Assembly (NCBI RefSeq): GCF_900113175.1 | Contig: NZ_FOOK01000002.1 | Span: forward strand, 1 to 51,917 | From: Planifilum fulgidum | GTDB taxonomy: Bacteria > Bacillota > Bacilli > Thermoactinomycetales > DSM-44946 | DNA: 51,917 nucleotides | Direction: 5' to 3' | Shown: one piece after another, positions 1 through 51,917 of the stretch | Layout of the letters: the number at the start of each line of letters is the position of its first letter | How positions within the stretch are numbered: position 1 is the first letter of the stretch | The notes under the pieces: model-generated | Database searches by the model: none | Seen by the model: only the letters and a program-made list of their open reading frames with translations | What the model was told of the DNA's origin: nothing | Position numbers and translations under genes: made by a program

Positions 1-243
1 GCACGTCAAAACCGTTTAAGTGAAAGGGGCAAACAACTGTATAAACGACGGAGTCAGACCATTGAGCGCAGCTTCGCTGACGCCAAAGAACTTCATGGGC
101 TTCGTTATGCACGCTACAGGGGGCTTGCCAAAGTCAGAGAGCAATGCCTCCTTATTGCCGTGGCTCAAAACATCAAAAAAATGGCCTTGCTCCTCTCGAA
201 GAGAGGAAAAGGCTTTGTGATCCGCCTAATTTACCAAATCTAA
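1..243 (+). CDS. C-terminal fragment of an IS1182-type transposase (cut by the window edge)
   Basis: Frame 1 is open from the first base to a TAA at 241-243 and encodes about 80 residues. The stretch ERSFADAKELHGLRYARYRG followed by a CLLIAVAQNIKKMALLL-like end is the typical C-terminus of IS1182-family DDE transposases, with the catalytic Glu in the ERSFADAKE motif. The start lies outside the window, so I cannot tell whether the element is intact. A GC-rich hairpin at 278-315 follows and may be its terminator or part of the element's end. Family call is from recalled sequence pattern. Confidence 0.85.
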   Translation, partial: ARQNRLSERGKQLYKRRSQTIERSFADAKELHGLRYARYRGLAKVREQCLLIAVAQNIKKMALLLSKRGKGFVIRLIYQI

Positions 244-277
244 TTTCCTTTATCTGTTTATTTCCCATAAACATGCA

Positions 278-315
278 ACCCCTGGCGCTTTTCTTGCGAA
301 AAGAGCCAGGGGGTT
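278..315. terminator. Hairpin after the transposase fragment
   Basis: ACCCCTGGCGCTTTT pairs with AAAAGAGCCAGGGGGT across a short loop, with one mismatch. It could end transposase transcription or be part of the IS1182 element's terminal repeat. The following GTTTGTC is a poor U-tract, so function is uncertain. Confidence 0.45.
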
Positions 316-330
316 TGTCATCAATCTCGG

Positions 331-358
331 GAGGCCGGATCTTCATCCGGCCTCCTTT
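331..358 (+). terminator. Hairpin between convergent transposase and methyltransferase genes
   Basis: GAGGCCGGAT and ATCCGGCCTC form a perfect 10-bp stem with a CTTC loop, followed on the plus strand by CTTTTC. The stem overlaps the stop codon of the minus-strand methyltransferase gene. It could act for either direction but the T-run is only on the plus side. Confidence 0.5.
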
Positions 359-1476
359 TCGTTCATCCCCCTCAATGTGGGCCGCCCTTCCCCCTTCCAC
401 TGGATGAGCACCTTGAAGATGTCCCCCATTCCGCCGGGCAGGATCAATTGCCGGACGGCCCGGTTCCGCCGCGCCACTTCGCTGAAGGGATCGGGATTTT
501 GGTGATCTTGAAGGTAATTCAGTATGCCGGAACGGACCAGCCAATCCCCCTGGGTGGTGCAGAGGAGAGGCTTCAATCCCGCCTCCTCGCCCCATGCCCG
601 GAGCGCTTCAAAGTTGACGTCGCTGGTGAGATCCTCCTCGCCGGGGGCCCGGTAGGGGTCCCCGTGCACCCGATGTCTGGAAAAACAGCGCAGGGTTCCC
701 TGGGGGCGGGCGGGACCGGACACCTCTTCCGTGTCGCCGCCGTAATCGACGGTGATGACAAATCCCTCATCCAGCCAATTCCCCACTTCCGCAATCCAAT
801 CCCGGGCATCCAGATTCACTTCGGCCTGCTGCCCTTCCTCCAGCCGCAGGCCGAAGCGGCGAACATAATCCCGCAGGGCATCGGTCGACAGGGGGCCGTC
901 CACCTCGAAAAACCTGCCGTCGCGCCTCGTGACGTAGATCTCCCGCAGGCGTCCCTCCCTCATCCGGATCCGGTGTACGGGAAACGCGTCCAGCAACTCA
1001 TTGCTGACAACCACCGCTGGCATCCCGCCGGGGAGGTCGGAAATCCGGTCCGCCCAGCGGAGGGGATAGGGAGCGCTCTGCAGGCGACTTTCCTGCAAAC
1101 GGCGGTGATAGGGACTCGTCTCCACCAGGCAACACACCAGCTCCTCCCTGCCGATCCCCTTCTCCCAAAGCCCCCTGATCATCTGCTCCATCAGCCGCCC
1201 GTCCCCCGCTCCCACTTCCACCAGCATCCATCGACGACGCGGCAAAAAAAAACGGCGCATCTCTTCGATGACATCGCTCATCACGCGGCCGAAAAGATCG
1301 CCCACATGGGAACTGGTATAATAATCCCCTTCCCTGCCGATCTTGGTTCCTTCCCGCCGGTAATACCCCCACCGGGGATGGTACAGACAAAGTTCCATAT
1401 ACCGGCGAAAAGGGATGGCCCGGCGCGGAGACGAAGCGATTTCACCGGAAATCACCCGAACCAGCTCTGCCGACAC
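343..1476 (-). CDS. SAM-dependent methyltransferase, MidA/NDUFAF7 (DUF185) family
   Basis: About 377 residues from a GTG at 1476. The open frame extends to 1602, but that part overlaps the upstream TlpA gene and reads as low-complexity Arg-rich sequence, so I place the start where family similarity begins (VSAELVRVISGEIA). The N-terminal YMELCLYHPRWGYYR motif and the SAM-binding GAGDGRL near residues 89-95 are typical of the family; VVSNELLDAFPVHR is also family-like. Members methylate arginine in a complex I subunit in mitochondria; the bacterial substrate is generally unknown. It is the last gene of the minus-strand thiol-redox operon, 31 bp after the TlpA gene, which may be coincidental. 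Confidence 0.8.
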   Translation of the reverse strand: MSAELVRVISGEIASSPRRAIPFRRYMELCLYHPRWGYYRREGTKIGREGDYYTSSHVGDLFGRVMSDVIEEMRRFFLPRRRWMLVEVGAGDGRLMEQMIRGLWEKGIGREELVCCLVETSPYHRRLQESRLQSAPYPLRWADRISDLPGGMPAVVVSNELLDAFPVHRIRMREGRLREIYVTRRDGRFFEVDGPLSTDALRDYVRRFGLRLEEGQQAEVNLDARDWIAEVGNWLDEGFVITVDYGGDTEEVSGPARPQGTLRCFSRHRVHGDPYRAPGEEDLTSDVNFEALRAWGEEAGLKPLLCTTQGDWLVRSGILNYLQDHQNPDPFSEVARRNRAVRQLILPGGMGDIFKVLIQWKGEGRPTLRGMNEKEAG

Positions 1477-1507
1477 CTTCCTAAGACACCCCCCACGGTT
1501 GACGCCC

Positions 1508-2029
1508 CTATTTCGCCAAAATCTCCAGGACCATCGACTCGATCTGACCCTCCTGCATCTGCCCCGACACCTTCCGGACCACCTTGCCCTCCGGCGAAAC
1601 AAAGATCGAAGAAGGAATGGGGCCGATTCCGTACAGCCGGGTCACGTCCCGGTCCGGATCCAGCAGAATGGGAAAGGTGAGGTCCAGATGGCGGACGAAA
1701 CCGTCCACGGTCACCTCCGTCTCGGCGATGTTGACCGCCAACACCTCCAGACCCTTGTCCCGGTGGCGTTCGTACACCCGCTGGATGGCCGGCATTTCGT
1801 CCCGGCAGGGTTTGCACCAGGAGGCCCAGAAGTTGATCAGCACCCCTTTTCCCCGGAAATCGCTTAACCTGACCGTTTTGCCGTCCAGGGTGGTCAGTTC
1901 GAAATCCGGGGCCGTCCGGCCGACCTCTACCGCTTCCGACTCGCCGGTCTGGTAAAGGGCAAAGCCGATCAAAACCAACATGACAACCATGAGCAACCTT
2001 CTGATCCAAAAGCGCGTTCGCCGATCCAT
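1508..2029 (-). CDS. ResA/TlpA-like membrane-anchored thiol-disulfide oxidoreductase (second copy in the operon)
   Basis: 173 residues from the ATG at 2029, with GGGTGA upstream; the longer open frame is not needed. One N-terminal membrane helix (residues about 11-26) anchors a thioredoxin-like domain with the active site WCKPC (C72, C75) in an NFWASWCKPCRDEMPAIQ context and the cis-Pro region GPIPSS. Proteins of this type reduce apocytochrome c or other extracytoplasmic disulfides with electrons passed by CcdA. It sits 32 bp downstream of the CstR-like gene in an operon that already contains another TlpA and CcdA, so the two TlpA proteins may serve different substrates. A gene symbol is withheld because ResA-like paralogues are hard to tell apart. 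Confidence 0.85.
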   Translation of the reverse strand: MDRRTRFWIRRLLMVVMLVLIGFALYQTGESEAVEVGRTAPDFELTTLDGKTVRLSDFRGKGVLINFWASWCKPCRDEMPAIQRVYERHRDKGLEVLAVNIAETEVTVDGFVRHLDLTFPILLDPDRDVTRLYGIGPIPSSIFVSPEGKVVRKVSGQMQEGQIESMVLEILAK

Positions 2030-2061
2030 GATTTCACCCGTTCCGTTGCTTCCCCGGCCGT

Positions 2062-2328
2062 TCAACGGCTCTTCACCATCAGCTCGACGGCTTCGAGGAC
2101 CATTTTTTTCGTGTCTCCCGATTCGCCCTTCTCCAGTTCCTCCCGGAGACAGCGTTCCAAATTGTTGCACACGATGACGGCAATGGCCCGGTCGATTGCC
2201 GAGCGGATGGCGGTCATCTGCATCACGACGTCTTTGCAGTTTTTTCCCTCGTCCATCATCCGCAGCACCCCCCGGACCTGTCCCTCGATCCGGCGCAGGC
2301 GCTTCAGGACGTCATCGCCGTATTCCAA
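2062..2328 (-). CDS. cstR: CsoR-family regulator with a CstR-type (persulfide-sensing) cysteine pattern
   Basis: I choose the TTG at 2328 because AAAGGAGG lies 8 nt upstream; an upstream GTG at 2391 would add 21 residues with no visible ribosome site. The 88-residue product has the usual CsoR/DUF156 length and helices (RLRRIEGQVRGVLRMMDEGK). In this numbering the cysteines are C31, C54 and C60, while the position of the copper-ligand His of CsoR is Asn56. A C31/C60 pair without the His is the signature of CstR, which senses reactive sulfur species through a persulfide or disulfide and represses sulfide-handling genes. Its place between ccdA and a TlpA gene fits a thiol or sulfur stress role. 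A copper-sensing CsoR is unlikely without the His. Confidence 0.75.
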   Translation of the reverse strand: MEYGDDVLKRLRRIEGQVRGVLRMMDEGKNCKDVVMQMTAIRSAIDRAIAVIVCNNLERCLREELEKGESGDTKKMVLEAVELMVKSR

Positions 2329-2404
2329 TCCGCCTTCCTCCTTTCGGGACAAAAATGCCGAGAATTTCTCCGCTTGCCCGGCTCCCGTCACGCTTGGGAT
2401 CCCT

Positions 2405-3121
2405 TCAAAACCCGGTAAAACCTCCGGTCCATTGGGTCAGCCAAGCGATGATCGCCGTCATCTGGTCGAAATAGAGCAGGATGCCGAAAAGGACCATCAG
2501 CGCGCCCCCCACCTTCATCAACCGGTTGGAATATTTGAGGATCCACCGGGTTCTCCCCAGGAAAAAGGCCATGACGAAAAAGGGAATGGCAAAGCCCAGG
2601 GTATAAGCGGTGATATATCCCAACCCCGACGCGGGATCGGTCAGGGACAGGGCCAGGACGGAAGCGAGGATCGGCCCCACGCAGGGCGTCCATCCGGCCG
2701 CAAACCCCATCCCGACCAGAATGGATCCGACATAACCCAGGCGGCGTTTCTGAAGGGCTCCGATCCGCACGTCCCGCATCATGAAGGAAGGCTGGAACAC
2801 CCCCAGCAAAAACAGTCCCATCACGAAGATCAGGACGCCCCCCAGCATGCGGATCATGTCTTGATATTCCTGAAAGAGGCGTCCCAGCCAGCTGACCGAA
2901 AAGCCCAAGGCGTAGAAAATGACGGAAAAACCCAAGATGAAAAAGAGCGTGTGAATCATCGTCGCCCGGCGAATCTGAAGGGGCTGCGATCGATCCGTCA
3001 GCTGGCTGACGGACACCCCGGTTATGTAGGAAATGTACGAGGGATACAAAGGGAGACAGCACGGGGAGACAAAGGAGAGCACCCCGGCCCCGAAGGCGAG
3101 CCACCACGTCACTTCCGCCAC
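2405..3121 (-). CDS. ccdA: CcdA, cytochrome c biogenesis / thiol-reduction transmembrane protein
   Basis: 238 residues with six predicted membrane segments and the two conserved cysteine motifs of the CcdA/DsbD-gamma family: SPCCLPLYPSY (C21, C22) and GWTPCVGP (C147). CcdA passes electrons from cytoplasmic thioredoxin across the membrane to extracytoplasmic thioredoxin-like proteins. The two TlpA/ResA genes that flank it (3156-3767 and 1508-2029) are its obvious partners. The start ATG is 34 bp after the upstream TlpA stop. Confidence 0.93.
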   Translation of the reverse strand: MAEVTWWLAFGAGVLSFVSPCCLPLYPSYISYITGVSVSQLTDRSQPLQIRRATMIHTLFFILGFSVIFYALGFSVSWLGRLFQEYQDMIRMLGGVLIFVMGLFLLGVFQPSFMMRDVRIGALQKRRLGYVGSILVGMGFAAGWTPCVGPILASVLALSLTDPASGLGYITAYTLGFAIPFFVMAFFLGRTRWILKYSNRLMKVGGALMVLFGILLYFDQMTAIIAWLTQWTGGFTGF

Positions 3122-3155
3122 GATTCATCCCTCCCCCCGACAGGGTCTTCCTGCC

Positions 3156-3767
3156 TCACTTGGTCTTCACCAGTTGCTCCATGAGATCAAAAATCTGCTC
3201 CCTTGACATCGCGCCCATCTGCTTGTGAATAATCACTCCCTCTTCGTTCACCGCGTAGGTCATGGGAATGGACATCACGCCGTAGCGATCGGCCACCTCT
3301 CCCTTTTCATCCAGCAGCACCGGGAAGGTGAATCCTTCGGAGGAGAGGTATTCCTTCATCTTGTCCAGATCATCCGTCCCCGTCAAATTGACCATGAGAA
3401 AATTGACCCGGTCCCCGTATTTTTCGTAAGCCTCCTGGATGTGGGGCATCTCCATCTTGCAGGGAGGGCACCAGGAAGCCCAGAGATTGATAAAGGAAGG
3501 CTTGCCTCCGTTTTTCGTCAGCTCCACCGTCTTCCCGTCCAGGGTCCTCAGTTTGAAATTGGGGGCGCGAAAGCCTTGTTGCGGCTTTTCCACGGCGCTG
3601 GAATCCTGAGGGGGCGACGAAGGGGCCTCCTCAGACTTCGCCGTCGATTCCTCGGGCCCTTTCACCGGCGCCTCGTCGCTCGTTTCCCCTTTGCTTCCGC
3701 CCATCCAGACGGCCCCGGCCACCGCGAGGATGATCACCAGCATGATCAATCCGTTACGCAGATTCAT
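3156..3767 (-). CDS. ResA/TlpA-like membrane-anchored thiol-disulfide oxidoreductase
   Basis: 203 residues from the ATG at 3767, preceded by AAAGGGGAAATCAAT. An N-terminal membrane helix (residues 5-23) is followed by an acidic, Ser/Pro-rich linker of about 40 residues and then a thioredoxin-like domain with WCPPC (C100, C103) and the cis-Pro context MSIPMT. The long linker suggests it reaches out from the membrane to its substrates. The start overlaps the end of the upstream Lgt-like gene by 14 bp, implying translational coupling. CcdA is the likely electron donor. Confidence 0.9.
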   Translation of the reverse strand: MNLRNGLIMLVIILAVAGAVWMGGSKGETSDEAPVKGPEESTAKSEEAPSSPPQDSSAVEKPQQGFRAPNFKLRTLDGKTVELTKNGGKPSFINLWASWCPPCKMEMPHIQEAYEKYGDRVNFLMVNLTGTDDLDKMKEYLSSEGFTFPVLLDEKGEVADRYGVMSIPMTYAVNEEGVIIHKQMGAMSREQIFDLMEQLVKTK

Positions 3768-4488
3768 ATTGATTTCCCCTTTCAGGTCTTGCAAAAAACC
3801 AGCTGGCCAACCAGCCGGCGACGGCAATGACAACAAACGCCCACTGGCTCCAGGAAAGGTTCAGCCATACCGTGAGCGGTTCCCAATCAAAATAGGATAT
3901 GATCAGAAGACCGATCCCTCCCGCCAGGGACACCCATGCGAAGGTTTCCCCGGGACGCAAACGGCTTCGACCACGCCACCACCAAAACAGAATGGCGGAA
4001 AGGAGCAGGAGGCGGTATAGGTGAATCGGATGAACCCTTACCCCCTCCCCTATGATTATACCCCAGGGCAGATCGGTTGGCTTTCCCCAATTTTGAAAAA
4101 TGATCGAATAACCGATGCCGGTGAAAAGGGCGACGAGAGCCGCCGCATCCAGCCCCCGGGAAAGGGGGATTTGAAGGCGCCGAAAAGAGAGGGTAAGATA
4201 CACCGCCGTGATCCCGCCCGCGATCATCGCGCCCTTGGGCGAACCGCTCAGATACAGAATGGCGGACGGATGCCGAAGGGTCGAAAGGGGATCCGTAAAC
4301 AGGGGGCTGATTTCGTACAAAATGAAATACATCAGGAACGCTCCCAAAAACCGTTCCGACCAGCGGGCCTTGTCTTCCGGAAGAAGGCGATCCGCCGCTC
4401 TGGCCGAAAGCCAGACCAGAAGGGCCAGTGCCAACGTGGTGACGGGAAGAAGAAAAGGGCCCAACCGGACGGGCTCCGCTTCGATCAA
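3754..4488 (-). CDS. Divergent Lgt-like integral membrane protein
   Basis: 244 residues with about seven hydrophobic segments. The motif VRVHPIHLYR resembles the HPxxLYE motif of prolipoprotein diacylglyceryl transferase (Lgt), and IIGEGVRVHP sits where Lgt has its active-site region. However, the Lgt His/Gly-rich loop (HGG) is not evident and the final Glu of HPxxLYE is Arg, so normal lipoprotein transfer activity is doubtful. The gene lies between the MBL hydrolase and a TlpA gene and overlaps the latter by 14 bp, which ties it to the thiol-redox operon. Its job there is not known to me. Confidence 0.6.
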   Translation of the reverse strand: MIEAEPVRLGPFLLPVTTLALALLVWLSARAADRLLPEDKARWSERFLGAFLMYFILYEISPLFTDPLSTLRHPSAILYLSGSPKGAMIAGGITAVYLTLSFRRLQIPLSRGLDAAALVALFTGIGYSIIFQNWGKPTDLPWGIIIGEGVRVHPIHLYRLLLLSAILFWWWRGRSRLRPGETFAWVSLAGGIGLLIISYFDWEPLTVWLNLSWSQWAFVVIAVAGWLASWFFARPERGNQYESA

Positions 4489-4528
4489 GTCATCTCCCTC
4501 CTCCCAGTGGGACCCTCCCCTTGGCGGG

Positions 4529-5170
4529 TTATCTGAACCCGTGAAGAAACGGATTGGTCTCCTGTTCCCGGCCGACGGTGGTTTCCGGTCCGTGGCCCGG
4601 GCAGACCCGGGTTTCCTCGGGCAACACCATCAGATGATCGTGGATGGAGCGCATCAGGGTGTCAAAATCCCCGCCGGGAAGATCGGTCCGGCCGATCGAA
4701 CCGGCGAACAGCACATCGCCGCTCACCACCAGCCCGTCCAGAGCGTAGGTGACGCTGCCCGGAGAATGTCCCGGGGTGTGCAGCACCCGAAAGGTGTGTC
4801 CAAAAAAGACCAGGGACTCGCCGCCTTCCAGATAATGATCCGCCTCCCGGCAGCGGACGGGTTCCAACCCCGGCCACAATCCGGAGCCGTTTTTCAGGGG
4901 ATCCGTCAGCCAATCCTCTTCAAGGCGATGAACGTAAACGGGGGCGCCGGTCTTTTCCCTCACCGGCTCGACGGCGCCGATGTGGTCAAAGTGGGCATGG
5001 GTCAGCAGAACGGCCTCCACCTGTAGCCCCAACTCACCGATCCTCGTCAGCACCCGATCCGGTTCCGCCCCGGGATCGACCACCACGCCGCGACGGGAAT
5101 GTTCGTCGTAAAGCAGGTAACAATTGGCCATCAACGGCCCCAAAGCAAGCGATTCAACGCGCACGCCCAC
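4529..5170 (-). CDS. MBL-fold hydrolase, glyoxalase II-like
   Basis: 213 residues with the metallo-beta-lactamase zinc motif THAHFDH (residues 57-63), then TPGHSPGS, GDVLFAGSIGRTDLPGG and CPGHGPETT, which together mark the glyoxalase II-like branch (B. subtilis YqgX type). Candidate substrates are hydroxyacyl-thioesters such as S-lactoylglutathione analogues. It is the first gene of the redox operon, directly behind a good sigma-A promoter. Next to a CstR-like regulator a role in low-molecular-weight thiol or persulfide metabolism is possible, but the Asp-Leu-Pro-Gly-Gly loop does not by itself show persulfide dioxygenase activity. Confidence 0.85.
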   Translation of the reverse strand: MGVRVESLALGPLMANCYLLYDEHSRRGVVVDPGAEPDRVLTRIGELGLQVEAVLLTHAHFDHIGAVEPVREKTGAPVYVHRLEEDWLTDPLKNGSGLWPGLEPVRCREADHYLEGGESLVFFGHTFRVLHTPGHSPGSVTYALDGLVVSGDVLFAGSIGRTDLPGGDFDTLMRSIHDHLMVLPEETRVCPGHGPETTVGREQETNPFLHGFR

Positions 5171-5200
5171 ACCACCTTTCGGTCTTGCCGATCTTTTTTT

Positions 5201-5229
5201 ATTCTACACGGAAGATGTCACCGGATCAA
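5201..5229 (-). promoter_or_regulatory. Sigma-A promoter of the thiol-redox operon
   Basis: On the minus strand TTGATC and TAGAAT are separated by 17 bp, about 30 bp upstream of the MBL hydrolase start. No other good promoter is visible before the genes down to 343, so it may drive all seven. A CstR-type repressor site would be expected near here, but I cannot identify one by eye. Confidence 0.6.
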
Positions 5230-5317
5230 AAGAGCCCTTCGGGCGCATCAATACATGGATTGATCCAAAGCGGTTACACTAGGAACGAACCTAAGAATTC
5301 GGAAAGGAAGAAAGGTC

Positions 5318-5902
5318 ATGATGCGTGCCCTGACCCTGATTTTCCTCGCTGCCGTGTGGCTTCTGGGATGCCAACCGGCCAACAAACCTCCGGCCAATGA
5401 GTCGGCTCCTTCCCCGAATACAACCCAAAAGATTCGGGTGGACCAAACCGCTCCCGAAAGCCGCCGCACCGATCGGAATCAAGCCGTCGCCGAACGGATG
5501 GTCCGCATTGCCACAAGCTTTCCCCAGGTGAAAAGCGCCACCGCGGTCGTGGCCGGGCGATACACCATCGTCGGCATCGACGTGGATCCCACCTTGGATC
5601 GCGGGCGGGTGGGAACCCTCAAGTACAGCGTGGCCCAGGCCCTTCATGAAGATCCCCAGGGCAAGAATGCTCTGGTGACAGCCGATGTGGATCTGGTGCA
5701 GCGGCTTCGGGAATTGGCCGACGATATGCGCGCCGGCCGCCCTGCCGCCGGCATTGCCGAAGAGTTGGCGGAGATTGCCGCCCGAATCATGCCCCAACCC
5801 TCCAAGGAAGTCCCCCGGCAGGAACAGCCCCCCACCCGGCTGGATCAGGAACGGCTCAACCAAACGCCCAACCCCTCCCCCGCCGGGAAGGCGTCCCACT
5901 AA
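5318..5902 (+). CDS. ylaJ: YhcN/YlaJ-family sporulation lipoprotein
   Basis: 194 residues starting at ATG 5318 (or the second ATG at 5321), with a GGAAAGGAAG ribosome site. A signal peptide ending in the lipobox LLGC (Cys18) predicts a lipid-anchored extracytoplasmic protein. The central region, with VAERMVRIATSFPQVKSATA and a V.G..A.VGIDV-like strand, is the YhcN/YlaJ fold found in spore and forespore lipoproteins. The C-terminus is Pro/Gln-rich. Its neighbourhood with ylaI and ylaH matches the B. subtilis yla cluster, though here ylaJ is on the opposite side and separated by a PNPOx gene. Confidence 0.85.
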   Translation: MMRALTLIFLAAVWLLGCQPANKPPANESAPSPNTTQKIRVDQTAPESRRTDRNQAVAERMVRIATSFPQVKSATAVVAGRYTIVGIDVDPTLDRGRVGTLKYSVAQALHEDPQGKNALVTADVDLVQRLRELADDMRAGRPAAGIAEELAEIAARIMPQPSKEVPRQEQPPTRLDQERLNQTPNPSPAGKASH

Positions 5903-5929
5903 AAGGCCGGCGATGCGCCGGCCTTTTTT
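5903..5929 (+). terminator. Intrinsic terminator of ylaJ
   Basis: GGCCGGCG and CGCCGGCC form an 8-bp GC stem with an ATG loop, followed by TTTTTT; it begins directly after the ylaJ stop codon. Confidence 0.9.
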
Positions 5930-5939
5930 CATGCAAACA

Positions 5940-6392
5940 TCACTTCCTCAGCGCGTTCAAAACCTGGCGATCCAGCTTGGCCGCCGCCTCCTCGTCGTAC
6001 GTCTTTTCATAAACCGGTTCCTGCACGATCCGGGCCCCGTAAAACATGGCATTGCGGACCGCCTCCACCGACACGTCGATCCGGGCCAGCTTGATCACCA
6101 CCCCTTCCATCGGCTTTTCCGTCACCTGTGCCCTTCCATATACGGCATAGGTGGAATCGGGGCCGACCACGGTCAGCACGACCCGCGGATTGGCTTCCAC
6201 ATTGGTCACGATCCGGGAACGATGTCCCACGGCGAGGCGAATCCGCCCCGGTTCCGGGGCATGCACCCAGGAGACGGCGCTCACCCACGGCCCGCCGGTT
6301 TCCGCATCGACGGTGGAAAGCAGGACAAATTGTTCCCTCTGCAGTTTTTCATGAAGTTGCTCTGTCAAAACGTCCGCAATCACTTCAGCCAT
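5940..6392 (-). CDS. Pyridoxamine 5'-phosphate oxidase-fold protein
   Basis: 150 residues from the ATG at 6392, with GGGGAGG 8 nt upstream. The pattern FVLLSTVDAETGGPWVSAVS, then RIRLAVGHRSRIVTNVEANPRV, is that of the split-barrel flavin-binding PNPOx-like superfamily. Many members bind FMN or F420 or act as general-stress proteins; the actual substrate cannot be read from the sequence. The gene is single and has a long leader with a terminator-like hairpin (6432-6478) between promoter region and start, suggesting attenuation. Confidence 0.8.
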   Translation of the reverse strand: MAEVIADVLTEQLHEKLQREQFVLLSTVDAETGGPWVSAVSWVHAPEPGRIRLAVGHRSRIVTNVEANPRVVLTVVGPDSTYAVYGRAQVTEKPMEGVVIKLARIDVSVEAVRNAMFYGARIVQEPVYEKTYDEEAAAKLDRQVLNALRK

Positions 6393-6431
6393 CGCAAATC
6401 CTCCCCGTTTGTCCGCGGATGGAGGGCGCGC

Positions 6432-6478
6432 AAAAAAACGGGCCGTCGGCCCGATGCGGCGCACCCTTCCCGTTTTTT
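6432..6478 (-). promoter_or_regulatory. Attenuator-like leader upstream of the PNPOx-fold gene
   Basis: Read on the minus strand, CGGGCCG/ACGGCCCG forms a strong hairpin (6439-6453) followed by seven T, which is a textbook intrinsic terminator lying 40 bp upstream of the start codon. Just before it, AAAAAACGGG (minus strand of 6469-6478, pairing with 6433-6442) can form an alternative stem with the 3' arm and T-run. This is the geometry of a terminator/antiterminator pair. It could instead simply be a terminator for read-through from the right. Confidence 0.5.
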
Positions 6479-6570
6479 GACGGGATTTCCCCATCCCTAG
6501 TATACTAAGGTTATCCAAAAAAACGGCGAAAATGTTTCAAATGCCCGAAGAAAGCGAGCGACAAAGGTCG

Positions 6571-6747
6571 ATGAAAATTTGTTGCATCCTGTGCGATCGA
6601 TATTTTACCCCTGACAAAATGCAGATCAAAAAGCTCCGCAAACACCCGCACCGGATCATCCTCTGTCCCGAATGTCACGAGCGGATTGCGGAACGGGTCC
6701 GAAAGCGCAAAAAGCTACAATCCCTCAAGCGTCATCCGGAAGGTTGA
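6571..6747 (+). CDS. ylaI: YlaI-like small zinc-ribbon protein (DUF2197)
   Basis: 58 residues from the ATG at 6571 (AAAGGT just upstream); the open frame extends to 6532 but the added residues are not family-like. Two CxxC knuckles, C5-x2-C8 and C32-x2-C35, plus the basic tail ERVRKRKK mark the DUF2197/YlaI family. Function unknown; likely a zinc-bound small protein. Its 3' end overlaps the convergent gene at 6725-7009 by 23 bp. Confidence 0.8.
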   Translation: MKICCILCDRYFTPDKMQIKKLRKHPHRIILCPECHERIAERVRKRKKLQSLKRHPEG

Positions 6748-7009
6748 ACCGGGGTTCCGCTTCGATGTCCCTCAGAAGCTGCTCGGCCGAATCCCGGTCA
6801 AACACGCGGGATTTCCATTCCTCCCCCTGCAGGTAATGAACCCGGTAGACCGAATCATCCGACTCCAGTCGCAGTTCCTTCACCTGATGGTCTTCCCTCA
6901 AGATCTGCTCGAAGAACTGCACGGTATCCCGGGCCGAGCGATCCCTCGGCCGCGCATCTCCCACGATGCGGATCTGCAACCAGTTGAACAGCGCATCCGT
7001 CAGCTTCAT
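6725..7009 (-). CDS. Conserved small protein of the yla cluster, function unknown
   Basis: 94 residues beginning MKLTDALFNWLQIRIVGDARP and ending acidic. I recognise the pattern as a conserved, uncharacterised protein found beside ylaH and ylaI in Bacillales; no catalytic motif is evident. It follows the ylaH-like gene by 3 bp and is surely co-transcribed with it and with nfo. Alpha/beta composition with alternating hydrophobics suggests a small folded cytosolic protein. Confidence 0.75.
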   Translation of the reverse strand: MKLTDALFNWLQIRIVGDARPRDRSARDTVQFFEQILREDHQVKELRLESDDSVYRVHYLQGEEWKSRVFDRDSAEQLLRDIEAEPRFNLPDDA

Positions 7010-7012
7010 GCC

Positions 7013-7309
7013 CTACACCTTCTTCCCCTTTTGCTCTTCCGACCGGGATTTCCTCTCCGTCATGGCCATGCGGATGCGGGCCACGCCGATCAGAACCACG
7101 CTGATGACCAGGATGGGAACGATCGGAAATTGCAGCATGTGGAAGAGGAGAAGCAGGAAACACCCCAGCGCAAGGAACACATACACCACCAGCGCCTTCA
7201 AGGGAGGGAGGGGACGGGCAAAGGCGACTTTGTAAACGATCCCCGTCAGGATGAGAATGACAAAGTAGGCGACAACCGGCCGTTCCAGAGCTTGGTCGAT
7301 GATTTCCAT
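7013..7309 (-). CDS. ylaH: YlaH-like membrane protein
   Basis: 98 residues with three hydrophobic helices (about 13-26, 37-58, 63-78) and a basic, hydrophilic C-terminus, as in B. subtilis YlaH. Function unknown. It lies 15 bp downstream of nfo and 3 bp upstream of the 94-residue gene, forming a tight minus-strand operon. Confidence 0.75.
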   Translation of the reverse strand: MEIIDQALERPVVAYFVILILTGIVYKVAFARPLPPLKALVVYVFLALGCFLLLLFHMLQFPIVPILVISVVLIGVARIRMAMTERKSRSEEQKGKKV

Positions 7310-7324
7310 CCAGGTTCCCTCCGA

Positions 7325-8167
7325 TCAGGCTGTCCCGTTTTCCTTCAGGGTATGGAGAAGGCGAATCTCCTCCGCATATTCCGCTTCATCCTCCACAGGG
7401 GTCTCCAGGATCACCGGCAACCCCGCAAAGGCCTCGCAGGTCAAAAAACGGGCCAGTGCCGCCGAGCCGATCTCCCCTTGACCGATTTTGGCATGCCGGT
7501 CCTTCCGGCTGTTGAAGGGGGCTTTGCTGTCGTTGAAATGAATCGCCGTCAGATGCTCCAGATATCCCGTCTCCTCCATGGTGCGGACCAATTCGTCGAA
7601 ACTTTCCTCCGACCAGGCGCCGGCGGCGAATCCGTGGCAGGTGTCGAAGCAAAAACCGATTTTTTCGGGATAATCGGTCGCTTCCCGAATCGCCACCAGA
7701 TCGGCGATGGTCAGGCCCAACTCCGAGCCCTGCCCCGCCGTGTTTTCCAAAAGGAGCTTGGTCCCTCCCTCATACCCTTCCAGGATCAGGTTGAGGGTTT
7801 CGATCATGCGGCGGGTTCCGTATTCCACGCCCTTTCCGACGTGTTTCCCGCAATGGACCACGGCTCCGACCGCCCCGTACGCCTCCGCGATCCGCAAATC
7901 TTCCTTGATGGAACGGATGGTCACCTCGCGCAGGTCTTCCTTGGGAGTGGACAAATTGGTGATGTACGGTGTGTGGGCCACCAGAACCAGCCCGTTTTCG
8001 CGGCAATAGCGGACCCCTTTTTCCGCATCCTCCAGGTCCAGTTTTTTAGGCCTCAGACCCCGGGGATTTTTGGTAAACACTTGAAAGGCTTCGGCCCCCA
8101 GCTCCTTGGCCCGCTGAGAGGCCTTCAAAAACCCCTTGGACACGCTGATGTGACAACCGATCTTCAT
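7325..8167 (-). CDS. nfo: Endonuclease IV (AP endonuclease)
   Basis: 280 residues from the ATG at 8167, preceded by AGGAGG at 8-nt spacing. The TIM-barrel zinc-site motifs are all present in order: MKIGCHIS, VVHCGKHVG, LLLENTAG, FCFDTCHGFAAG, IHFNDSK, RHAKIGQGEIG and ILETP. The enzyme cleaves 5' of abasic sites in base-excision repair. It lies just downstream of a DNA glycosylase gene, which would make the abasic sites it cuts. A GC-rich hairpin (8192-8218) sits between the two genes but has only a poor T-run. Confidence 0.95.
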   Translation of the reverse strand: MKIGCHISVSKGFLKASQRAKELGAEAFQVFTKNPRGLRPKKLDLEDAEKGVRYCRENGLVLVAHTPYITNLSTPKEDLREVTIRSIKEDLRIAEAYGAVGAVVHCGKHVGKGVEYGTRRMIETLNLILEGYEGGTKLLLENTAGQGSELGLTIADLVAIREATDYPEKIGFCFDTCHGFAAGAWSEESFDELVRTMEETGYLEHLTAIHFNDSKAPFNSRKDRHAKIGQGEIGSAALARFLTCEAFAGLPVILETPVEDEAEYAEEIRLLHTLKENGTA

Positions 8168-8298
8168 GGAAAATCGCCTCCTGAAAGAAGAGGGCGCCTG
8201 CATTCCCGGCGGGCGCCCAAGACCTTTTCCATGATACCATTTTCCCCGGCTCTGCCGCAACAGGAAGCCGCTGTTCCCCCCGGCCGTCCCGTCGCTTG

Positions 8299-9072
8299 TC
8301 AAGGAAGGAATCCGACCCCGCCGCTTCCCAAATGACAGGTGACCCTAAGCGGGCATTCCGGGCATCGGGGGGCCCTCTTCCGGCAGAACTCTTTTCCCAG
8401 TTCCACCAAGTGCGCGTGCAGCAACTGGAGCTGAACGGGATCCTGAATCTCCCGAAGCACCTCTTCGCGGATCTTCTCTCTCGTCAAGGCCTCTCCGAAC
8501 CAGCGGGAAGCGATTCGCTCCGCATACGCATCCCCGACAAACGCCGGGCGGTCAAACACGTAAAGCAGGATCGTGTCCGCGGTCTCCGGCCCGATCCCTC
8601 GGATTTGAAGCAGCCGGCCGCGGAGGTCGGAGGCGTTTTCCGCACCGTCCCGAACCCGGAGGAAGAGGCGGCACACCTCCCGGATCGCCGGCACTTTGCT
8701 CCGGTAAAAACCCGCCGGCCGGACGGCCGCGGCCAATTCCTCATCCGACGCCTGAAGGACGGCATTCGGGTCGGTCAAGCCGCGCTCCCTCAATCTCCCG
8801 ATCGCCCGTCTGGCGTTTTGCCAGGTGGTCCGCTGGACCAACACGCTTCCCAGGCACCGAAAAAAGCGATTTTCCCCTTCCCACCATTGGTCCGCCGTCA
8901 GCTCCGGCCTCCAGCGGAAAAGTTCCTCCCGAAGCAGGCCCCAGCTGCGCTTTGGCGACGGCTCTCCCCGTCTTTTTGCGCCGCCGGCCTCCCCCTCATT
9001 CCGGGAGCCATCGACCGCACAATGCACCGAATCCGAAGGGGATTGGCTCTTCCCGCAGGGACGCCGGTTCAA
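8299..9072 (-). CDS. HhH-GPD DNA glycosylase with FeS cluster, MagIII-like
   Basis: Up to 257 residues if the TTG at 9072, overlapping the stop of the FAH gene, is the start; the true start may be further in because the first 40 residues are not family-like. The HhH motif IRGIGPETADTILLY (157-171) carries Glu163 where endonuclease III has its catalytic Lys, while the general Asp is present (VGDAY, D181). Four cysteines C230-x6-C237-x2-C240-x5-C246 form the FeS loop. The missing Lys points to a monofunctional glycosylase, like 3-methyladenine glycosylase MagIII, rather than an AP lyase. Its neighbour nfo would process the product. Confidence 0.8.
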   Translation of the reverse strand: MNRRPCGKSQSPSDSVHCAVDGSRNEGEAGGAKRRGEPSPKRSWGLLREELFRWRPELTADQWWEGENRFFRCLGSVLVQRTTWQNARRAIGRLRERGLTDPNAVLQASDEELAAAVRPAGFYRSKVPAIREVCRLFLRVRDGAENASDLRGRLLQIRGIGPETADTILLYVFDRPAFVGDAYAERIASRWFGEALTREKIREEVLREIQDPVQLQLLHAHLVELGKEFCRKRAPRCPECPLRVTCHLGSGGVGFLP

Positions 9073-9827
9073 GGCGCGACCACCCGGTTTGAAAGGGTCC
9101 CGATGCCCTCAATGGTGATTTCCACTTCATCCCCCGGCGTAAGAGGCCCCACGCCGCTCGGCGTTCCGGTCAGGATCACATCGCCGGGTTCCAGGGGAAA
9201 GACGGAGGAAATAAACTCCACCAGCACGGGAACGGGATGAATCAGATCCGACGTGCGGCCGTCCTGCCGGATCTCCCCGTTCACCCGGCAGCGAACCGGC
9301 AAATCCGACGGGTCGAGCTCCGTCTCGATCGCCGGCCCCAGGGGCTTGAAGGTATCGAAGGACTTGGCTCGGGTGTTTTGGCCGTCGCGGGTCTGCAAAA
9401 CCCGGTTGGAAACATCGTTGGCACAGGTGTAGCCGAAGATGTACTCTTCGGCCCTTTCCCGCGGAATGTTTTTTCCCCGCTTGCCGATCACGACCGCCAA
9501 TTCCGCCTCATGATCGATTCGATCCTCCAGATTGGGCAGGCGGATCGCCTCGCCGGGGCCGACGACGGCGGTGGGGGACACCATGAACATCAACGGTTCC
9601 TCCGGCAGGGGTTTTCCCTGCTCCCTGGCGTGTTCCCGGTAGTTGAGCCCGATGGCGATCAGCTTGTTGGGAACCAGAGGGGCGAGCAGGCGAACCTCTC
9701 CCGCCGGCAGGGACTCCCCCGTTTCGGAAAAAGCGCCGAACAGCTCCCCCTCCACCGGATGGATCCTCCCCTCGCGCCACACGCCGTAACCGACGGTTCC
9801 TCGATGCTCGTATCGGACAATTTTCAT
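9069..9827 (-). CDS. Fumarylacetoacetate hydrolase (FAH)-family protein
   Basis: 252 residues. The FAH-domain motifs are clear: IGLNYREHA, FMVSPTAVVGPGE, the metal-binding DHEAELAVVIGKRG, GYTCANDVSNR, and LTGTPSGVGPL near the end. Members act as hydrolases, decarboxylases or isomerases on diketo-acids such as acylpyruvates or 5-carboxymethyl-2-hydroxymuconate; which one cannot be read here. No aromatic-degradation genes are nearby, so an acylpyruvase or oxaloacetate-decarboxylase-type housekeeping role seems more likely. Its stop overlaps the TTG start of the glycosylase gene. Confidence 0.88.
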   Translation of the reverse strand: MKIVRYEHRGTVGYGVWREGRIHPVEGELFGAFSETGESLPAGEVRLLAPLVPNKLIAIGLNYREHAREQGKPLPEEPLMFMVSPTAVVGPGEAIRLPNLEDRIDHEAELAVVIGKRGKNIPRERAEEYIFGYTCANDVSNRVLQTRDGQNTRAKSFDTFKPLGPAIETELDPSDLPVRCRVNGEIRQDGRTSDLIHPVPVLVEFISSVFPLEPGDVILTGTPSGVGPLTPGDEVEITIEGIGTLSNRVVAP

Positions 9828-9920
9828 CGTTCATCCCCTTTTCCGATGACTTGCAAGGTCTAACAGCCGGAATGCCTGGGAGAGGCCGCTTCACCGGTCT
9901 CTCCCGGACCGGCCGGAGCC

Positions 9921-11420
9921 TCAATGGCCGGCGAATTGGATGGCCAGCTGGATCAGCGTGCGGACCCCAACTCCCGTGCCTCCTTCGCCGTGTATGCCCC
10001 GGGCTTTTCTGGAATGAACGGTTCCCGCGATATCCAGGTGAACCCAGGGCGTCTCCCCGACAAACTGTTTGAGGAACAGCGCTCCCTGGATCGCTCCGGC
10101 TTCGGAAATTCCGCCGTGGTTTCTCAGATCAGCCACCGAACTGCGCAGCCATTCCTCGTACTCCTGGACCAGGGGAAGCTCCCACACCCTCTCTCCGGCC
10201 AAGCGGGCGGCCATCTTCACTTCCTCGCCCCAGGAAGCGTCATTGGTCATCAGGCCCGTCACTTCCCTGCCCAGAGCCACCACAATCGCTCCCGTGAGGG
10301 TGGCCACATCCACCAAACGGGTCGCGCCCAGCCGGCGGGCGTAGGCGAGGGCGTCGGCCAGGATCAGCCTTCCCTCGGCGTCGGTGTGCTCGATTTCAAT
10401 GGTTTTCCCGCTGAAGGACCGGATCACGTCCCCCGGGCGAAATCCCCTTCCATCCACCAAGTTCTCACAGGTCGGGACCACCGCGATCACATTGCCGTGG
10501 GGCTTGAGGGAACCGATTCCCTCCATCGCGGCGATCACCGCGGCGGCGCCGGCCATGTCCTCCTTCATCCTGTTCATGGACTTGGCAGGCTTCACCTGGA
10601 TGCCTCCGCTGTCAAAGGTGATGCCTTTACCCACCAGTCCCAGCACCTCTTTGTTCTCCGGCGCGCCGTAATAGGAGAGGACGATCATCCGGGGAGGATT
10701 GTCGCTTCCCCGGGAGACGGCCAACAGCCCGCCCATGTTCATCGCTTCGATCCGGTTTTCATCCAGGATATCCACCTTCAGACCGTGCCGTTTCGCCACC
10801 TCCGCGGCCTGATCCGCCAAGGCTGCGGGAGTGAGGCGGTTCGCCGGCTCGTTGACCCAGGTGCGGGCCAAATTGGTGGCGCGGGCGAACACCTTCCCCC
10901 GCTCCAGGCCGGCATTCGCTCCGGAGGCGGACAAGCCGGAAAGGGAGAGAAAAACGGTGGCGAGGGAAGATTCCTTCTTTTCTCCCCTGTACCCCCCGTA
11001 GGTATACGCCCCGAGCTCCACACCCTCCACCGCCGCCTGAACGAGGTCGGAAACATTTTTTCCTTCCGCGAGGGACTCGGGCAACGCGATTCCCAGATGC
11101 TTCAACCCCCGTTCCACCGCCCTCCGGGCGACGGCAGCAAACCCGTTGCGCAGGCGGTCCGCATCCAGCTCCTTTTCTTTTCCCATTCCCACGACAAAAA
11201 CCCGTTTGGCGGGAATTTTGTCCCAGGTGTGCAACAGGGTGATCTCCCCGTTTTTTCCGGTGATTTCTCCATCGGCAATCAACCGGGAAATCCGGAAATC
11301 CAGCATCTCATCCACTGCCCTTACATCTTCGCGAACGGCCTTTCCTTCTTCGGTGTGCAGGACGACAATCCCGTCAACGGCCAATTGGGGCAACGGTTCC
11401 TGGGTCACTTTCCACTCCAC
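9921..11420 (-). CDS. pepA: Leucyl aminopeptidase (M17, PepA)
   Basis: 499 residues from a GTG at 11420 behind AAGGAGG at 8-9 nt; the open frame goes further upstream but lacks family sequence there. The C-terminal catalytic domain has the M17 metal-binding motifs GKGITFDSGG, MKEDMAGAAAV and the signature HTDAEGRLILADALAY. It removes N-terminal residues, especially Leu, from peptides in the cytosol. Normal length for the family. A terminator-like hairpin precedes the gene at 11457-11485. Confidence 0.95.
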   Translation of the reverse strand: MEWKVTQEPLPQLAVDGIVVLHTEEGKAVREDVRAVDEMLDFRISRLIADGEITGKNGEITLLHTWDKIPAKRVFVVGMGKEKELDADRLRNGFAAVARRAVERGLKHLGIALPESLAEGKNVSDLVQAAVEGVELGAYTYGGYRGEKKESSLATVFLSLSGLSASGANAGLERGKVFARATNLARTWVNEPANRLTPAALADQAAEVAKRHGLKVDILDENRIEAMNMGGLLAVSRGSDNPPRMIVLSYYGAPENKEVLGLVGKGITFDSGGIQVKPAKSMNRMKEDMAGAAAVIAAMEGIGSLKPHGNVIAVVPTCENLVDGRGFRPGDVIRSFSGKTIEIEHTDAEGRLILADALAYARRLGATRLVDVATLTGAIVVALGREVTGLMTNDASWGEEVKMAARLAGERVWELPLVQEYEEWLRSSVADLRNHGGISEAGAIQGALFLKQFVGETPWVHLDIAGTVHSRKARGIHGEGGTGVGVRTLIQLAIQFAGH

Positions 11421-11456
11421 AGTCCCGGCCTCCTTCTCCCTTGATGGATTGCAACA

Positions 11457-11485
11457 GAAAAAGTGTACCTCTTGCGAGATACACT
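11457..11485 (-). terminator. Intrinsic terminator between the 63-residue gene and pepA
   Basis: On the minus strand AAGTGTA pairs with TACACTT, extended by CTC/GAG around a GCAA loop, followed by TTTTTC. It ends transcription of the small gene at 11552-11743 or attenuates pepA, whose start is 37 bp away. Confidence 0.65.
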
Positions 11486-11551
11486 TCAACCTTCGACACG
11501 ATGTTTCCCAATCCTTTTCGGAAGGCCGGATTTTCTGAAAGCGACCCCCGC

Positions 11552-11743
11552 CTACAGAGCTTCCAGCATCAACATTTCCCGGCGAAGTTCCTCCAGGCGT
11601 GCCTTGCACTGATCGATTCGGTGAGTGTTGTTTTCGATCAAAGCTTCGTAAAGAAGGGCCAGCTCGTAATCCAGTTCCAGTCGGAGAACGGGGATCCGTT
11701 TCTCCGGTTCCCGGCACTTGTAAGCTTTAATCACATCTTCCAC
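11552..11743 (-). CDS. Small hypothetical helical protein
   Basis: 63 residues from a GTG at 11743 with AGGGGGG upstream. The sequence is charged, without Gly-rich stretches, and looks like two helices (LELDYELALLYEALIEN and CKARLEELRREMLMLEAL), so a coiled coil or helical hairpin is likely. I do not recognise the family. It is followed by its own terminator and is probably monocistronic. Confidence 0.65.
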   Translation of the reverse strand: MEDVIKAYKCREPEKRIPVLRLELDYELALLYEALIENNTHRIDQCKARLEELRREMLMLEAL

Positions 11744-12091
11744 AGTTCCGCTGCCCCCCTTTTTGCGAATGGATGCCTCATCGGATCGGATGCGCCTTCA
11801 TCCCCATCATTTTCCATCGGCGATTCTGGATACAGGATGCCCCCTTGGCGGTCAAAATAAACCCCCGCACACCCTATAAGGAAACCAAACCGCCCGCAAC
11901 GGCGGAAAAAGCCGGCATCCTCCTTTTTCGGATCCGACAAAATGGCGGAGGAACGGGGACTCTTTCTTTCACCATACGTTCCGCTCTCAGAGAAGGTAAC
12001 GGCCCCTTCCCCCATTGCGCACCATCCATGTTTTTCCGTTCTGTTCTCCTTTATGCTAGAATGAAGAAAAGCGCTTGGCAGGTGAAAAACC
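11744..12091. other. Intergenic region between divergent genes (348 bp)
   Basis: Upstream of both the 63-residue gene and yktB. A possible -10 box TAGAAT at 12057-12062 lies 30 bp before the yktB start. A 149-residue minus-strand reading frame crosses it, but its composition and lack of a ribosome site do not support a gene. No terminator or RNA structure stands out. Confidence 0.6.
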
Positions 12092-12736
12092 ATGAAACCG
12101 ACCGGTTTCACCAAGGAAGATTTCGAAGTCTTTGCGATCCCCGGCCTCGACTCCCGGATGGAAGCCCTGAAAGCGCGCATCCGTCCGAAGTTGGAAGCGA
12201 TCGGGGAAGCCGTGGTTCCCTTCCTCTCCTCCCGGCTCGGGGAACCGGTCTACGCCCACGTGGCCAAACACGCCCGGCGGACCGTCCATCCTCCGGATGA
12301 CACCTGGGTGGCCTGGGCGACCAACAAACGGGGATACAAGGCTCACCCCCATTTCCAGACGGGGCTGTGGCAAACCCATTTGTTCGTCGTGTTCGCCCTG
12401 ATTTACGAATCCCCGGACAAGGGAGCCTTCGCCCGCAACCTGAAAGAACGGCTGAATGAAATCTGGCCGTCGATTCCCGACCATTTCCTGCTGTCGGAGG
12501 ATCACACGAAACCGGAAGCGGTCCGGAAGGGAGATTTGTCCCTCGACCAGGTGCGGCAGCGGCTGGACCGGCTGGAAACCGTGAAAAAGGCGGAGTTTCT
12601 GTGCGGCATCCACCTGGACCGCAACGACCCGGTGGTGGGGGATCCGGATCGCCTCGTAAGCACCATTGAAGAGACCATCGACAAGCTCCTTCCCCTCTAC
12701 CGGCTCGCCGCGAGCGTGCGGGTTACCCAAGGATAA
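12092..12736 (+). CDS. yktB: YktB-like protein (DUF1054/UPF0637)
   Basis: 214 residues from the ATG at 12092; GCAGGTGA is 6-12 nt upstream. The features FTKEDFEVFAIPGLDSRMEALK at the start, HPHFQTGLWQTHLFV in the middle and FLLSEDHTKPEA are those of the YktB/DUF1054 family, which is widespread in Bacillales but has no assigned function. Length matches the family. A hairpin at 12870-12894 may end its transcript. Confidence 0.85.
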   Translation: MKPTGFTKEDFEVFAIPGLDSRMEALKARIRPKLEAIGEAVVPFLSSRLGEPVYAHVAKHARRTVHPPDDTWVAWATNKRGYKAHPHFQTGLWQTHLFVVFALIYESPDKGAFARNLKERLNEIWPSIPDHFLLSEDHTKPEAVRKGDLSLDQVRQRLDRLETVKKAEFLCGIHLDRNDPVVGDPDRLVSTIEETIDKLLPLYRLAASVRVTQG

Positions 12737-12869
12737 ATCGAAAACGAGGAAAGAAACCGATGAAGCTGACTCCATGCTGAGGGAGGGACGCGATTTTCCG
12801 CCTCTTCTCCAATGCAGCAGGGGTTGCTGGGCGGAAAACCGTTCCGTTCCGGCATCGTCAATAAACTGA

Positions 12870-12894
12870 GAAACCCGCTCCAACGGCGGGTTTC
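12870..12894. terminator. Hairpin between convergent yktB and PhzF-family genes
   Basis: GAAACCCGC and GCGGGTTTC form a 9-bp stem around a 7-nt loop. Neither side has a full T-run, but the position between convergent genes fits a bidirectional terminator. Confidence 0.55.
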
Positions 12895-12985
12895 TGTCGT
12901 CGGGAGCCGTATGCTCCCCATCAATGCTTCCGTGAGTGCCGTTTACAAGCGGAATCCGCCGTCCGCTCCAAGGCGCCTGCAGTCC

Positions 12986-13816
12986 TCATCCACCTTGCCT
13001 GACAACCAGGGTTCCCCGCATCAACACGTCGACCGGACTCCCCAGCCATACCGATGGGGACGAAGAACTCCATCTGAGCCGGATACATCCCCTTTTTTCC
13101 GATCCCGCCGGTCCTTGCTCCACCCGCACCCTCTCCGACAATCCGAGGGACTGAAACCGATGGTAACCGATCAAACCGAGGGCCGCTCCTCCGGTCGCCG
13201 CATCTTCACCGCCCTTGAGGGAAGTGGTAAAGACGCGGAGAGCGACGTGCCCCTCATCCATCACGGCAAAAAAGCAAAGACCCGTCCAGCCGTGCCTCCG
13301 GCACTCCCGCAGGATGATTTCGGACGAAAAGGTCAACCGATACAGAATGCCCGGGGAACGAAGGGGGATGTACAGCCTTTGCCTGCCGACGCCGGTGACG
13401 GCCGGTTCCCCGCCCAAAAGTTGTTCCTCCAGACCCAGCCGGTGGAGCACGGACCGATCCTTTAGCCGACGGGCCTTGTCCACATCCTGCCGGATCCAGT
13501 ATTGTCCCTCGTCCCGATGCACCGTGACGGGACCGATCGCCGTCTCAAAGGGGCAATCCTTTCCCGCCTGCAGGCAAGCGGCCCCGGCCAAGAGGGTCTG
13601 GGTGCAGAAGGTCAGTTCCTCGTAGGGAGAGAAGGTCCGGTGCATCCAATTTCCCGAGGCGCTTTTCCAGACAAAACACGTATCCGGCAATCCCAACCGG
13701 CGGGCGACAAACTGACAGTCCCGGGGACGGGGGGGCGACGGACAAACCACCACCCCCGTCAGATTCCCCGGCATCGATTCCCGGTGAAACACCCTGGCCA
13801 GATAGACCTCCTCCAC
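12986..13816 (-). CDS. PhzF-family isomerase/epimerase-like protein
   Basis: 276 residues. The fold family is suggested by an N-terminal VARRLGLPDTCFVW segment, FSPYEELTFCTQTLLAGA (the counterpart of the PhzF F-P..E..FCGHAT motif) and RVFTTSLKGGEDAATGGAALGL (the counterpart of R.F.P..G..EDPVTGSA). Several consensus residues differ, for example TQ replaces GH after the cysteine, so it is a divergent member and the substrate is unknown. It ends 28 bp before the UvrA-like stop? No: it is downstream of the uvrA-like gene, 28 bp after that gene's stop at 13845, and probably co-transcribed with it. Confidence 0.7.
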   Translation of the reverse strand: MEEVYLARVFHRESMPGNLTGVVVCPSPPRPRDCQFVARRLGLPDTCFVWKSASGNWMHRTFSPYEELTFCTQTLLAGAACLQAGKDCPFETAIGPVTVHRDEGQYWIRQDVDKARRLKDRSVLHRLGLEEQLLGGEPAVTGVGRQRLYIPLRSPGILYRLTFSSEIILRECRRHGWTGLCFFAVMDEGHVALRVFTTSLKGGEDAATGGAALGLIGYHRFQSLGLSERVRVEQGPAGSEKRGCIRLRWSSSSPSVWLGSPVDVLMRGTLVVRQGG

Positions 13817-13844
13817 TTCCGATCCCTCCCCTTGCCGAAAAGTC

Positions 13845-16307
13845 TCAAATTCCCAGTTTCTCTTTCAGAAATTGTCCGGTGTAGGAAGCCTCGACCCGTG
13901 CCACCTCCTCCGGTGTTCCCTCCGCCACCAGGTTTCCTCCCGCCTCTCCTCCTTCCGGCCCGAGGTCGATCACCCAATCGGAACCGCTGATCAGATCCAG
14001 GTGATGTTCAACCAAAATCACGGTATGGCCCGCATCAACCAGTTTGTTCAGGAGAACGTGCAACCGCCGGACGTCACCCGGGTGCAATCCCGTCGTCGGT
14101 TCATCCAGCAGGTACAGGGCATGGCTTCGGGCTTTCCTGCTCAACTCCTTCGCCAATTTGATCCGCTGGGATTCGCCCCCCGACAGGGTGTTGACGGATT
14201 GTCCCCACTTCAGGTAGCCCAGGCCCACTTCCCTCAGCAATTCGGCCGTTTCCGTGATGACGCCGTGGTCATCGAAGACGGACAGGCTTTCCTCAACGGT
14301 CATGTCCAACACATCGGAAATGGAGTACCCCTTGTATTCGACGCGAAGCACCTCCTCCTGAAACCGCCTGCCGCGGCAGGCCGGACAGTGCACTTCCACC
14401 TCGGCAAGGAAATGCATGTACACCGGAACGACGCCGAGTCCCTGACACTTTTCACACCGCCCTCCGGGAGAATTGAAGGAGAAATGCTTGGCGGTCAAAC
14501 CGGCGCGCCTGGCTTCCGGCAAACCGGTGTACCATTTTCTCAGATGGGTGTAGACGTCGGTATAAGTGGCCACGTTGGATCGTTTCATGCGCGTCAGAGG
14601 GGATTGGTCCACGGTGATCAGCTGCCCGACCCCCTTCCATCCGGAGATCTCCCTGCACCCGACGGGACTCCCCTTTTGCCAAGAAGCGGCCAGCACGTCA
14701 AACAGAAGCGTCGATTTCCCCGATCCCGACACACCGGTCACGGAGATCAGGCAGCCGAGGGGAAACGATACCGTGATCCCCTTCAAATTTCGAAGAAACG
14801 CCTCCCGGATCGTCAGCAGGCGGCCGTTTCCCTTCCTTCGTTCCCGTTTCGCGGGCCGGCCCGCCTCCCTGAAATGGGCTCCGGTCACCGATTTCGGATT
14901 GCGAATCAAATCGGCCAATCGTCCCTGACCGACCACCTCGCCCCCCAAGCTCCCGGCACCCGGCCCCATGTCGATGACGTGATCCGCCGCCTCGATCACC
15001 TCTTCATTGTGCTCGATCACCAAAAGCGTGTTTCCCGTTTCCTTCAGCCGCTTCAACACCCGGATGAGCCCCCGCGTATCCCGGGGGTGAAGACCCACGG
15101 TCGGCTCGTCCAGCACATACACCACACCGGTCAATCCCGAGCCGAGAACGGAAGCCAGCCGCAGCCGCTGCATCTCCCCGCCGGAGAGGGTCCCCGCCGG
15201 TCGGTCCAGCGACAGATAACCGAGGCCCACCTCCACCAGTCGCCCCATGCGCACAATGATTTCCTGCAAGATCGATTCCGTCAGACGTCGCTGTTGTTGA
15301 GTCAGCTGCTCCAGCACGGCACGGGCCCAATTCCGGGCGTCAGCGACCGAGCGCGAAGCGACTTCATCGATCGATAACCCGCCCACCGTGACGAGCCGAC
15401 TCTCCTTTTTCAAACGGGTTCCCCGGCAATCGGGACAGGTTTTGGACTCAAACAATGCGGCTTCGGAAGATTCCCCGCCCTTTTCCCGGTACCTCCTCCA
15501 GATGCCCGTGATGACCCCCTCAAATTTTCCCTTTCTCACCGTCTTCGGCGGTTTCACCTCCGGGAAATGCCGCTTGAATTCTTCGCTTTCCACACCGTAC
15601 AGGAGCAGGTCCCGCTGGGCCCGGCCGTACTCCTTGATCGGGGCATGTTCATCGAACGCAAGCCCGTAATGCGCGGCCGCCGCCTTCAGGATGGCCGTTT
15701 GATAATCGATGACGAAATCGTGCTGCCAAATCAGCACTCCCCCGTCCCGCAGGCTCCGGTTTTCGTCCAAAACGGCCGCTTCATCCAGGGTGACGATTTG
15801 ACCCAACCCGCTGCAGGCGGGACACGCCCCCTCGGGCTTGTTGAAGGAGAAATGGGCCATCGTCCATTTCTCCACGGGCTGACCGCATCGGGGACACGAA
15901 ATCCTTCCGGGCTCCTCCGCCTCCAAAGCATCTCCTTCCGGAGTGGGAACGATCGCCGTCCCGCAGGACGGGCAGGGGCGCGTTCCCGCCTTGGCGAACA
16001 GGATGCGGACCAACGTGTAGATGTCCGTCACGGTTCCCACCGTGGACCGGGGATTCCGGTTCGCCGCCTGCCGTCCGACGCTGATCGCCGGCGAAAGCCC
16101 GCGGATGGCGTCCACCTTCGGCTTGCTGATGGATTCCGCCGTGATCATCCCCCGGGATTCCAGATACAACCGCTGGCATTCCCTGAGAAGCGTATCCATG
16201 ACCAGGGTGGATTTCCCGGAACCCGAGGGGCCGGTGACCACCACCAACTGATTCTTGGGAATGTTCAGAGACACATTCTTCAAGTTGTGCTCCCGGGCAC
16301 CGCGCAC
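13845..16307 (-). CDS. Class II UvrA paralogue (UvrA2-like ABC ATPase)
   Basis: 820 residues, about 120 shorter than housekeeping UvrA, as in the class II UvrA proteins that lack the UvrB-binding region. Two ABC ATPase units are present: Walker A GPSGSGKST (26-34) and GVSGSGKST, signatures LSGGEMQRLRLA and LSGGESQRIKLA, Walker B VLDEPT and LLDEPT. Several CxxC zinc knuckles remain (CPSC, CPRC, CPAC, CPDC, CEKC, CPAC). Such proteins are tied to DNA-damage tolerance or to drug resistance. The start is a GTG 10 nt after GGGAGG; in-frame codons just upstream encode Asn-His-Ile-Glu, which resembles the usual family N-terminus, but no standard start codon precedes them. Confidence 0.9.
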   Translation of the reverse strand: MRGAREHNLKNVSLNIPKNQLVVVTGPSGSGKSTLVMDTLLRECQRLYLESRGMITAESISKPKVDAIRGLSPAISVGRQAANRNPRSTVGTVTDIYTLVRILFAKAGTRPCPSCGTAIVPTPEGDALEAEEPGRISCPRCGQPVEKWTMAHFSFNKPEGACPACSGLGQIVTLDEAAVLDENRSLRDGGVLIWQHDFVIDYQTAILKAAAAHYGLAFDEHAPIKEYGRAQRDLLLYGVESEEFKRHFPEVKPPKTVRKGKFEGVITGIWRRYREKGGESSEAALFESKTCPDCRGTRLKKESRLVTVGGLSIDEVASRSVADARNWARAVLEQLTQQQRRLTESILQEIIVRMGRLVEVGLGYLSLDRPAGTLSGGEMQRLRLASVLGSGLTGVVYVLDEPTVGLHPRDTRGLIRVLKRLKETGNTLLVIEHNEEVIEAADHVIDMGPGAGSLGGEVVGQGRLADLIRNPKSVTGAHFREAGRPAKRERRKGNGRLLTIREAFLRNLKGITVSFPLGCLISVTGVSGSGKSTLLFDVLAASWQKGSPVGCREISGWKGVGQLITVDQSPLTRMKRSNVATYTDVYTHLRKWYTGLPEARRAGLTAKHFSFNSPGGRCEKCQGLGVVPVYMHFLAEVEVHCPACRGRRFQEEVLRVEYKGYSISDVLDMTVEESLSVFDDHGVITETAELLREVGLGYLKWGQSVNTLSGGESQRIKLAKELSRKARSHALYLLDEPTTGLHPGDVRRLHVLLNKLVDAGHTVILVEHHLDLISGSDWVIDLGPEGGEAGGNLVAEGTPEEVARVEASYTGQFLKEKLGI

Positions 16308-16481
16308 CTCGATATGATTCCTCCCTCATGGCTTGACTTCGCACATCCATTCTATTACATTCGTGCAAGTACTAAACTTTAAGGAATTTTGCCCCGAAAT
16401 GACGGGAGTTCTCAATGCATAACCTTTCTAGCGTGGTTGAATGTTCATCTATAATGTTGTTCAGAGGGGAAAAGGACCGAC

Positions 16482-17177
16482 ATGAGACCGATCGATATCG
16501 CCAGAAGGTTGAACATCAGCACCAGCACCCTGAGGAACTACGAAAGCCTGGGACTGGTTCCCCCCGTCCCGCGGGCGGCAAACGGTTACCGGGTGTACAC
16601 GGAAGAACATGTGGCCTATTTTGAATGCATCCGGGCCATGATCCCGGGCTTCGGCATTCCCATCACCCGGGAAGTGGTGCGAAAGCTGCAGAAGCAGGAG
16701 GTTGATGAAGCCCTCTGGTTGGTGAACGAGCAGCAGGCGCTGCTTCATCGGGAAAAGGTTTTGACGGAAAAAACCATCCGCCTGCTGGAAACCGATGAGC
16801 TGGACAAACTGGAATGGAACAGAAAAAGAAAATGGATGACCATCGGAGAGGCGTCCCGGGAGACGGGCGTGCCCAGCTCCTCCATCCGGCACTGGGAAAG
16901 GGAAGGGCTGCTCTCGTTGCCGAGGGATCCGGAAAACGGCTACCGCCGGTTGTACCCCTCCCACATCCGACAGATCCTGATGATCCGCATCCTGCGCAAC
17001 GCCGATTATCCCATCCATGTGATCCGGCAAGTGATGAAGGAACTGGGACACAACCACCTGGAAAATGTCCGGAAAGTGGCCCGGGATTCCCTGGTCAGAC
17101 TGAACGACATCAACCGCTGTCAAATGCTGGGAGTGCACTATTTGTACCGGTTGTGCTGTTTGATATCGAACTGGTGA
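16482..17177 (+). CDS. Transcription regulator with two tandem MerR-type HTH domains
   Basis: 231 residues. The first winged-helix (residues 1-70: IDIARRLNISTSTLRNYESL, GLVPP, NGYRVYTEEHV) and a second (118-185: MTIGEASRETGVPSSSIRHW, GLLSLP, NGYRRLYPSHI) are both complete MerR DNA-binding domains, joined by a helix rich in charged residues. No metal-binding cysteine set or effector domain is visible. AGGGGAAAAGGACC lies before the ATG and a TATAAT at 16450-16455. It ends 31 bp before the sigma-54 activator gene, so both are probably one transcript controlling the hydroxybutyrate genes downstream. Confidence 0.85.
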   Translation: MRPIDIARRLNISTSTLRNYESLGLVPPVPRAANGYRVYTEEHVAYFECIRAMIPGFGIPITREVVRKLQKQEVDEALWLVNEQQALLHREKVLTEKTIRLLETDELDKLEWNRKRKWMTIGEASRETGVPSSSIRHWEREGLLSLPRDPENGYRRLYPSHIRQILMIRILRNADYPIHVIRQVMKELGHNHLENVRKVARDSLVRLNDINRCQMLGVHYLYRLCCLISNW

Positions 17178-17208
17178 CAGGCAAAATTCCTTCGCCCAGG
17201 GGGTGGAC

Positions 17209-18576
17209 ATGATCGTACTGGAACATTCGCCCCATCAGGAGCAGTTTATCCGGGCGGTATTCGAAAATGCCCATTATTGTCTGGTGATCGTCGACGACCG
17301 GGGATACATCATCTATTTGAATGAAAGCTATTGCCGATTTCTGGGGGTAAAGAGGGAGGAAGCCGTCGGGAAACATGTCACCGACGTGATTGAAAACACG
17401 AGGATGCACATCGTCGTTCAGACCGGCAAGGAGGAAATCGCCGACCTGCAGTACATCCGGGGAAACTACATGATCGCCAACCGCATCCCCGTGTGGTCCG
17501 AAGGGAAAGTGATCGGTGCCATCGGAATCGTCCTCTACCGCGACACCCAGGAATGGATGAAGATGAACAGCCACATCAAATCCCTCCTGCTGGAAGTGGA
17601 ACAATACCGGAAACGGCAAAAAAAATCCCATGGCGCCATCTACTCCCTCCACGACATCATCGCCATATCCCCGCAAATGATCGAATTGAAAAACAAGGTG
17701 AAGCGGATCGCCGCCGGTAATGCCTCCGTCCTGATTACCGGAGAAAGCGGCACCGGAAAAGAGCTGTTTGCCCACAGCATCCATCAACTCAGCGAAAGAA
17801 GCGGAAAACCCTTTGTCACCGTCAACTGCGCCGCCATCCCCGAACATTTGATGGAGTCGGAATTGTTCGGCTATGAGCCCGGCGCTTTCACCGGTGCCCG
17901 CAAGGAAGGCAAGATAGGCAAATTCCAGATCGCCGACGGCGGCACGATCTTTTTGGACGAAATCGGGGACATGCCCCTGTCCGCCCAGGTGAAGATTTTG
18001 CGCGTCCTTCAGGACGGCGAAATCCAGCCCGTCGGGGCGGTGAAGCCTCGAAAAGTGGATGTCCGGGTGATCGCGGCCACCAACCAACCCCTGGAGGAAC
18101 TGGTACGGGAAAAGCGATTCCGGGAAGATCTGTTTTACCGGATACACGTAATCCGGCTTCACATCCCTCCCCTGCGCGAAAGGAAGGAAGACATCCGGGC
18201 GCTGACGATGTTTTTCCTGCACAAAATCAGCGAGCGGACGGGGAAGCGGGTCGTCGACGTAGAGGATTCGGTGATGGAGCGGTTTCAGGAGTACCGCTGG
18301 CCCGGCAACGTCCGCGAGCTGGAAAATGTGGTGGAAGCCGCCGTGCACTTGACAAACCGTGAAATCATCACTTTGGAGGATCTTCCGGAACATTTGCTGA
18401 TCGAGCCGGTCCGTCTGGAGGAGCACGGCAATTTAAAGGAAATTTTGGAACGGACCGAAAGGCAAGCCATCGAATTGGCCCTGCACAAGGCCAAGGGCGA
18501 TAAATTGAAAGCGGCCAAAATTCTGGGAATCGGGAAATCGACCCTTTACGAAAAACTGAAAAAACACGGCCTGTAA
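17209..18576 (+). CDS. Sigma-54-dependent activator with N-terminal PAS domain
   Basis: 455 residues from the ATG at 17209 (AGGGGGTG just upstream); a GTG two codons earlier is also possible. Order: PAS domain (about 15-112), a short charged linker, AAA+ domain with Walker A GESGTGKE (178-185), the sigma-54 contact loop GAFTGA (225-230), Walker B GGTIFLDE (244-251), and a C-terminal Fis-type HTH (AAKILGIGKSTLYEKLKKHG). It activates RNA polymerase carrying sigma-54 from upstream sites in response to a signal sensed by PAS. A perfect -24/-12 promoter and repeated CCGGAAA palindromes lie directly downstream, so the dehydrogenase-permease genes are its obvious target. Confidence 0.92.
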   Translation: MIVLEHSPHQEQFIRAVFENAHYCLVIVDDRGYIIYLNESYCRFLGVKREEAVGKHVTDVIENTRMHIVVQTGKEEIADLQYIRGNYMIANRIPVWSEGKVIGAIGIVLYRDTQEWMKMNSHIKSLLLEVEQYRKRQKKSHGAIYSLHDIIAISPQMIELKNKVKRIAAGNASVLITGESGTGKELFAHSIHQLSERSGKPFVTVNCAAIPEHLMESELFGYEPGAFTGARKEGKIGKFQIADGGTIFLDEIGDMPLSAQVKILRVLQDGEIQPVGAVKPRKVDVRVIAATNQPLEELVREKRFREDLFYRIHVIRLHIPPLRERKEDIRALTMFFLHKISERTGKRVVDVEDSVMERFQEYRWPGNVRELENVVEAAVHLTNREIITLEDLPEHLLIEPVRLEEHGNLKEILERTERQAIELALHKAKGDKLKAAKILGIGKSTLYEKLKKHGL

Positions 18577-18865
18577 TCGTTCCGGATTTCCGGAAACCCT
18601 CCGGAAAACCGGAAATGCGCCAAAACGAAGGGATGCACCTCCTTCGGAACCCAACCTTTCCGGAAATACGGAAAAGTGAGACAACTGATCGGGAGGCGGG
18701 AGACCATTTTTTCGCCCGGCGACCTCCTCCTGTGGATTCGAAACAATAATCGCTTCCCGCTCATTTCGGCATCCTGACCTTTCCGGCATTCCGGAAAGGT
18801 TTTTTTGTGGCGGGACATCCTCCTATTTCGGCCCCCCTCGCGGCGGATCTTCCTTCCCTCCCGGT
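18577..18865 (+). promoter_or_regulatory. Upstream activator region with repeated TTTCCGG/CCGGAAA palindromes
   Basis: Four palindromic sites built on TTTCCGG-CCGGAAA occur: 18580-18595, 18587-18607 (overlapping, with an extra ACCGGAAAT at 18608-18616), 18657-18674 and 18778-18799. They lie about 70-290 bp upstream of a sigma-54 promoter, where an enhancer-binding protein would sit. The last one, CCTTTCCGG-CATT-CCGGAAAGG, is followed by TTTTTTT and so also forms an intrinsic terminator for the activator gene. Binding by the adjacent activator is inferred, not shown. Confidence 0.75.
18776..18806 (+). terminator. Terminator of the sigma-54 activator gene, sharing an activator-site palindrome
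   Basis: ACCTTTCCGG and CCGGAAAGGT form a 10-bp perfect stem with a CATT loop, followed by TTTTTT. The same palindrome matches the other CCGGAAA sites in this region. Confidence 0.8.
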
Positions 18866-18880
18866 TGGCACATCTTTTGC
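18866..18880 (+). promoter_or_regulatory. Sigma-54 (-24/-12) promoter
   Basis: TGGCACATCTTTTGC matches the sigma-54 consensus TGGCAC-N5-TTGC exactly, with correct GG to GC spacing. It lies about 48 bp upstream of the dehydrogenase start codon. Confidence 0.9.
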
Positions 18881-18927
18881 ACGATCGATGATTGAAGACT
18901 GAAAAAAGAAAAAGGGGGAATCGCGCG

Positions 18928-19704
18928 ATGGTCGAAGACAAGGTGCTGTTGATCACGGGGGCGGCCAGCGGCATCGGTCATGAGATCGGCCGTCACTTCC
19001 TGAGACACGGGGCCAAGGTGGTGTTTACGGATATCGATGAAGGGAAGCTGACGGAAAAGACGGCGGAACTGAAGCGTCAGGGCCATGACTGCCTCGGGGT
19101 GAAATGCGACGTCACCGTCGAGGAGGAATTGAAGCGAGCCATCGCTGCGACGGTGGACACCTACGGCACCGTAGACATATTGATCAACAACGCCGGCCTG
19201 CAGCATGTGGCGAGGATCGAAGAGTTCCCCACCGAACGATTCGAGTACCTTCTCAAAGTGATGCTGGTGGCCCCCTTCATGGCCATCAAGCACGTGTTTC
19301 CCATCATGAAGAAGCAAAGGTACGGGCGCATCATCAATATCGCGTCCATCAACGGTTTGATCGGCTTCGCGGGAAAGGCGGCCTACAACAGCGCCAAGCA
19401 CGGAGTCATCGGGTTGACCAAGGTGGCGGCGCTGGAAGCGGCGGATTCGGGGATCACCGTCAACGCCCTGTGCCCGGGTTATGTGGACACGCCCCTGGTC
19501 CGCGGCCAATTTGAAGACCTGGCCAGGACCCGGAACATCCCGGTGGAAAAGGTGCTGGACGAAGTGCTGTATCCCCTGATTCCCCAAAAACGGCTGCTGT
19601 CGGTCCGGGAAGTCGCCGACTACGCCCTGTTTTTGGCCAGCGACAAGGCCAAGGGGGTCACGGGGCAGGCGGTCGTCCTGGACGCGGGATACACGGCCCA
19701 ATAA
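18928..19704 (+). CDS. 3-hydroxybutyrate dehydrogenase-like short-chain dehydrogenase
   Basis: 258 residues from the ATG at 18928, with AAAGGGGG 9 nt upstream; an earlier in-frame ATG at 18892 overlaps the predicted transcription start and is not used. SDR features: TGAASGIG (NAD site), NNAG, IASINGLIG (Ser), YNSAKHG (Tyr-Lys), PGYVDTPLV. The LQHVARIEEFP segment and VRGQFEDLAR-like lid with the QKRLLSVREVADYALFLAS end are typical of 3-hydroxybutyrate dehydrogenases, which interconvert 3-hydroxybutyrate and acetoacetate with NAD. First gene of a sigma-54 operon, followed by a permease that may import the substrate. Substrate assignment rests on similarity. Confidence 0.87.
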   Translation: MVEDKVLLITGAASGIGHEIGRHFLRHGAKVVFTDIDEGKLTEKTAELKRQGHDCLGVKCDVTVEEELKRAIAATVDTYGTVDILINNAGLQHVARIEEFPTERFEYLLKVMLVAPFMAIKHVFPIMKKQRYGRIINIASINGLIGFAGKAAYNSAKHGVIGLTKVAALEAADSGITVNALCPGYVDTPLVRGQFEDLARTRNIPVEKVLDEVLYPLIPQKRLLSVREVADYALFLASDKAKGVTGQAVVLDAGYTAQ

Positions 19705-19740
19705 GCGGGCCCACCACATGACAGAGAAAGGGGAGATCCG

Positions 19741-21027
19741 ATGCTCGGCATCCTGCTTGGACTGGCGGTATTGATGGTATTGGCTTACCGGGGATGGTCC
19801 ATCATCTGGATCGCTCCGGTTTCGGCGGGGGTCGTCGCCCTGACCGGCGGCCTCGACCTGCTGGACGCCTACAAGGATACGTACATGGGCGGCTTCGTCG
19901 GCTTCGCCCGACAATGGTTCCCGGTCTTCATGCTCGGCGCCGTCTTCGGAAAGTTGATGGAAGATACGGGAATGGCCCAATCGGTGGCCGTTTCCCTGTC
20001 CAGATTGATCGGAAAGAAGCGGGCCATCCTAGGGGTGTTCCTTGCATCCGCCGTCTTAACCTACGGTGGAGTCAGTCTGTTCGTGGTCGTGTTCGCCGTG
20101 TATCCCCTGGCCGTAAGCCTCTTCCGGGAGGCCAACCTCCCCCGGCGGCTGATCCCCGGCACGGTGGCCCTGGGGGCCTTCACCTTCACCATGACGGCCA
20201 TGCCCGGAACTCCTCAGATTCAGAACCTGATCCCGATGCAGTATTTCCACACCACGCCGACGGCCGCCCCGGTCATCGGAATCGTGGCCAGTCTGATCAT
20301 GGGAGTGGGAGGCTATCTGTATCTTCGCCGGCGGGAAAAGGTTCTGTTGGCCCGAGGAGAGCATTTTACGGAACCGGACCGGCAAAAGGTGGTTGCGGAG
20401 CAGGAACATAAACTCCCGAACCCCCTGCTGTCCCTGCTGCCTTTGATCACCGTCCTGATCACTTTGAACCTGCTTCGCTGGGACATCATCGTCGCCCTGT
20501 TGTCGGGAATTTTGCTCATCCTGATTCTCAATTTCCGAAAAGTGAAATCCTTCGTCCAGGCCATCAATGAGGGAGCCGTCGGCTCCGTCACGGCCATCAT
20601 CAACACCAGCGCGGCGGTGGGCTTTGGAACCGTCGTCAAAGCGGTTCCCGGCTTCGAAACCTTAACCAGCCTGCTGATCAACATGAAGGGGAACCCCTTG
20701 ATTTCCGAAGCGATCGCCGTCAATTTGCTGGCAGGGGCGACCGGATCCGCCTCCGGCGGCATGGGGATCGCCCTGGAGGCCCTGGGACAGAAGTATTATG
20801 AACTCGCCCTCTCCACCGGCCTTTCGCCGGAGGCTTTCCACCGGATCGCCTCCCTAGCGTCCGGCGGCTTGGACACCCTCCCTCACAACGGGGCGGTGCT
20901 GACGCTCCTGACCATCACCGGCATGACCCACAGGGACAGTTATCTGGACATCTTTGTGGTATCGCTTCTCATCCCCCTTCTCTCCGTCGCCATGGCTATC
21001 CTCCTGGCAACCTTCGGCATTTATTGA
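19741..21027 (+). CDS. GntP-family permease, probably for hydroxybutyrate or a related acid
   Basis: 428 residues with about 12 membrane segments and the GntP-type stretches FGKLMEDTGMAQSVA, GVSLFVVVFAVYPLA, MPGTPQIQNLIP and LPHNGAVLTLL. GntP permeases are proton symporters for gluconate and other organic acids; B. subtilis has a related gene beside CoA-transferase genes. GGGGAG is 6 nt before the ATG, 36 bp after the dehydrogenase stop, so both genes share the sigma-54 promoter. The substrate is inferred from the neighbour to be 3-hydroxybutyrate. A terminator follows at 21061. Confidence 0.87.
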   Translation: MLGILLGLAVLMVLAYRGWSIIWIAPVSAGVVALTGGLDLLDAYKDTYMGGFVGFARQWFPVFMLGAVFGKLMEDTGMAQSVAVSLSRLIGKKRAILGVFLASAVLTYGGVSLFVVVFAVYPLAVSLFREANLPRRLIPGTVALGAFTFTMTAMPGTPQIQNLIPMQYFHTTPTAAPVIGIVASLIMGVGGYLYLRRREKVLLARGEHFTEPDRQKVVAEQEHKLPNPLLSLLPLITVLITLNLLRWDIIVALLSGILLILILNFRKVKSFVQAINEGAVGSVTAIINTSAAVGFGTVVKAVPGFETLTSLLINMKGNPLISEAIAVNLLAGATGSASGGMGIALEALGQKYYELALSTGLSPEAFHRIASLASGGLDTLPHNGAVLTLLTITGMTHRDSYLDIFVVSLLIPLLSVAMAILLATFGIY

Positions 21028-21060
21028 TCCCGCATGCGGACCTTACGTCATGCATACAGG

Positions 21061-21095
21061 CAAATCCGGCATGAAAATGCCGGGTTTGTCTTTTC
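21061..21095 (+). terminator. Terminator of the hydroxybutyrate operon
   Basis: CAAATCCGGCAT and ATGCCGGGTTTG pair around a GAAA loop and are followed by TCTTTTC. Confidence 0.8.
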
Positions 21096-21151
21096 AAAGG
21101 GCAGAATACCGCGGTCAATCGGACCTCCGGCATCCGGTCCAAAAATGGCCC

Positions 21152-21178
21152 AAAAAGAAAAACCCGCATTTTGCGGGC
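21152..21178 (-). terminator. Terminator behind a small minus-strand ORF
   Basis: On the minus strand CCCGCA and TGCGGG form a stem with an AAA loop, followed by TTTTTCTTTTTG. It sits just downstream of the 31-residue ORF at 21186-21281. Confidence 0.8.
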
Positions 21179-21185
21179 TCGCGCC

Positions 21186-21281
21186 TCAATCGTCGTCATT
21201 GCTGCCGTTTTCCATGAATATGGACGTCAGCGTGCCTGCGAAGATCTGATTCACGCCCAATCCCAGCCCTGCAATCACCAC
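21186..21281 (-). CDS. Candidate 31-residue hydrophobic peptide
   Basis: A GTG at 21281, about 10 nt behind AGGGAGG, opens a 31-codon frame encoding MVIAGLGLGVNQIFAGTLTS followed by IFMENG and an acidic end. The hydrophobic first two-thirds could be a membrane helix. It is followed within 10 bp by a strong terminator on the same strand, which supports a real transcript. I do not recognise a family, and the size is too small to be certain. Confidence 0.5.
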   Translation of the reverse strand: MVIAGLGLGVNQIFAGTLTSIFMENGSNDDD

Positions 21282-21344
21282 TTGTCCCGCCCCTCCCTTG
21301 CAGTTGTCAGTTTCATCTTACGGTTGCCGGCATCGCCGCTATCC

Positions 21345-21419
21345 TTTCCGGTATCCGGATGAGAATTGGTTGGGATACTTCCGGAGCCGGAAACATCCGG
21401 TCACGGAAATTTTCCGACC
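21345..21419. repeat. Second cluster of TTTCCGG/CCGGAAA-type palindromes
   Basis: Sites at 21345-21360 (TTTCCGGTATCCGGAT), 21378-21394 (CTTCCGGAGCCGGAAAC) and 21398-21419 (CGGTCACGGAAA then TTTTCCGACC) resemble the activator sites upstream of the dehydrogenase gene. No -24/-12 promoter is visible within 100 bp on either side, so their role is unclear. Confidence 0.5.
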
Positions 21420-21434
21420 ATTCGCCCCTTTTGT

Positions 21435-21463
21435 TTGACGTTGTATTATAACAATAATATAAT
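21435..21463 (+). promoter_or_regulatory. Orphan sigma-A promoter pointing at the 3' end of korB
   Basis: TTGACG and TATAAT with exactly 17 bp between them, inside a very AT-rich patch (21436-21480). No plus-strand gene follows before korB on the opposite strand, so a transcript would be antisense to korB or a short RNA. Confidence 0.6.
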
Positions 21464-21495
21464 ATGGATATATTATATAACAGGCCCTGCCGGAC

Positions 21496-21525
21496 AAAAA
21501 AAGAAACCCGCCCGAAGGCGGGAAA
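21496..21525 (-). terminator. Terminator of korAB
   Basis: On the minus strand CCCGCC-TTCG-GGCGGG is followed by TTTCTTTTTTT, 17 bp after the korB stop. Confidence 0.9.
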
Positions 21526-21541
21526 TGATGGGTGCTTTTGA

Positions 21542-22405
21542 TCAGCGATAGCTCTGCAGCAGGGCCTGTGTGTCTTCCTCCTTCAGCTGAAGATCCACCT
21601 TGACCGTAGCCACTTCGCTGGCCCCGATCATCTCCTCGTGGAAAACGGGGCGTTCCTGCTTGTACAGGACTCCGGTGACCACTCCTCCCGTTTCATGCAA
21701 GAGCCGGAGGGCTCCTTCGCGGTCGGTGGGATCGTAATCCTCCCGTTCATCCACGTTGACCAGCTTTTCCTTGAACCAATCGTAGGTGTTCACCTTGTTG
21801 AAGGTGACGCACGGGCTGAAGCAGTTGACCAGGGCGAAACCGCGATGGCGGATCGCTTCCTCGAAAAGGCGCGTCATCTGTTTGACATCACCGGAAAAGG
21901 CCTGAGCCACAAAGCTGGCGCCGTTGACGATGGCGGTTTCCACCGCCTTGACCGGTTCCTCCGCGGAACCTTTGGGCGAAGTCTTCGATTTGAACCCGCG
22001 CTCGCTGGTCGGGGAAAGCTGTCCGGTGGTCAAACCGTAGATGTGGTTGTCCATCACGATATAGGTCAGGTCGATGTTCCGCCGCACCGCGTGGACAAAG
22101 TGGCCCATCCCGATCCCGTAACCGTCGCCGTCTCCCCCGGCGGCGATCACCGTGAGATCCTGGTTGGCCAGTTTCACCCCCGTCGCCGTGGGCAAGGCCC
22201 GCCCGTGGAGGCTGTGGAAACCGTAGGAACCGAAGTGTTGGGCGATTTTCCCCGAACATCCGATCCCCGAAACCAGAACCACTTCCTCCGGCGCCAGCCC
22301 CAGGTCGGCGCATGCCTTCTGCAGGGAGGACAACACCGCATAGTCGCCGCATCCGGGGCACCAAGTGGGCCGGTTATTCGTGCGGAAATCTTTGATGGTC
22401 GCCAT
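21542..22405 (-). CDS. korB: 2-oxoacid:ferredoxin oxidoreductase, beta subunit
   Basis: 287 residues; the ATG at 22405 overlaps the korA stop as TGATG, so the two are translationally coupled. Motifs: WCPGCGDYAVL near the N-terminus, GIGCSGKIAQHF, and the TPP-binding AAGGDGDGYGIGMGHFVHA with the following MDNHIYGLTTGQ. With KorA it oxidatively decarboxylates 2-oxoglutarate or another 2-oxoacid to the acyl-CoA, reducing ferredoxin. This is the two-subunit bacterial type lacking separate ferredoxin subunits. Which 2-oxoacid is used cannot be settled here. Confidence 0.93.
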   Translation of the reverse strand: MATIKDFRTNNRPTWCPGCGDYAVLSSLQKACADLGLAPEEVVLVSGIGCSGKIAQHFGSYGFHSLHGRALPTATGVKLANQDLTVIAAGGDGDGYGIGMGHFVHAVRRNIDLTYIVMDNHIYGLTTGQLSPTSERGFKSKTSPKGSAEEPVKAVETAIVNGASFVAQAFSGDVKQMTRLFEEAIRHRGFALVNCFSPCVTFNKVNTYDWFKEKLVNVDEREDYDPTDREGALRLLHETGGVVTGVLYKQERPVFHEEMIGASEVATVKVDLQLKEEDTQALLQSYR

Positions 22406-24168
22406 CACGCCGTCACCCCTTCCTCCTGATGGACATGTCCGAGGATCTCCTTCACCGTGAAGGGATCTCCGCTAAATTTCAGGCAGCTGACGATTTTGTC
22501 GTGAAAACCGACCCGGGCGCGGATCCGTTCGGCAAGCTGGCCGGTGGCGTTGTTCTCCACCACCAGGATGCGCTCCGCTCCCTCAAGAATCCGCCTGACC
22601 GACGCATCCGGGAAGGGATTGAGCACCCGGAGCTGCAGGTGACCGGTTCGGATTCCCCGGCTGCGCAGGATTTCCACGGCTTCCCGGATCTGGGCGGCGG
22701 TGGATCCGAAACCGACCAGCGTCCACTCGGTTTTTTCCGGGCCGTCGTAGCTGTAGCCGATGGCATCGGCGTCAAAGCCCTTCAGCTTGCGCAAGCGTTT
22801 ACGCATCTGCTCCACCCGGGTCCGGGGATCCTCGATTTCCTCGATGGCACCATCATCGTGCTCGTTGCTCAGCGCCACGAAGCGTCCGTTTTTCTGGCCC
22901 GGAATCGAGCGCTTGGAAATCCCCGACTCGGTCACGGTGTAGCGGCGATACGCCCCCGGGGCCAACTGGGCCAGCTCCTCGTCGGAAATCAACTCGCCGC
23001 GATCGATGCGAATCGACGAGAAATCAATCGCTTTCACGGGCACCGATTGTTTGGACATGCCCAGGAACATGTCGGTGGCAATAATCACGGGGCATTGATA
23101 CTTCTCCGCCAGATTGAAGGCTTCGGCGGTGTAACGGAAACACTCCTCCACGGAGGTGGGGGTGAGAACGATCCGCGGAATCTCCCCGTGGGAACCGTAC
23201 AACAATTCATTCAGGTCCGACTGCTCCGTCTTGGTCGGCAAACCGGTTCCCGGACCGCCCCGCATCACATCCACCACCACCAGCGGGGTCTCGGTGATGC
23301 CGGCCAGGCCGATCGCCTCCTGCATGAGGGAAATGCCCGGGCCGGAAGTGGAAGTCATCGCCCGCACCCCCGCATAGTTGGCGCCGATCGCCATGATGCA
23401 GGCGGCAATCTCATCCTCCGCCTGAATCACTTTTCCGCCGAACCGGGGGAAATGGGCCAGCGCCGCATACATGATCTCCGTCGCGGGCGTGATCGGGTAA
23501 GCGGCCAGAAAACGGCATCCGGCAGCCAGCGCTCCCAAGGCGACGGCCTCGTTCCCGGAAAGGAACAGATGGCCTCCCCCGTCTTCTTCGGGTTCCGGAT
23601 CCGGCAGCTTCTTCAGCTGGCCGAAATGGGCGAGGGCATAGTCATACCCCTTTTTCACGGCCTCCTTGTTCTTGGCGACCACCTGCTCCCCTTTCTTGCC
23701 GAAGCGATCCTCGATCAACGAATCGAAGGCGTCCGGCGAAAGACCGACCAGACCGGCGGACACGCCGCAAGCGATCATGTTTTTCATGATCGGGCTGCCC
23801 ACTTCCTTGGCCATCTCCGTCACCGGAACCGGACAGAGGCGGATGTCTTTGCCCTCCGGGACCTTGAGGGACCGAATCCGGCTCGAGTCGTAAATGAGAG
23901 CCGCCCCTTCGTTCAGCTCCCAGCCGTTTTCATCCACTGTCCGCTGATCGAAAGCGATCAAAATGTCCAATCCGTCTCCATGATATCCCGTCTTCCGGGG
24001 AGAGACGCGAACCTTGTAGTTGGTGTGTCCTCCTTTGATCAGGGACATGAAGTGACGATACGCAAAGACGTAATGTCCCCGCCTGTTCAGCGCCATGGCG
24101 AAAATCTCGCCGGTGCTGTCGATTCCCTCCCCCTGGGCGCCGCCCACTTTCCAGGTCAATTCTGTCAT
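22405..24168 (-). CDS. korA: 2-oxoacid:ferredoxin oxidoreductase, alpha subunit (gamma-alpha fusion)
   Basis: 587 residues from the ATG at 24168 (AAGGTG 9 nt upstream); a GTG at 24180 is possible. The N-terminal third is the gamma domain (GGAQGEGIDSTGEIFAMAL, KGGHTNYKVRV), followed by the alpha domain with LAAYPITPATEIMYAL-like sequence, QAEDEIAACIMAIGANYAG, TSTSGPGISLMQEAIGLA and GGPGTGLPTKTEQSDL. Such fused alpha subunits pair with a small beta subunit, here korB directly downstream. A sigma-A promoter at 24256-24284 and two leader hairpins precede the gene. Confidence 0.93.
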   Translation of the reverse strand: MTELTWKVGGAQGEGIDSTGEIFAMALNRRGHYVFAYRHFMSLIKGGHTNYKVRVSPRKTGYHGDGLDILIAFDQRTVDENGWELNEGAALIYDSSRIRSLKVPEGKDIRLCPVPVTEMAKEVGSPIMKNMIACGVSAGLVGLSPDAFDSLIEDRFGKKGEQVVAKNKEAVKKGYDYALAHFGQLKKLPDPEPEEDGGGHLFLSGNEAVALGALAAGCRFLAAYPITPATEIMYAALAHFPRFGGKVIQAEDEIAACIMAIGANYAGVRAMTSTSGPGISLMQEAIGLAGITETPLVVVDVMRGGPGTGLPTKTEQSDLNELLYGSHGEIPRIVLTPTSVEECFRYTAEAFNLAEKYQCPVIIATDMFLGMSKQSVPVKAIDFSSIRIDRGELISDEELAQLAPGAYRRYTVTESGISKRSIPGQKNGRFVALSNEHDDGAIEEIEDPRTRVEQMRKRLRKLKGFDADAIGYSYDGPEKTEWTLVGFGSTAAQIREAVEILRSRGIRTGHLQLRVLNPFPDASVRRILEGAERILVVENNATGQLAERIRARVGFHDKIVSCLKFSGDPFTVKEILGHVHQEEGVTA

Positions 24169-24544
24169 GGTCTGTTTCACCTTCCTCCCACTTTGATATA
24201 TAACAGACCTCCGCTTTTCGGCGGACAGCGGTTTCAGCCGCTCCCTGTCAAGCTAAGCTTATCGAAATAACGCATTTTTTTCAACCGGGACGGAAAGGAA
24301 CCCGACTCATTTTTCCCGAACCGGGGAAACTGTCTCAATCAATGCCAAAGAGGTGTTACATCATGTTTCTTTCCCCGAAACATCCCTGCAAAAACATTCG
24401 AAATTCCGGCCGGATGATGACCCGAGATTCCGCGCAAGAGGTGGATTTTACCGTCGCCTGCCGAGCCAAATATCCCCTTTTGATCTCCCCGGGCATCTGC
24501 TATACTTATTGTCGTTAATTCTGGAAAGGCAGGCGGAAACACCC
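24169..24544. other. Divergent intergenic region between korA and speA (376 bp)
   Basis: It holds the korA promoter (24256-24284), two small hairpins in the korA leader (AGCGG-CTGAAA-CCGCT and CCGC-CGAAAA-GCGG, about 24202-24240), and a TATACT at 24501-24506 that is the likely -10 box of speA, with TTTGAT 16 bp upstream. The middle has no convincing gene. Confidence 0.6.
24256..24284 (-). promoter_or_regulatory. Sigma-A promoter of korAB
   Basis: On the minus strand TTGAAA and TAAGCT with a 17-bp spacer, about 90 bp upstream of the korA start. Confidence 0.5.
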
Positions 24545-26005
24545 TTGAACAACCGGCAACAACGCACACCACTGTTTACGCGGCTGAAGGAACACGCGGC
24601 AAGAAACCCCCTTCAATTCCACATTCCCGGTCACAAAAAGGGACAGGGGATGGATCCGGAGTTTCGCGACTTCATGGGAGAGCGCGCGCTGTCCATCGAT
24701 CTGATCAACATCGCTCCGCTGGACGATTTGCATCATCCCCACGGCCCCATCCAGGAGGCGCAAAAGCTCGCGGCGGAGGCCTTCGGGGCGGATCACACCT
24801 TCTTTTCCGTCCAGGGCACCAGCGGAGCGATCATGACGATGGTTCTTTCCGTCTGTGAACCCGGCGACAAAATCATCGTGCCGCGAAACGCGCACAAGTC
24901 CGTATTGTCCGCCATCATTTTGGCCGGGGGACATCCCGTGTTTGTTCATCCGGTGATGGACGAGCAGCTGGGAATCGCCCACGGCGTCACCGTTCAGGAC
25001 GTGGAACGGGCCCTGCGGAATCATCCGGATGCCAAAGCGGTCCTTCTCATCAATCCGACTTACTACGGAATCGCCGGAAATCTGGCGGAAATCGTCCGCA
25101 CGGTCCACCGGTGGAACATTCCCGTCCTGGTGGATGAAGCCCACGGGGTCCACACCCACTTTCACGAACGGCTGCCCCTGTCCGCCATGCAGGCCGGAGC
25201 GGACATGGCGGCCACCAGCATGCACAAGCTGGGAGGATCGCTCACGCAAAGCTCCATCCTCAATGTACGGTCTCAGCGGGTCAACCCCCGGCGCGTGCAG
25301 TCGATCATCAGCATGCTGACCACCACTTCCACGTCGTATCTCCTTTTGGCATCCCTCGATGCCGCCCGACGACAATTGGCCACGCGGGGGAGGGAAATGC
25401 TGGACCGGACCCTCTCTCTTGCCGCTTGGGCCCGGGAACGGATCAATGCCATTCCCGGCCTCACTTGTGTCGGAAGGGAAATTTTGGGGAGCGACGCCGT
25501 CTACGACCTGGATGAAACCAAATTGACCATTCACCTGAAAGGGCTGGGAATCACCGGATACGACGCGGAAAAGTGGCTCAGGAGCCGCTGGAACATCGAA
25601 GTGGAATTGAGCGATCTCTACAACATTCTCTGCATCATCACCCCGGGGGACACCCCGGAGACGATCGATACGCTGGTCCAAGCGCTCACGGAGCTTTCCA
25701 GGGAGTATTACACGGAGGACCGAAAGAACCGGATCCACATCCGTTTGCCGGACATCCCCGAACTGGTCCTTTCCCCGCGGGAAGCCTTTTACGCGAAAAC
25801 CACCACGGTTCCCTTCGACGAATCCGCCGGAAGAATCATCGCCGAATTCATCATGATCTATCCCCCCGGCATTCCGGTTCTTCTCCCGGGAGAGCGAATC
25901 ACCCAGACCAACATCAACTATATCCGGGAACACATGCGGGTGGGACTCCCGGTCCAGGGACCGGAGGACCCGGAGATCCGGATGATCCGCGTCATCGACG
26001 AATAG
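24545..26005 (+). CDS. speA: Arginine decarboxylase (Orn/Lys/Arg decarboxylase class I)
   Basis: 486 residues from a TTG at 24545, 8 nt after AGGCGG; the frame is open further upstream but that part contains the promoter. Motifs: FHIPGHKKGQG, FSVQGTSGAIMTM, VDEAHGVHTHF and the PLP-lysine site SMHKLGGSLTQSS. Length is normal for the short Gram-positive SpeA type. It makes agmatine for polyamine synthesis. The neighbour downstream is an SR1P/SR1-like locus, as in B. subtilis where SR1 lies next to speA, which supports arginine rather than lysine decarboxylase. Confidence 0.92.
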   Translation: MNNRQQRTPLFTRLKEHAARNPLQFHIPGHKKGQGMDPEFRDFMGERALSIDLINIAPLDDLHHPHGPIQEAQKLAAEAFGADHTFFSVQGTSGAIMTMVLSVCEPGDKIIVPRNAHKSVLSAIILAGGHPVFVHPVMDEQLGIAHGVTVQDVERALRNHPDAKAVLLINPTYYGIAGNLAEIVRTVHRWNIPVLVDEAHGVHTHFHERLPLSAMQAGADMAATSMHKLGGSLTQSSILNVRSQRVNPRRVQSIISMLTTTSTSYLLLASLDAARRQLATRGREMLDRTLSLAAWARERINAIPGLTCVGREILGSDAVYDLDETKLTIHLKGLGITGYDAEKWLRSRWNIEVELSDLYNILCIITPGDTPETIDTLVQALTELSREYYTEDRKNRIHIRLPDIPELVLSPREAFYAKTTTVPFDESAGRIIAEFIMIYPPGIPVLLPGERITQTNINYIREHMRVGLPVQGPEDPEIRMIRVIDE

Positions 26006-26009
26006 AACA

Positions 26010-26068
26010 AATAAAAAAACCCCTTTTGGGGTTCGACCCGCGTCCCCTGCGGACCGGGTTTTTTTATT
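26010..26068. terminator. Bidirectional terminator shared by speA and the SR1-like RNA
   Basis: AACCCC-TTTT-GGGGTT is a compact hairpin whose minus-strand reading is followed by TTTTTTTATT, and AATAAAAAAACCC can also pair with GGGTTTTTTTATT over the whole element. It therefore ends speA from the left and the small RNA from the right. Confidence 0.85.
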
Positions 26069-26106
26069 CGAAAATGGCCGTTTTGTCTCCTTGAAGGATA
26101 CAAGCT

Positions 26107-26229
26107 TCACCGCTTCTCCCGCGAAGCCTCTTCCTTGCATCCCGGGCACTTTCCGTACAAAACTCCGGTCTTTTCCGCATCCAGGTAATCGATGATCTCA
26201 TCACAGCTTTGGCAGACGATCACTTCCAT
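26107..26229 (-). CDS. sr1P: SR1P, GapA-binding peptide
   Basis: 40 residues from the ATG at 26229, with GGAGACG and GAGAGGAG upstream. It begins MEVIVCQSCDEIID and continues with a GVLYGKCPGCKEE segment; the paired cysteines C6/C9 and C28/C31 and the LYGKC motif are those of SR1P from Bacillus. SR1P binds the glycolytic GAPDH GapA and helps it stabilise RNase J1. The gene is convergent with speA, as expected from the B. subtilis arrangement. It is below the size usually annotated. Confidence 0.85.
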   Translation of the reverse strand: MEVIVCQSCDEIIDYLDAEKTGVLYGKCPGCKEEASREKR

Positions 26230-26258
26230 CGCACTTCGTCTCCTCTCCCGAGCTTTGA

Positions 26259-26273
26259 TTGAAAGCGCTTCAA
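26259..26273 (-). promoter_or_regulatory. cre site (CcpA operator) at the SR1-like promoter
   Basis: TTGAAAGCGCTTCAA is a perfect palindrome matching the CcpA consensus TGWAANCGNTNWCA. It covers roughly +10 to +25 of the transcript, a position where CcpA blocks elongation, consistent with catabolite repression of SR1. Confidence 0.85.
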
Positions 26274-26289
26274 TTGATATGACACTTAT

Positions 26290-26318
26290 AGTATAATAAG
26301 TTATACCATATAGGTCAA
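26290..26318 (-). promoter_or_regulatory. Sigma-A promoter of the SR1-like RNA
   Basis: On the minus strand TTGACC and TATACT with exactly 17 bp between them; the start would be near 26283, just before the cre site. Confidence 0.8.
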
Positions 26319-26355
26319 TATGGGGTCAATTGAGACCATATCTCCTGTAAAAAGC

Positions 26356-26380
26356 AAAAAAAGGGTGAATCGATTCACCC
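26356..26380 (-). terminator. Terminator of the DUF3055 gene
   Basis: The palindrome GGGTGAATCGATTCACCC is followed on the minus strand by TTTTTTT. Confidence 0.85.
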
Positions 26381-26453
26381 AGCCGCTGGCACAGTCCCCT
26401 TCCGGACACCGCGCCCGTCCGATCCGGCGGGGGAAGCGATTCACCCGGCTCCC

Positions 26454-26756
26454 TCATATTTCCGATTCGGATTCCATCGTAAGCGCCGGAAGATTGGTGC
26501 GGAAGAAAACGGACAGTTCCTCCGCCTCCTCGCGGGTCCGCAGATTGTACACCCGCTGGAGATACTCCAGATTTTCCGCGTCTTCCTGGGAAAGGAGCGA
26601 CGACCGCCCGGTCTGCATGCAAACCACCAGGGGTTTTCCGAAAAACATCTTGGTATAGATGATCCCGAAATCGTAACGCCCGTGGTCGGACACAAAGCCC
26701 ACGAAACGGACCTTCACCTTTTCGGACTCATCGTACAGGCGCTCGTAGTGGCTCAT
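26454..26756 (-). CDS. DUF3055-family protein
   Basis: 100 residues. RLYDESEKVKVRFVGFVSDH, RYDFGIIYTKMFFGKPLVV and CMQTGRSSLLS followed by EYLQRVY match the DUF3055 family of Bacillales, small cytosolic proteins of unknown function. GGGGGAT precedes the ATG. Monocistronic with its own terminator. Confidence 0.8.
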   Translation of the reverse strand: MSHYERLYDESEKVKVRFVGFVSDHGRYDFGIIYTKMFFGKPLVVCMQTGRSSLLSQEDAENLEYLQRVYNLRTREEAEELSVFFRTNLPALTMESESEI

Positions 26757-26884
26757 GTTCGATCCCCCTTCTGCTTGAGTTTTCTTCTCCCCGAATCACC
26801 CTCGCTTTCCTGTTTGGTTTTATCGGCTCATCCAAGGAAATACACGTCTCATTCCTTTACCCCATTTTTCGTACGTCCAAACAC

Positions 26885-27346
26885 TCAATCATTTTGTGAA
26901 GAGTTGCATTCCTTCACCTTCGCCTCCAGCAGGGAGGCGATTTCGCGGAACAAAGCGAGATCTTCCCCGTCGATGTCGTCCTCCGGCTCCCCGATGACGA
27001 CCAATTCCCCGATCAGATGATGCCCCTTGTAGAAGGGCACCAACACCTCCGTCCTCCGGCCGACCCGTTCCCGGACCAGTCTGCCTCGGGCTGCCGTCAA
27101 ACTGTGCAATCCCTGTCCAAAGCGGATGACGGGAGGGTGTGAACTGTAACCGGCATAATGAAAACGGACAAACTCATGTCCCCGGGTGAGGTAGATGCCG
27201 ACGTAGCGATACGCGGGGACGTGCTCATACAGGGTTTCGATCACGTAGCGGTACAATGCCTCAATGTCCCCGTCCAGCTTGTCCGCCATGACACCGATCT
27301 TCGATCGGATTTCATCCATGAGGTCCGCCTTGCGCATCGGATCCAT
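26885..27346 (-). CDS. GAF-domain protein
   Basis: 153 residues with a GAF-like pattern: IEALYRYVIETLYEHVPAYRYVGIYL, a hydrophobic strand, TEVLVPFYKGHHLIGELVVIGEPEDDIDGEDLALFREIASLLEAKV. It lacks the cysteines of the free methionine-R-sulfoxide reductase (YtsP-like) GAF proteins, so it is probably a ligand-binding GAF domain of unknown ligand. The start may be the ATG at 27337 rather than 27346. Stands alone. Confidence 0.7.
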   Translation of the reverse strand: MDPMRKADLMDEIRSKIGVMADKLDGDIEALYRYVIETLYEHVPAYRYVGIYLTRGHEFVRFHYAGYSSHPPVIRFGQGLHSLTAARGRLVRERVGRRTEVLVPFYKGHHLIGELVVIGEPEDDIDGEDLALFREIASLLEAKVKECNSSQND

Positions 27347-27476
27347 CCCCCATCGACTCCTCCGGATGTTTTATCAGTGTACCACTTGCCGGGCGTTCAA
27401 ACAACGCATTTTCCCAACATTCTTATGATTGAAACCGTCCCCTGATGGCCCCTCTTACATTCCATACCCGTCCCGA

Positions 27477-27506
27477 TTGTAAAGGAATCCATCCAAGTGT
27501 TAAGAT
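27477..27506 (+). promoter_or_regulatory. Putative promoter of the DUF1885-like gene
   Basis: TTGTAA and TAAGAT with an 18-bp spacer, about 60 bp before the start codon. Confidence 0.4.
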
Positions 27507-27566
27507 GAAATGGGGCTTCGGGCCCGAAACATCACGGGACTTTTCAACAAACCAGAGGTGGAAAAC

Positions 27567-27989
27567 ATGGACAACCGCGCATGGATTCGGTTGGTGGAAA
27601 ATTCGACGCAGACGGAGGTCTCCCTGGAGGACGTCAAGGAGCGATTGGAGCGGTACGTGGACATGGCTTCCCGCACCGGACGCCAGCTGGGCTGGTCTTA
27701 CGAGGAGGCCGCCTTTCCCTATACGATGGAGGAGCGGACGGAAAACGGAAACAGCTGGCTGATCCTCAAGGGGAAAGATCCCAAGATGTACCGCGGCCTG
27801 ATCATCGGCGTCAAGCAGGAAGCCGCCGAAAAAGGAGGCCACCACACCATCCAGATCCTCCTTCCTCCCGGCGCCACCCACGGGGACAAGTCAAAGGCCA
27901 ATGAATTTTGCCGCTACCTCGCCAAGGCGTTCCAGGGGGAGCTTCGCCTGTTTAACGGCCGGATTATGTATTTTTACCCCCGAAAATGA
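27567..27989 (+). CDS. Probable DUF1885-family protein
   Basis: 140 residues from the ATG at 27567, preceded by AGAGGTGG; the frame is open from 27510 but the extra residues overlap the 5' leader. The pattern RTGRQLGWSYEEAAFPYTMEE-like middle and ATHGDKSKANEFCRYLAKAF, ending in LRLFNGRIMYFY, resembles DUF1885, a Bacillales family with a solved structure but no known function. Identification is from memory of the family pattern. Confidence 0.65.
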   Translation: MDNRAWIRLVENSTQTEVSLEDVKERLERYVDMASRTGRQLGWSYEEAAFPYTMEERTENGNSWLILKGKDPKMYRGLIIGVKQEAAEKGGHHTIQILLPPGATHGDKSKANEFCRYLAKAFQGELRLFNGRIMYFYPRK

Positions 27990-28128
27990 CCCGAAAAACC
28001 CTTCCGCCGCTTCCCCGCCGACGGGCCGTCGCCCGTCGCTTCTTTTTTTTCAGACTGTTCGGTCACCCAAACCCGCGCCTCCACCTGCAAAATCTTCCTC
28101 TTCTCATCGGTGCCAAAAGCGGGTATCC

Positions 28129-28149
28129 TATAATAGGAACACTTGTTCG
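28129..28149 (+). promoter_or_regulatory. dinB promoter with LexA (SOS) box
   Basis: TATAAT at 28129-28134 is followed by GGAACACTTGTTCG (28136-28149), which matches the Bacillus LexA operator CGAAC-N4-GTTCG. The box would cover the transcription start of dinB, so LexA binding would block it until DNA damage. Confidence 0.75.
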
Positions 28150-28163
28150 GAGGTGTGCGGGGC

Positions 28164-29381
28164 ATGGCGCGAAGGCGAACCGTTCTGTTGGCGGATATGA
28201 ACGCCTTTTACGCCAGTGTGGAGCAGGCCTTCAATCCTTCCTTGCGAAACCGTCCGGTCATCGTGTGCGGCGACCCTTCCCGGAGGCACGGCATCGTGCT
28301 GGCCGCTTCCTACGAAGCAAAGGCCTACGGAGTGGAAACCGGAATGCCCGTATTCGAGGCGAAGCGGCTTTGCCCCCCGGCCGAGCTGGTTCCTCCCCGC
28401 ATGGCCACCTATCTTCGCGTGTCATCGCAGATCGTGGACATTCTGCACCAGTTTTCCCCGCTTGTGGAGCCGTTTTCCGTCGATGAAGCCTTTGTGGAAC
28501 TCACCGGATGCGAAAAGCTGTTCGGAGACGGAATCCAGGCGGCTCGCCGCATCAAGGAACGAATCCTGCGGGAGACGGGAATTCGCTGTTCCATCGGGGT
28601 GGGCCCCAACAAACTGTTGGCCAAAATGGCCGCAGAAATGAAAAAGCCGGACGGGCTCACCGTCCTGACGGAACAAGACGTCCCCGAGCGGCTGTGGCCC
28701 CTTCCGGTCGTCCGGCTGTTCGGCGTCGGTCCGCGAATCTCCCGACACCTGCAGCGAATGGGCATCCGCACCATCGGAGATCTGGCCCAGGCGGATCCCG
28801 CCAGGCTCGAGCAGCGCTTCGGCATCATCGGCCGGGTTCTGCACTGCTCGGCCCGGGGCATCGATCCCAGTCCGGTCGATCCCCGCAGCCTGGATAAAAA
28901 CCGGTCCATCGGTCATCAATTCACCCTGCCGCGGGATTACACGCGGGAGAGCGACCTTCGGACCGTCCTGCGCGAACTGGCGGAGGAAGTGGCCTCCCGG
29001 GCCCGCAAAGCCGGCTATACGGGCCGGACGGTCTCCCTCACCCTCCGGAGCTTCGATTTTGGTTCCGTCCACCGCTCCCTCACCCTTTCCGAACCCACGA
29101 ACATCGGCCGGAAGATGTTTGAAGCGGCGGTGATCCTCCTCCGGCGCCACTGGGATCACCGGCCCGTCCGCCTGATCGGAATCACCTTGAGCAACCTGTC
29201 CTCCGACCGGATGATGCAAATGGACCTGTTCGGAAAGCGGGAAAGAGAGCAGCGGTTGGCGGAGGCCATCGACGCCATCCGCAACCGGTTCGGAACGACC
29301 AGCATCTTCTGGGCCCGCTCCCTCACCGGAGCCAGCGTCTTCGTCGACCGGGCCGGCAAAATCGGAGGACACCGCATCTGA
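28164..29381 (+). CDS. dinB: DNA polymerase IV (Y-family translesion polymerase)
   Basis: 405 residues from the ATG at 28164, 8-10 nt after GGAGG. The metal-binding carboxylates lie in LLADMNAFYASVEQ (D11) and SVDEAF (D107, E108), with Tyr16 as steric gate. FGVGPRISRHLQRMGI is the thumb HhH, and the little-finger domain ends near QMDLF, a sliding-clamp-binding motif. It copies damaged DNA with low fidelity. An SOS box upstream fits damage induction. It ends 1 bp before the convergent M23 gene. Confidence 0.95.
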   Translation: MARRRTVLLADMNAFYASVEQAFNPSLRNRPVIVCGDPSRRHGIVLAASYEAKAYGVETGMPVFEAKRLCPPAELVPPRMATYLRVSSQIVDILHQFSPLVEPFSVDEAFVELTGCEKLFGDGIQAARRIKERILRETGIRCSIGVGPNKLLAKMAAEMKKPDGLTVLTEQDVPERLWPLPVVRLFGVGPRISRHLQRMGIRTIGDLAQADPARLEQRFGIIGRVLHCSARGIDPSPVDPRSLDKNRSIGHQFTLPRDYTRESDLRTVLRELAEEVASRARKAGYTGRTVSLTLRSFDFGSVHRSLTLSEPTNIGRKMFEAAVILLRRHWDHRPVRLIGITLSNLSSDRMMQMDLFGKREREQRLAEAIDAIRNRFGTTSIFWARSLTGASVFVDRAGKIGGHRI

Positions 29382-29382
29382 T

Positions 29383-30510
29383 CTACCGGTCCAGGACGCT
29401 TTGGAGAATGTGGCGGCGCTCCGCGGGGGTGAAGCCCTCCCAAAGCCACTCGCCGTAAATGAGCAGGTCCAGGTGGAGGTGCATCCCCGCATTGCTGCGT
29501 TTCACCCCGTCGCTGGTGCCCGAGTTCCCCACATAACCGATGACTTCTCCCTTTTTCACCCTTTTTCCGACGGTGATGTCGCCCTGAATGCTGCTCAGGT
29601 GGCAATACCGGGAGAGAACCCCCTTTTCGTGCTGGATCCATACGGACCGTCCCCGCATCTTGTCGAGGATGTATTGCGGCGTCTGTCCCTCGTTTTGAAC
29701 GCCGATCGAAAGATAGCGGTTCCGCTCCGCCTCCGACATCTCCTGATAGTCGTGGTCGGCGCGGACAACCACCCCGTCCGCCACCGCAAGCACCGGCGTC
29801 CGGGAATCGATGGAAATCCCGCTGGTCCAGCTGAAATAATCCAGCCCCTCATGAACTCCGTTCCGGTAGGGGCGGGGAGCGCCGGGAAGGTGGGAATCCT
29901 TCGTGCTCACCCGGGCGCCCTGAATCGGAGTGTCCAGAAAAGACAGGTAATCGATCAAAGCGCGGGCGTCCCCCTTGGGGATTTCCCGCCGCCCGGTTTC
30001 CGCCATGGCCGGAACCGAGGCGTTTTGTTCGATGAGGGCGCGGTCTTCGCGGATTTCCACCTGCCTTCCCAACCCTTCCTCCACCACGACGGCGGGGATC
30101 CGTATCTCTCCCTTGCGGATAATGGGATATGCCTCCACGGGAAGATAAACGCCGTTACGGCTCAGCACGGGCGCTTCCCTCAACATGGTCAGTTGGACCT
30201 TGCCCTGGCGAATCGTGAGAACCCCTTCCCGGGCATCATACTCGTAATCGATTCGCAGCTTCTCCTTCAGGTCGGACAGCCGGAAGGTGACAATTCCCTC
30301 TTCCTTCCGGAAGGGAACCTCCACCTTGGCGGACAGCCTTTCCTCCTTTTCCGGCTTCTCCGGGCGGGGAGGAGGGGAAGCCGTCTGCTCTTGCGGCTTC
30401 ACCGGTTCGCGATGCCACGGCAGGTGCTGATTCAAGAGATTAAACGGAACAAACAGCCACAAAAAAACAACGAGAATCGCCACCGCGACGAGTAAACTAG
30501 GTTTGCCCAT
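29383..30510 (-). CDS. Membrane-anchored M23 (LytM-type) peptidase
   Basis: 375 residues. A membrane helix (6-22) is followed by a Pro/Lys/Glu-rich linker, a region with short beta repeats (residues 60-155) resembling copper-amine-oxidase-N-like or stalk domains, and the M23 domain at 215-370 with the zinc motifs HEGLD (HxxxD) and HLH. Expected role is cleavage of peptidoglycan cross-bridges outside the cell, or a catalytically inactive activator if further residues are missing. The gene is alone between dinB and the tRNA cluster. Confidence 0.82.
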   Translation of the reverse strand: MGKPSLLVAVAILVVFLWLFVPFNLLNQHLPWHREPVKPQEQTASPPPRPEKPEKEERLSAKVEVPFRKEEGIVTFRLSDLKEKLRIDYEYDAREGVLTIRQGKVQLTMLREAPVLSRNGVYLPVEAYPIIRKGEIRIPAVVVEEGLGRQVEIREDRALIEQNASVPAMAETGRREIPKGDARALIDYLSFLDTPIQGARVSTKDSHLPGAPRPYRNGVHEGLDYFSWTSGISIDSRTPVLAVADGVVVRADHDYQEMSEAERNRYLSIGVQNEGQTPQYILDKMRGRSVWIQHEKGVLSRYCHLSSIQGDITVGKRVKKGEVIGYVGNSGTSDGVKRSNAGMHLHLDLLIYGEWLWEGFTPAERRHILQSVLDR

Positions 30511-30620
30511 GGGGATCTCCTTACCCGAGTTTTATCCCTCTCATTTTAACACAGTCCGGATGCGCCGACCAGAAATCTCCTTTCCAGAAAACGGAATGCG
30601 GAAAGGCGCGCGAAAAGAAA

Positions 30621-30650
30621 AAAAGCAAAAGCACCTCGCAAGCGAGGTGC
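30621..30650 (-). terminator. Terminator of the tRNA operon
   Basis: On the minus strand GCACCTCGC and GCGAGGTGC form a 9-bp stem with a 2-nt loop followed by TTTTGCTTTTTTT. A TTTTT on the plus side means it could work both ways. Confidence 0.9.
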
Positions 30651-30657
30651 TTTTTGA

Positions 30658-30732
30658 TGGTGGGCAGTATAGGACTCGAACCTATGGCCTCTTCCGTGTC
30701 AAGGAAGCGCTCTCCCTCTGAGCTAACTGCCC
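30658..30732 (-). tRNA. tRNA-Val (anticodon GAC)
   Basis: Cloverleaf: acceptor GGGCAGT pairs with ACTGCCC, D-arm with TAGCTCAG, anticodon loop TTGACAC, T-arm TAGG-TTCGAGT-CCTA, and the 3' CCA is encoded. Last of four tRNAs in a minus-strand operon. Confidence 0.93.
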
Positions 30733-30746
30733 AAAACGGTGGATCA

Positions 30747-30822
<76 letters not shown>

Positions 30823-30828
30823 ACATCC

Positions 30829-30905
30829 TGGCGGAGCTGACGGGATTCGAACCCGCGATCTCCTGCGTGACAGGCAGGCATGTTAGGCCTCTACACCACA
30901 GCTCC
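30829..30905 (-). tRNA. tRNA-Asp (anticodon GTC)
   Basis: Acceptor GGAGCTG pairs with CAGCTCC, anticodon stem CCTGC with loop CTGTCAC, T-loop TTCGAAT, discriminator G73 and encoded CCA, all as in bacterial tRNA-Asp. Confidence 0.93.
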
Positions 30906-30942
30906 GCGGGAACGGGCTGATCGCCCGCTTCTCCCATGCATT

Positions 30943-31018
<76 letters not shown>

Positions 31019-31047
31019 CCGAAGACTTCAAGTGAAGGACAGCTATA

Positions 31048-31076
31048 AATATACACCATGTGAACGAATAATGCAA
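31048..31076 (-). promoter_or_regulatory. Promoter of the tRNA operon
   Basis: On the minus strand TTGCAT and TATATT with a 17-bp spacer, about 25 bp upstream of the initiator tRNA. Confidence 0.7.
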
Positions 31077-31085
31077 GGGGTTTTT

Positions 31086-31283
31086 TTAATTTTTTTTGCT
31101 TCCTTTTTCATCCTTGCGCCAGATGTAACGGACCCCGTAGCGCCCGCCCTTGGAGCGGAAAACCTCCACCTCCGCCGGACTGTCGTATCCGTAAACCCAC
31201 CAGTCCTCCGTCATCCGCGCGGCCAGACATCGGGCTTGAAAGCGGGAATCGTACAATTTGGCCCAGTAAATCCAGCAGCTCAT
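31086..31283 (-). CDS. Small hypothetical protein
   Basis: 65 residues from the ATG at 31283, which has AAGGAGTGG 5-8 nt upstream; the frame is open to 31325 but that start lacks a ribosome site. It begins MSCWIYWAKLYDSRFQARCL and is rich in Trp, Tyr and Arg. I do not recognise the family; the good ribosome site and codon use support a real gene. Confidence 0.65.
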   Translation of the reverse strand: MSCWIYWAKLYDSRFQARCLAARMTEDWWVYGYDSPAEVEVFRSKGGRYGVRYIWRKDEKGSKKN

Positions 31284-31429
31284 GGTCTCCACTCCTTCGG
31301 GATGAACGAAATCCGCTTTCTCCACAAAATAGTGTGTCTACCCGATGCCGGTTTCATGCCGCCCGGTCCCTTGCGCTTTAATGAAACGCATTCGCTCCGT
31401 TTTTCCCGCCCCGGCGGTCTTGGGTCCGA

Positions 31430-31975
31430 TCAGCCAGCGCTTCTGTCCCTCAACTCCTCCGCCTCCAGCTGCTCCTCCTCATCCCTCAGCCGGTGGGCCA
31501 AGCGGCTGGAAGCCGAAGCGGCGATGCTGGCCACCAAGTCGTCCAAAAACGTGTGGACTTTCCCGTTCTTCTTGGTGTCCAACCTACCGATGACCCCGAT
31601 CTTGTGTTTGTCCAGATGGCCGAAGGTGGTGACGGCAATGCTGCCGTAACCGAAAACCGAACCCAGGGCCAGGGTTTCATCGCAGCCAAACAGTCCCTCA
31701 TCCCCTTCGACGAGCGATTGAAGGGGTTCGGACAATGCCTTTTTTTCCGCCAATTGATCCAATTCGATCCCGACGAGAATCGCATGCTGGATCTCCCTTT
31801 TCTCCAGGACCGCCAGCACGCTCTCGATGCAATGATCCAGCGTCAAAGTCTCGCAATAGGGAGCCTGCATCCGGTAAACGATCTCGGCAATCTCCTCGAT
31901 CGTCACTCCCCGTTCTCTCAGCCGCCTCAAGGCGGCCTCCTTCACTTCCCGGCTGTGAACGCGTCTTTTTTCCAT
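31430..31975 (-). CDS. yutG: Phosphatidylglycerophosphatase A family protein (YutG-like)
   Basis: 181 residues from the ATG at 31975 with AAAGGAG 7 nt upstream. The sequence VHSREVKEAALRRLRERGVT, IAEIVYRMQAPYCETLT and GSVFGYGSIAVTTFGHLDKHKIG, then TFLDDLVASIAASASSRLAHR, is that of B. subtilis YutG, a PgpA-like protein. Unlike membrane PgpA it is mostly soluble in appearance. Expected role is phosphatidylglycerol phosphate dephosphorylation, but direct evidence for this subfamily is limited. Confidence 0.8.
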   Translation of the reverse strand: MEKRRVHSREVKEAALRRLRERGVTIEEIAEIVYRMQAPYCETLTLDHCIESVLAVLEKREIQHAILVGIELDQLAEKKALSEPLQSLVEGDEGLFGCDETLALGSVFGYGSIAVTTFGHLDKHKIGVIGRLDTKKNGKVHTFLDDLVASIAASASSRLAHRLRDEEEQLEAEELRDRSAG

Positions 31976-32193
31976 CCCATTCACTCCTTTCCCTCCATGA
32001 TACCACAATTCGGATCGGATATGTTTCAATCCATCCGGATCTTTATCCCGCCGAATTGCCGAGGTATAATAAAAATGATTGCCTTTTTTCTGTCGAAGAC
32101 TGCCCTGAAAGCCAGAAACGGCTGAGGGGCCCCGGCGCCTTTGTCCCCGACAATTTTTTTCGGCATAATCCTTTCACATAAAGGAGGAATCCC

Positions 32194-32865
32194 ATGAAAT
32201 ACGGAATCGCCATTTTTCCGCAAAAAAAGGTGCAAGATGTGGCCAACTCGTTCCGGAAACGGTATGATCCCCGCTACACGCTGATCCAACCGCACATCAC
32301 CCTGAAGGAAGCCTTTGAACTGGAAGAGGAAAAATTGCCTGAAGTCGTGGAACATCTGGAAAGGGTCGCCGCAGAAACCGCTCCTTTCACCATTCATTTC
32401 CACAAGGTCAGCACCTTCCATCCCATCACCAACGTGATTTACTTGGCGTTGACCGACAACGAACCGGTGACCAGACTCCACGAAAAAATCAATTCGGACC
32501 CCATCTACCACAAAAGCCGGTTCGACTACACCCCGCACCTTACCATCGGACAGGAGCTGTCCGACGATGAGCTGCACGACATCTACGGCAGCCTGCGGTT
32601 GAAGAAATTCGATCTGACGAGCCTCGTCGATCGCTTTCACCTGCTGTATCAACTGGAAAACGAGTCCTGGACCGTCTATCAAAGCTTCCTGCTCAGGGGA
32701 AAAACTGATCCTTCCCTCGGGGAAAGACCATGCGGGGAGGACGGGCAACATGGAGATCCGGGTCATCACGGCGAAAAAGGAAGAGGAAAAAAACGCCGCC
32801 CTCGCCCTGCGACGGGACGTATTCGTCAGGGAACAGCAGGTTCCCGAATCGCTGGAGCAGGATGA
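32194..32865 (+). CDS. yjcG: YjcG-like 2'-5' RNA ligase-family phosphoesterase with an abnormal C-terminal extension
   Basis: 223 residues from the ATG at 32194 behind AAAGGAGG. Two HxTx motifs, PHITLKE (H34, T36) and PHLTIGQ (H115, T117), define the 2H phosphoesterase active site. The family normally ends near residue 170 (VYQSFLL); here no stop follows and the frame continues 53 residues, the last 38 overlapping the start of yjcF in another frame. The extension is Gly/Arg-rich and looks non-native, so a lost stop codon, or a sequence error, is likely. yjcF directly follows, as in B. subtilis. Confidence 0.87.
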   Translation: MKYGIAIFPQKKVQDVANSFRKRYDPRYTLIQPHITLKEAFELEEEKLPEVVEHLERVAAETAPFTIHFHKVSTFHPITNVIYLALTDNEPVTRLHEKINSDPIYHKSRFDYTPHLTIGQELSDDELHDIYGSLRLKKFDLTSLVDRFHLLYQLENESWTVYQSFLLRGKTDPSLGERPCGEDGQHGDPGHHGEKGRGKKRRPRPATGRIRQGTAGSRIAGAG

Positions 32866-33214
32866 GTGGGATGAAACCGCCACCCATTTTCTAGCTTATG
32901 TTTCGGACGCCGCGGTGGGCACCGCCCGCTTTCGCCTCATCGCTCCAAAGGTGGCCAAAGTGGAAAGGGTGGCCGTCCTCCCCCGTTACCGCGGGCGAGG
33001 AATCGGCCGCGCGCTGATGGAAACGGTCGAACGCCACGCCGCCGAATCGGGGGTTTCGGAAATCGTCCTTCACTCCCAAGACCATGCGGTTCCCTTTTAC
33101 GAAAAATTGGGATATCGGGTTCAGGGCGCTCCCTTTATGGATGCGGGCATCCCTCACCGGAAAATGTCCAAGCGGCTTTCGGGAAAGTCAACCTCTCCGC
33201 TTCAGGGCAAGTAA
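32750..33214 (+). CDS. yjcF: GNAT acetyltransferase, YjcF-like
   Basis: 154 residues. The acetyl-CoA-binding motif RGRGIGRALM (about 84-93) and the preceding VERVAVLPRYRG strand, with FYEKLGYRVQGAPFMDAGIPHRKM at the end, are typical of YjcF. The N-terminal LRRDVFVREQQVPESLEQDEWDE segment is also family-typical. Its start lies inside the extended yjcG frame (116-bp overlap) and its last 27 bp overlap the convergent PHP gene. Confidence 0.88.
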   Translation: MEIRVITAKKEEEKNAALALRRDVFVREQQVPESLEQDEWDETATHFLAYVSDAAVGTARFRLIAPKVAKVERVAVLPRYRGRGIGRALMETVERHAAESGVSEIVLHSQDHAVPFYEKLGYRVQGAPFMDAGIPHRKMSKRLSGKSTSPLQGK

Positions 33215-34030
33215 AGCTTCCACCCGGTCCCTTTCAACGGTGCGGCTTCCGAGAGGGCCGTGATAGGGAATGCCGTGGCGTTCTCCGTGAAAATCGGACC
33301 CCCCGGTAACGATCAACCGGTGTTTTTCGGCCAAGGCCTCATAACGCCGTTCCGCTTCCGGGTCATGATCCGGGTGATAAGCCTCCAGCCCCGCGAGACC
33401 GTTTCGGATGAGCGACTCAACCAGTTCGTCGTCCCCATAAATTCCCGGGTGGGCCAGAACGGGAACGCCCCCCGCCTCGGAGATCCACCGGATGGCCTCG
33501 ATGGGGGAGATGCGACGCGGCGTGCAGTAGGCCGCTCCCCCTTTTCCCAGGAAGCGCTTGAAGGCTTCATCGATCGATGACACGATCCCTTTGTCGACCA
33601 GCACTTCCGCGATGTGGGGCCGACCCACGTTCGCCTCCGGCGCCTGTTCCCGCTTTTTGGCCAACACTTCCTCCATCGTGATCGGAATCCCCAGCTCCCT
33701 CAACTTGTTCACCATCATTTCATTCCGCTTTAGGCGGACTTCCCGGAGCGAGCGAAGCTTCTCGGCGAAATCCCGGCCGATTTCCCCCGGAAAATAGCCC
33801 AAAACGTGGATTTCCTTTCCTTCCGCGAGGGTGCTGATTTCCACTCCGGGAATGACATCGACCCCCCATTTCGCCCCCGCCTTCATCGCTCGCTCCACCC
33901 CGGCCACCGTGTCGTGATCCGTCACGGCGACGGCGGCCAACCCGGCTTCCCGGGCCGCGCGCACCAGCTCCTCCGGCGAATATTGCCCGTCGGAGGCCGT
34001 GGTGTGTGTGTGAAGATCGGCTCGGTTCAC
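33188..34030 (-). CDS. PHP-domain phosphoesterase (TrpH/YciV-like)
   Basis: 280 residues from the GTG at 34030, preceded by GAGAGGAGG; the longer frame upstream lacks family sequence. The four PHP metal motifs are present: DLHTHTTASDG, VTDHDTVAG, a central H region (VGRPHIAEVL, VLAHPGIYG) and GSDFHG. The relatives hydrolyse 3',5'-nucleoside bisphosphates and 5'-phosphorylated oligoribonucleotides. Stands alone on the minus strand. Confidence 0.88.
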   Translation of the reverse strand: MNRADLHTHTTASDGQYSPEELVRAAREAGLAAVAVTDHDTVAGVERAMKAGAKWGVDVIPGVEISTLAEGKEIHVLGYFPGEIGRDFAEKLRSLREVRLKRNEMMVNKLRELGIPITMEEVLAKKREQAPEANVGRPHIAEVLVDKGIVSSIDEAFKRFLGKGGAAYCTPRRISPIEAIRWISEAGGVPVLAHPGIYGDDELVESLIRNGLAGLEAYHPDHDPEAERRYEALAEKHRLIVTGGSDFHGERHGIPYHGPLGSRTVERDRVEALLALKRRG

Positions 34031-34185
34031 AGCAATCCCTCCTCTCCACTGATCATATCGTAAACCAAGGACGCATAAATTGAAATAGTCGTCTCCATAT
34101 TTGCCGCAATTCGTGAAAAACGGGATTGAACCTTGTCCAGGAAGGGAAAAAGGTAGGGAAACCAATCGCCTGAAGGAGGAGCGAC

Positions 34186-34542
34186 ATGCGGTTACTGGCC
34201 AAGCGCATCACGGGTATCGTCTGTCCCCGCCGGGTGATCGATCAGACGCTGACGTCTCAAGGGTTTGTTCGCCGGAGACAGCATCCGCCCGTTTATGACA
34301 TCCAGATCGAAGATGTCGCCTCCGGAACGGTTTACCGTCTGCGCATCCCCACCGATTCCCCCCATCCGGATCTTGGTTCCTCCGACGAAACCCTGCTCCG
34401 ATTGGGTCCGCCTTCCATCCGCTGCAATAAGAGCATGAAGGGGCACTTGCGGAACCAGCCCATTCCCTCCTCCGTATTGACCGCCGCCAATGAAAAAATC
34501 GCCGAAATCGCCTCTTATCTGCGCACTCCGTCCTACCGCTGA
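34186..34542 (+). CDS. Conserved hypothetical protein
   Basis: 118 residues from the ATG at 34186, with AAGGAGGAG 4-8 nt upstream. TLTSQGFVRR, YDIQIEDVASGTVYRLRIP and TLLRLGPPSI suggest a small beta-rich domain; a distant resemblance to YugN-like proteins is possible but weak. A strong terminator follows at 34562-34603, so the gene is monocistronic. Confidence 0.7.
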   Translation: MRLLAKRITGIVCPRRVIDQTLTSQGFVRRRQHPPVYDIQIEDVASGTVYRLRIPTDSPHPDLGSSDETLLRLGPPSIRCNKSMKGHLRNQPIPSSVLTAANEKIAEIASYLRTPSYR

Positions 34543-34561
34543 ACCCATTCCGTTCCAAGAC

Positions 34562-34603
34562 AAAACCCTTTTTCCGCCTTTGCGGAAAAAGGGTTTCTTT
34601 TGT
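34562..34603 (+). terminator. Intrinsic terminator after the 118-residue gene
   Basis: AAACCCTTTTTCCGC and GCGGAAAAAGGGTTT pair over 15 bp with a CTTT loop, followed by CTTTTG. The symmetric A/T arms would also serve the minus-strand repeat-protein gene. Confidence 0.88.
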
Positions 34604-34610
34604 CCGCCGG

Positions 34611-37600
34611 TCAGTCCTCCTCTTCCCCAGAATCGCCGGACGGGGCGATCGACTGAATCGTGGAAACGACTTCTTCCGAAGAGGCGCCTTCGGAGATCTC
34701 CCTTGCATCTCCGTTGAGCAGAAACGCGTCCGGTACCTGTTCCCGTTCCTCCTCCTCCGTCGCTGAAGCCGGTTCGGCTTCCCCGGGGGACAGCTCCTCA
34801 GCGGCCGGATCGGGGCGCCCCATTCCGATCCAGAAAACCGTGCCCTCCACCCGCGATTCGATGGTTCCGTCGTGTTGTATGGCCAGGGTGAAGGATTCCG
34901 TTTTTCTTTCCCGGAGAAGCGCCCAGCAGCCGGATCGGTCGGTCATCGCCACCACCACGTAACCCTCATGGGCAAAGGGGAAATCCAGCGGCACCTCCAC
35001 TTCGGTTTCCCGTTCGGACTCACTGATCGAAAAGGGCGCGTTTCCGCACTGCATCACCGGCGGGAAAAAAACCGGGAAATTCAACTTTTCCGGACCGATG
35101 GAACCGTCCGCGATCTTTTCGCCGGTCACCGCCTGGTCCGCCAGAGCTTCACCGGTGACGCACCGCGGAGAAAGATGCTCGGAAGCGATCGCTCCCTGAA
35201 CAATGTGCCGGGACGAGACCGCCCCCTCCGCCAAATGGTGTTCCATCACGCTTTCCGGCGCCAGCTTCCCGGAGCTGACCGCGCCGTCCGCCAGATGATG
35301 CCTCATCACGCTCTCGGGGGCCAATTTCGCCGAGCTGACCGCCCGTTCCGCCAAGTGGTGCCTCATCACGCTTTCGGGAGCCAGCTTCCCGGAGCCGACC
35401 GCACCCTCCGCCAAGTGCTGTTCCGTCACGCTCTCCGCCGCCAGCTTCTCCGAACTGACCGCGCCGTCCGCCAAGTGCCGCTCCGTCACGCTCCCGGCAG
35501 CCAGCTTCCCTGAGCCGACCGCGCCGTCCGCCAAGTGATGCTCCGTCACGCTTTCGGCGGAAATTTTCCCGGACGTGACGGCCCCGTCCGTCAAATGGTG
35601 TTCCATCACGCTTTCCGGCGCCAACTTCCCGGAGCTGACCGCGCCGTCCACCAGGTGATGCCTCATCACACTCTCGGGGGCCAATTTCGCCGAGCTGACC
35701 GCCCGTTCCGCCAAGTGGTGCCTCATCACGCTTTCGGGAGCCAGCTTCCCGGAGCCGACCGCACCCTCCGCCAGGTGATGCTCCGTCACGCTCCCGGCGG
35801 CCAGCTTCCCGGAGCCGACCGCGCCCTCCGCCAGGTGATGCTCCGTCACGCTCCCGGCGGCCAGCTTCCCGGAGCCGACCGCACCCTCCGCCAGGTGATG
35901 CTCCATGACGCTCTCCGGCGCCAGCTTCCCGGAGCTCACCGCGCCCTCCGCCAGGTGATGCTCCATGACGCTCTCCGGCGCCAGTTTCCCGGAGCTGACC
36001 GCGCCCTCCGCCAGGTGATTCTCCATGACGCTCTCCGGTACGAGCTTTTCGGAACTCACCGCACCCTCCGCCAAGTGATGCGCTGTTACGCTTCCCCCGG
36101 CCAGTTTATCGGAGGTGACGGCCTCATCGGTCAAATGATGACTCATTACGCTGTTGAAAGCCAGCTTTTCACCGGTGACGGCCGAATCCGCCAAATGGTG
36201 CCCCGTCACGCTCCCGGGGGCCAGCTTGTCGGCGCTGACCGCGCCGTCCGCCAGATGATAATCCTTCACGCTCGCATGGGCCAGCTTTCCGGAGGTGACG
36301 GCGCCTTCTCCGAGCTTGATGGTTGTGACGCAGTAGTCGACCAACTTGTCGGTGGATACCGATTCGGGGGCGATCTTCGATGTGGTGATGGACCGATCGG
36401 TCAGCTTGGTGCCGGAAATCGCATTGTCTGCCAAATGTTCGCCCCGGACGGCCCCCTCCTTGATATGCCGACTGCCGACGGATCGCTCTTCCAGATGGTG
36501 TTCCCCGATGGCGCCGTCGTCCACATGTCGGCCCTGGATGGCTCCATCGTCGATCGCACCGGAGCTAATGGCGCGCTCGGCAATCTTCGAACGGGTAACC
36601 GAACGGTCGGCCAAATGCTTCTCTTGAACGCTTTGGGGAACGAGATGTTCGCCGGACACCGACTGCTTTTGCAGATGATCCTGTCCGACCGAATCGGCGG
36701 CGATTTTTTCGGAGGTGACCGCGCCATCATTCAGGTGTCGGCTTTCGATGACCCGGTCCGCCAAATGCTCCTTCCTGACGGCGGCGGTGGTGAGATGGAG
36801 CGATTTTACGGACTCGGGGGACAATTTCTCGGAGGTGACGGCTCCCTTCTGCAGCTTGGAGGAGGAGACCGATTCATCGGCCAGTTTGGTGTCGTCCACG
36901 CTGTTGCTGGTCAAGTGGCGCGAAAGGATGGAACCGCTTTTGATCTTTTGCGCCGTGATGGTTTCATCCTCCAGGTGTTTGCCCTGAACGTGGCCGATCG
37001 CCAAATGATGCGACTGAATGCTGCCCTCTTTCAGTTTGGTTCCATGGATCGAACGATCGGTCAGGCGATCGCCCGGTATGCTGTTTTCCTTCAGATGTTT
37101 CGCCTGGATGGTCTCCCGCCGGATGTGATCCCCACTGACCGATTCCGGTGAAAGATGATGCTCCTTGATCGATCCGGGGGCGATTTTGGCGTCGGTGACC
37201 GCTCCTTCCGCCAATTTGGAAGCGTCGACGGAAAAGTCGGCCAAATGGTCTTTTTGGATGCTCCCGTACTGAATCTTGGAACCGTCGACGGACCGATTGG
37301 CCAGCTTTTCATTGGTCACGGCGTTGTCCGCCAAGTGATCCGTGTATACGGTCAGGCGGCGATCGGAGGGCGTCGGGTCCGCCTTTCCGGGTTCGCGGGA
37401 GGAAGACTTTTGTTCCCCGGATTCCTCCGCTCCGGAAACTTTCGCTTCATCCGACGGCCTGAGCCATGCGGATGACCGTTCGATGGAATCCGTATTTCGC
37501 TTCGTTGTCGGTTTGTTCCGACGAAACAGCTCGTTTTGTTCCTCATCCGTGATCCGGTCCAACATGTCCAGAATCCGCTCGTCCGGGAAGAGATTCCGTC

Positions 37601-37631
37601 TCGAATGCCTTGCGCTTTTTCGCTTTTTCAC
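34611..37631 (-). CDS. Giant decapeptide-repeat protein with WIAG-like C-terminal region
   Basis: 1006 residues from a GTG at 37631 behind AAAGGAAGG. A basic, disordered N-terminus (1-97) is followed by 75 exactly in-register 10-residue repeats (98-847) of the form [x-H/K-L-A-x-x-A/S-V-x-x], alternating HHLAEGAVSS-type and GKLAPESVME-type units. A non-repeat domain (about 853-960) contains CGNAPFSISESE and VFWIGMGRP, similar to the end of WIAG-tail proteins in Paenibacillus and Bacillus, then an acidic tail. No signal peptide is visible. The repeats resemble those of phage tail-fibre and beta-helical proteins, suggesting a long rod. A spore or cell-surface role is a guess. Confidence 0.9.
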   Translation of the reverse strand: MKKRKSARHSRRNLFPDERILDMLDRITDEEQNELFRRNKPTTKRNTDSIERSSAWLRPSDEAKVSGAEESGEQKSSSREPGKADPTPSDRRLTVYTDHLADNAVTNEKLANRSVDGSKIQYGSIQKDHLADFSVDASKLAEGAVTDAKIAPGSIKEHHLSPESVSGDHIRRETIQAKHLKENSIPGDRLTDRSIHGTKLKEGSIQSHHLAIGHVQGKHLEDETITAQKIKSGSILSRHLTSNSVDDTKLADESVSSSKLQKGAVTSEKLSPESVKSLHLTTAAVRKEHLADRVIESRHLNDGAVTSEKIAADSVGQDHLQKQSVSGEHLVPQSVQEKHLADRSVTRSKIAERAISSGAIDDGAIQGRHVDDGAIGEHHLEERSVGSRHIKEGAVRGEHLADNAISGTKLTDRSITTSKIAPESVSTDKLVDYCVTTIKLGEGAVTSGKLAHASVKDYHLADGAVSADKLAPGSVTGHHLADSAVTGEKLAFNSVMSHHLTDEAVTSDKLAGGSVTAHHLAEGAVSSEKLVPESVMENHLAEGAVSSGKLAPESVMEHHLAEGAVSSGKLAPESVMEHHLAEGAVGSGKLAAGSVTEHHLAEGAVGSGKLAAGSVTEHHLAEGAVGSGKLAPESVMRHHLAERAVSSAKLAPESVMRHHLVDGAVSSGKLAPESVMEHHLTDGAVTSGKISAESVTEHHLADGAVGSGKLAAGSVTERHLADGAVSSEKLAAESVTEQHLAEGAVGSGKLAPESVMRHHLAERAVSSAKLAPESVMRHHLADGAVSSGKLAPESVMEHHLAEGAVSSRHIVQGAIASEHLSPRCVTGEALADQAVTGEKIADGSIGPEKLNFPVFFPPVMQCGNAPFSISESERETEVEVPLDFPFAHEGYVVVAMTDRSGCWALLRERKTESFTLAIQHDGTIESRVEGTVFWIGMGRPDPAAEELSPGEAEPASATEEEEREQVPDAFLLNGDAREISEGASSEEVVSTIQSIAPSGDSGEEED
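35091..37340 (-). repeat. 75-unit decapeptide repeat region (30-bp units)
   Basis: Every 30 bp encodes one decapeptide with no insertions or deletions over 2250 bp. Units near the N-terminal end are diverged, whereas units 43-71 (35211-36080) are nearly identical at the DNA level with a 60-bp super-period, which points to recent unequal crossing-over or gene conversion in that part. Confidence 0.9.
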
Positions 37632-37732
37632 GTTATCCTTCCTTTCATCCCGATTCTAACCACAGATATATTCGCCTTGGACGATCGCGGAAACCGCGGA
37701 CACGCGAAAATAGGCATGCGTCCCCTGTCCAC

Positions 37733-37757
37733 AAAAAAAGCACTCCATCTGGAGTGC
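37733..37757 (-). terminator. Terminator behind the 53-residue gene
   Basis: On the minus strand GCACTCC and GGAGTGC pair around an AGAT loop, followed by TTTTTTT. Confidence 0.88.
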
Positions 37758-37919
37758 CCAAACCGCTCTTTCCTCCCCGGCTCCCCGCGGCAGGGGCTTC
37801 CGGGAAAAACGCCGCCTCCCCCAAGAGATTGGGATAAAGGAACCTCCTTCCATCAATAGAAGGGGTTCCGCGCCGCCGACCCTTCGATGGGGGGCGGACG
37901 ATTTCCTTTTTCCCGGTAT

Positions 37920-38081
37920 TCATTCAGAGGAATCCCTCTCCTCCCCTTTTTCCCGGCCGGCATCCCGCAGGTCCCGTTTTTCTTCCATTCCCAACTCCCG
38001 GCTCACTTCGTTGACCAATTCCTTGATTTTCTCCTCCCGCCTGCGGCCCGTGAACTTGCGCAAGAGACGGATCAATGGCAT
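37920..38081 (-). CDS. Small basic/acidic helical protein
   Basis: 53 residues from the ATG at 38081, with AAAGGGGAG just upstream. It begins MPLIRLLRKFTGRRREEKIK and ends in a charged, acidic tail. The first helix is amphipathic and basic. No family recognised. It lies 41 bp downstream of the P-loop kinase gene on the same strand and is followed by a terminator, so the two probably form an operon. Confidence 0.65.
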   Translation of the reverse strand: MPLIRLLRKFTGRRREEKIKELVNEVSRELGMEEKRDLRDAGREKGEERDSSE

Positions 38082-38122
38082 ACTCCCCTTTCCGTGGATT
38101 CCTCCTTTTTAATGTCCCCTCT

Positions 38123-38644
38123 TCATTCATCTTTATCCCCGATGGCAATTCGGGCGGACCGGATCTGTTCCGGACCCAGGATGAACACCCTCTCAAACCC
38201 TTCATTCCCGATCGAGCGCTTCGTCTTCTGCAGCAGGGCGTGGTAGTTCCGAATCACCTCGGGAGGGATCCGGCGACTGCGGCATTCATTCTGCCTAAGA
38301 CATAGCTCGTAGGGAACGTCAAACACGATCGCCGCCGGATGAAAGCGGTACCGACGGGCGAGGGAAAGGTACGCGGTCCGATATTTCCTATCCAGGGCCG
38401 TCGAATCAATTACGGTAAGACGCCCCAGGGAAAGGCGCAACCGGACGATGTGCCGCAAAAGGGAAAAGGTTTCGCGATGAACGGCCATATTTTCCTGATC
38501 GTCGCAAACCATCTCCCTGCACCGGTCCGAGGAGACGATCTGCGACCGGGCAAAATGCCGCTCGGCAAACGTGGATTTTCCGGATCCCGGAGCCCCGCAC
38601 AGCAAAACCAGACTGCGGGAAGGCAGACGGAGGGTGACGGACAC
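38123..38644 (-). CDS. P-loop kinase of the polynucleotide-kinase type
   Basis: 173 residues from a GTG at 38644 with GGGAGTG upstream; the open frame to 38947 overlaps the neighbouring SEC-C gene and lacks family sequence. Walker A GAPGSGKST, then IVSSDRCREM, TVIDSTALDRKYRTAYLSLARRY and a Lid-like CRSRRIPPEVIRNYHALLQ are typical of the AAA_33/Pnkp kinase group. It may phosphorylate the 5' end of RNA or DNA, or a small molecule. A terminator upstream separates it from the SEC-C gene. Confidence 0.75.
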   Translation of the reverse strand: MSVTLRLPSRSLVLLCGAPGSGKSTFAERHFARSQIVSSDRCREMVCDDQENMAVHRETFSLLRHIVRLRLSLGRLTVIDSTALDRKYRTAYLSLARRYRFHPAAIVFDVPYELCLRQNECRSRRIPPEVIRNYHALLQKTKRSIGNEGFERVFILGPEQIRSARIAIGDKDE

Positions 38645-38725
38645 CCTTCTCACTCCCGTACCCACATGGATTGGGCGTGGTTTTTCGCCTCTCCAGGTAT
38701 TTTTGTCGTTCCGGCGGTTTTTAAC

Positions 38726-38760
38726 CAAAAAATAAAGCGGCCTCCTCCATTCAGGCCGCC
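38726..38760 (-). terminator. Terminator of the SEC-C gene
   Basis: On the minus strand GCGGCCT and AGGCCGC pair and are followed by TTTATTTTTTGG, directly after the SEC-C protein stop. Confidence 0.85.
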
Positions 38761-38763
38761 TGC

Positions 38764-40221
38764 TCAGGGATGATTCTCCACGGACACCTTGGTTTCGGGG
38801 GCGGCATTCCAATCCTTCGTCACGGGGTAGACACCCTCCACTTTCGTGAAGAAGCTGTCCCACTGCCGCACCGCCACCACCCCCCTCACCCAGAACCGGT
38901 TGTCCGTCCAATTGGGGGGGTATCCCCGAAGGTTGATGGGCAACCACTTGCCACCCACTGCCAGAAGGGGACCCGACGCCGAAAGGGTCATCATGAAAGT
39001 GCCCGTCAAGGTCGGAGCTTTGGTCTCCTCCTGCAGGACCCCGTGTTCCTTGATCCAGCGCTTCGCTTCCAGCGCCAAGGGCAACGACCGGATCAGCTTG
39101 ATGTAGACCGGCCGGTAAGCGGAATACACCGAAGCCATTCCCTGTTCATTCAGCCAGCGGAACAGTTGCTTCAGCGTGTTCAGAAAAATCTTTGAACCGA
39201 CCGGGGTTCCCCCGGCATGATCCACATACCAGACGCCGCATAAGTGCTCCAGGACATCCTCGTCCAAAACCCGCCAATGAAAGGCTTTCCCGAAATGGGT
39301 GGCTACGTAATCGCGGAAAAAGCGGAGCGTCCGCCCGTACAACTCCTGGGTCCGCCGCTGCAGCGGAGACACCACATCCTCAAAAAACAGCTGCAGCTGA
39401 TGGTTCACCGCTTCCGGACAATTCCGCTCTCCTTCGGGCAGTTCCGGCAGGGAGACCGGAATCAGATTCTCCGCCGCCGGCGCCACCTCTTCCACCGATT
39501 CAATGATCTTGGAAATTTCCTCACGGTCTTTGGCGCGTCGAATCGACCATCCCAGAACGCCGAGCCCTTCCCGAACCCAGAAATCCCGATCGAGTTCTTT
39601 CTCTTTGTCCGCGAACTGCTTCAGATACAAGAGTATCTCCCCTCTCATCTCGTGGAAAAAAGTAGTATAAGGGCCAAACCATTCATACCGGTTTCCCAAC
39701 CGAGAGAGGCGGGCGATGACGATTGCCCCTTTTTCGATCGGTTCAGTCACGCGGACGGGAACCTCTTCTCCCCAAGGAAGCGGTCTGACGCGGGCCTCGT
39801 CCCCTCCGACCTCCACCACCTCGTAACAGCCCAGGTGTATTCGGCACAATTCCTCAACCCATTTCTCCCGATCCGGAAGGGGCGTAACCACTTCCCTCCA
39901 GCGGTCGGCGGGGCGCCTTCCGTCCATGCAAGGCGCATCAAAGAGAAGCCAAAAGCGAAAAATGTGAATGTAATTGGAAGGAATGGGCTGATGGAGGGGA
40001 AGCCCCATTGCCGTCTTGAAGTGATCGACCCATTCGGAGACCGCTTTTTTCGTCATCTGCCGGTCAAACCACTGATTCAGCTCCGACAACAGGGCCAATT
40101 TCACTTCCGATTCCCTCGATTCCCGGGCGCGTTCGGCGGACCGGAAAGCGACCACCCGTTCACAGCACTTTTTGTATTTAAGTCCGCTTCCGCAGGGACA
40201 GGGATCGTTGCGCCCGACCAT
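38764..40221 (-). CDS. Large SEC-C metal-binding domain protein, function unknown
   Basis: 485 residues from the ATG at 40221 (GAGGTG 8 nt upstream). The N-terminus NDPCPCGSGLKYKKCC (C8, C10, C19, C20) is a SEC-C zinc motif as found at the end of SecA and at the start of many uncharacterised proteins. The remaining 460 residues are rich in Trp and Arg, with no catalytic motif that I recognise. Similar long SEC-C proteins occur in Bacillales genomes as hypothetical proteins. Monocistronic. Confidence 0.75.
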   Translation of the reverse strand: MVGRNDPCPCGSGLKYKKCCERVVAFRSAERARESRESEVKLALLSELNQWFDRQMTKKAVSEWVDHFKTAMGLPLHQPIPSNYIHIFRFWLLFDAPCMDGRRPADRWREVVTPLPDREKWVEELCRIHLGCYEVVEVGGDEARVRPLPWGEEVPVRVTEPIEKGAIVIARLSRLGNRYEWFGPYTTFFHEMRGEILLYLKQFADKEKELDRDFWVREGLGVLGWSIRRAKDREEISKIIESVEEVAPAAENLIPVSLPELPEGERNCPEAVNHQLQLFFEDVVSPLQRRTQELYGRTLRFFRDYVATHFGKAFHWRVLDEDVLEHLCGVWYVDHAGGTPVGSKIFLNTLKQLFRWLNEQGMASVYSAYRPVYIKLIRSLPLALEAKRWIKEHGVLQEETKAPTLTGTFMMTLSASGPLLAVGGKWLPINLRGYPPNWTDNRFWVRGVVAVRQWDSFFTKVEGVYPVTKDWNAAPETKVSVENHP

Positions 40222-40322
40222 GGAATCCACACCTCACAGGAAAACTCCTCCACTTTTCAGTATACAACGAACCCCCGCGGAAACAAAGACCAACCTGTCC
40301 TTTCCAAAAAGAAAAGAAAAAG

Positions 40323-40348
40323 AAAAAATCGGAGTGCTTTCCCACTCC
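40323..40348 (-). terminator. Terminator of the 3D-domain protein gene
   Basis: GGAGTG and CACTCC pair directly after the stop codon, followed on the minus strand by GATTTTTTC. Confidence 0.75.
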
Positions 40349-40349
40349 A

Positions 40350-41351
40350 TCAATCCTTCAGAATGTATACGGTCACGTGGCGGCGCCCCCATCGAATGGC
40401 TTCGCTGCGGGTCTCGAAGAAAAGGTCGATCACATTTCCCTTCACGGCGCCCCCGGTGTCTTCCGCCACTCCCACGCCGTATCCCGGAATGTAGATTTTC
40501 GTCCCGAGAGGAATCACCCGGGGATCGACGGCCAGCGTGCCCCTCTTCGGCCATGTTCCGGTCGCCGTCCGATTGCCCGTGTGGGTATACCCCGTGGTTT
40601 CCGCCATCATCGTCCGGACATATTCATAGCCGGCGATGCTTCCCGCCGCCGCTCTCGCGGGTGCATCCGCGGCGGTGGTCACGTTCTCTCCCGTTCCCAC
40701 TTTGACGACCCGATCGACGGGATCGATTTCTTCGATCATTTTCTTGTCGGTGTGAATCGATTTCCCGTTTTTATAGGTAACGATCACTTCGTAAATCCGT
40801 TTTCCTTTCTTGCCTTCCTTCTCTACCTTCTCTTCCCCGCTTGCCAGCTGGGGATCCTTCTTTTTCACGGTCTTGTAGGGAACCGTCTCCACTTCTTTCT
40901 TGATCCGCTTTTCCACCCGGTCCACGACGATGAGCATGTCGTTTTTGATCCGCTCATCCAGGGGGGTGTTCACTTCATCCCAGGGGTTCAGCTCCACTTT
41001 CCGCTCCTTAAGGAAATCTCCGACGGTAAGTTGCTTGGTCTTGTAGGTGCCGAGGCGTTTGCCCCCCACTTCCAGGGCGACGGAACAATTGCAGGTCAGC
41101 TGAATCACCGAATCGTCGCTGAGAGGCTGGTCCCAGGGAACGCTGGGCACATACTGCTTTTTCAGCTGATCCACGTTATAACCGTGCCCCTCCAGGGCCT
41201 CGGCCAGCGTGCCCCCCAGAACCTGCAGCTTGACCGGTTTTTCTTTATCGGTGAAGGAGACGGTCACCTCTTTTCGCATTGCATAGACGGCCAAGGTGCC
41301 GGAGAGGAGAAGAACGATGACCCCCAGCGCGATCAAAGCGATTTTCCTCAT
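40350..41351 (-). CDS. YabE-like cell-wall protein (DUF348, G5 and 3D domains)
   Basis: 333 residues from the ATG at 41351, 7 nt after AAAGGAGG. Order: membrane helix or signal anchor (4-25), two DUF348 units (about 30-75 and 90-130), a G5-like domain (about 150-215) and a C-terminal 3D domain with TGYTHTG, GTLAVDPRVIPLG and AEDTGGAVKGNVIDLFF. The three Asp of the 3D domain are present. This architecture is that of B. subtilis YabE, related to resuscitation-promoting factors with a lytic transglycosylase-like domain. The same strand carries a VanW-family gene upstream. Confidence 0.9.
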   Translation of the reverse strand: MRKIALIALGVIVLLLSGTLAVYAMRKEVTVSFTDKEKPVKLQVLGGTLAEALEGHGYNVDQLKKQYVPSVPWDQPLSDDSVIQLTCNCSVALEVGGKRLGTYKTKQLTVGDFLKERKVELNPWDEVNTPLDERIKNDMLIVVDRVEKRIKKEVETVPYKTVKKKDPQLASGEEKVEKEGKKGKRIYEVIVTYKNGKSIHTDKKMIEEIDPVDRVVKVGTGENVTTAADAPARAAAGSIAGYEYVRTMMAETTGYTHTGNRTATGTWPKRGTLAVDPRVIPLGTKIYIPGYGVGVAEDTGGAVKGNVIDLFFETRSEAIRWGRRHVTVYILKD

Positions 41352-41512
41352 CCAAGGCCTCCTTTTGCACAAACCACAGATTAGTTCGAATAGCGCCTTA
41401 TATTATAGCAAATGGGATGCGCCTCATCCATATTTCCAAATGCGCATCCTCAACCTTTAAACGACGATTTGACGAAATGGGTTTCCCCTTCTCCCGCTGA
41501 AAAGTTTTTCCT

Positions 41513-41547
41513 CAAAAATTGAAAGTGCCCCAGATCAAGAGGGGCAC
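41513..41547 (-). terminator. Terminator of the VanW-family gene
   Basis: On the minus strand GTGCCCC and GGGGCAC pair over a 9-nt loop followed by TTTCAATTTTT. Confidence 0.8.
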
Positions 41548-41566
41548 AAACAGGAGGCCTTTGCCG

Positions 41567-42565
41567 CTACGGATGACCCGGCCTGGCGTTGGGTTCCAGG
41601 GGCCGGGCCCGCTGCGTGTCCGGCTCTTCCCTGGGCGGTTTCGGAACCGGTCTCTTCCGGTGCTGAACGTCGGCGGAACTGTACACGGAAACGGTCAACC
41701 ACCCGTTGCGAGCGGAGGCCACCAGCAAAATCGGCCGATTCAATTGGTTCTGGAATTGAAAGTCGGGTCCGCCCCAGGAAACCGTGGCATCTCTCCCGGG
41801 CGGCACATAAGTGACCTCCCGGCTGTGGCTCACCCTTTGAATGATGCGGAGCCCGGCCTGATCAACGCTGTTGAATAAAGTGGATGAGGTCTGACAAATC
41901 CCGCCTCCGATTCCTTCACTGTATTCTCCCCTGACGATCACCGGCGCCGGCCTGTATCCGCGCTTCCGCGTGCGCGGGCCGACGGTCTTGTTGAAGGAGA
42001 ACACCTCTCCGACGCCAACCACCACATGATCGATCGCCTTCGTGGACAGCAAGATGTTATGGGTCCGATTGACGTTTCCGGGATTGAAGCGGGTGGAGTA
42101 GGTCCCCAACAGCCTCTGGCGGATCCCCTTGAGATCGGACGTGGTGATGGACGGTTTCAGCGGAATGAAGGGAACCTCCAAGGGTCGCCCGGTGTAGTCG
42201 TGAATCACGTCCAACCAGCCTTCAATCGCCTGCCGGTCCACTTTTCTTCCGATCTGATGGGGTATAAGAACCCGGTTGCGGAAGTGGGCGGAGCGGGGAG
42301 GACGGTAAAGTTCCCGCTCGATGGGCTGAAGCCATCGATCGAAGGCATCGCGATCCAATGTGGTGGGATCGATTCCGTCAAACCCTATCCGACGAAGATC
42401 CAGTACCCACTCTTTCCCATCCGCCCGCAGGATGAAGGGGATGGGACGGTCCACTTCCCGGTGGTGGGAAATGGGCAGAAGGCGCTCCGCCGGCTGTTCC
42501 TGTTGAACCGGATGACAGCCGAGCAAAGACAAAATACAGAAAAAGGATGCGAGCACTCGGATCAC
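41567..42565 (-). CDS. VanW-family lipoprotein
   Basis: 332 residues from the GTG at 42565, with AAGGGGGG about 7 nt upstream (a GTG two codons earlier is possible but too close to it). The signal peptide ends in the lipobox LLGC. The VanW domain spans about 150-290 with SFNKTVGPRTRKRGYRPAPVI, GGGICQTSSTLFN and a final strand LNRPILLVAS. VanW proteins occur in peptidoglycan-related contexts; their reaction is unknown. A Pro/Arg-rich tail follows. Confidence 0.88.
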   Translation of the reverse strand: MIRVLASFFCILSLLGCHPVQQEQPAERLLPISHHREVDRPIPFILRADGKEWVLDLRRIGFDGIDPTTLDRDAFDRWLQPIERELYRPPRSAHFRNRVLIPHQIGRKVDRQAIEGWLDVIHDYTGRPLEVPFIPLKPSITTSDLKGIRQRLLGTYSTRFNPGNVNRTHNILLSTKAIDHVVVGVGEVFSFNKTVGPRTRKRGYRPAPVIVRGEYSEGIGGGICQTSSTLFNSVDQAGLRIIQRVSHSREVTYVPPGRDATVSWGGPDFQFQNQLNRPILLVASARNGWLTVSVYSSADVQHRKRPVPKPPREEPDTQRARPLEPNARPGHP

Positions 42566-42657
42566 GCACACCCCCCTTCAGGTCGTAGTGTGCTCCAAAG
42601 GGAAGGGGGGTATCATGGGGAAGATATGTAATCCCATGTAATCCCGCTTTCAAACCG

Positions 42658-43365
42658 TCAGGCCGATGCAGCCGCCTGGACAAAGGCCTCAAACAGACGG
42701 CGGGAGACGGCATCGGTCTCCACCAGGTGTTCCGGATGCCACTGCACTCCCAAAACGAAGGGATGGCGGACGCTTTCCACCCCTTCAATCACCCCGTCCT
42801 TCGCCTTGGCACAGGCGATGAACCCCGGTGCCGGCTTTCGAACGGCCTGGTGATGGAAACTGTTCACCTTGATGGCCGTGCTCCCCGCGATTCGGTGCAG
42901 CAGCGAACCCTCCGCCACTTCCACCGAATGGGAAAGGTGGGAACGGGGGGCCTTCTGCTGATGCTGAAGCAGATCTTCCCGCTGCCGGTACAAATCCTGG
43001 AACATGTCTCCTCCGGCGGCCACGTTCAGAATCTGGCACCCCCTGCAGATGGCCAGGATCGGCTTTCTCTCCTCCAGCATCCGCCGGATGAGGAAGATCT
43101 CCAGATGATCTCTTCCCGGATCGACCCAACCGAGTCCGGGAATCGGTTCCTCGCCGAACCAGGCGGGATCGATGTCCCCGCCCCCGGTCAGCAGCAACCC
43201 GTCGATCCGCTCCGCGATCTCCCGAATCGGCTCGTCCCCCTCCACATAAGGGACAATCAGCGGAAGCCCCCCTGCCCTCAGGACGGACTCCAGATATTCC
43301 CGGCCCACCGACAGCGTTCCCCGTTCATCCCGGGAAGCGGTCACTCCGATGACAGGCCTGCGCAT
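42658..43365 (-). CDS. Class I glutamine amidotransferase-like hydrolase (peptidase C26, PuuD type)
   Basis: 235 residues. VIGVTASRD, LLLTGGGDIDP, the nucleophile loop AICRGCQILNVAAGG (Cys), and QWHPE (His-Glu) make the catalytic set. This subgroup hydrolyses gamma-glutamyl-GABA in the putrescine pathway and related gamma-glutamyl compounds. The polyamine gene speA is 17 kb away, so no operon link is visible. Good start ATG with GGAGGGAGAGC upstream. Confidence 0.9.
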   Translation of the reverse strand: MRRPVIGVTASRDERGTLSVGREYLESVLRAGGLPLIVPYVEGDEPIREIAERIDGLLLTGGGDIDPAWFGEEPIPGLGWVDPGRDHLEIFLIRRMLEERKPILAICRGCQILNVAAGGDMFQDLYRQREDLLQHQQKAPRSHLSHSVEVAEGSLLHRIAGSTAIKVNSFHHQAVRKPAPGFIACAKAKDGVIEGVESVRHPFVLGVQWHPEHLVETDAVSRRLFEAFVQAAASA

Positions 43366-43474
43366 GCTCTCCCTCCTCCGAGGCGAAACCGGCCGAAAGC
43401 GCGTTCGGCCGTTCCGCGATGGGTTTCTCCCTTATATCGATACGCCTTTGCCCTTCCGATTTCCCGCCGCCGCC

Positions 43475-43509
43475 ATAAAAAAGAACCGTCTCCCGCGGAA
43501 ACGGTTCTT
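43475..43509 (-). terminator. Terminator between the YuzA-like and C26 genes
   Basis: AAGAACCGT and ACGGTTCTT pair on both strands; the minus-strand side is followed by TTTTTTA. It terminates the YuzA-like gene before the C26 gene. Confidence 0.85.
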
Positions 43510-43538
43510 TTGTTCAGCCTTCGCAAGTTCGGGGCGGC

Positions 43539-43766
43539 TCACTCGCCGCCGCCGGCTTCGCCGGCAGGCACGCGATCCTCAAACAAAAACTTGATCGCGT
43601 AAATGCCGGCCAATCCCACCAAAGCGTAGATGATTCGGCTGATTATCGAGGATTCACGCGTCGCGTCTCCCCCGAAGATGGCCGAAACCAGATCCCATTG
43701 AAACAATCCCACCAGCAGCCAATTGAGTGCCCCGATAATCACCAGTAACAGAGCCAACCGACGCAT
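43539..43766 (-). CDS. yuzA: DUF378 membrane protein (YuzA-like)
   Basis: 75 residues with two hydrophobic helices. The family motif GALNWLLVGLFQWDLVSAIFGG followed by SRIIYALVGLAGIYAI identifies DUF378. Small membrane protein of unknown function; AAGGGGG precedes the start. Confidence 0.88.
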   Translation of the reverse strand: MRRLALLLVIIGALNWLLVGLFQWDLVSAIFGGDATRESSIISRIIYALVGLAGIYAIKFLFEDRVPAGEAGGGE

Positions 43767-43840
43767 CTTGCGACCCCCTTTTTGGTGGTTCGCCCATAGT
43801 ATGCCAAGGCCGGAGGCGGTTTATACGCAACCGGGGCAAA

Positions 43841-43871
43841 AGAAAAGGAGCGGCGCCGGAGGCCCCGCTCC
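43841..43871 (-). terminator. Terminator of ispG
   Basis: On the minus strand GGAGCGG and CCGCTCC pair and are followed by TTTTCTTTT, 10 bp after the ispG stop. Confidence 0.85.
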
Positions 43872-43881
43872 CGAAAAACTA

Positions 43882-44985
43882 TCAGGCTTTCTGCCCGACG
43901 GACTGCTTGAGGCGGTATTCTTCCGCCAGCTTGTCGATCTCCTTCTTCAGTTCCTCGACCATTTTCTCCTCGGGAATTTTCCGGATGATCTTGCCGTGCC
44001 TGAACAGCAGGCCCTCTCCCCGGGCGCCGGCGATTCCGATATCCGCCTCCTTCGCCTCGCCGGGGCCGTTGACGGCGCACCCGAGCACCGAAACCTTGAT
44101 CGGCGCCTTGATGTTGGCCAGGTATTCTTCGATTTCGTTGGCGATGCTGATCAGATCGATTTCGATGCGTCCGCAGGTCGGACAGGAGATCAAGGTGGCG
44201 GCGTTGGACGCCAAGCCGAAGGCTTTCAAAAGTTCCCTGGCGACCTTCACTTCCTCCACCGGATCGGCGCTCAGGGAAATGCGGATGGTGGAGCCGATCC
44301 CCTGGGCAAGCAGCGCTCCGAGGCCGGCCGCGCTTTTCACCGTTCCGGAGAAAAGGGTGCCGGATTCGGTGATGCCCAGATGGAGGGGATACCGAAACGC
44401 GGCGGCCGCCTTCTGATAAGCCTCAATGGCCAGCCGGACGTCGGAGGCTTTAAGCGAAACCACGATATCCCTGAAGTCGAGATCCTCAAGGATGCCGATG
44501 TGATACAGGGCGCTTTCCACCATCCCGTCCGCCGTCGGATATCCGTATTTTTCCAGGATCCGCTTTTCCAAGGACCCCGCGTTTACGCCGATGCGGATGG
44601 GAATGCCCCTCTCCTTGGCCGCCTTCACCACCGCTTCCACCTTGTCCCGGCGCCCGATGTTTCCCGGGTTGATGCGGATCTTATCGATCCCGCCCTCGAT
44701 CGCCTTGAGAGCCAGGCGGTAGTCAAAGTGAATGTCCGCCACCAGCGGCACCGACACTTCCTTCTTGATGAGCGGGATGGCTTCGGCGGCGCGCATGTCC
44801 GGAACCGCCACCCGAACGATCTGACAACCCGCCTCCTCAAGCCGGCGGATCTGCTCCACCGTGGCCTTCACATCATGGGTTTTGGTGGTGGTCATGCTCT
44901 GTATGACCACCTGATCGTTGCCGCCGATCTGAATGTTTCCCACCTTTACCGGCCGTGTTTCCCTGCGATGAAACATGCCAATCAA
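43882..44985 (-). CDS. ispG: 4-hydroxy-3-methylbut-2-enyl diphosphate synthase (MEP pathway)
   Basis: 367 residues. [24 protein letters not shown] and the TIM-barrel stretch are followed by the FeS-binding CPTCGR and [11 protein letters not shown] cysteines. IspG converts MEcPP to HMBPP using reduced ferredoxin or flavodoxin. The TTG at 44985 aligns in length with the B. subtilis protein start, though an ATG at 44976 is also possible. A promoter with an extended TGCTATAAT lies at 45019-45027. Confidence 0.96.
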
Positions 44986-45018
44986 TCGCCCCTTTTAATG
45001 GGAAAGTCGGTTAAACAT

Positions 45019-45027
45019 ATTATAGCA
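45019..45027 (-). promoter_or_regulatory. Extended -10 promoter of ispG
   Basis: On the minus strand TGCTATAAT, an extended -10 element, lies about 35 bp before the ispG start; no clear -35 is seen. Confidence 0.6.
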
Positions 45028-45228
45028 TTCGGACCGGAGGTTGCCTGGCCGAAGAAAAACCGCCGATCCGTGGCCTGTTCACCCAAGTATAACACAATTT
45101 TCGCCGAAAAAGCTTTGGCCCCGGAACTGTTTCCCGGTCCGCCGATTGAACCCCTTAACGGCGCAAAGAAAGACCCCGGCGCCTTTTGACTCCTCATCAA
45201 GCAGCCTGCGAAAAGCCGTGACGAACCC

Positions 45229-46233
45229 CTAACCGACAAACCCCCTCAGCACAAATTCCTTTCGCAATTCCTGCTCCAATTTCATGCGCAGAAGATCTTT
45301 CGCGCGGTAAAAGTCGGAATACCCCTCTTTCTCATTGCAAATCAACCATTCGATAAAGTTCTCCAGGTCATCATAAATCTGTTCGCAACTCTCCCGCATG
45401 CGGACAAAACGCAGCGGCAATTCAGCGGATGCGTGGATGCGGTGTTCCAGCAAATCCCCGAGCACAAACAGACGATATCCCATTTCTTCTTCGTCCGTCC
45501 CCTCTTCGGCAGAAGCTTTGATCTCCTGAAACAGCTCCCGGAACGTGATGCCCAGGTATTGCATCCCGGTGAATGTCCAATGGATGGTTCCGGTACTGAC
45601 TCCATTTGCCTCCCAGCGGGGATCCCAAAGGATTTGTTTGAAGCGGTCTCTTTCCGACCCGCCATAAAGAGCCAAACCCAACACAAGGCCGCCGTTGCAA
45701 TCCGTCGAAGCCCGGTGGGTTCCCCAATGATAAATCAAATCCGGCAGATCCGGATCCGGGATTTTGCTGGCGAGAAGGGGATGAAACTCCGGAAAAAGGT
45801 GTTGATTTTTATATTTAAGGATTTTTTCGCGAATCACCGCCTCATGACCGGCGCAGGAAAAGTGGAGCAATGCCACGCATTCATCCCTGTCCAAACACTG
45901 TTCATGTCGCAAACGGTGATAAAGGACTTCTTCTACGGGCTGATAACCCATGTGCGCGAGAGTGGTGAAAACATCCCCGACAAACCCCTCTTTTACCCGA
46001 TGATTTTCAACGCACCGGGCAAAAAGCCGCTCCGCCGACTCTTCGCCGCCGATCTTTCGAAGGGTTGACAACAGCCGAAAAGCATCCGGATACATCAAGT
46101 AAAGATCCAGGAGAGCTTCTGCGTCTTCCTCGCCGCCATAATCCTCGATGAACGACAAATACACCTCCACCCGAGGACCGTCAGGCCGACGCTGTCGGCA
46201 AAGGTCCATCAGGTCCCTGGTAACTTTCAGCAT
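45229..46233 (-). CDS. Unrecognised 334-residue protein
   Basis: 334 residues from the ATG at 46233 behind ATGGAGG. Helical throughout, with repeated acidic/aromatic helices such as EDAEALLDLYLMYPDAFRLL and EEVLYHRLRHEQCLDRDE, so a HEAT/PBS-like helical repeat fold is possible. No catalytic motif is seen. Base use is slightly more AT-rich than its neighbours, as with genes of recent arrival, but this is only an impression. A TATATT lies about 75 bp upstream. It is followed by ispG on the same strand with no terminator. Confidence 0.6.
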   Translation of the reverse strand: MLKVTRDLMDLCRQRRPDGPRVEVYLSFIEDYGGEEDAEALLDLYLMYPDAFRLLSTLRKIGGEESAERLFARCVENHRVKEGFVGDVFTTLAHMGYQPVEEVLYHRLRHEQCLDRDECVALLHFSCAGHEAVIREKILKYKNQHLFPEFHPLLASKIPDPDLPDLIYHWGTHRASTDCNGGLVLGLALYGGSERDRFKQILWDPRWEANGVSTGTIHWTFTGMQYLGITFRELFQEIKASAEEGTDEEEMGYRLFVLGDLLEHRIHASAELPLRFVRMRESCEQIYDDLENFIEWLICNEKEGYSDFYRAKDLLRMKLEQELRKEFVLRGFVG

Positions 46234-46552
46234 ACAACCTCCATGGGTTTCTCTGATTTTTCTTGAGCTGCCTGCAAATTCCTCCGGTGAACTTCCCTTT
46301 TAAATATACAAAGAAAAAGACCCGATGGAAAGCACGCTTCCCACCAGATCCTTCCGCCCGTATCCTGATCCATTTTTGCGGGAAATCGCAAAGGGTCGCA
46401 TCGGTCCGCGCTGACAGACCCGCCATGGGGATCCTTCTCCGGATTCTTCCGCCCGGCGGCGGCCGGCACGGCAATGGGCGTTCCGCTTTGGATCCGTACC
46501 GTAAACGGCACACTTCGCTTCGTTTCCGTCCTTTCGCCGTCGGCAAACCGTC
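46234..46552. other. Intergenic region between the unknown 334-residue gene and the 48-residue gene (319 bp)
   Basis: It carries a minus-strand TATATT near 46305-46310 that could be the -10 box of the unknown gene. Two long frames cross it on the minus strand but lack ribosome sites and family signals. No hairpin followed by a T-run is visible on the minus strand. Confidence 0.5.
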
Positions 46553-46699
46553 TCATTTCTTGCGAACGTAAGCGATCAGAGCGACATCTTCGCCGATCAT
46601 CCGATTCAATTTTTGCTCGGCTTCGGTGATTTGCCGGATCACTTCCGGACGGTCCCGCAAATCCACCAGCTTGTAGTGATTCGAACGGTCCTGTTCCAT
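46553..46699 (-). CDS. Small conserved hypothetical protein
   Basis: 48 residues from the ATG at 46699, with GAGGAG 10 nt upstream. Starts MEQDRSNHYKLVDLRDRPEV and ends ALIAYVRKK; the pattern is of a short protein conserved in Bacillales, function unknown. It abuts the yqzE stop (TAG at 46700-46702), so the two are translated together. Confidence 0.65.
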   Translation of the reverse strand: MEQDRSNHYKLVDLRDRPEVIRQITEAEQKLNRMIGEDVALIAYVRKK

Positions 46700-46891
46700 C
46701 TAGGATCGGCTCCTCAATCGGGATTTTTGCTTTTCGACGGCCATTTTCATGGAAAGGGGAATCATGCCGAACCAGCGTGTCGCCCAGGGCTCCTTCCGGA
46801 TGTTCCGCATTTTTTTTCTTTCCTCCCGGGGGGTCTCCATAAACCAGACCAACCTCTCCAGGAGATAGGTGATCCAATCCTTGAACGACAC
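46700..46891 (-). CDS. yqzE: YqzE-like protein
   Basis: 63 residues from a GTG at 46891, with AGGGGGTGG upstream. It begins MSFKDWITYLLERLVWFMET and contains PREERKKMR and WFGMIPLSMKM, the pattern of YqzE, which is encoded near the comG genes in B. subtilis. Membrane-associated helix likely. Function unknown. It follows aroK by 19 bp. Confidence 0.8.
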   Translation of the reverse strand: MSFKDWITYLLERLVWFMETPREERKKMRNIRKEPWATRWFGMIPLSMKMAVEKQKSRLRSRS

Positions 46892-46910
46892 ATGACCACC
46901 CCCTATACAC

Positions 46911-47459
46911 CTAGGATGGGCGGGACCGGTCCAGTTTAAACCCCCTATCTTCGGGAAGCCGTCGGCAGATTTGATCCACCACTTCCGCCACCGTCAGCCC
47001 GGTGGTGTCCACCCGGAAGTGGGCAAAATCGTACAGACCCCTTCGTTCCCTGAGCAGGCGAGCAACGCGCTGCCTGACATCTCCCTCAAGCAGGGGCCGA
47101 TCCGAAGTGGCGGCCAAGCGCCGGACGATCTCATCCTCACTCGCGTACAGGGCGACCACCCATCCGGTCTCCTTCATCAACCGAACATTCTCGGGCCGGA
47201 GCACAATCCCCCCGCCCGTGGTCACCACCCCCGGCGTTTCAGCCAACACCTGTTTGAGAACCCGGCTTTCCAGATCGCGAAATCCCTCTTCCCCGACCTC
47301 CCGGAACAATTCGGAAATCCGTTTTCCCGTCTTCCTCTCGATTTCCCGATCCGTGTCCACCAGGGAAAGTCCGAGGCGGCGGGCCAGAGCCTTTCCCGTC
47401 GTCGTCTTGCCCGTTCCCATAAAGCCGATCAGGATGAGAGGCTTCTTTTCTTGCCGCAT
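46911..47459 (-). CDS. aroK: Shikimate kinase
   Basis: 182 residues from the ATG at 47459 (GGAGGGGAAGGGG upstream). Walker A GFMGTGKTT, DTDREIERKTGKRI with the shikimate-binding Asp, FRDLE and VTTGGGIVLRP with the RPLLEG lid are all normal. It phosphorylates shikimate in aromatic amino acid synthesis. First gene of a short minus-strand operon with yqzE and the 48-residue gene. Confidence 0.94.
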   Translation of the reverse strand: MRQEKKPLILIGFMGTGKTTTGKALARRLGLSLVDTDREIERKTGKRISELFREVGEEGFRDLESRVLKQVLAETPGVVTTGGGIVLRPENVRLMKETGWVVALYASEDEIVRRLAATSDRPLLEGDVRQRVARLLRERRGLYDFAHFRVDTTGLTVAEVVDQICRRLPEDRGFKLDRSRPS

Positions 47460-47740
47460 CCCCTTCCCCTCCAATGACGTCATTCAACGGGTTGTGTGGA
47501 TTATAACACAAAACCGGAAAAGGAAAAGAGGGGTCCGAACTGGCGAGCGCACGTCTCCAGCCTCCTCCATGCCGCAGGGATTCCCCAAAGAAGAAGTCTC
47601 CCGGCTTGATGGCCGTTCAGCAGGCCTTAAATCTCCCTTTGACGGGCGAATTCGGCCTGTGCTAAGGTGATAACGCCATGGGGCTGTCTTCGCCAGGAAG
47701 TCAGCCAAGAAATTTACGGGAAAAGGAGGCCCTCGCCTTG

Positions 47741-48547
47741 GATTGGAAACTGTGGGACCGGATCGCCGAAACCCATCCCCTCATTCATCAGCTCACCAAC
47801 GTGGTCACCGTGAACGACTGCGCCAACATCACCCTGGCCTGCGGAGCAAGCCCGGTGATGGCCGATGCGCCGGAGGAAGCGGCGGAAATGGCCGCCGCGA
47901 GCGACGCGGTCGTCATCAACATCGGAACCCTCCGGCAAGATCAGTTGGATGCGATGGCCCGGGCCGGTGAATCGGCCAACAAACACGGCGTTCCGGTGGT
48001 GCTGGATCCGGTGGGCGCCGGAGCCACCCGCCTGCGCCTGGAGGCTGTGGACCGGCTGCTGAAACGGGTGAAATTCAGCGTCATCCGGGGCAATTCTTCG
48101 GAAATCGGAACCCTGTGCGGTCGGCGCAGCGGCCGGGGCGTCGACGCAAACCTGGATGATCTGGATTCCCTCCTCCCCTCCATCCGGAACCTTGCAAAGG
48201 AACTTCAAACGGTGATTGCCGTCAGCGGCCCCGTCGATTACGTAACCGACGGGAAACAGGAAGCTTATGTGGAGAACGGCACTCCCCTGTTGACCCGGGT
48301 CACAGGCACCGGTTGCATGCTCACCGCGGTGGTCGGATGCTGCTTGGGCGCGGGAATCGATCCCTTCCGCTCCGCGATCCTCTCCCTGGCGGCGGTGGGA
48401 ATCGCCGGGGAAAAGGCGAAAGCTTCCCTGTCGGAGGGGGAAGGCATCGGCACATTCCGCATCCGCTTTTTTGATGAGATGTCCCGCATGAACGGCGAAA
48501 CCCTCGAGCAAGCCGGCAAAGTGAAGCTCCTTGAAAAATCCGTGTGA
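47741..48547 (+). CDS. thiM: Hydroxyethylthiazole kinase
   Basis: 268 residues from the TTG at 47741, 8 nt after AAAGGAGG; an upstream ATG at 47678 has no good ribosome site. HPLIHQLTNVVTVNDCANIT, ASPVMADAPEEA, LDPVGAGATR and TGTGCMLTA (with the Gly-Thr-Gly-Cys active site) mark ThiM. It salvages thiazole for thiamine by phosphorylation. A TTGACG at 47639-47644 may be its -35. No TPP riboswitch is recognisable in the 100 bp upstream, which is unusual for a thiamine gene. Confidence 0.93.
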   Translation, partial: DWKLWDRIAETHPLIHQLTNVVTVNDCANITLACGASPVMADAPEEAAEMAAASDAVVINIGTLRQDQLDAMARAGESANKHGVPVVLDPVGAGATRLRLEAVDRLLKRVKFSVIRGNSSEIGTLCGRRSGRGVDANLDDLDSLLPSIRNLAKELQTVIAVSGPVDYVTDGKQEAYVENGTPLLTRVTGTGCMLTAVVGCCLGAGIDPFRSAILSLAAVGIAGEKAKASLSEGEGIGTFRIRFFDEMSRMNGETLEQAGKVKLLEKSV

Positions 48548-48992
48548 AACAGCGCGTCCCCTTAAGATGAAGGGGATGCCGCATCGTTTTTGTTGCGCAA
48601 AGAGCATCCGCGGCTTGCCCCCTTCTTGCAACCTTTTTCATCGCTTTTTCTTCACCGGCATGACCGGGCGGGAAACATCCTCCGGCGCAAAGGAATTGTT
48701 TGCGAGACACTCCAAAAAGATTGGAAGAACGCGCCCTGTCCTTCGGCAGGCGGGCAGATCGCCGCGTAAACCGCAAACGTTCCTGACCTTCGAGCCAGCA
48801 GGATCGCCCCTTCCAAATACTGGTCTTATCCCCATCCGCCGAATCACATCGCCTGCCGACGCCGCCTTTCCCCCGCCCATCAGAACGATCTATTGTACTA
48901 AAGTCTGTTTGCGAAAAAAACCGATGGTAGTTGGCCGCCACACAAAAAGCGGATAGCCACAAGGACGAACCGCCGCGTTCAACAAATGATTG

Positions 48993-49026
48993 AACGTGGG
49001 CGAAGCATTATGCTTCACGTTTTTTT
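48993..49026 (+). terminator. Orphan intrinsic terminator (possible small-RNA end)
   Basis: AACGT-GGGC-GAAGCA pairs with TGCTTC-ACGTT around a TTA loop (with an internal bulge), followed by TTTTTTT. A second hairpin, GTTCAA-CAAATGA-TTGAAC, overlaps its 5' side. No gene precedes it within 440 bp. Confidence 0.7.
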
Positions 49027-49076
49027 GATGTCAGTTCCTGTGGGGACGCCGAGAATAGCCTAAAACATGCCAAATC

Positions 49077-49104
49077 AAAGGGCGGGATGGATCCCGCCCT
49101 TTTT
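49077..49104. terminator. Symmetric terminator-like palindrome
   Basis: AAAGGGCGGGAT and ATCCCGCCCTTT pair perfectly over 12 bp with a GG loop; T-runs lie on the plus side (TTTTT) and A-runs on the other. It separates the orphan transcript from the CRISPR region. Confidence 0.7.
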
Positions 49105-49215
49105 AAACCGGCGCTGCTTTTGGCGTCAGTCTGAGCAGAAAATTTTTTAACGAAGTGGGCGTGATTGAGGTTTTGATAATGTAATAAAGGGTAGGTTGCG
49201 GAGCGAAATCGGGGC

Positions 49216-49280
49216 GTTTTCAATCTATTTATTGGGGCGCTTTCCCTGAGCCGATGAGCGAATGGAATTCTTATTGTGAC
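49216..49280. repeat. Decayed CRISPR repeat remnants at the leader-distal end of array 1
   Basis: GTTTTCAATCTATTTATTGG (49216-49235) resembles the first half and GAATTCTTATTGTGAC (49265-49280) the last half of the array 1 repeat. They are the most degenerate copies and mark the old end of the array. Confidence 0.6.
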
Positions 49281-49393
49281 CTTTTGGGAACTCAACCGTA
49301 ACGATCAAACTTCCAAAAGTTTCAATCTTCATTGATGGGGTGTTCTTATTGTGACTGTGGGATGAAGCTAAAAAATCCTTTTGGGAAGCAATC

Positions 49394-49416
49394 GTTCCAA
49401 TCCTCTTTATTGTGAC
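49394..49416 (-). repeat. CRISPR repeat with internal 14-nt deletion
   Basis: This copy lacks GAGGTGTTTTTATT between the two TTTATTG direct repeats found inside the consensus repeat, so slippage or recombination between them explains the loss. Confidence 0.75.
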
Positions 49417-49733
49417 TGAGAATTGCCGGGATGGATATTATGGAGCCGCAAATCGTTTCAATCCTCTTTATTGAGATGTTTTTATTGTGACGGAAGATGG
49501 ACGAAGGTTCCTGGTCTCGATTAAGGTGTTTCAATCCTCTTTATTGAGGTGTTTTTATTGTGACATTCTGCTGTATGAACTCGCTTCTCGCTCACGGTGA
49601 TGGTTTCAATCCTCTTTATTGAGGTGTTTTTATTGTGACGCCTTGGGGCATAAGAAAATTGGTTTCGTCACCAGCGTTTCAATCCTCTTTATTGAGGTGT
49701 TTTTATTGTGACCACCAGTCACAAGCTTAGAAG

Positions 49734-50218
49734 CTATTTCAAAATTCGGTTCACACACCAAATAATGAATGCAATCAGGCAAAAAGCTCTATAAATATGC
49801 AAATATCGGTCATATCGAACTACCAACCGACGGTAATTGGTCATCCACCCGAAGCAGCGTTCAATGATCCAACGCCGGCGGTATCCCTCTCCCACACGGA
49901 TGGGTCGGCCACGACGGGGTTTGCGGCTTTTTCGATGAATGGTGGCAATGGTGGGCTTGATCCCCCGTCGGCGCAACCAAATTCGAAAAGAACGGCTGTC
50001 ATAAGCTTTGTCAGCCACCAATTCCTTGGGCCGTGTTCGGGGACGCCCCCGCCTTTGCGGGACCCGAACCGTTTTCAGGGTGGCTTCCGCCAACCGGATT
50101 TCATGATGTTGGGCGCTGTCCAGATACAGACCGATCGGCACCCCGTTTCCATCGACTACCATCATGACCTTGGTTCCCTTGCCCACCTTGGTTTTTCCAA
50201 TCCCGTCTCCCCTTTTTT
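49734..50218 (-). CDS. IS5-type transposase, orfB (C-terminal part of a frameshift fusion)
   Basis: In-frame part downstream of the slippery site encodes DDE residues in VADKAYDSRSFRIWLRRRGI (Asp) and RRWIIERCFGWMTNYRRLVV (Glu). The frame is open from 50399 but has no good start before the shift. The fused protein is read from orfA by a -1 slip at A-AAA-AAG (50218-50212 on the minus strand), giving an uninterrupted IS5/IS427 transposase. Confidence 0.82.
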
Positions 50219-50539
50219 GGCAGGAACAAATCGACCATCCAGAAAAGCTTGAGCCCATTCGATTTTCTCTTCCGCATCCATTCGACTTAACAGCGCACGC
50301 CAAATCCGCTCCCACGTCCCGTCTTCCGACCATTGTTTCAATCGCCGCCAACAGGTGGTGGGAGAACCATATTGCCGGGGCATATCCGCCCAAGTACAAC
50401 CGGTTTTCAAGACGTAGAGAATTCCGTTCAAGGTTTTTCGCGGATCTGCGGGCGGACGTCCGGGTCCCGGTTTGGGTTTGGGAAGAAGAGGTTCAATCAC
50501 AGCCCATTGTTCGTCTGTCAGCTCATGTCTCGTACTCAT
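50162..50539 (-). CDS. IS5-type transposase, orfA (N-terminal part)
   Basis: 125 residues. The DUF4096-like start (ELTDEQWAVIEPLLPKPK, GRPPADPRKTLNGILYVLKT, GCTWADMPRQYG) is typical of the IS5 family, and FLDGRFVPA holds the first Asp of the DDE triad. The frame runs past the slippery A-AAA-AAG and ends shortly after. Confidence 0.85.
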   Translation of the reverse strand: MSTRHELTDEQWAVIEPLLPKPKPGPGRPPADPRKTLNGILYVLKTGCTWADMPRQYGSPTTCWRRLKQWSEDGTWERIWRALLSRMDAEEKIEWAQAFLDGRFVPAKKGETGLEKPRWAREPRS

Positions 50540-50712
50540 ACTTCCATTTTACATTGGCAGATCATGTTTTTGAAATAGCTTGTAATTAACAAATACGGTG
50601 AAGTTTCAATCCTCTTTATTGAGGTGTTTTTATTGTGACGTTTCGAGGTGGGGAAGGTGCTGGTCGTGGCGCCGCGTTTCAATCCTCTTTATTGAGGTGT
50701 TTTTATTGTGAC

Positions 50713-51013
50713 AGCGGACGCCGAAGGCATTGATACACTTGGCTTTCTACTCCATTTTCCGAACACCTCATCAAATTTTCCATTATTTAGGAAATTCCTC
50801 GTTTGTTTAAGAAGGACCAAAGTGGCGTTTTCCCTTGTGTGACGCGGGTTTGCGCGTTTCCGAACACCCCCGGGGTTTTTGCCGAAGCTCCCGGTGTTCG
50901 GAAAATCCATTCCTCACAGGTACAAACACAGCAGGCACCATCCAGGAGCGCCCATAATTCTGCCGTGTTTCAAAACCAATGGTCACGACCGAGGCCAACC
51001 TTGGTTGGTCGCT
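50713..51013. promoter_or_regulatory. Leader of array 1 and trailer of array 2 (301 bp, no gene)
   Basis: TTTCCGAACACC occurs at 50756-50767 and 50857-50868 and, inverted, at 50893-50904 (GGTGTTCGGAAA); the last two can pair as a long hairpin arm. AT-rich sequence at 50768-50815 fits a leader core. GTTTCAAAACC at 50967-50977 is a partial match to the repeats. No protein gene is visible. Confidence 0.6.
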
Positions 51014-51917
51014 GTTTCAATCCCTCATAGGTAACCTACAAACATGAGCTGGAAAGAACATCCCGGCGAATCCGATATCGTTTCAATCCCTTATAGGTAA
51101 CCTACAAACCGATGTATTCGGAACTTGCGGGGTCGATGCTTCCCTTGTTTCAATCCCTCATAGGTAACCTACAAACCGACGGAGTAGTGGTCGGGAACCA
51201 TGAGCAGCGAATTTAGTTTCAATCCCTCATAGGTAACCTACAAACTTTGGATAAAAGCGGAGAGTCAAGCGGAAAAGGCCCTTTTGAGTTTCAATCCCTT
51301 ATAGGTAACCTACAAACTTTTTGTGTGGACCATCCCTCTGTTTATCGCACTGTAGTTTCAATCCCTTATAGGTAACCTACAAACTCAATTGACATTCCTC
51401 ACCTGCCGTGAGGAATCCGCGTTTCAATCCCTTATAGGTAACCTACAAACCAAGAATATGCCGATTCGCCTTTCCGGTGGGAAAACGTTTCAATCCCTTA
51501 TAGGTAACCTACAAACTCAATTGACATTCCTCACCTGCCGTGAGGAATCCGCGTTTCAATCCCTTATAGGTAACCTACAAACCAAGAATATGCCGATTCG
51601 CCTTTCCGGTGGGAAAACGTTTCAATCCCTTATAGGTAACCTACAAACGGTTGAACGCGGGCAGGCAACGGTGAGAAAAATTGGAGTTTCAATCCCTTAT
51701 AGGTAACCTACAAACGATGAAAAACCCTGCGATTCCGAGCGTCACCAACCCGTGTTTCAATCCCTTATAGGTAACCTACAAACATCGACATCACAGAGTG
51801 GTGGTTGGTCATCGGGGTAGGTTTCAATCCCTTATAGGTAACCTACAAACTTTTCCGTCGGAGTCTCAACCTCCTGCCGCTTCAAGTGTTTCAATCCCTT
51901 ATAGGTAACCTACAAAC
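51014..51917 (-). CRISPR. CRISPR array 2 (30-nt repeats), running off the window
   Basis: The repeat begins GTTTCAATCCCTTATAGG and ends TAACCTACAAAC; 14 copies start at 51014, 51080, 51147, 51216, 51288, 51355, 51421, 51487, 51553, 51619, 51686, 51754, 51821 and 51888, the last ending at the final base. Spacers are 36-42 nt. Copies 1, 3 and 4 have CTCATAGG instead of CTTATAGG, so the left end is the older, leader-distal end. On the minus strand the repeat ends ATTGAAAC, indicating leftward transcription from a leader beyond the window. Type I-B or III are possible; no cas gene is visible. Confidence 0.95.
51385..51648 (-). repeat. Tandem duplication of two spacer-repeat units (2 x 132 bp)
   Basis: The segment 51385-51516 is repeated exactly at 51517-51648. 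It contains the spacers starting TCAATTGACATTCCTC and CAAGAATATGCCGATT with their repeats. Confidence 0.95.

Follow-up and report, generated by a model that had tools for sequence, protein, structure and literature searches.

A decapeptide-repeat protein of Planifilum fulgidum with a predicted tailspike-type tip is a candidate spore-surface fibre

The window, the 51,917-nucleotide stretch of Planifilum fulgidum DNA analysed here, encodes a 1006-residue decapeptide-repeat protein with a WIAG-tail domain (34611..37631, minus strand, as are all its parts given below). On balance, we favour a role for this protein as a long spore-surface fibre. It would be built like a phage tail fibre, trimeric with a lectin-type tip, and made in the mother cell. 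The predicted tip fold, phage-fibre-type repeats, distribution and spore-gene neighbourhood are new here; the NCBIfam entry, as seen, names only the domain. In the literature that we searched, WIAG-tail was met only as an annotation term, with no structure or function described. Similarly, publications found for WIAG-tail, YheC/D, spore fibres and H-type lectin fibres described no role for this protein.

The open reading frame is as the preliminary description had stated. It begins with a GTG codon preceded by GAAAGGAAGGA. Homologues share the layout, in which repeats are followed by the tail. Residues 1–94 (37350..37631) form a basic N-terminal segment, the proposed anchor, which starts MKKRK and continues with a D-E..L..L motif. 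The net charge of the first 45 residues is +6. Among 12 aligned homologues, K2 is invariant and D17 nearly so. No signal peptide is apparent; within the first 60 residues the highest 15-residue Kyte-Doolittle mean is −0.01. Proteins of the coat and exosporium are products of the mother cell and carry no signal peptide. Hence, its absence, which had seemed to leave the route to a surface unexplained, is no puzzle for a spore-surface protein. The decapeptide array spans residues 95–853 (35073..37349) and the WIAG-tail domain residues 860–939 (34815..35054). Judged by sequence and charge count, the remaining residues, 940–1006 (34614..34814), are an acidic and probably flexible tail with a net charge of about −14. 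In seven named Paenibacillus copies, the C-terminus lies three residues past the WIAG match.

The array keeps an exact 10-residue phase, as first described. Thus, V, I or L occupies every fifth residue at 152 consecutive positions between residues 95 and 850, and 75 full decapeptides fill residues 101–850. The longest such run in 2000 shuffled sequences was nine. Only seven residues of the array are aromatic. An alternation of H and K half-units had also been reported. This is strict, x-H-L then x-K-L, from about residue 441; N-terminal of that point H and K are mixed. The C-terminal part, residues 441–800 (35232..36311), has a 20-residue (60-bp) H/K unit. TRF detects this unit in 18.1 copies with 77% matches (35217–36305). 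Adjacent 60-mers are 60–98% identical over residues 441–800, and identities above 80% fall mainly at residues 521–640. Hence, calling 870 bp nearly homogenised was too strong. Compared with a genus-mate (G002), both array indels, of 20 and 60 residues, fall within residues 441–800. Genus-mates match unit for unit in the array, while most of the flanking sequence drifts. Relatives contain up to about 264 decapeptide units, compared with 75 unbroken units here.

The WIAG cap is real. The domain scores 61.9 bits with NCBIfam NF012201 (cut-off 33), and 67.5 bits in a genome-wide search. The AlphaFold2 model of the tip is confident; 63 residues of the whole model have a pLDDT of at least 90, and all six strands lie in the tip. 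The predicted tip is a six-stranded β-sandwich, as in H-type lectins and tailspike C-terminal domains. Using VIA-align, Z was 11.0 for LKA1 gp49, 9.0–9.1 for Helix agglutinins and discoidins, and 11.0–7.5 across known members. Each of the best 22 rows (Z 11.0 to 6.4) was a domain from a phage tailspike, a phage fibre, a pyocin fibre or a lectin (Helix agglutinins, discoidins and SLL-2), although VIA-align rescored Foldseek's own matches and further families may also be similar. Against viral models, many Foldseek matches were unnamed, and the named ones included tail-fibre and "H-type lectin domain" proteins. Pfam H_lectin was listed for none of 34 members at E up to 1 and Gp53-like_C for three of 34 (best E 0.026), in a search where HMMER filters drop most matches above E 0.1. 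A tip profile gave one chance-level match among PDB sequences, and a tblastn search of 50,697 phage records, made with two WIAG-tail sequences, found nothing better than E 0.2. We conclude that the WIAG-tail is predicted to take the H-type-lectin/phage-tailspike C-terminal domain fold. The LKA1 spike is called trimeric in the available text of one study (PMC5701251).

The repeats also resemble phage fibres. The array matches PHROGs tail-fibre profiles (phrog_892, E 1.3e-134; phrog_28766, E 1.9e-92). In tblastn searches, repeats matched 88 phage records, with tail, host-specificity or virion names in 8 of the 20 rows listed. A profile search of the PDB identified 9eg4 orf16 (E 1.1e-5) and the P-SCSP1u fibre gp28 (E 2.6e-4). 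According to the available part of its report, gp28 forms six trimeric fibres whose distal part was not resolved (PMC10575957). Together, the predicted cap fold and the tail-fibre matches lend support to the trimeric fibre that had been one of two forms suggested for the rod; the trimer itself is our deduction.

Gene neighbourhood points to the spore. Neighbours in the order were assigned from BLAST clusters, with Pfam run on representatives. At 31 order loci, YheC/D ATP-grasp genes lie upstream in 22 (four genes in 18) and spoVR lies within 3 kb downstream in 24 (within 200 bp in 19). Both flank the gene at 21 of the 31. Neither YheC/D nor spoVR was present in the stretch examined for the window's own genome and five further order loci. 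In the window, six neighbours were identified by Pfam as PgpA, LigT/2-5 ligase, GNAT, PHP, AAA and SEC-C. For the Paenibacillus-type family, 20 loci were considered; YheC/D strand and side were checked at 10 and Pfam was run on L039 orthologues. Divergent YheC/D genes lie 73–296 bp upstream in 10 of the 20, and GT2 glycosyltransferase and nucleotidyltransferase genes are nearby in 14. Within the stretches fetched, 10 loci are without YheC/D, six without the GT2/nucleotidyltransferase set and five without any of these. Among seven loci of named Paenibacillus, YheC/D occurs in one (1.4 kb away) and the glycosyltransferase set in two. We found spoVR at none of the 20 loci, nor at further Paenibacillus-type loci examined. 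It is these neighbours, YheC/D and spoVR, that support the idea of a spore protein. The acidic tail was considered as a YheC/D substrate. However, four YheC/D genes are still present at L030 and L043, order loci where the tail is close to neutral, so no clear link between tail and ligase emerges.

Of 42 genomes sampled from its own order, 31 carry the protein, as do 130 of 148 from a family that we take to be the Paenibacillus family; it is usually present as a single copy. All 13 sampled genomes of one genus (g48) lack it; if this genus sporulates, the protein is dispensable for sporulation. Capless copies were sought, with 260 aa of array, in the 11 order genomes that gave no WIAG match. Nine had none, a weak match in G014 was an unrelated protein, and G006 contained a truncated decapeptide copy at a contig end. 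No decapeptide gene is present at the spoVR loci fetched for seven of these genomes, nor on a short G001 contig.

A promoter-like element, GTTTCC-N15-GAATATACCTA, lies upstream of the gene (37663..37694, minus strand) and retains 15 of 17 fixed bases here. It is conserved at loci of the fibre gene, is unlike recognised sporulation promoters and is assigned to no sigma factor. The loci later scored with the pattern were those used to define it. Allowing up to two mismatches, the element was found at the fibre gene alone in the whole genomes G000, G003 and G010. In G015, the fibre-gene site has three mismatches and the sole two-mismatch site is elsewhere. With up to three mismatches, five genomes contained 35 sites compared with 42 for a reversed-pattern control (sites/control: G000 5/3, G003 3/16, G010 11/7, G015 8/10 and the out-group G045 8/6). 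Hence, the element is conserved at the fibre gene, yet at this stringency other genes do not share it as a promoter, and we rejected the idea of a regulon.

Structure prediction of the repeats, as monomer and trimer, had been set beforehand as a test of the rod, with disorder as the refuting outcome. The monomeric array has a pLDDT under 50 and so literally gave that outcome. This does not decide the matter, because a fibre whose chains must trimerise in order to fold predicts the same. In a second AlphaFold2 run, with residues 341–600 and in-register relatives, the best model reached pLDDT 56.5 and pTM 0.49 and the other four 37.5–47.3. Confidence in the model of this segment drops roughly every 30 residues, or three decapeptides, which is a hint only. 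AlphaFold2 did not confidently fold the array as a monomer. This counts against the favoured reading, in which both shaft and trimer are inferred. Alternatively, the protein could be a scaffold in the cytoplasm or within the coat, a largely disordered or only loosely ordered polyampholyte that cross-links the coat and uses the lectin-like tip solely for trimerisation. The low array confidence would suit this, as would the missing signal peptide, the basic N-terminus with an acidic C-terminal tail, and spore genes as neighbours. However, perfect register over 756 residues, few aromatics and fixed V/L positions are unexpected of disorder. Conservation of the array unit by unit, use of the same repeats by phage fibres and the glycosyltransferase neighbours in the Paenibacillus-type family also argue against it. 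We consider such a scaffold unlikely.

Distinctly improbable is a monomeric pentapeptide-type β-solenoid, with four five-residue faces per coil and two decapeptides per turn. Such a protein would serve within the coat as a scaffold or a short, stiff rod; in pentapeptide solenoid geometry, 37 coils of 0.48 nm give about 18 nm. The hydrophobic period of five residues fits, and one coil would correspond to the recurrent 20-residue unit. There are also weak matches to HetL (E 1.8e-4, far under the HetL cut-off) and, in two profile searches, to PDB entries (E 0.001–0.45 and 0.0012–0.092) that we take to be designed pentapeptide-repeat proteins. However, a Pfam search with the window protein returned no family match, Pentapeptide included. 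The consensus of pentapeptide repeats is [STAV][DN][LF]xx, whereas around the 152 array positions A, S, C, T or V accounts for 9% at i−2 and D or N for 0% at i−1. Solenoids of this type usually fold well in AlphaFold2, and confidence for the array is low. Comparing the low-confidence model of residues 341–600 with the PDB, Foldseek gave a single meaningless match and no solenoid. The β-solenoid, the other form first suggested for the rod, is therefore unsupported and we rejected it as the leading reading. That a phage or tailocin tail-fibre gene has become stranded in the chromosome is highly unlikely; PHROGs matches and a tip fold common to phage tailspikes and R-pyocins would agree, but the six Pfam-tested neighbours include no phage structural gene, the gene has one copy in mostly the same setting across families of the order, and phage records yielded no WIAG-tail match better than E 0.2.

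In the trimeric spore-surface fibre that we favour, the mother cell would make the protein without a signal peptide. Three chains would associate, and the C-terminal WIAG-tail, as an H-type-lectin-like β-sandwich, would register and cap the trimer. The array would form a regular trimeric shaft, with V and L/I, five apart, filling the core. The basic N-terminal segment would fix the fibre to the spore. If modelled correctly, the WIAG-tail could offer a glycan-binding face. According to the text available on LKA1, oligo- or polysaccharides are the likely ligands of such C-terminal domains, which may also help to hold the trimer together (PMC5701251). In Paenibacillus-type relatives, the fibre would probably be glycosylated by the products of nearby GT2 genes; in both groups, neighbouring YheC/D ligases may modify it.

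More tentatively, and with some doubt, we suggest that two large groups of spore-formers, the Thermoactinomyces order and the Paenibacillus family, might use a phage-tail-fibre module as a standard spore filament. The filament would be one giant trimer ending in a lectin-type tip. It would carry glycans, modifications made by dedicated YheC/D ATP-grasp ligases or both, and would take the place of collagen-like BclA in the Bacillus cereus group. If so, the poorly understood YheC/D family would gain a substrate, and the 31 and 130 genomes counted above would encode a major fibre of the spore surface, tipped by a domain of sugar-binding type. This would bear on how spores stick and disperse, on the entry of phage-type fibres into cell biology and on YheC/D targets.

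Among known systems, the window protein is a member of the NCBIfam WIAG-tail proteins. Its predicted tip is most like the C-terminal domains of phage tailspikes and fibres (LKA1 gp49, AP22 gp54 and gp53, Sf6 and R-pyocin fibres) and H-type lectins (Helix agglutinins and the discoidin C-terminal domain). The likeness lies in the predicted fold, placed near the C-terminus of a long protein; sequence similarity is not significant. Unlike tailspikes, the window gene is chromosomal, with a mostly spore-gene setting in its order, and encodes an acidic tail past the tip. Phage fibres with A-V-T-x-x-K-L decapeptides (phrog_892, cyanophage P-SCSP1u gp28 and 9eg4 orf16) have the same decapeptide pattern. 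Unlike those fibres, the window protein has its own short basic N-terminal segment and 75 units without a break, and neither the six neighbours nor the conserved order neighbourhood places it with phage structural genes. Pentapeptide-repeat proteins share a hydrophobic residue every five, but not their flanking signature or family match. We do not class BclA, from the hair-like nap of the Bacillus exosporium, as a homologue; the window array has no collagen Gly-X-Y, and its rod and tip are of phage-fibre type. The available text on BclA describes a short N-terminal anchor, a rod of variable-copy repeats and a trimer-promoting C-terminal β domain, with glycosylation (PMC10470788). In outline the window protein appears analogous, and its Paenibacillus-type relatives, with their glycosyltransferase neighbours, extend the likeness to glycosylated BclA.

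The fibre gene (window 34611-37631, reverse strand) is an open reading frame of 1006 residues. It encodes, in order, an array of decapeptides, the NCBIfam WIAG-tail domain and an acidic tail. The decapeptide unit is A-D/E/P-G/E-S/A-V-x-x-x-H/K-L. Across residues 95-850 every fifth position is V, I or L, giving 152 consecutive steps; the longest such run in 2000 shuffles of the protein was 9. Hence, the exact repeat register claimed in the preliminary description was borne out. The H/K alternation described there is strict in the C-terminal half of the array but not before it. In that half, a 60-bp unit is repeated and neighbouring copies are 60-98% identical. The protein has no hydrophobic leader, in agreement with the reported absence of a signal peptide. 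The array sequence lacked the pentapeptide-repeat signature, and monomer AlphaFold2 prediction gave it no confident fold. Elsewhere in the window, a CRISPR array with CRISPR-DR2 repeats (51014-51917) contains a 132-bp sequence repeated exactly in tandem (2.2 copies, 51355-51648). This is a verbatim duplication of a pair of repeat-spacer units.

By sequence, the array is a repeat of phage tail fibres. It matches the tail-fibre family phrog_892 (E 1.3e-134), and a phage-record search returned 88 records matching the repeats. Among the 20 listed, 8 are named as tail, host-specificity or virion proteins and 12 as hypothetical or predicted. Two PDB proteins also match: 9eg4 orf16 and the P-SCSP1u fibre. 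None of the solved structures we found is known to reveal how the array repeats fold, 9eg4 having been compared by sequence alone. The P-SCSP1u report describes a trimer, with the distal part unresolved in the structure (PMC10575957).

The tip was modelled with AlphaFold2, using residues 660-940 of the fibre protein and 16 relatives. The WIAG-tail was predicted to have six strands, with pLDDT of at least 90 at 63 residues. With Foldseek and VIA-align, the model grouped with phage tailspike C-terminal domains (LKA1 gp49, Z 11.0; AP22 gp54; Pam1; phi297), and also with R-pyocin fibres, Helix agglutinins and discoidins. The best 22 VIA-align rows, down to Z 6.4, all came from phage tailspikes, phage fibres, pyocins or lectins. 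Foldseek alone found nothing in the PDB under E 0.001 (best 0.0027, probability 1.00) with this mostly low-confidence model. Consistent with the assignment, Foldseek against viral models gave 14 matches below 0.001. Sequence-only methods gave no more than a faint Gp53-like_C signal, in 3 of 34 members. The solved examples of this fold other than LKA1 are known as trimers. The LKA1 study describes a trimeric spike whose discoidin-like domain is likely carbohydrate-binding and possibly trimer-stabilising (PMC5701251).

On its NCBIfam assignment, the protein belongs to a named domain family, WIAG-tail (NF012201), for which we found no described function in the literature. The fibre gene is the sole WIAG-tail gene of its genome, where no second gene matching the repeats was found. 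Exactly one WIAG-tail protein occurs in 31 of 42 Thermoactinomycetales genomes; one further genome of the order (G006) has a copy interrupted at a contig end. Named relatives (18 loci) come from Thermoactinomyces, Laceyella, Thermoflavimicrobium, Lihuaxuella, Croceifilum, Baia, Paenactinomyces, Marinithermofilum and Paenibacillus, the first eight of which we take to belong to Thermoactinomycetales. In an even sampling of the phylum, 6 of 398 genomes carried the domain: the window's own and five from family f9. We interpret f9 as the Paenibacillus family, since many of its proteins resemble those of named Paenibacillus loci in the N-terminal 'Y(Y/F)VDNPN..EL' and in their neighbours. Within f9, 130 of 148 genomes have the domain (single in 120, double in 10), in open frames of up to 4588 residues; it was absent from all 13 sampled genomes of genus g48 and from 5 others. 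Two other families of the class gave one match each (G054, G059). The second WIAG-tail of the 10 f9 genomes lies in a short open frame of 272-358 residues (genus g312: G457, G473, G485, G495, G506, G516, G526, G536; genus g315: G499, G510).

Complete copies have the same plan: a short N-terminal segment, then roughly 56 to 264 decapeptides, then the WIAG-tail. Several others are truncated at contig ends or gaps, or seem broken (L033, L036, L040, L047, L055). The N-terminal segment is basic in most copies and has a D-E or D-N..EL..L motif in most, and an additional acidic tail is usual in the order. Most relatives keep a single register, with one or two phase shifts in L043, L086 and L094. The last, from Paenibacillus terrigena, is a homologue of 2986 residues with 443 five-residue steps without a break. 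The window's array aligns one-to-one with that of its genus-mate G002: matches run at 76-98% in 50-residue stretches, whereas most of the flanks reach 60-76%. The only array indels, of 20 and 60 residues, both fall in the repetitive half; two further close pairs had none. Array length and order therefore appear constrained.

Upstream of the gene lies a conserved element, GTTTCC-N15-GAATATACCTA (window 37663-37694, reverse strand). It occurs at fixed spacing, scoring at least 14/17, in 22 of 27 loci of the order, and is conserved across the order's families. A 17/17 site at L035 fell outside the scored stretch, most likely because the ORF start was set too far upstream. The element is retained where neighbours differ (G000, G002, G003, G019). 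By whole-genome search at up to two mismatches, it is not a shared promoter.

Neighbours in the order were assigned by BLAST clusters, with Pfam run on L048. YheC/D ATP-grasp genes were present upstream of the fibre gene in 22 of 31 loci, four of them in 18 of the 22; three misses reflect short flanks (L036, L047, L055). Downstream, on the opposite strand, spoVR was present in 24 of 31, 19 being within 200 bp and the others within 3 kb. Both flank the fibre gene in 21 loci, often with NlpC/P60 and GNAT genes in between. In the window's genome, spoVR, NlpC/P60, GNAT and the YheC/D quartet remain clustered on a separate contig (L065, G000:C11:36000-52000, 4004-12140). The fibre gene sits apart from them, its upstream element still attached. 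Several loci of the order (L033, L038, L031) have CATAnnnTA sequences upstream of the first YheC/D gene, which we take to resemble a sigma-K type -10.

For f9, 20 loci were chosen, mainly for few-contig genomes. Glycosyltransferase (GT2) and nucleotidyltransferase genes lie nearby in 14, and GT2c alone in 1 more. A divergent YheC/D gene lies 73-296 bp upstream in 10, all with GT genes downstream on the fibre gene's strand; 5 loci have no GT2, nucleotidyltransferase or YheC/D gene. Of seven named Paenibacillus loci, two have the GT set and one YheC/D, L094 offering almost no upstream stretch to inspect. Three small proteins of about 100-123 residues recur close to the fibre gene in 10 of the 20 loci (L138, 1200-2239, and orthologues); their L039 orthologues had no Pfam match.

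Taken together, the phage-type shaft, a tip fold shared with trimeric spikes, conservation of the N-terminal segment, neighbours that include spore and glycosyltransferase genes, and the lack of a signal peptide are most simply explained by a fibre of the spore surface that the mother cell would make. The trimer, shaft fold, expression time and location are proposed: the protein would be produced in the mother cell and placed on the spore surface. The predicted tip fold, phage-fibre nature and spore setting make it worth bench testing. Although not classed as a BclA relative, the protein would work like the collagen-like BclA filaments of the Bacillus exosporium (PMC10470788).
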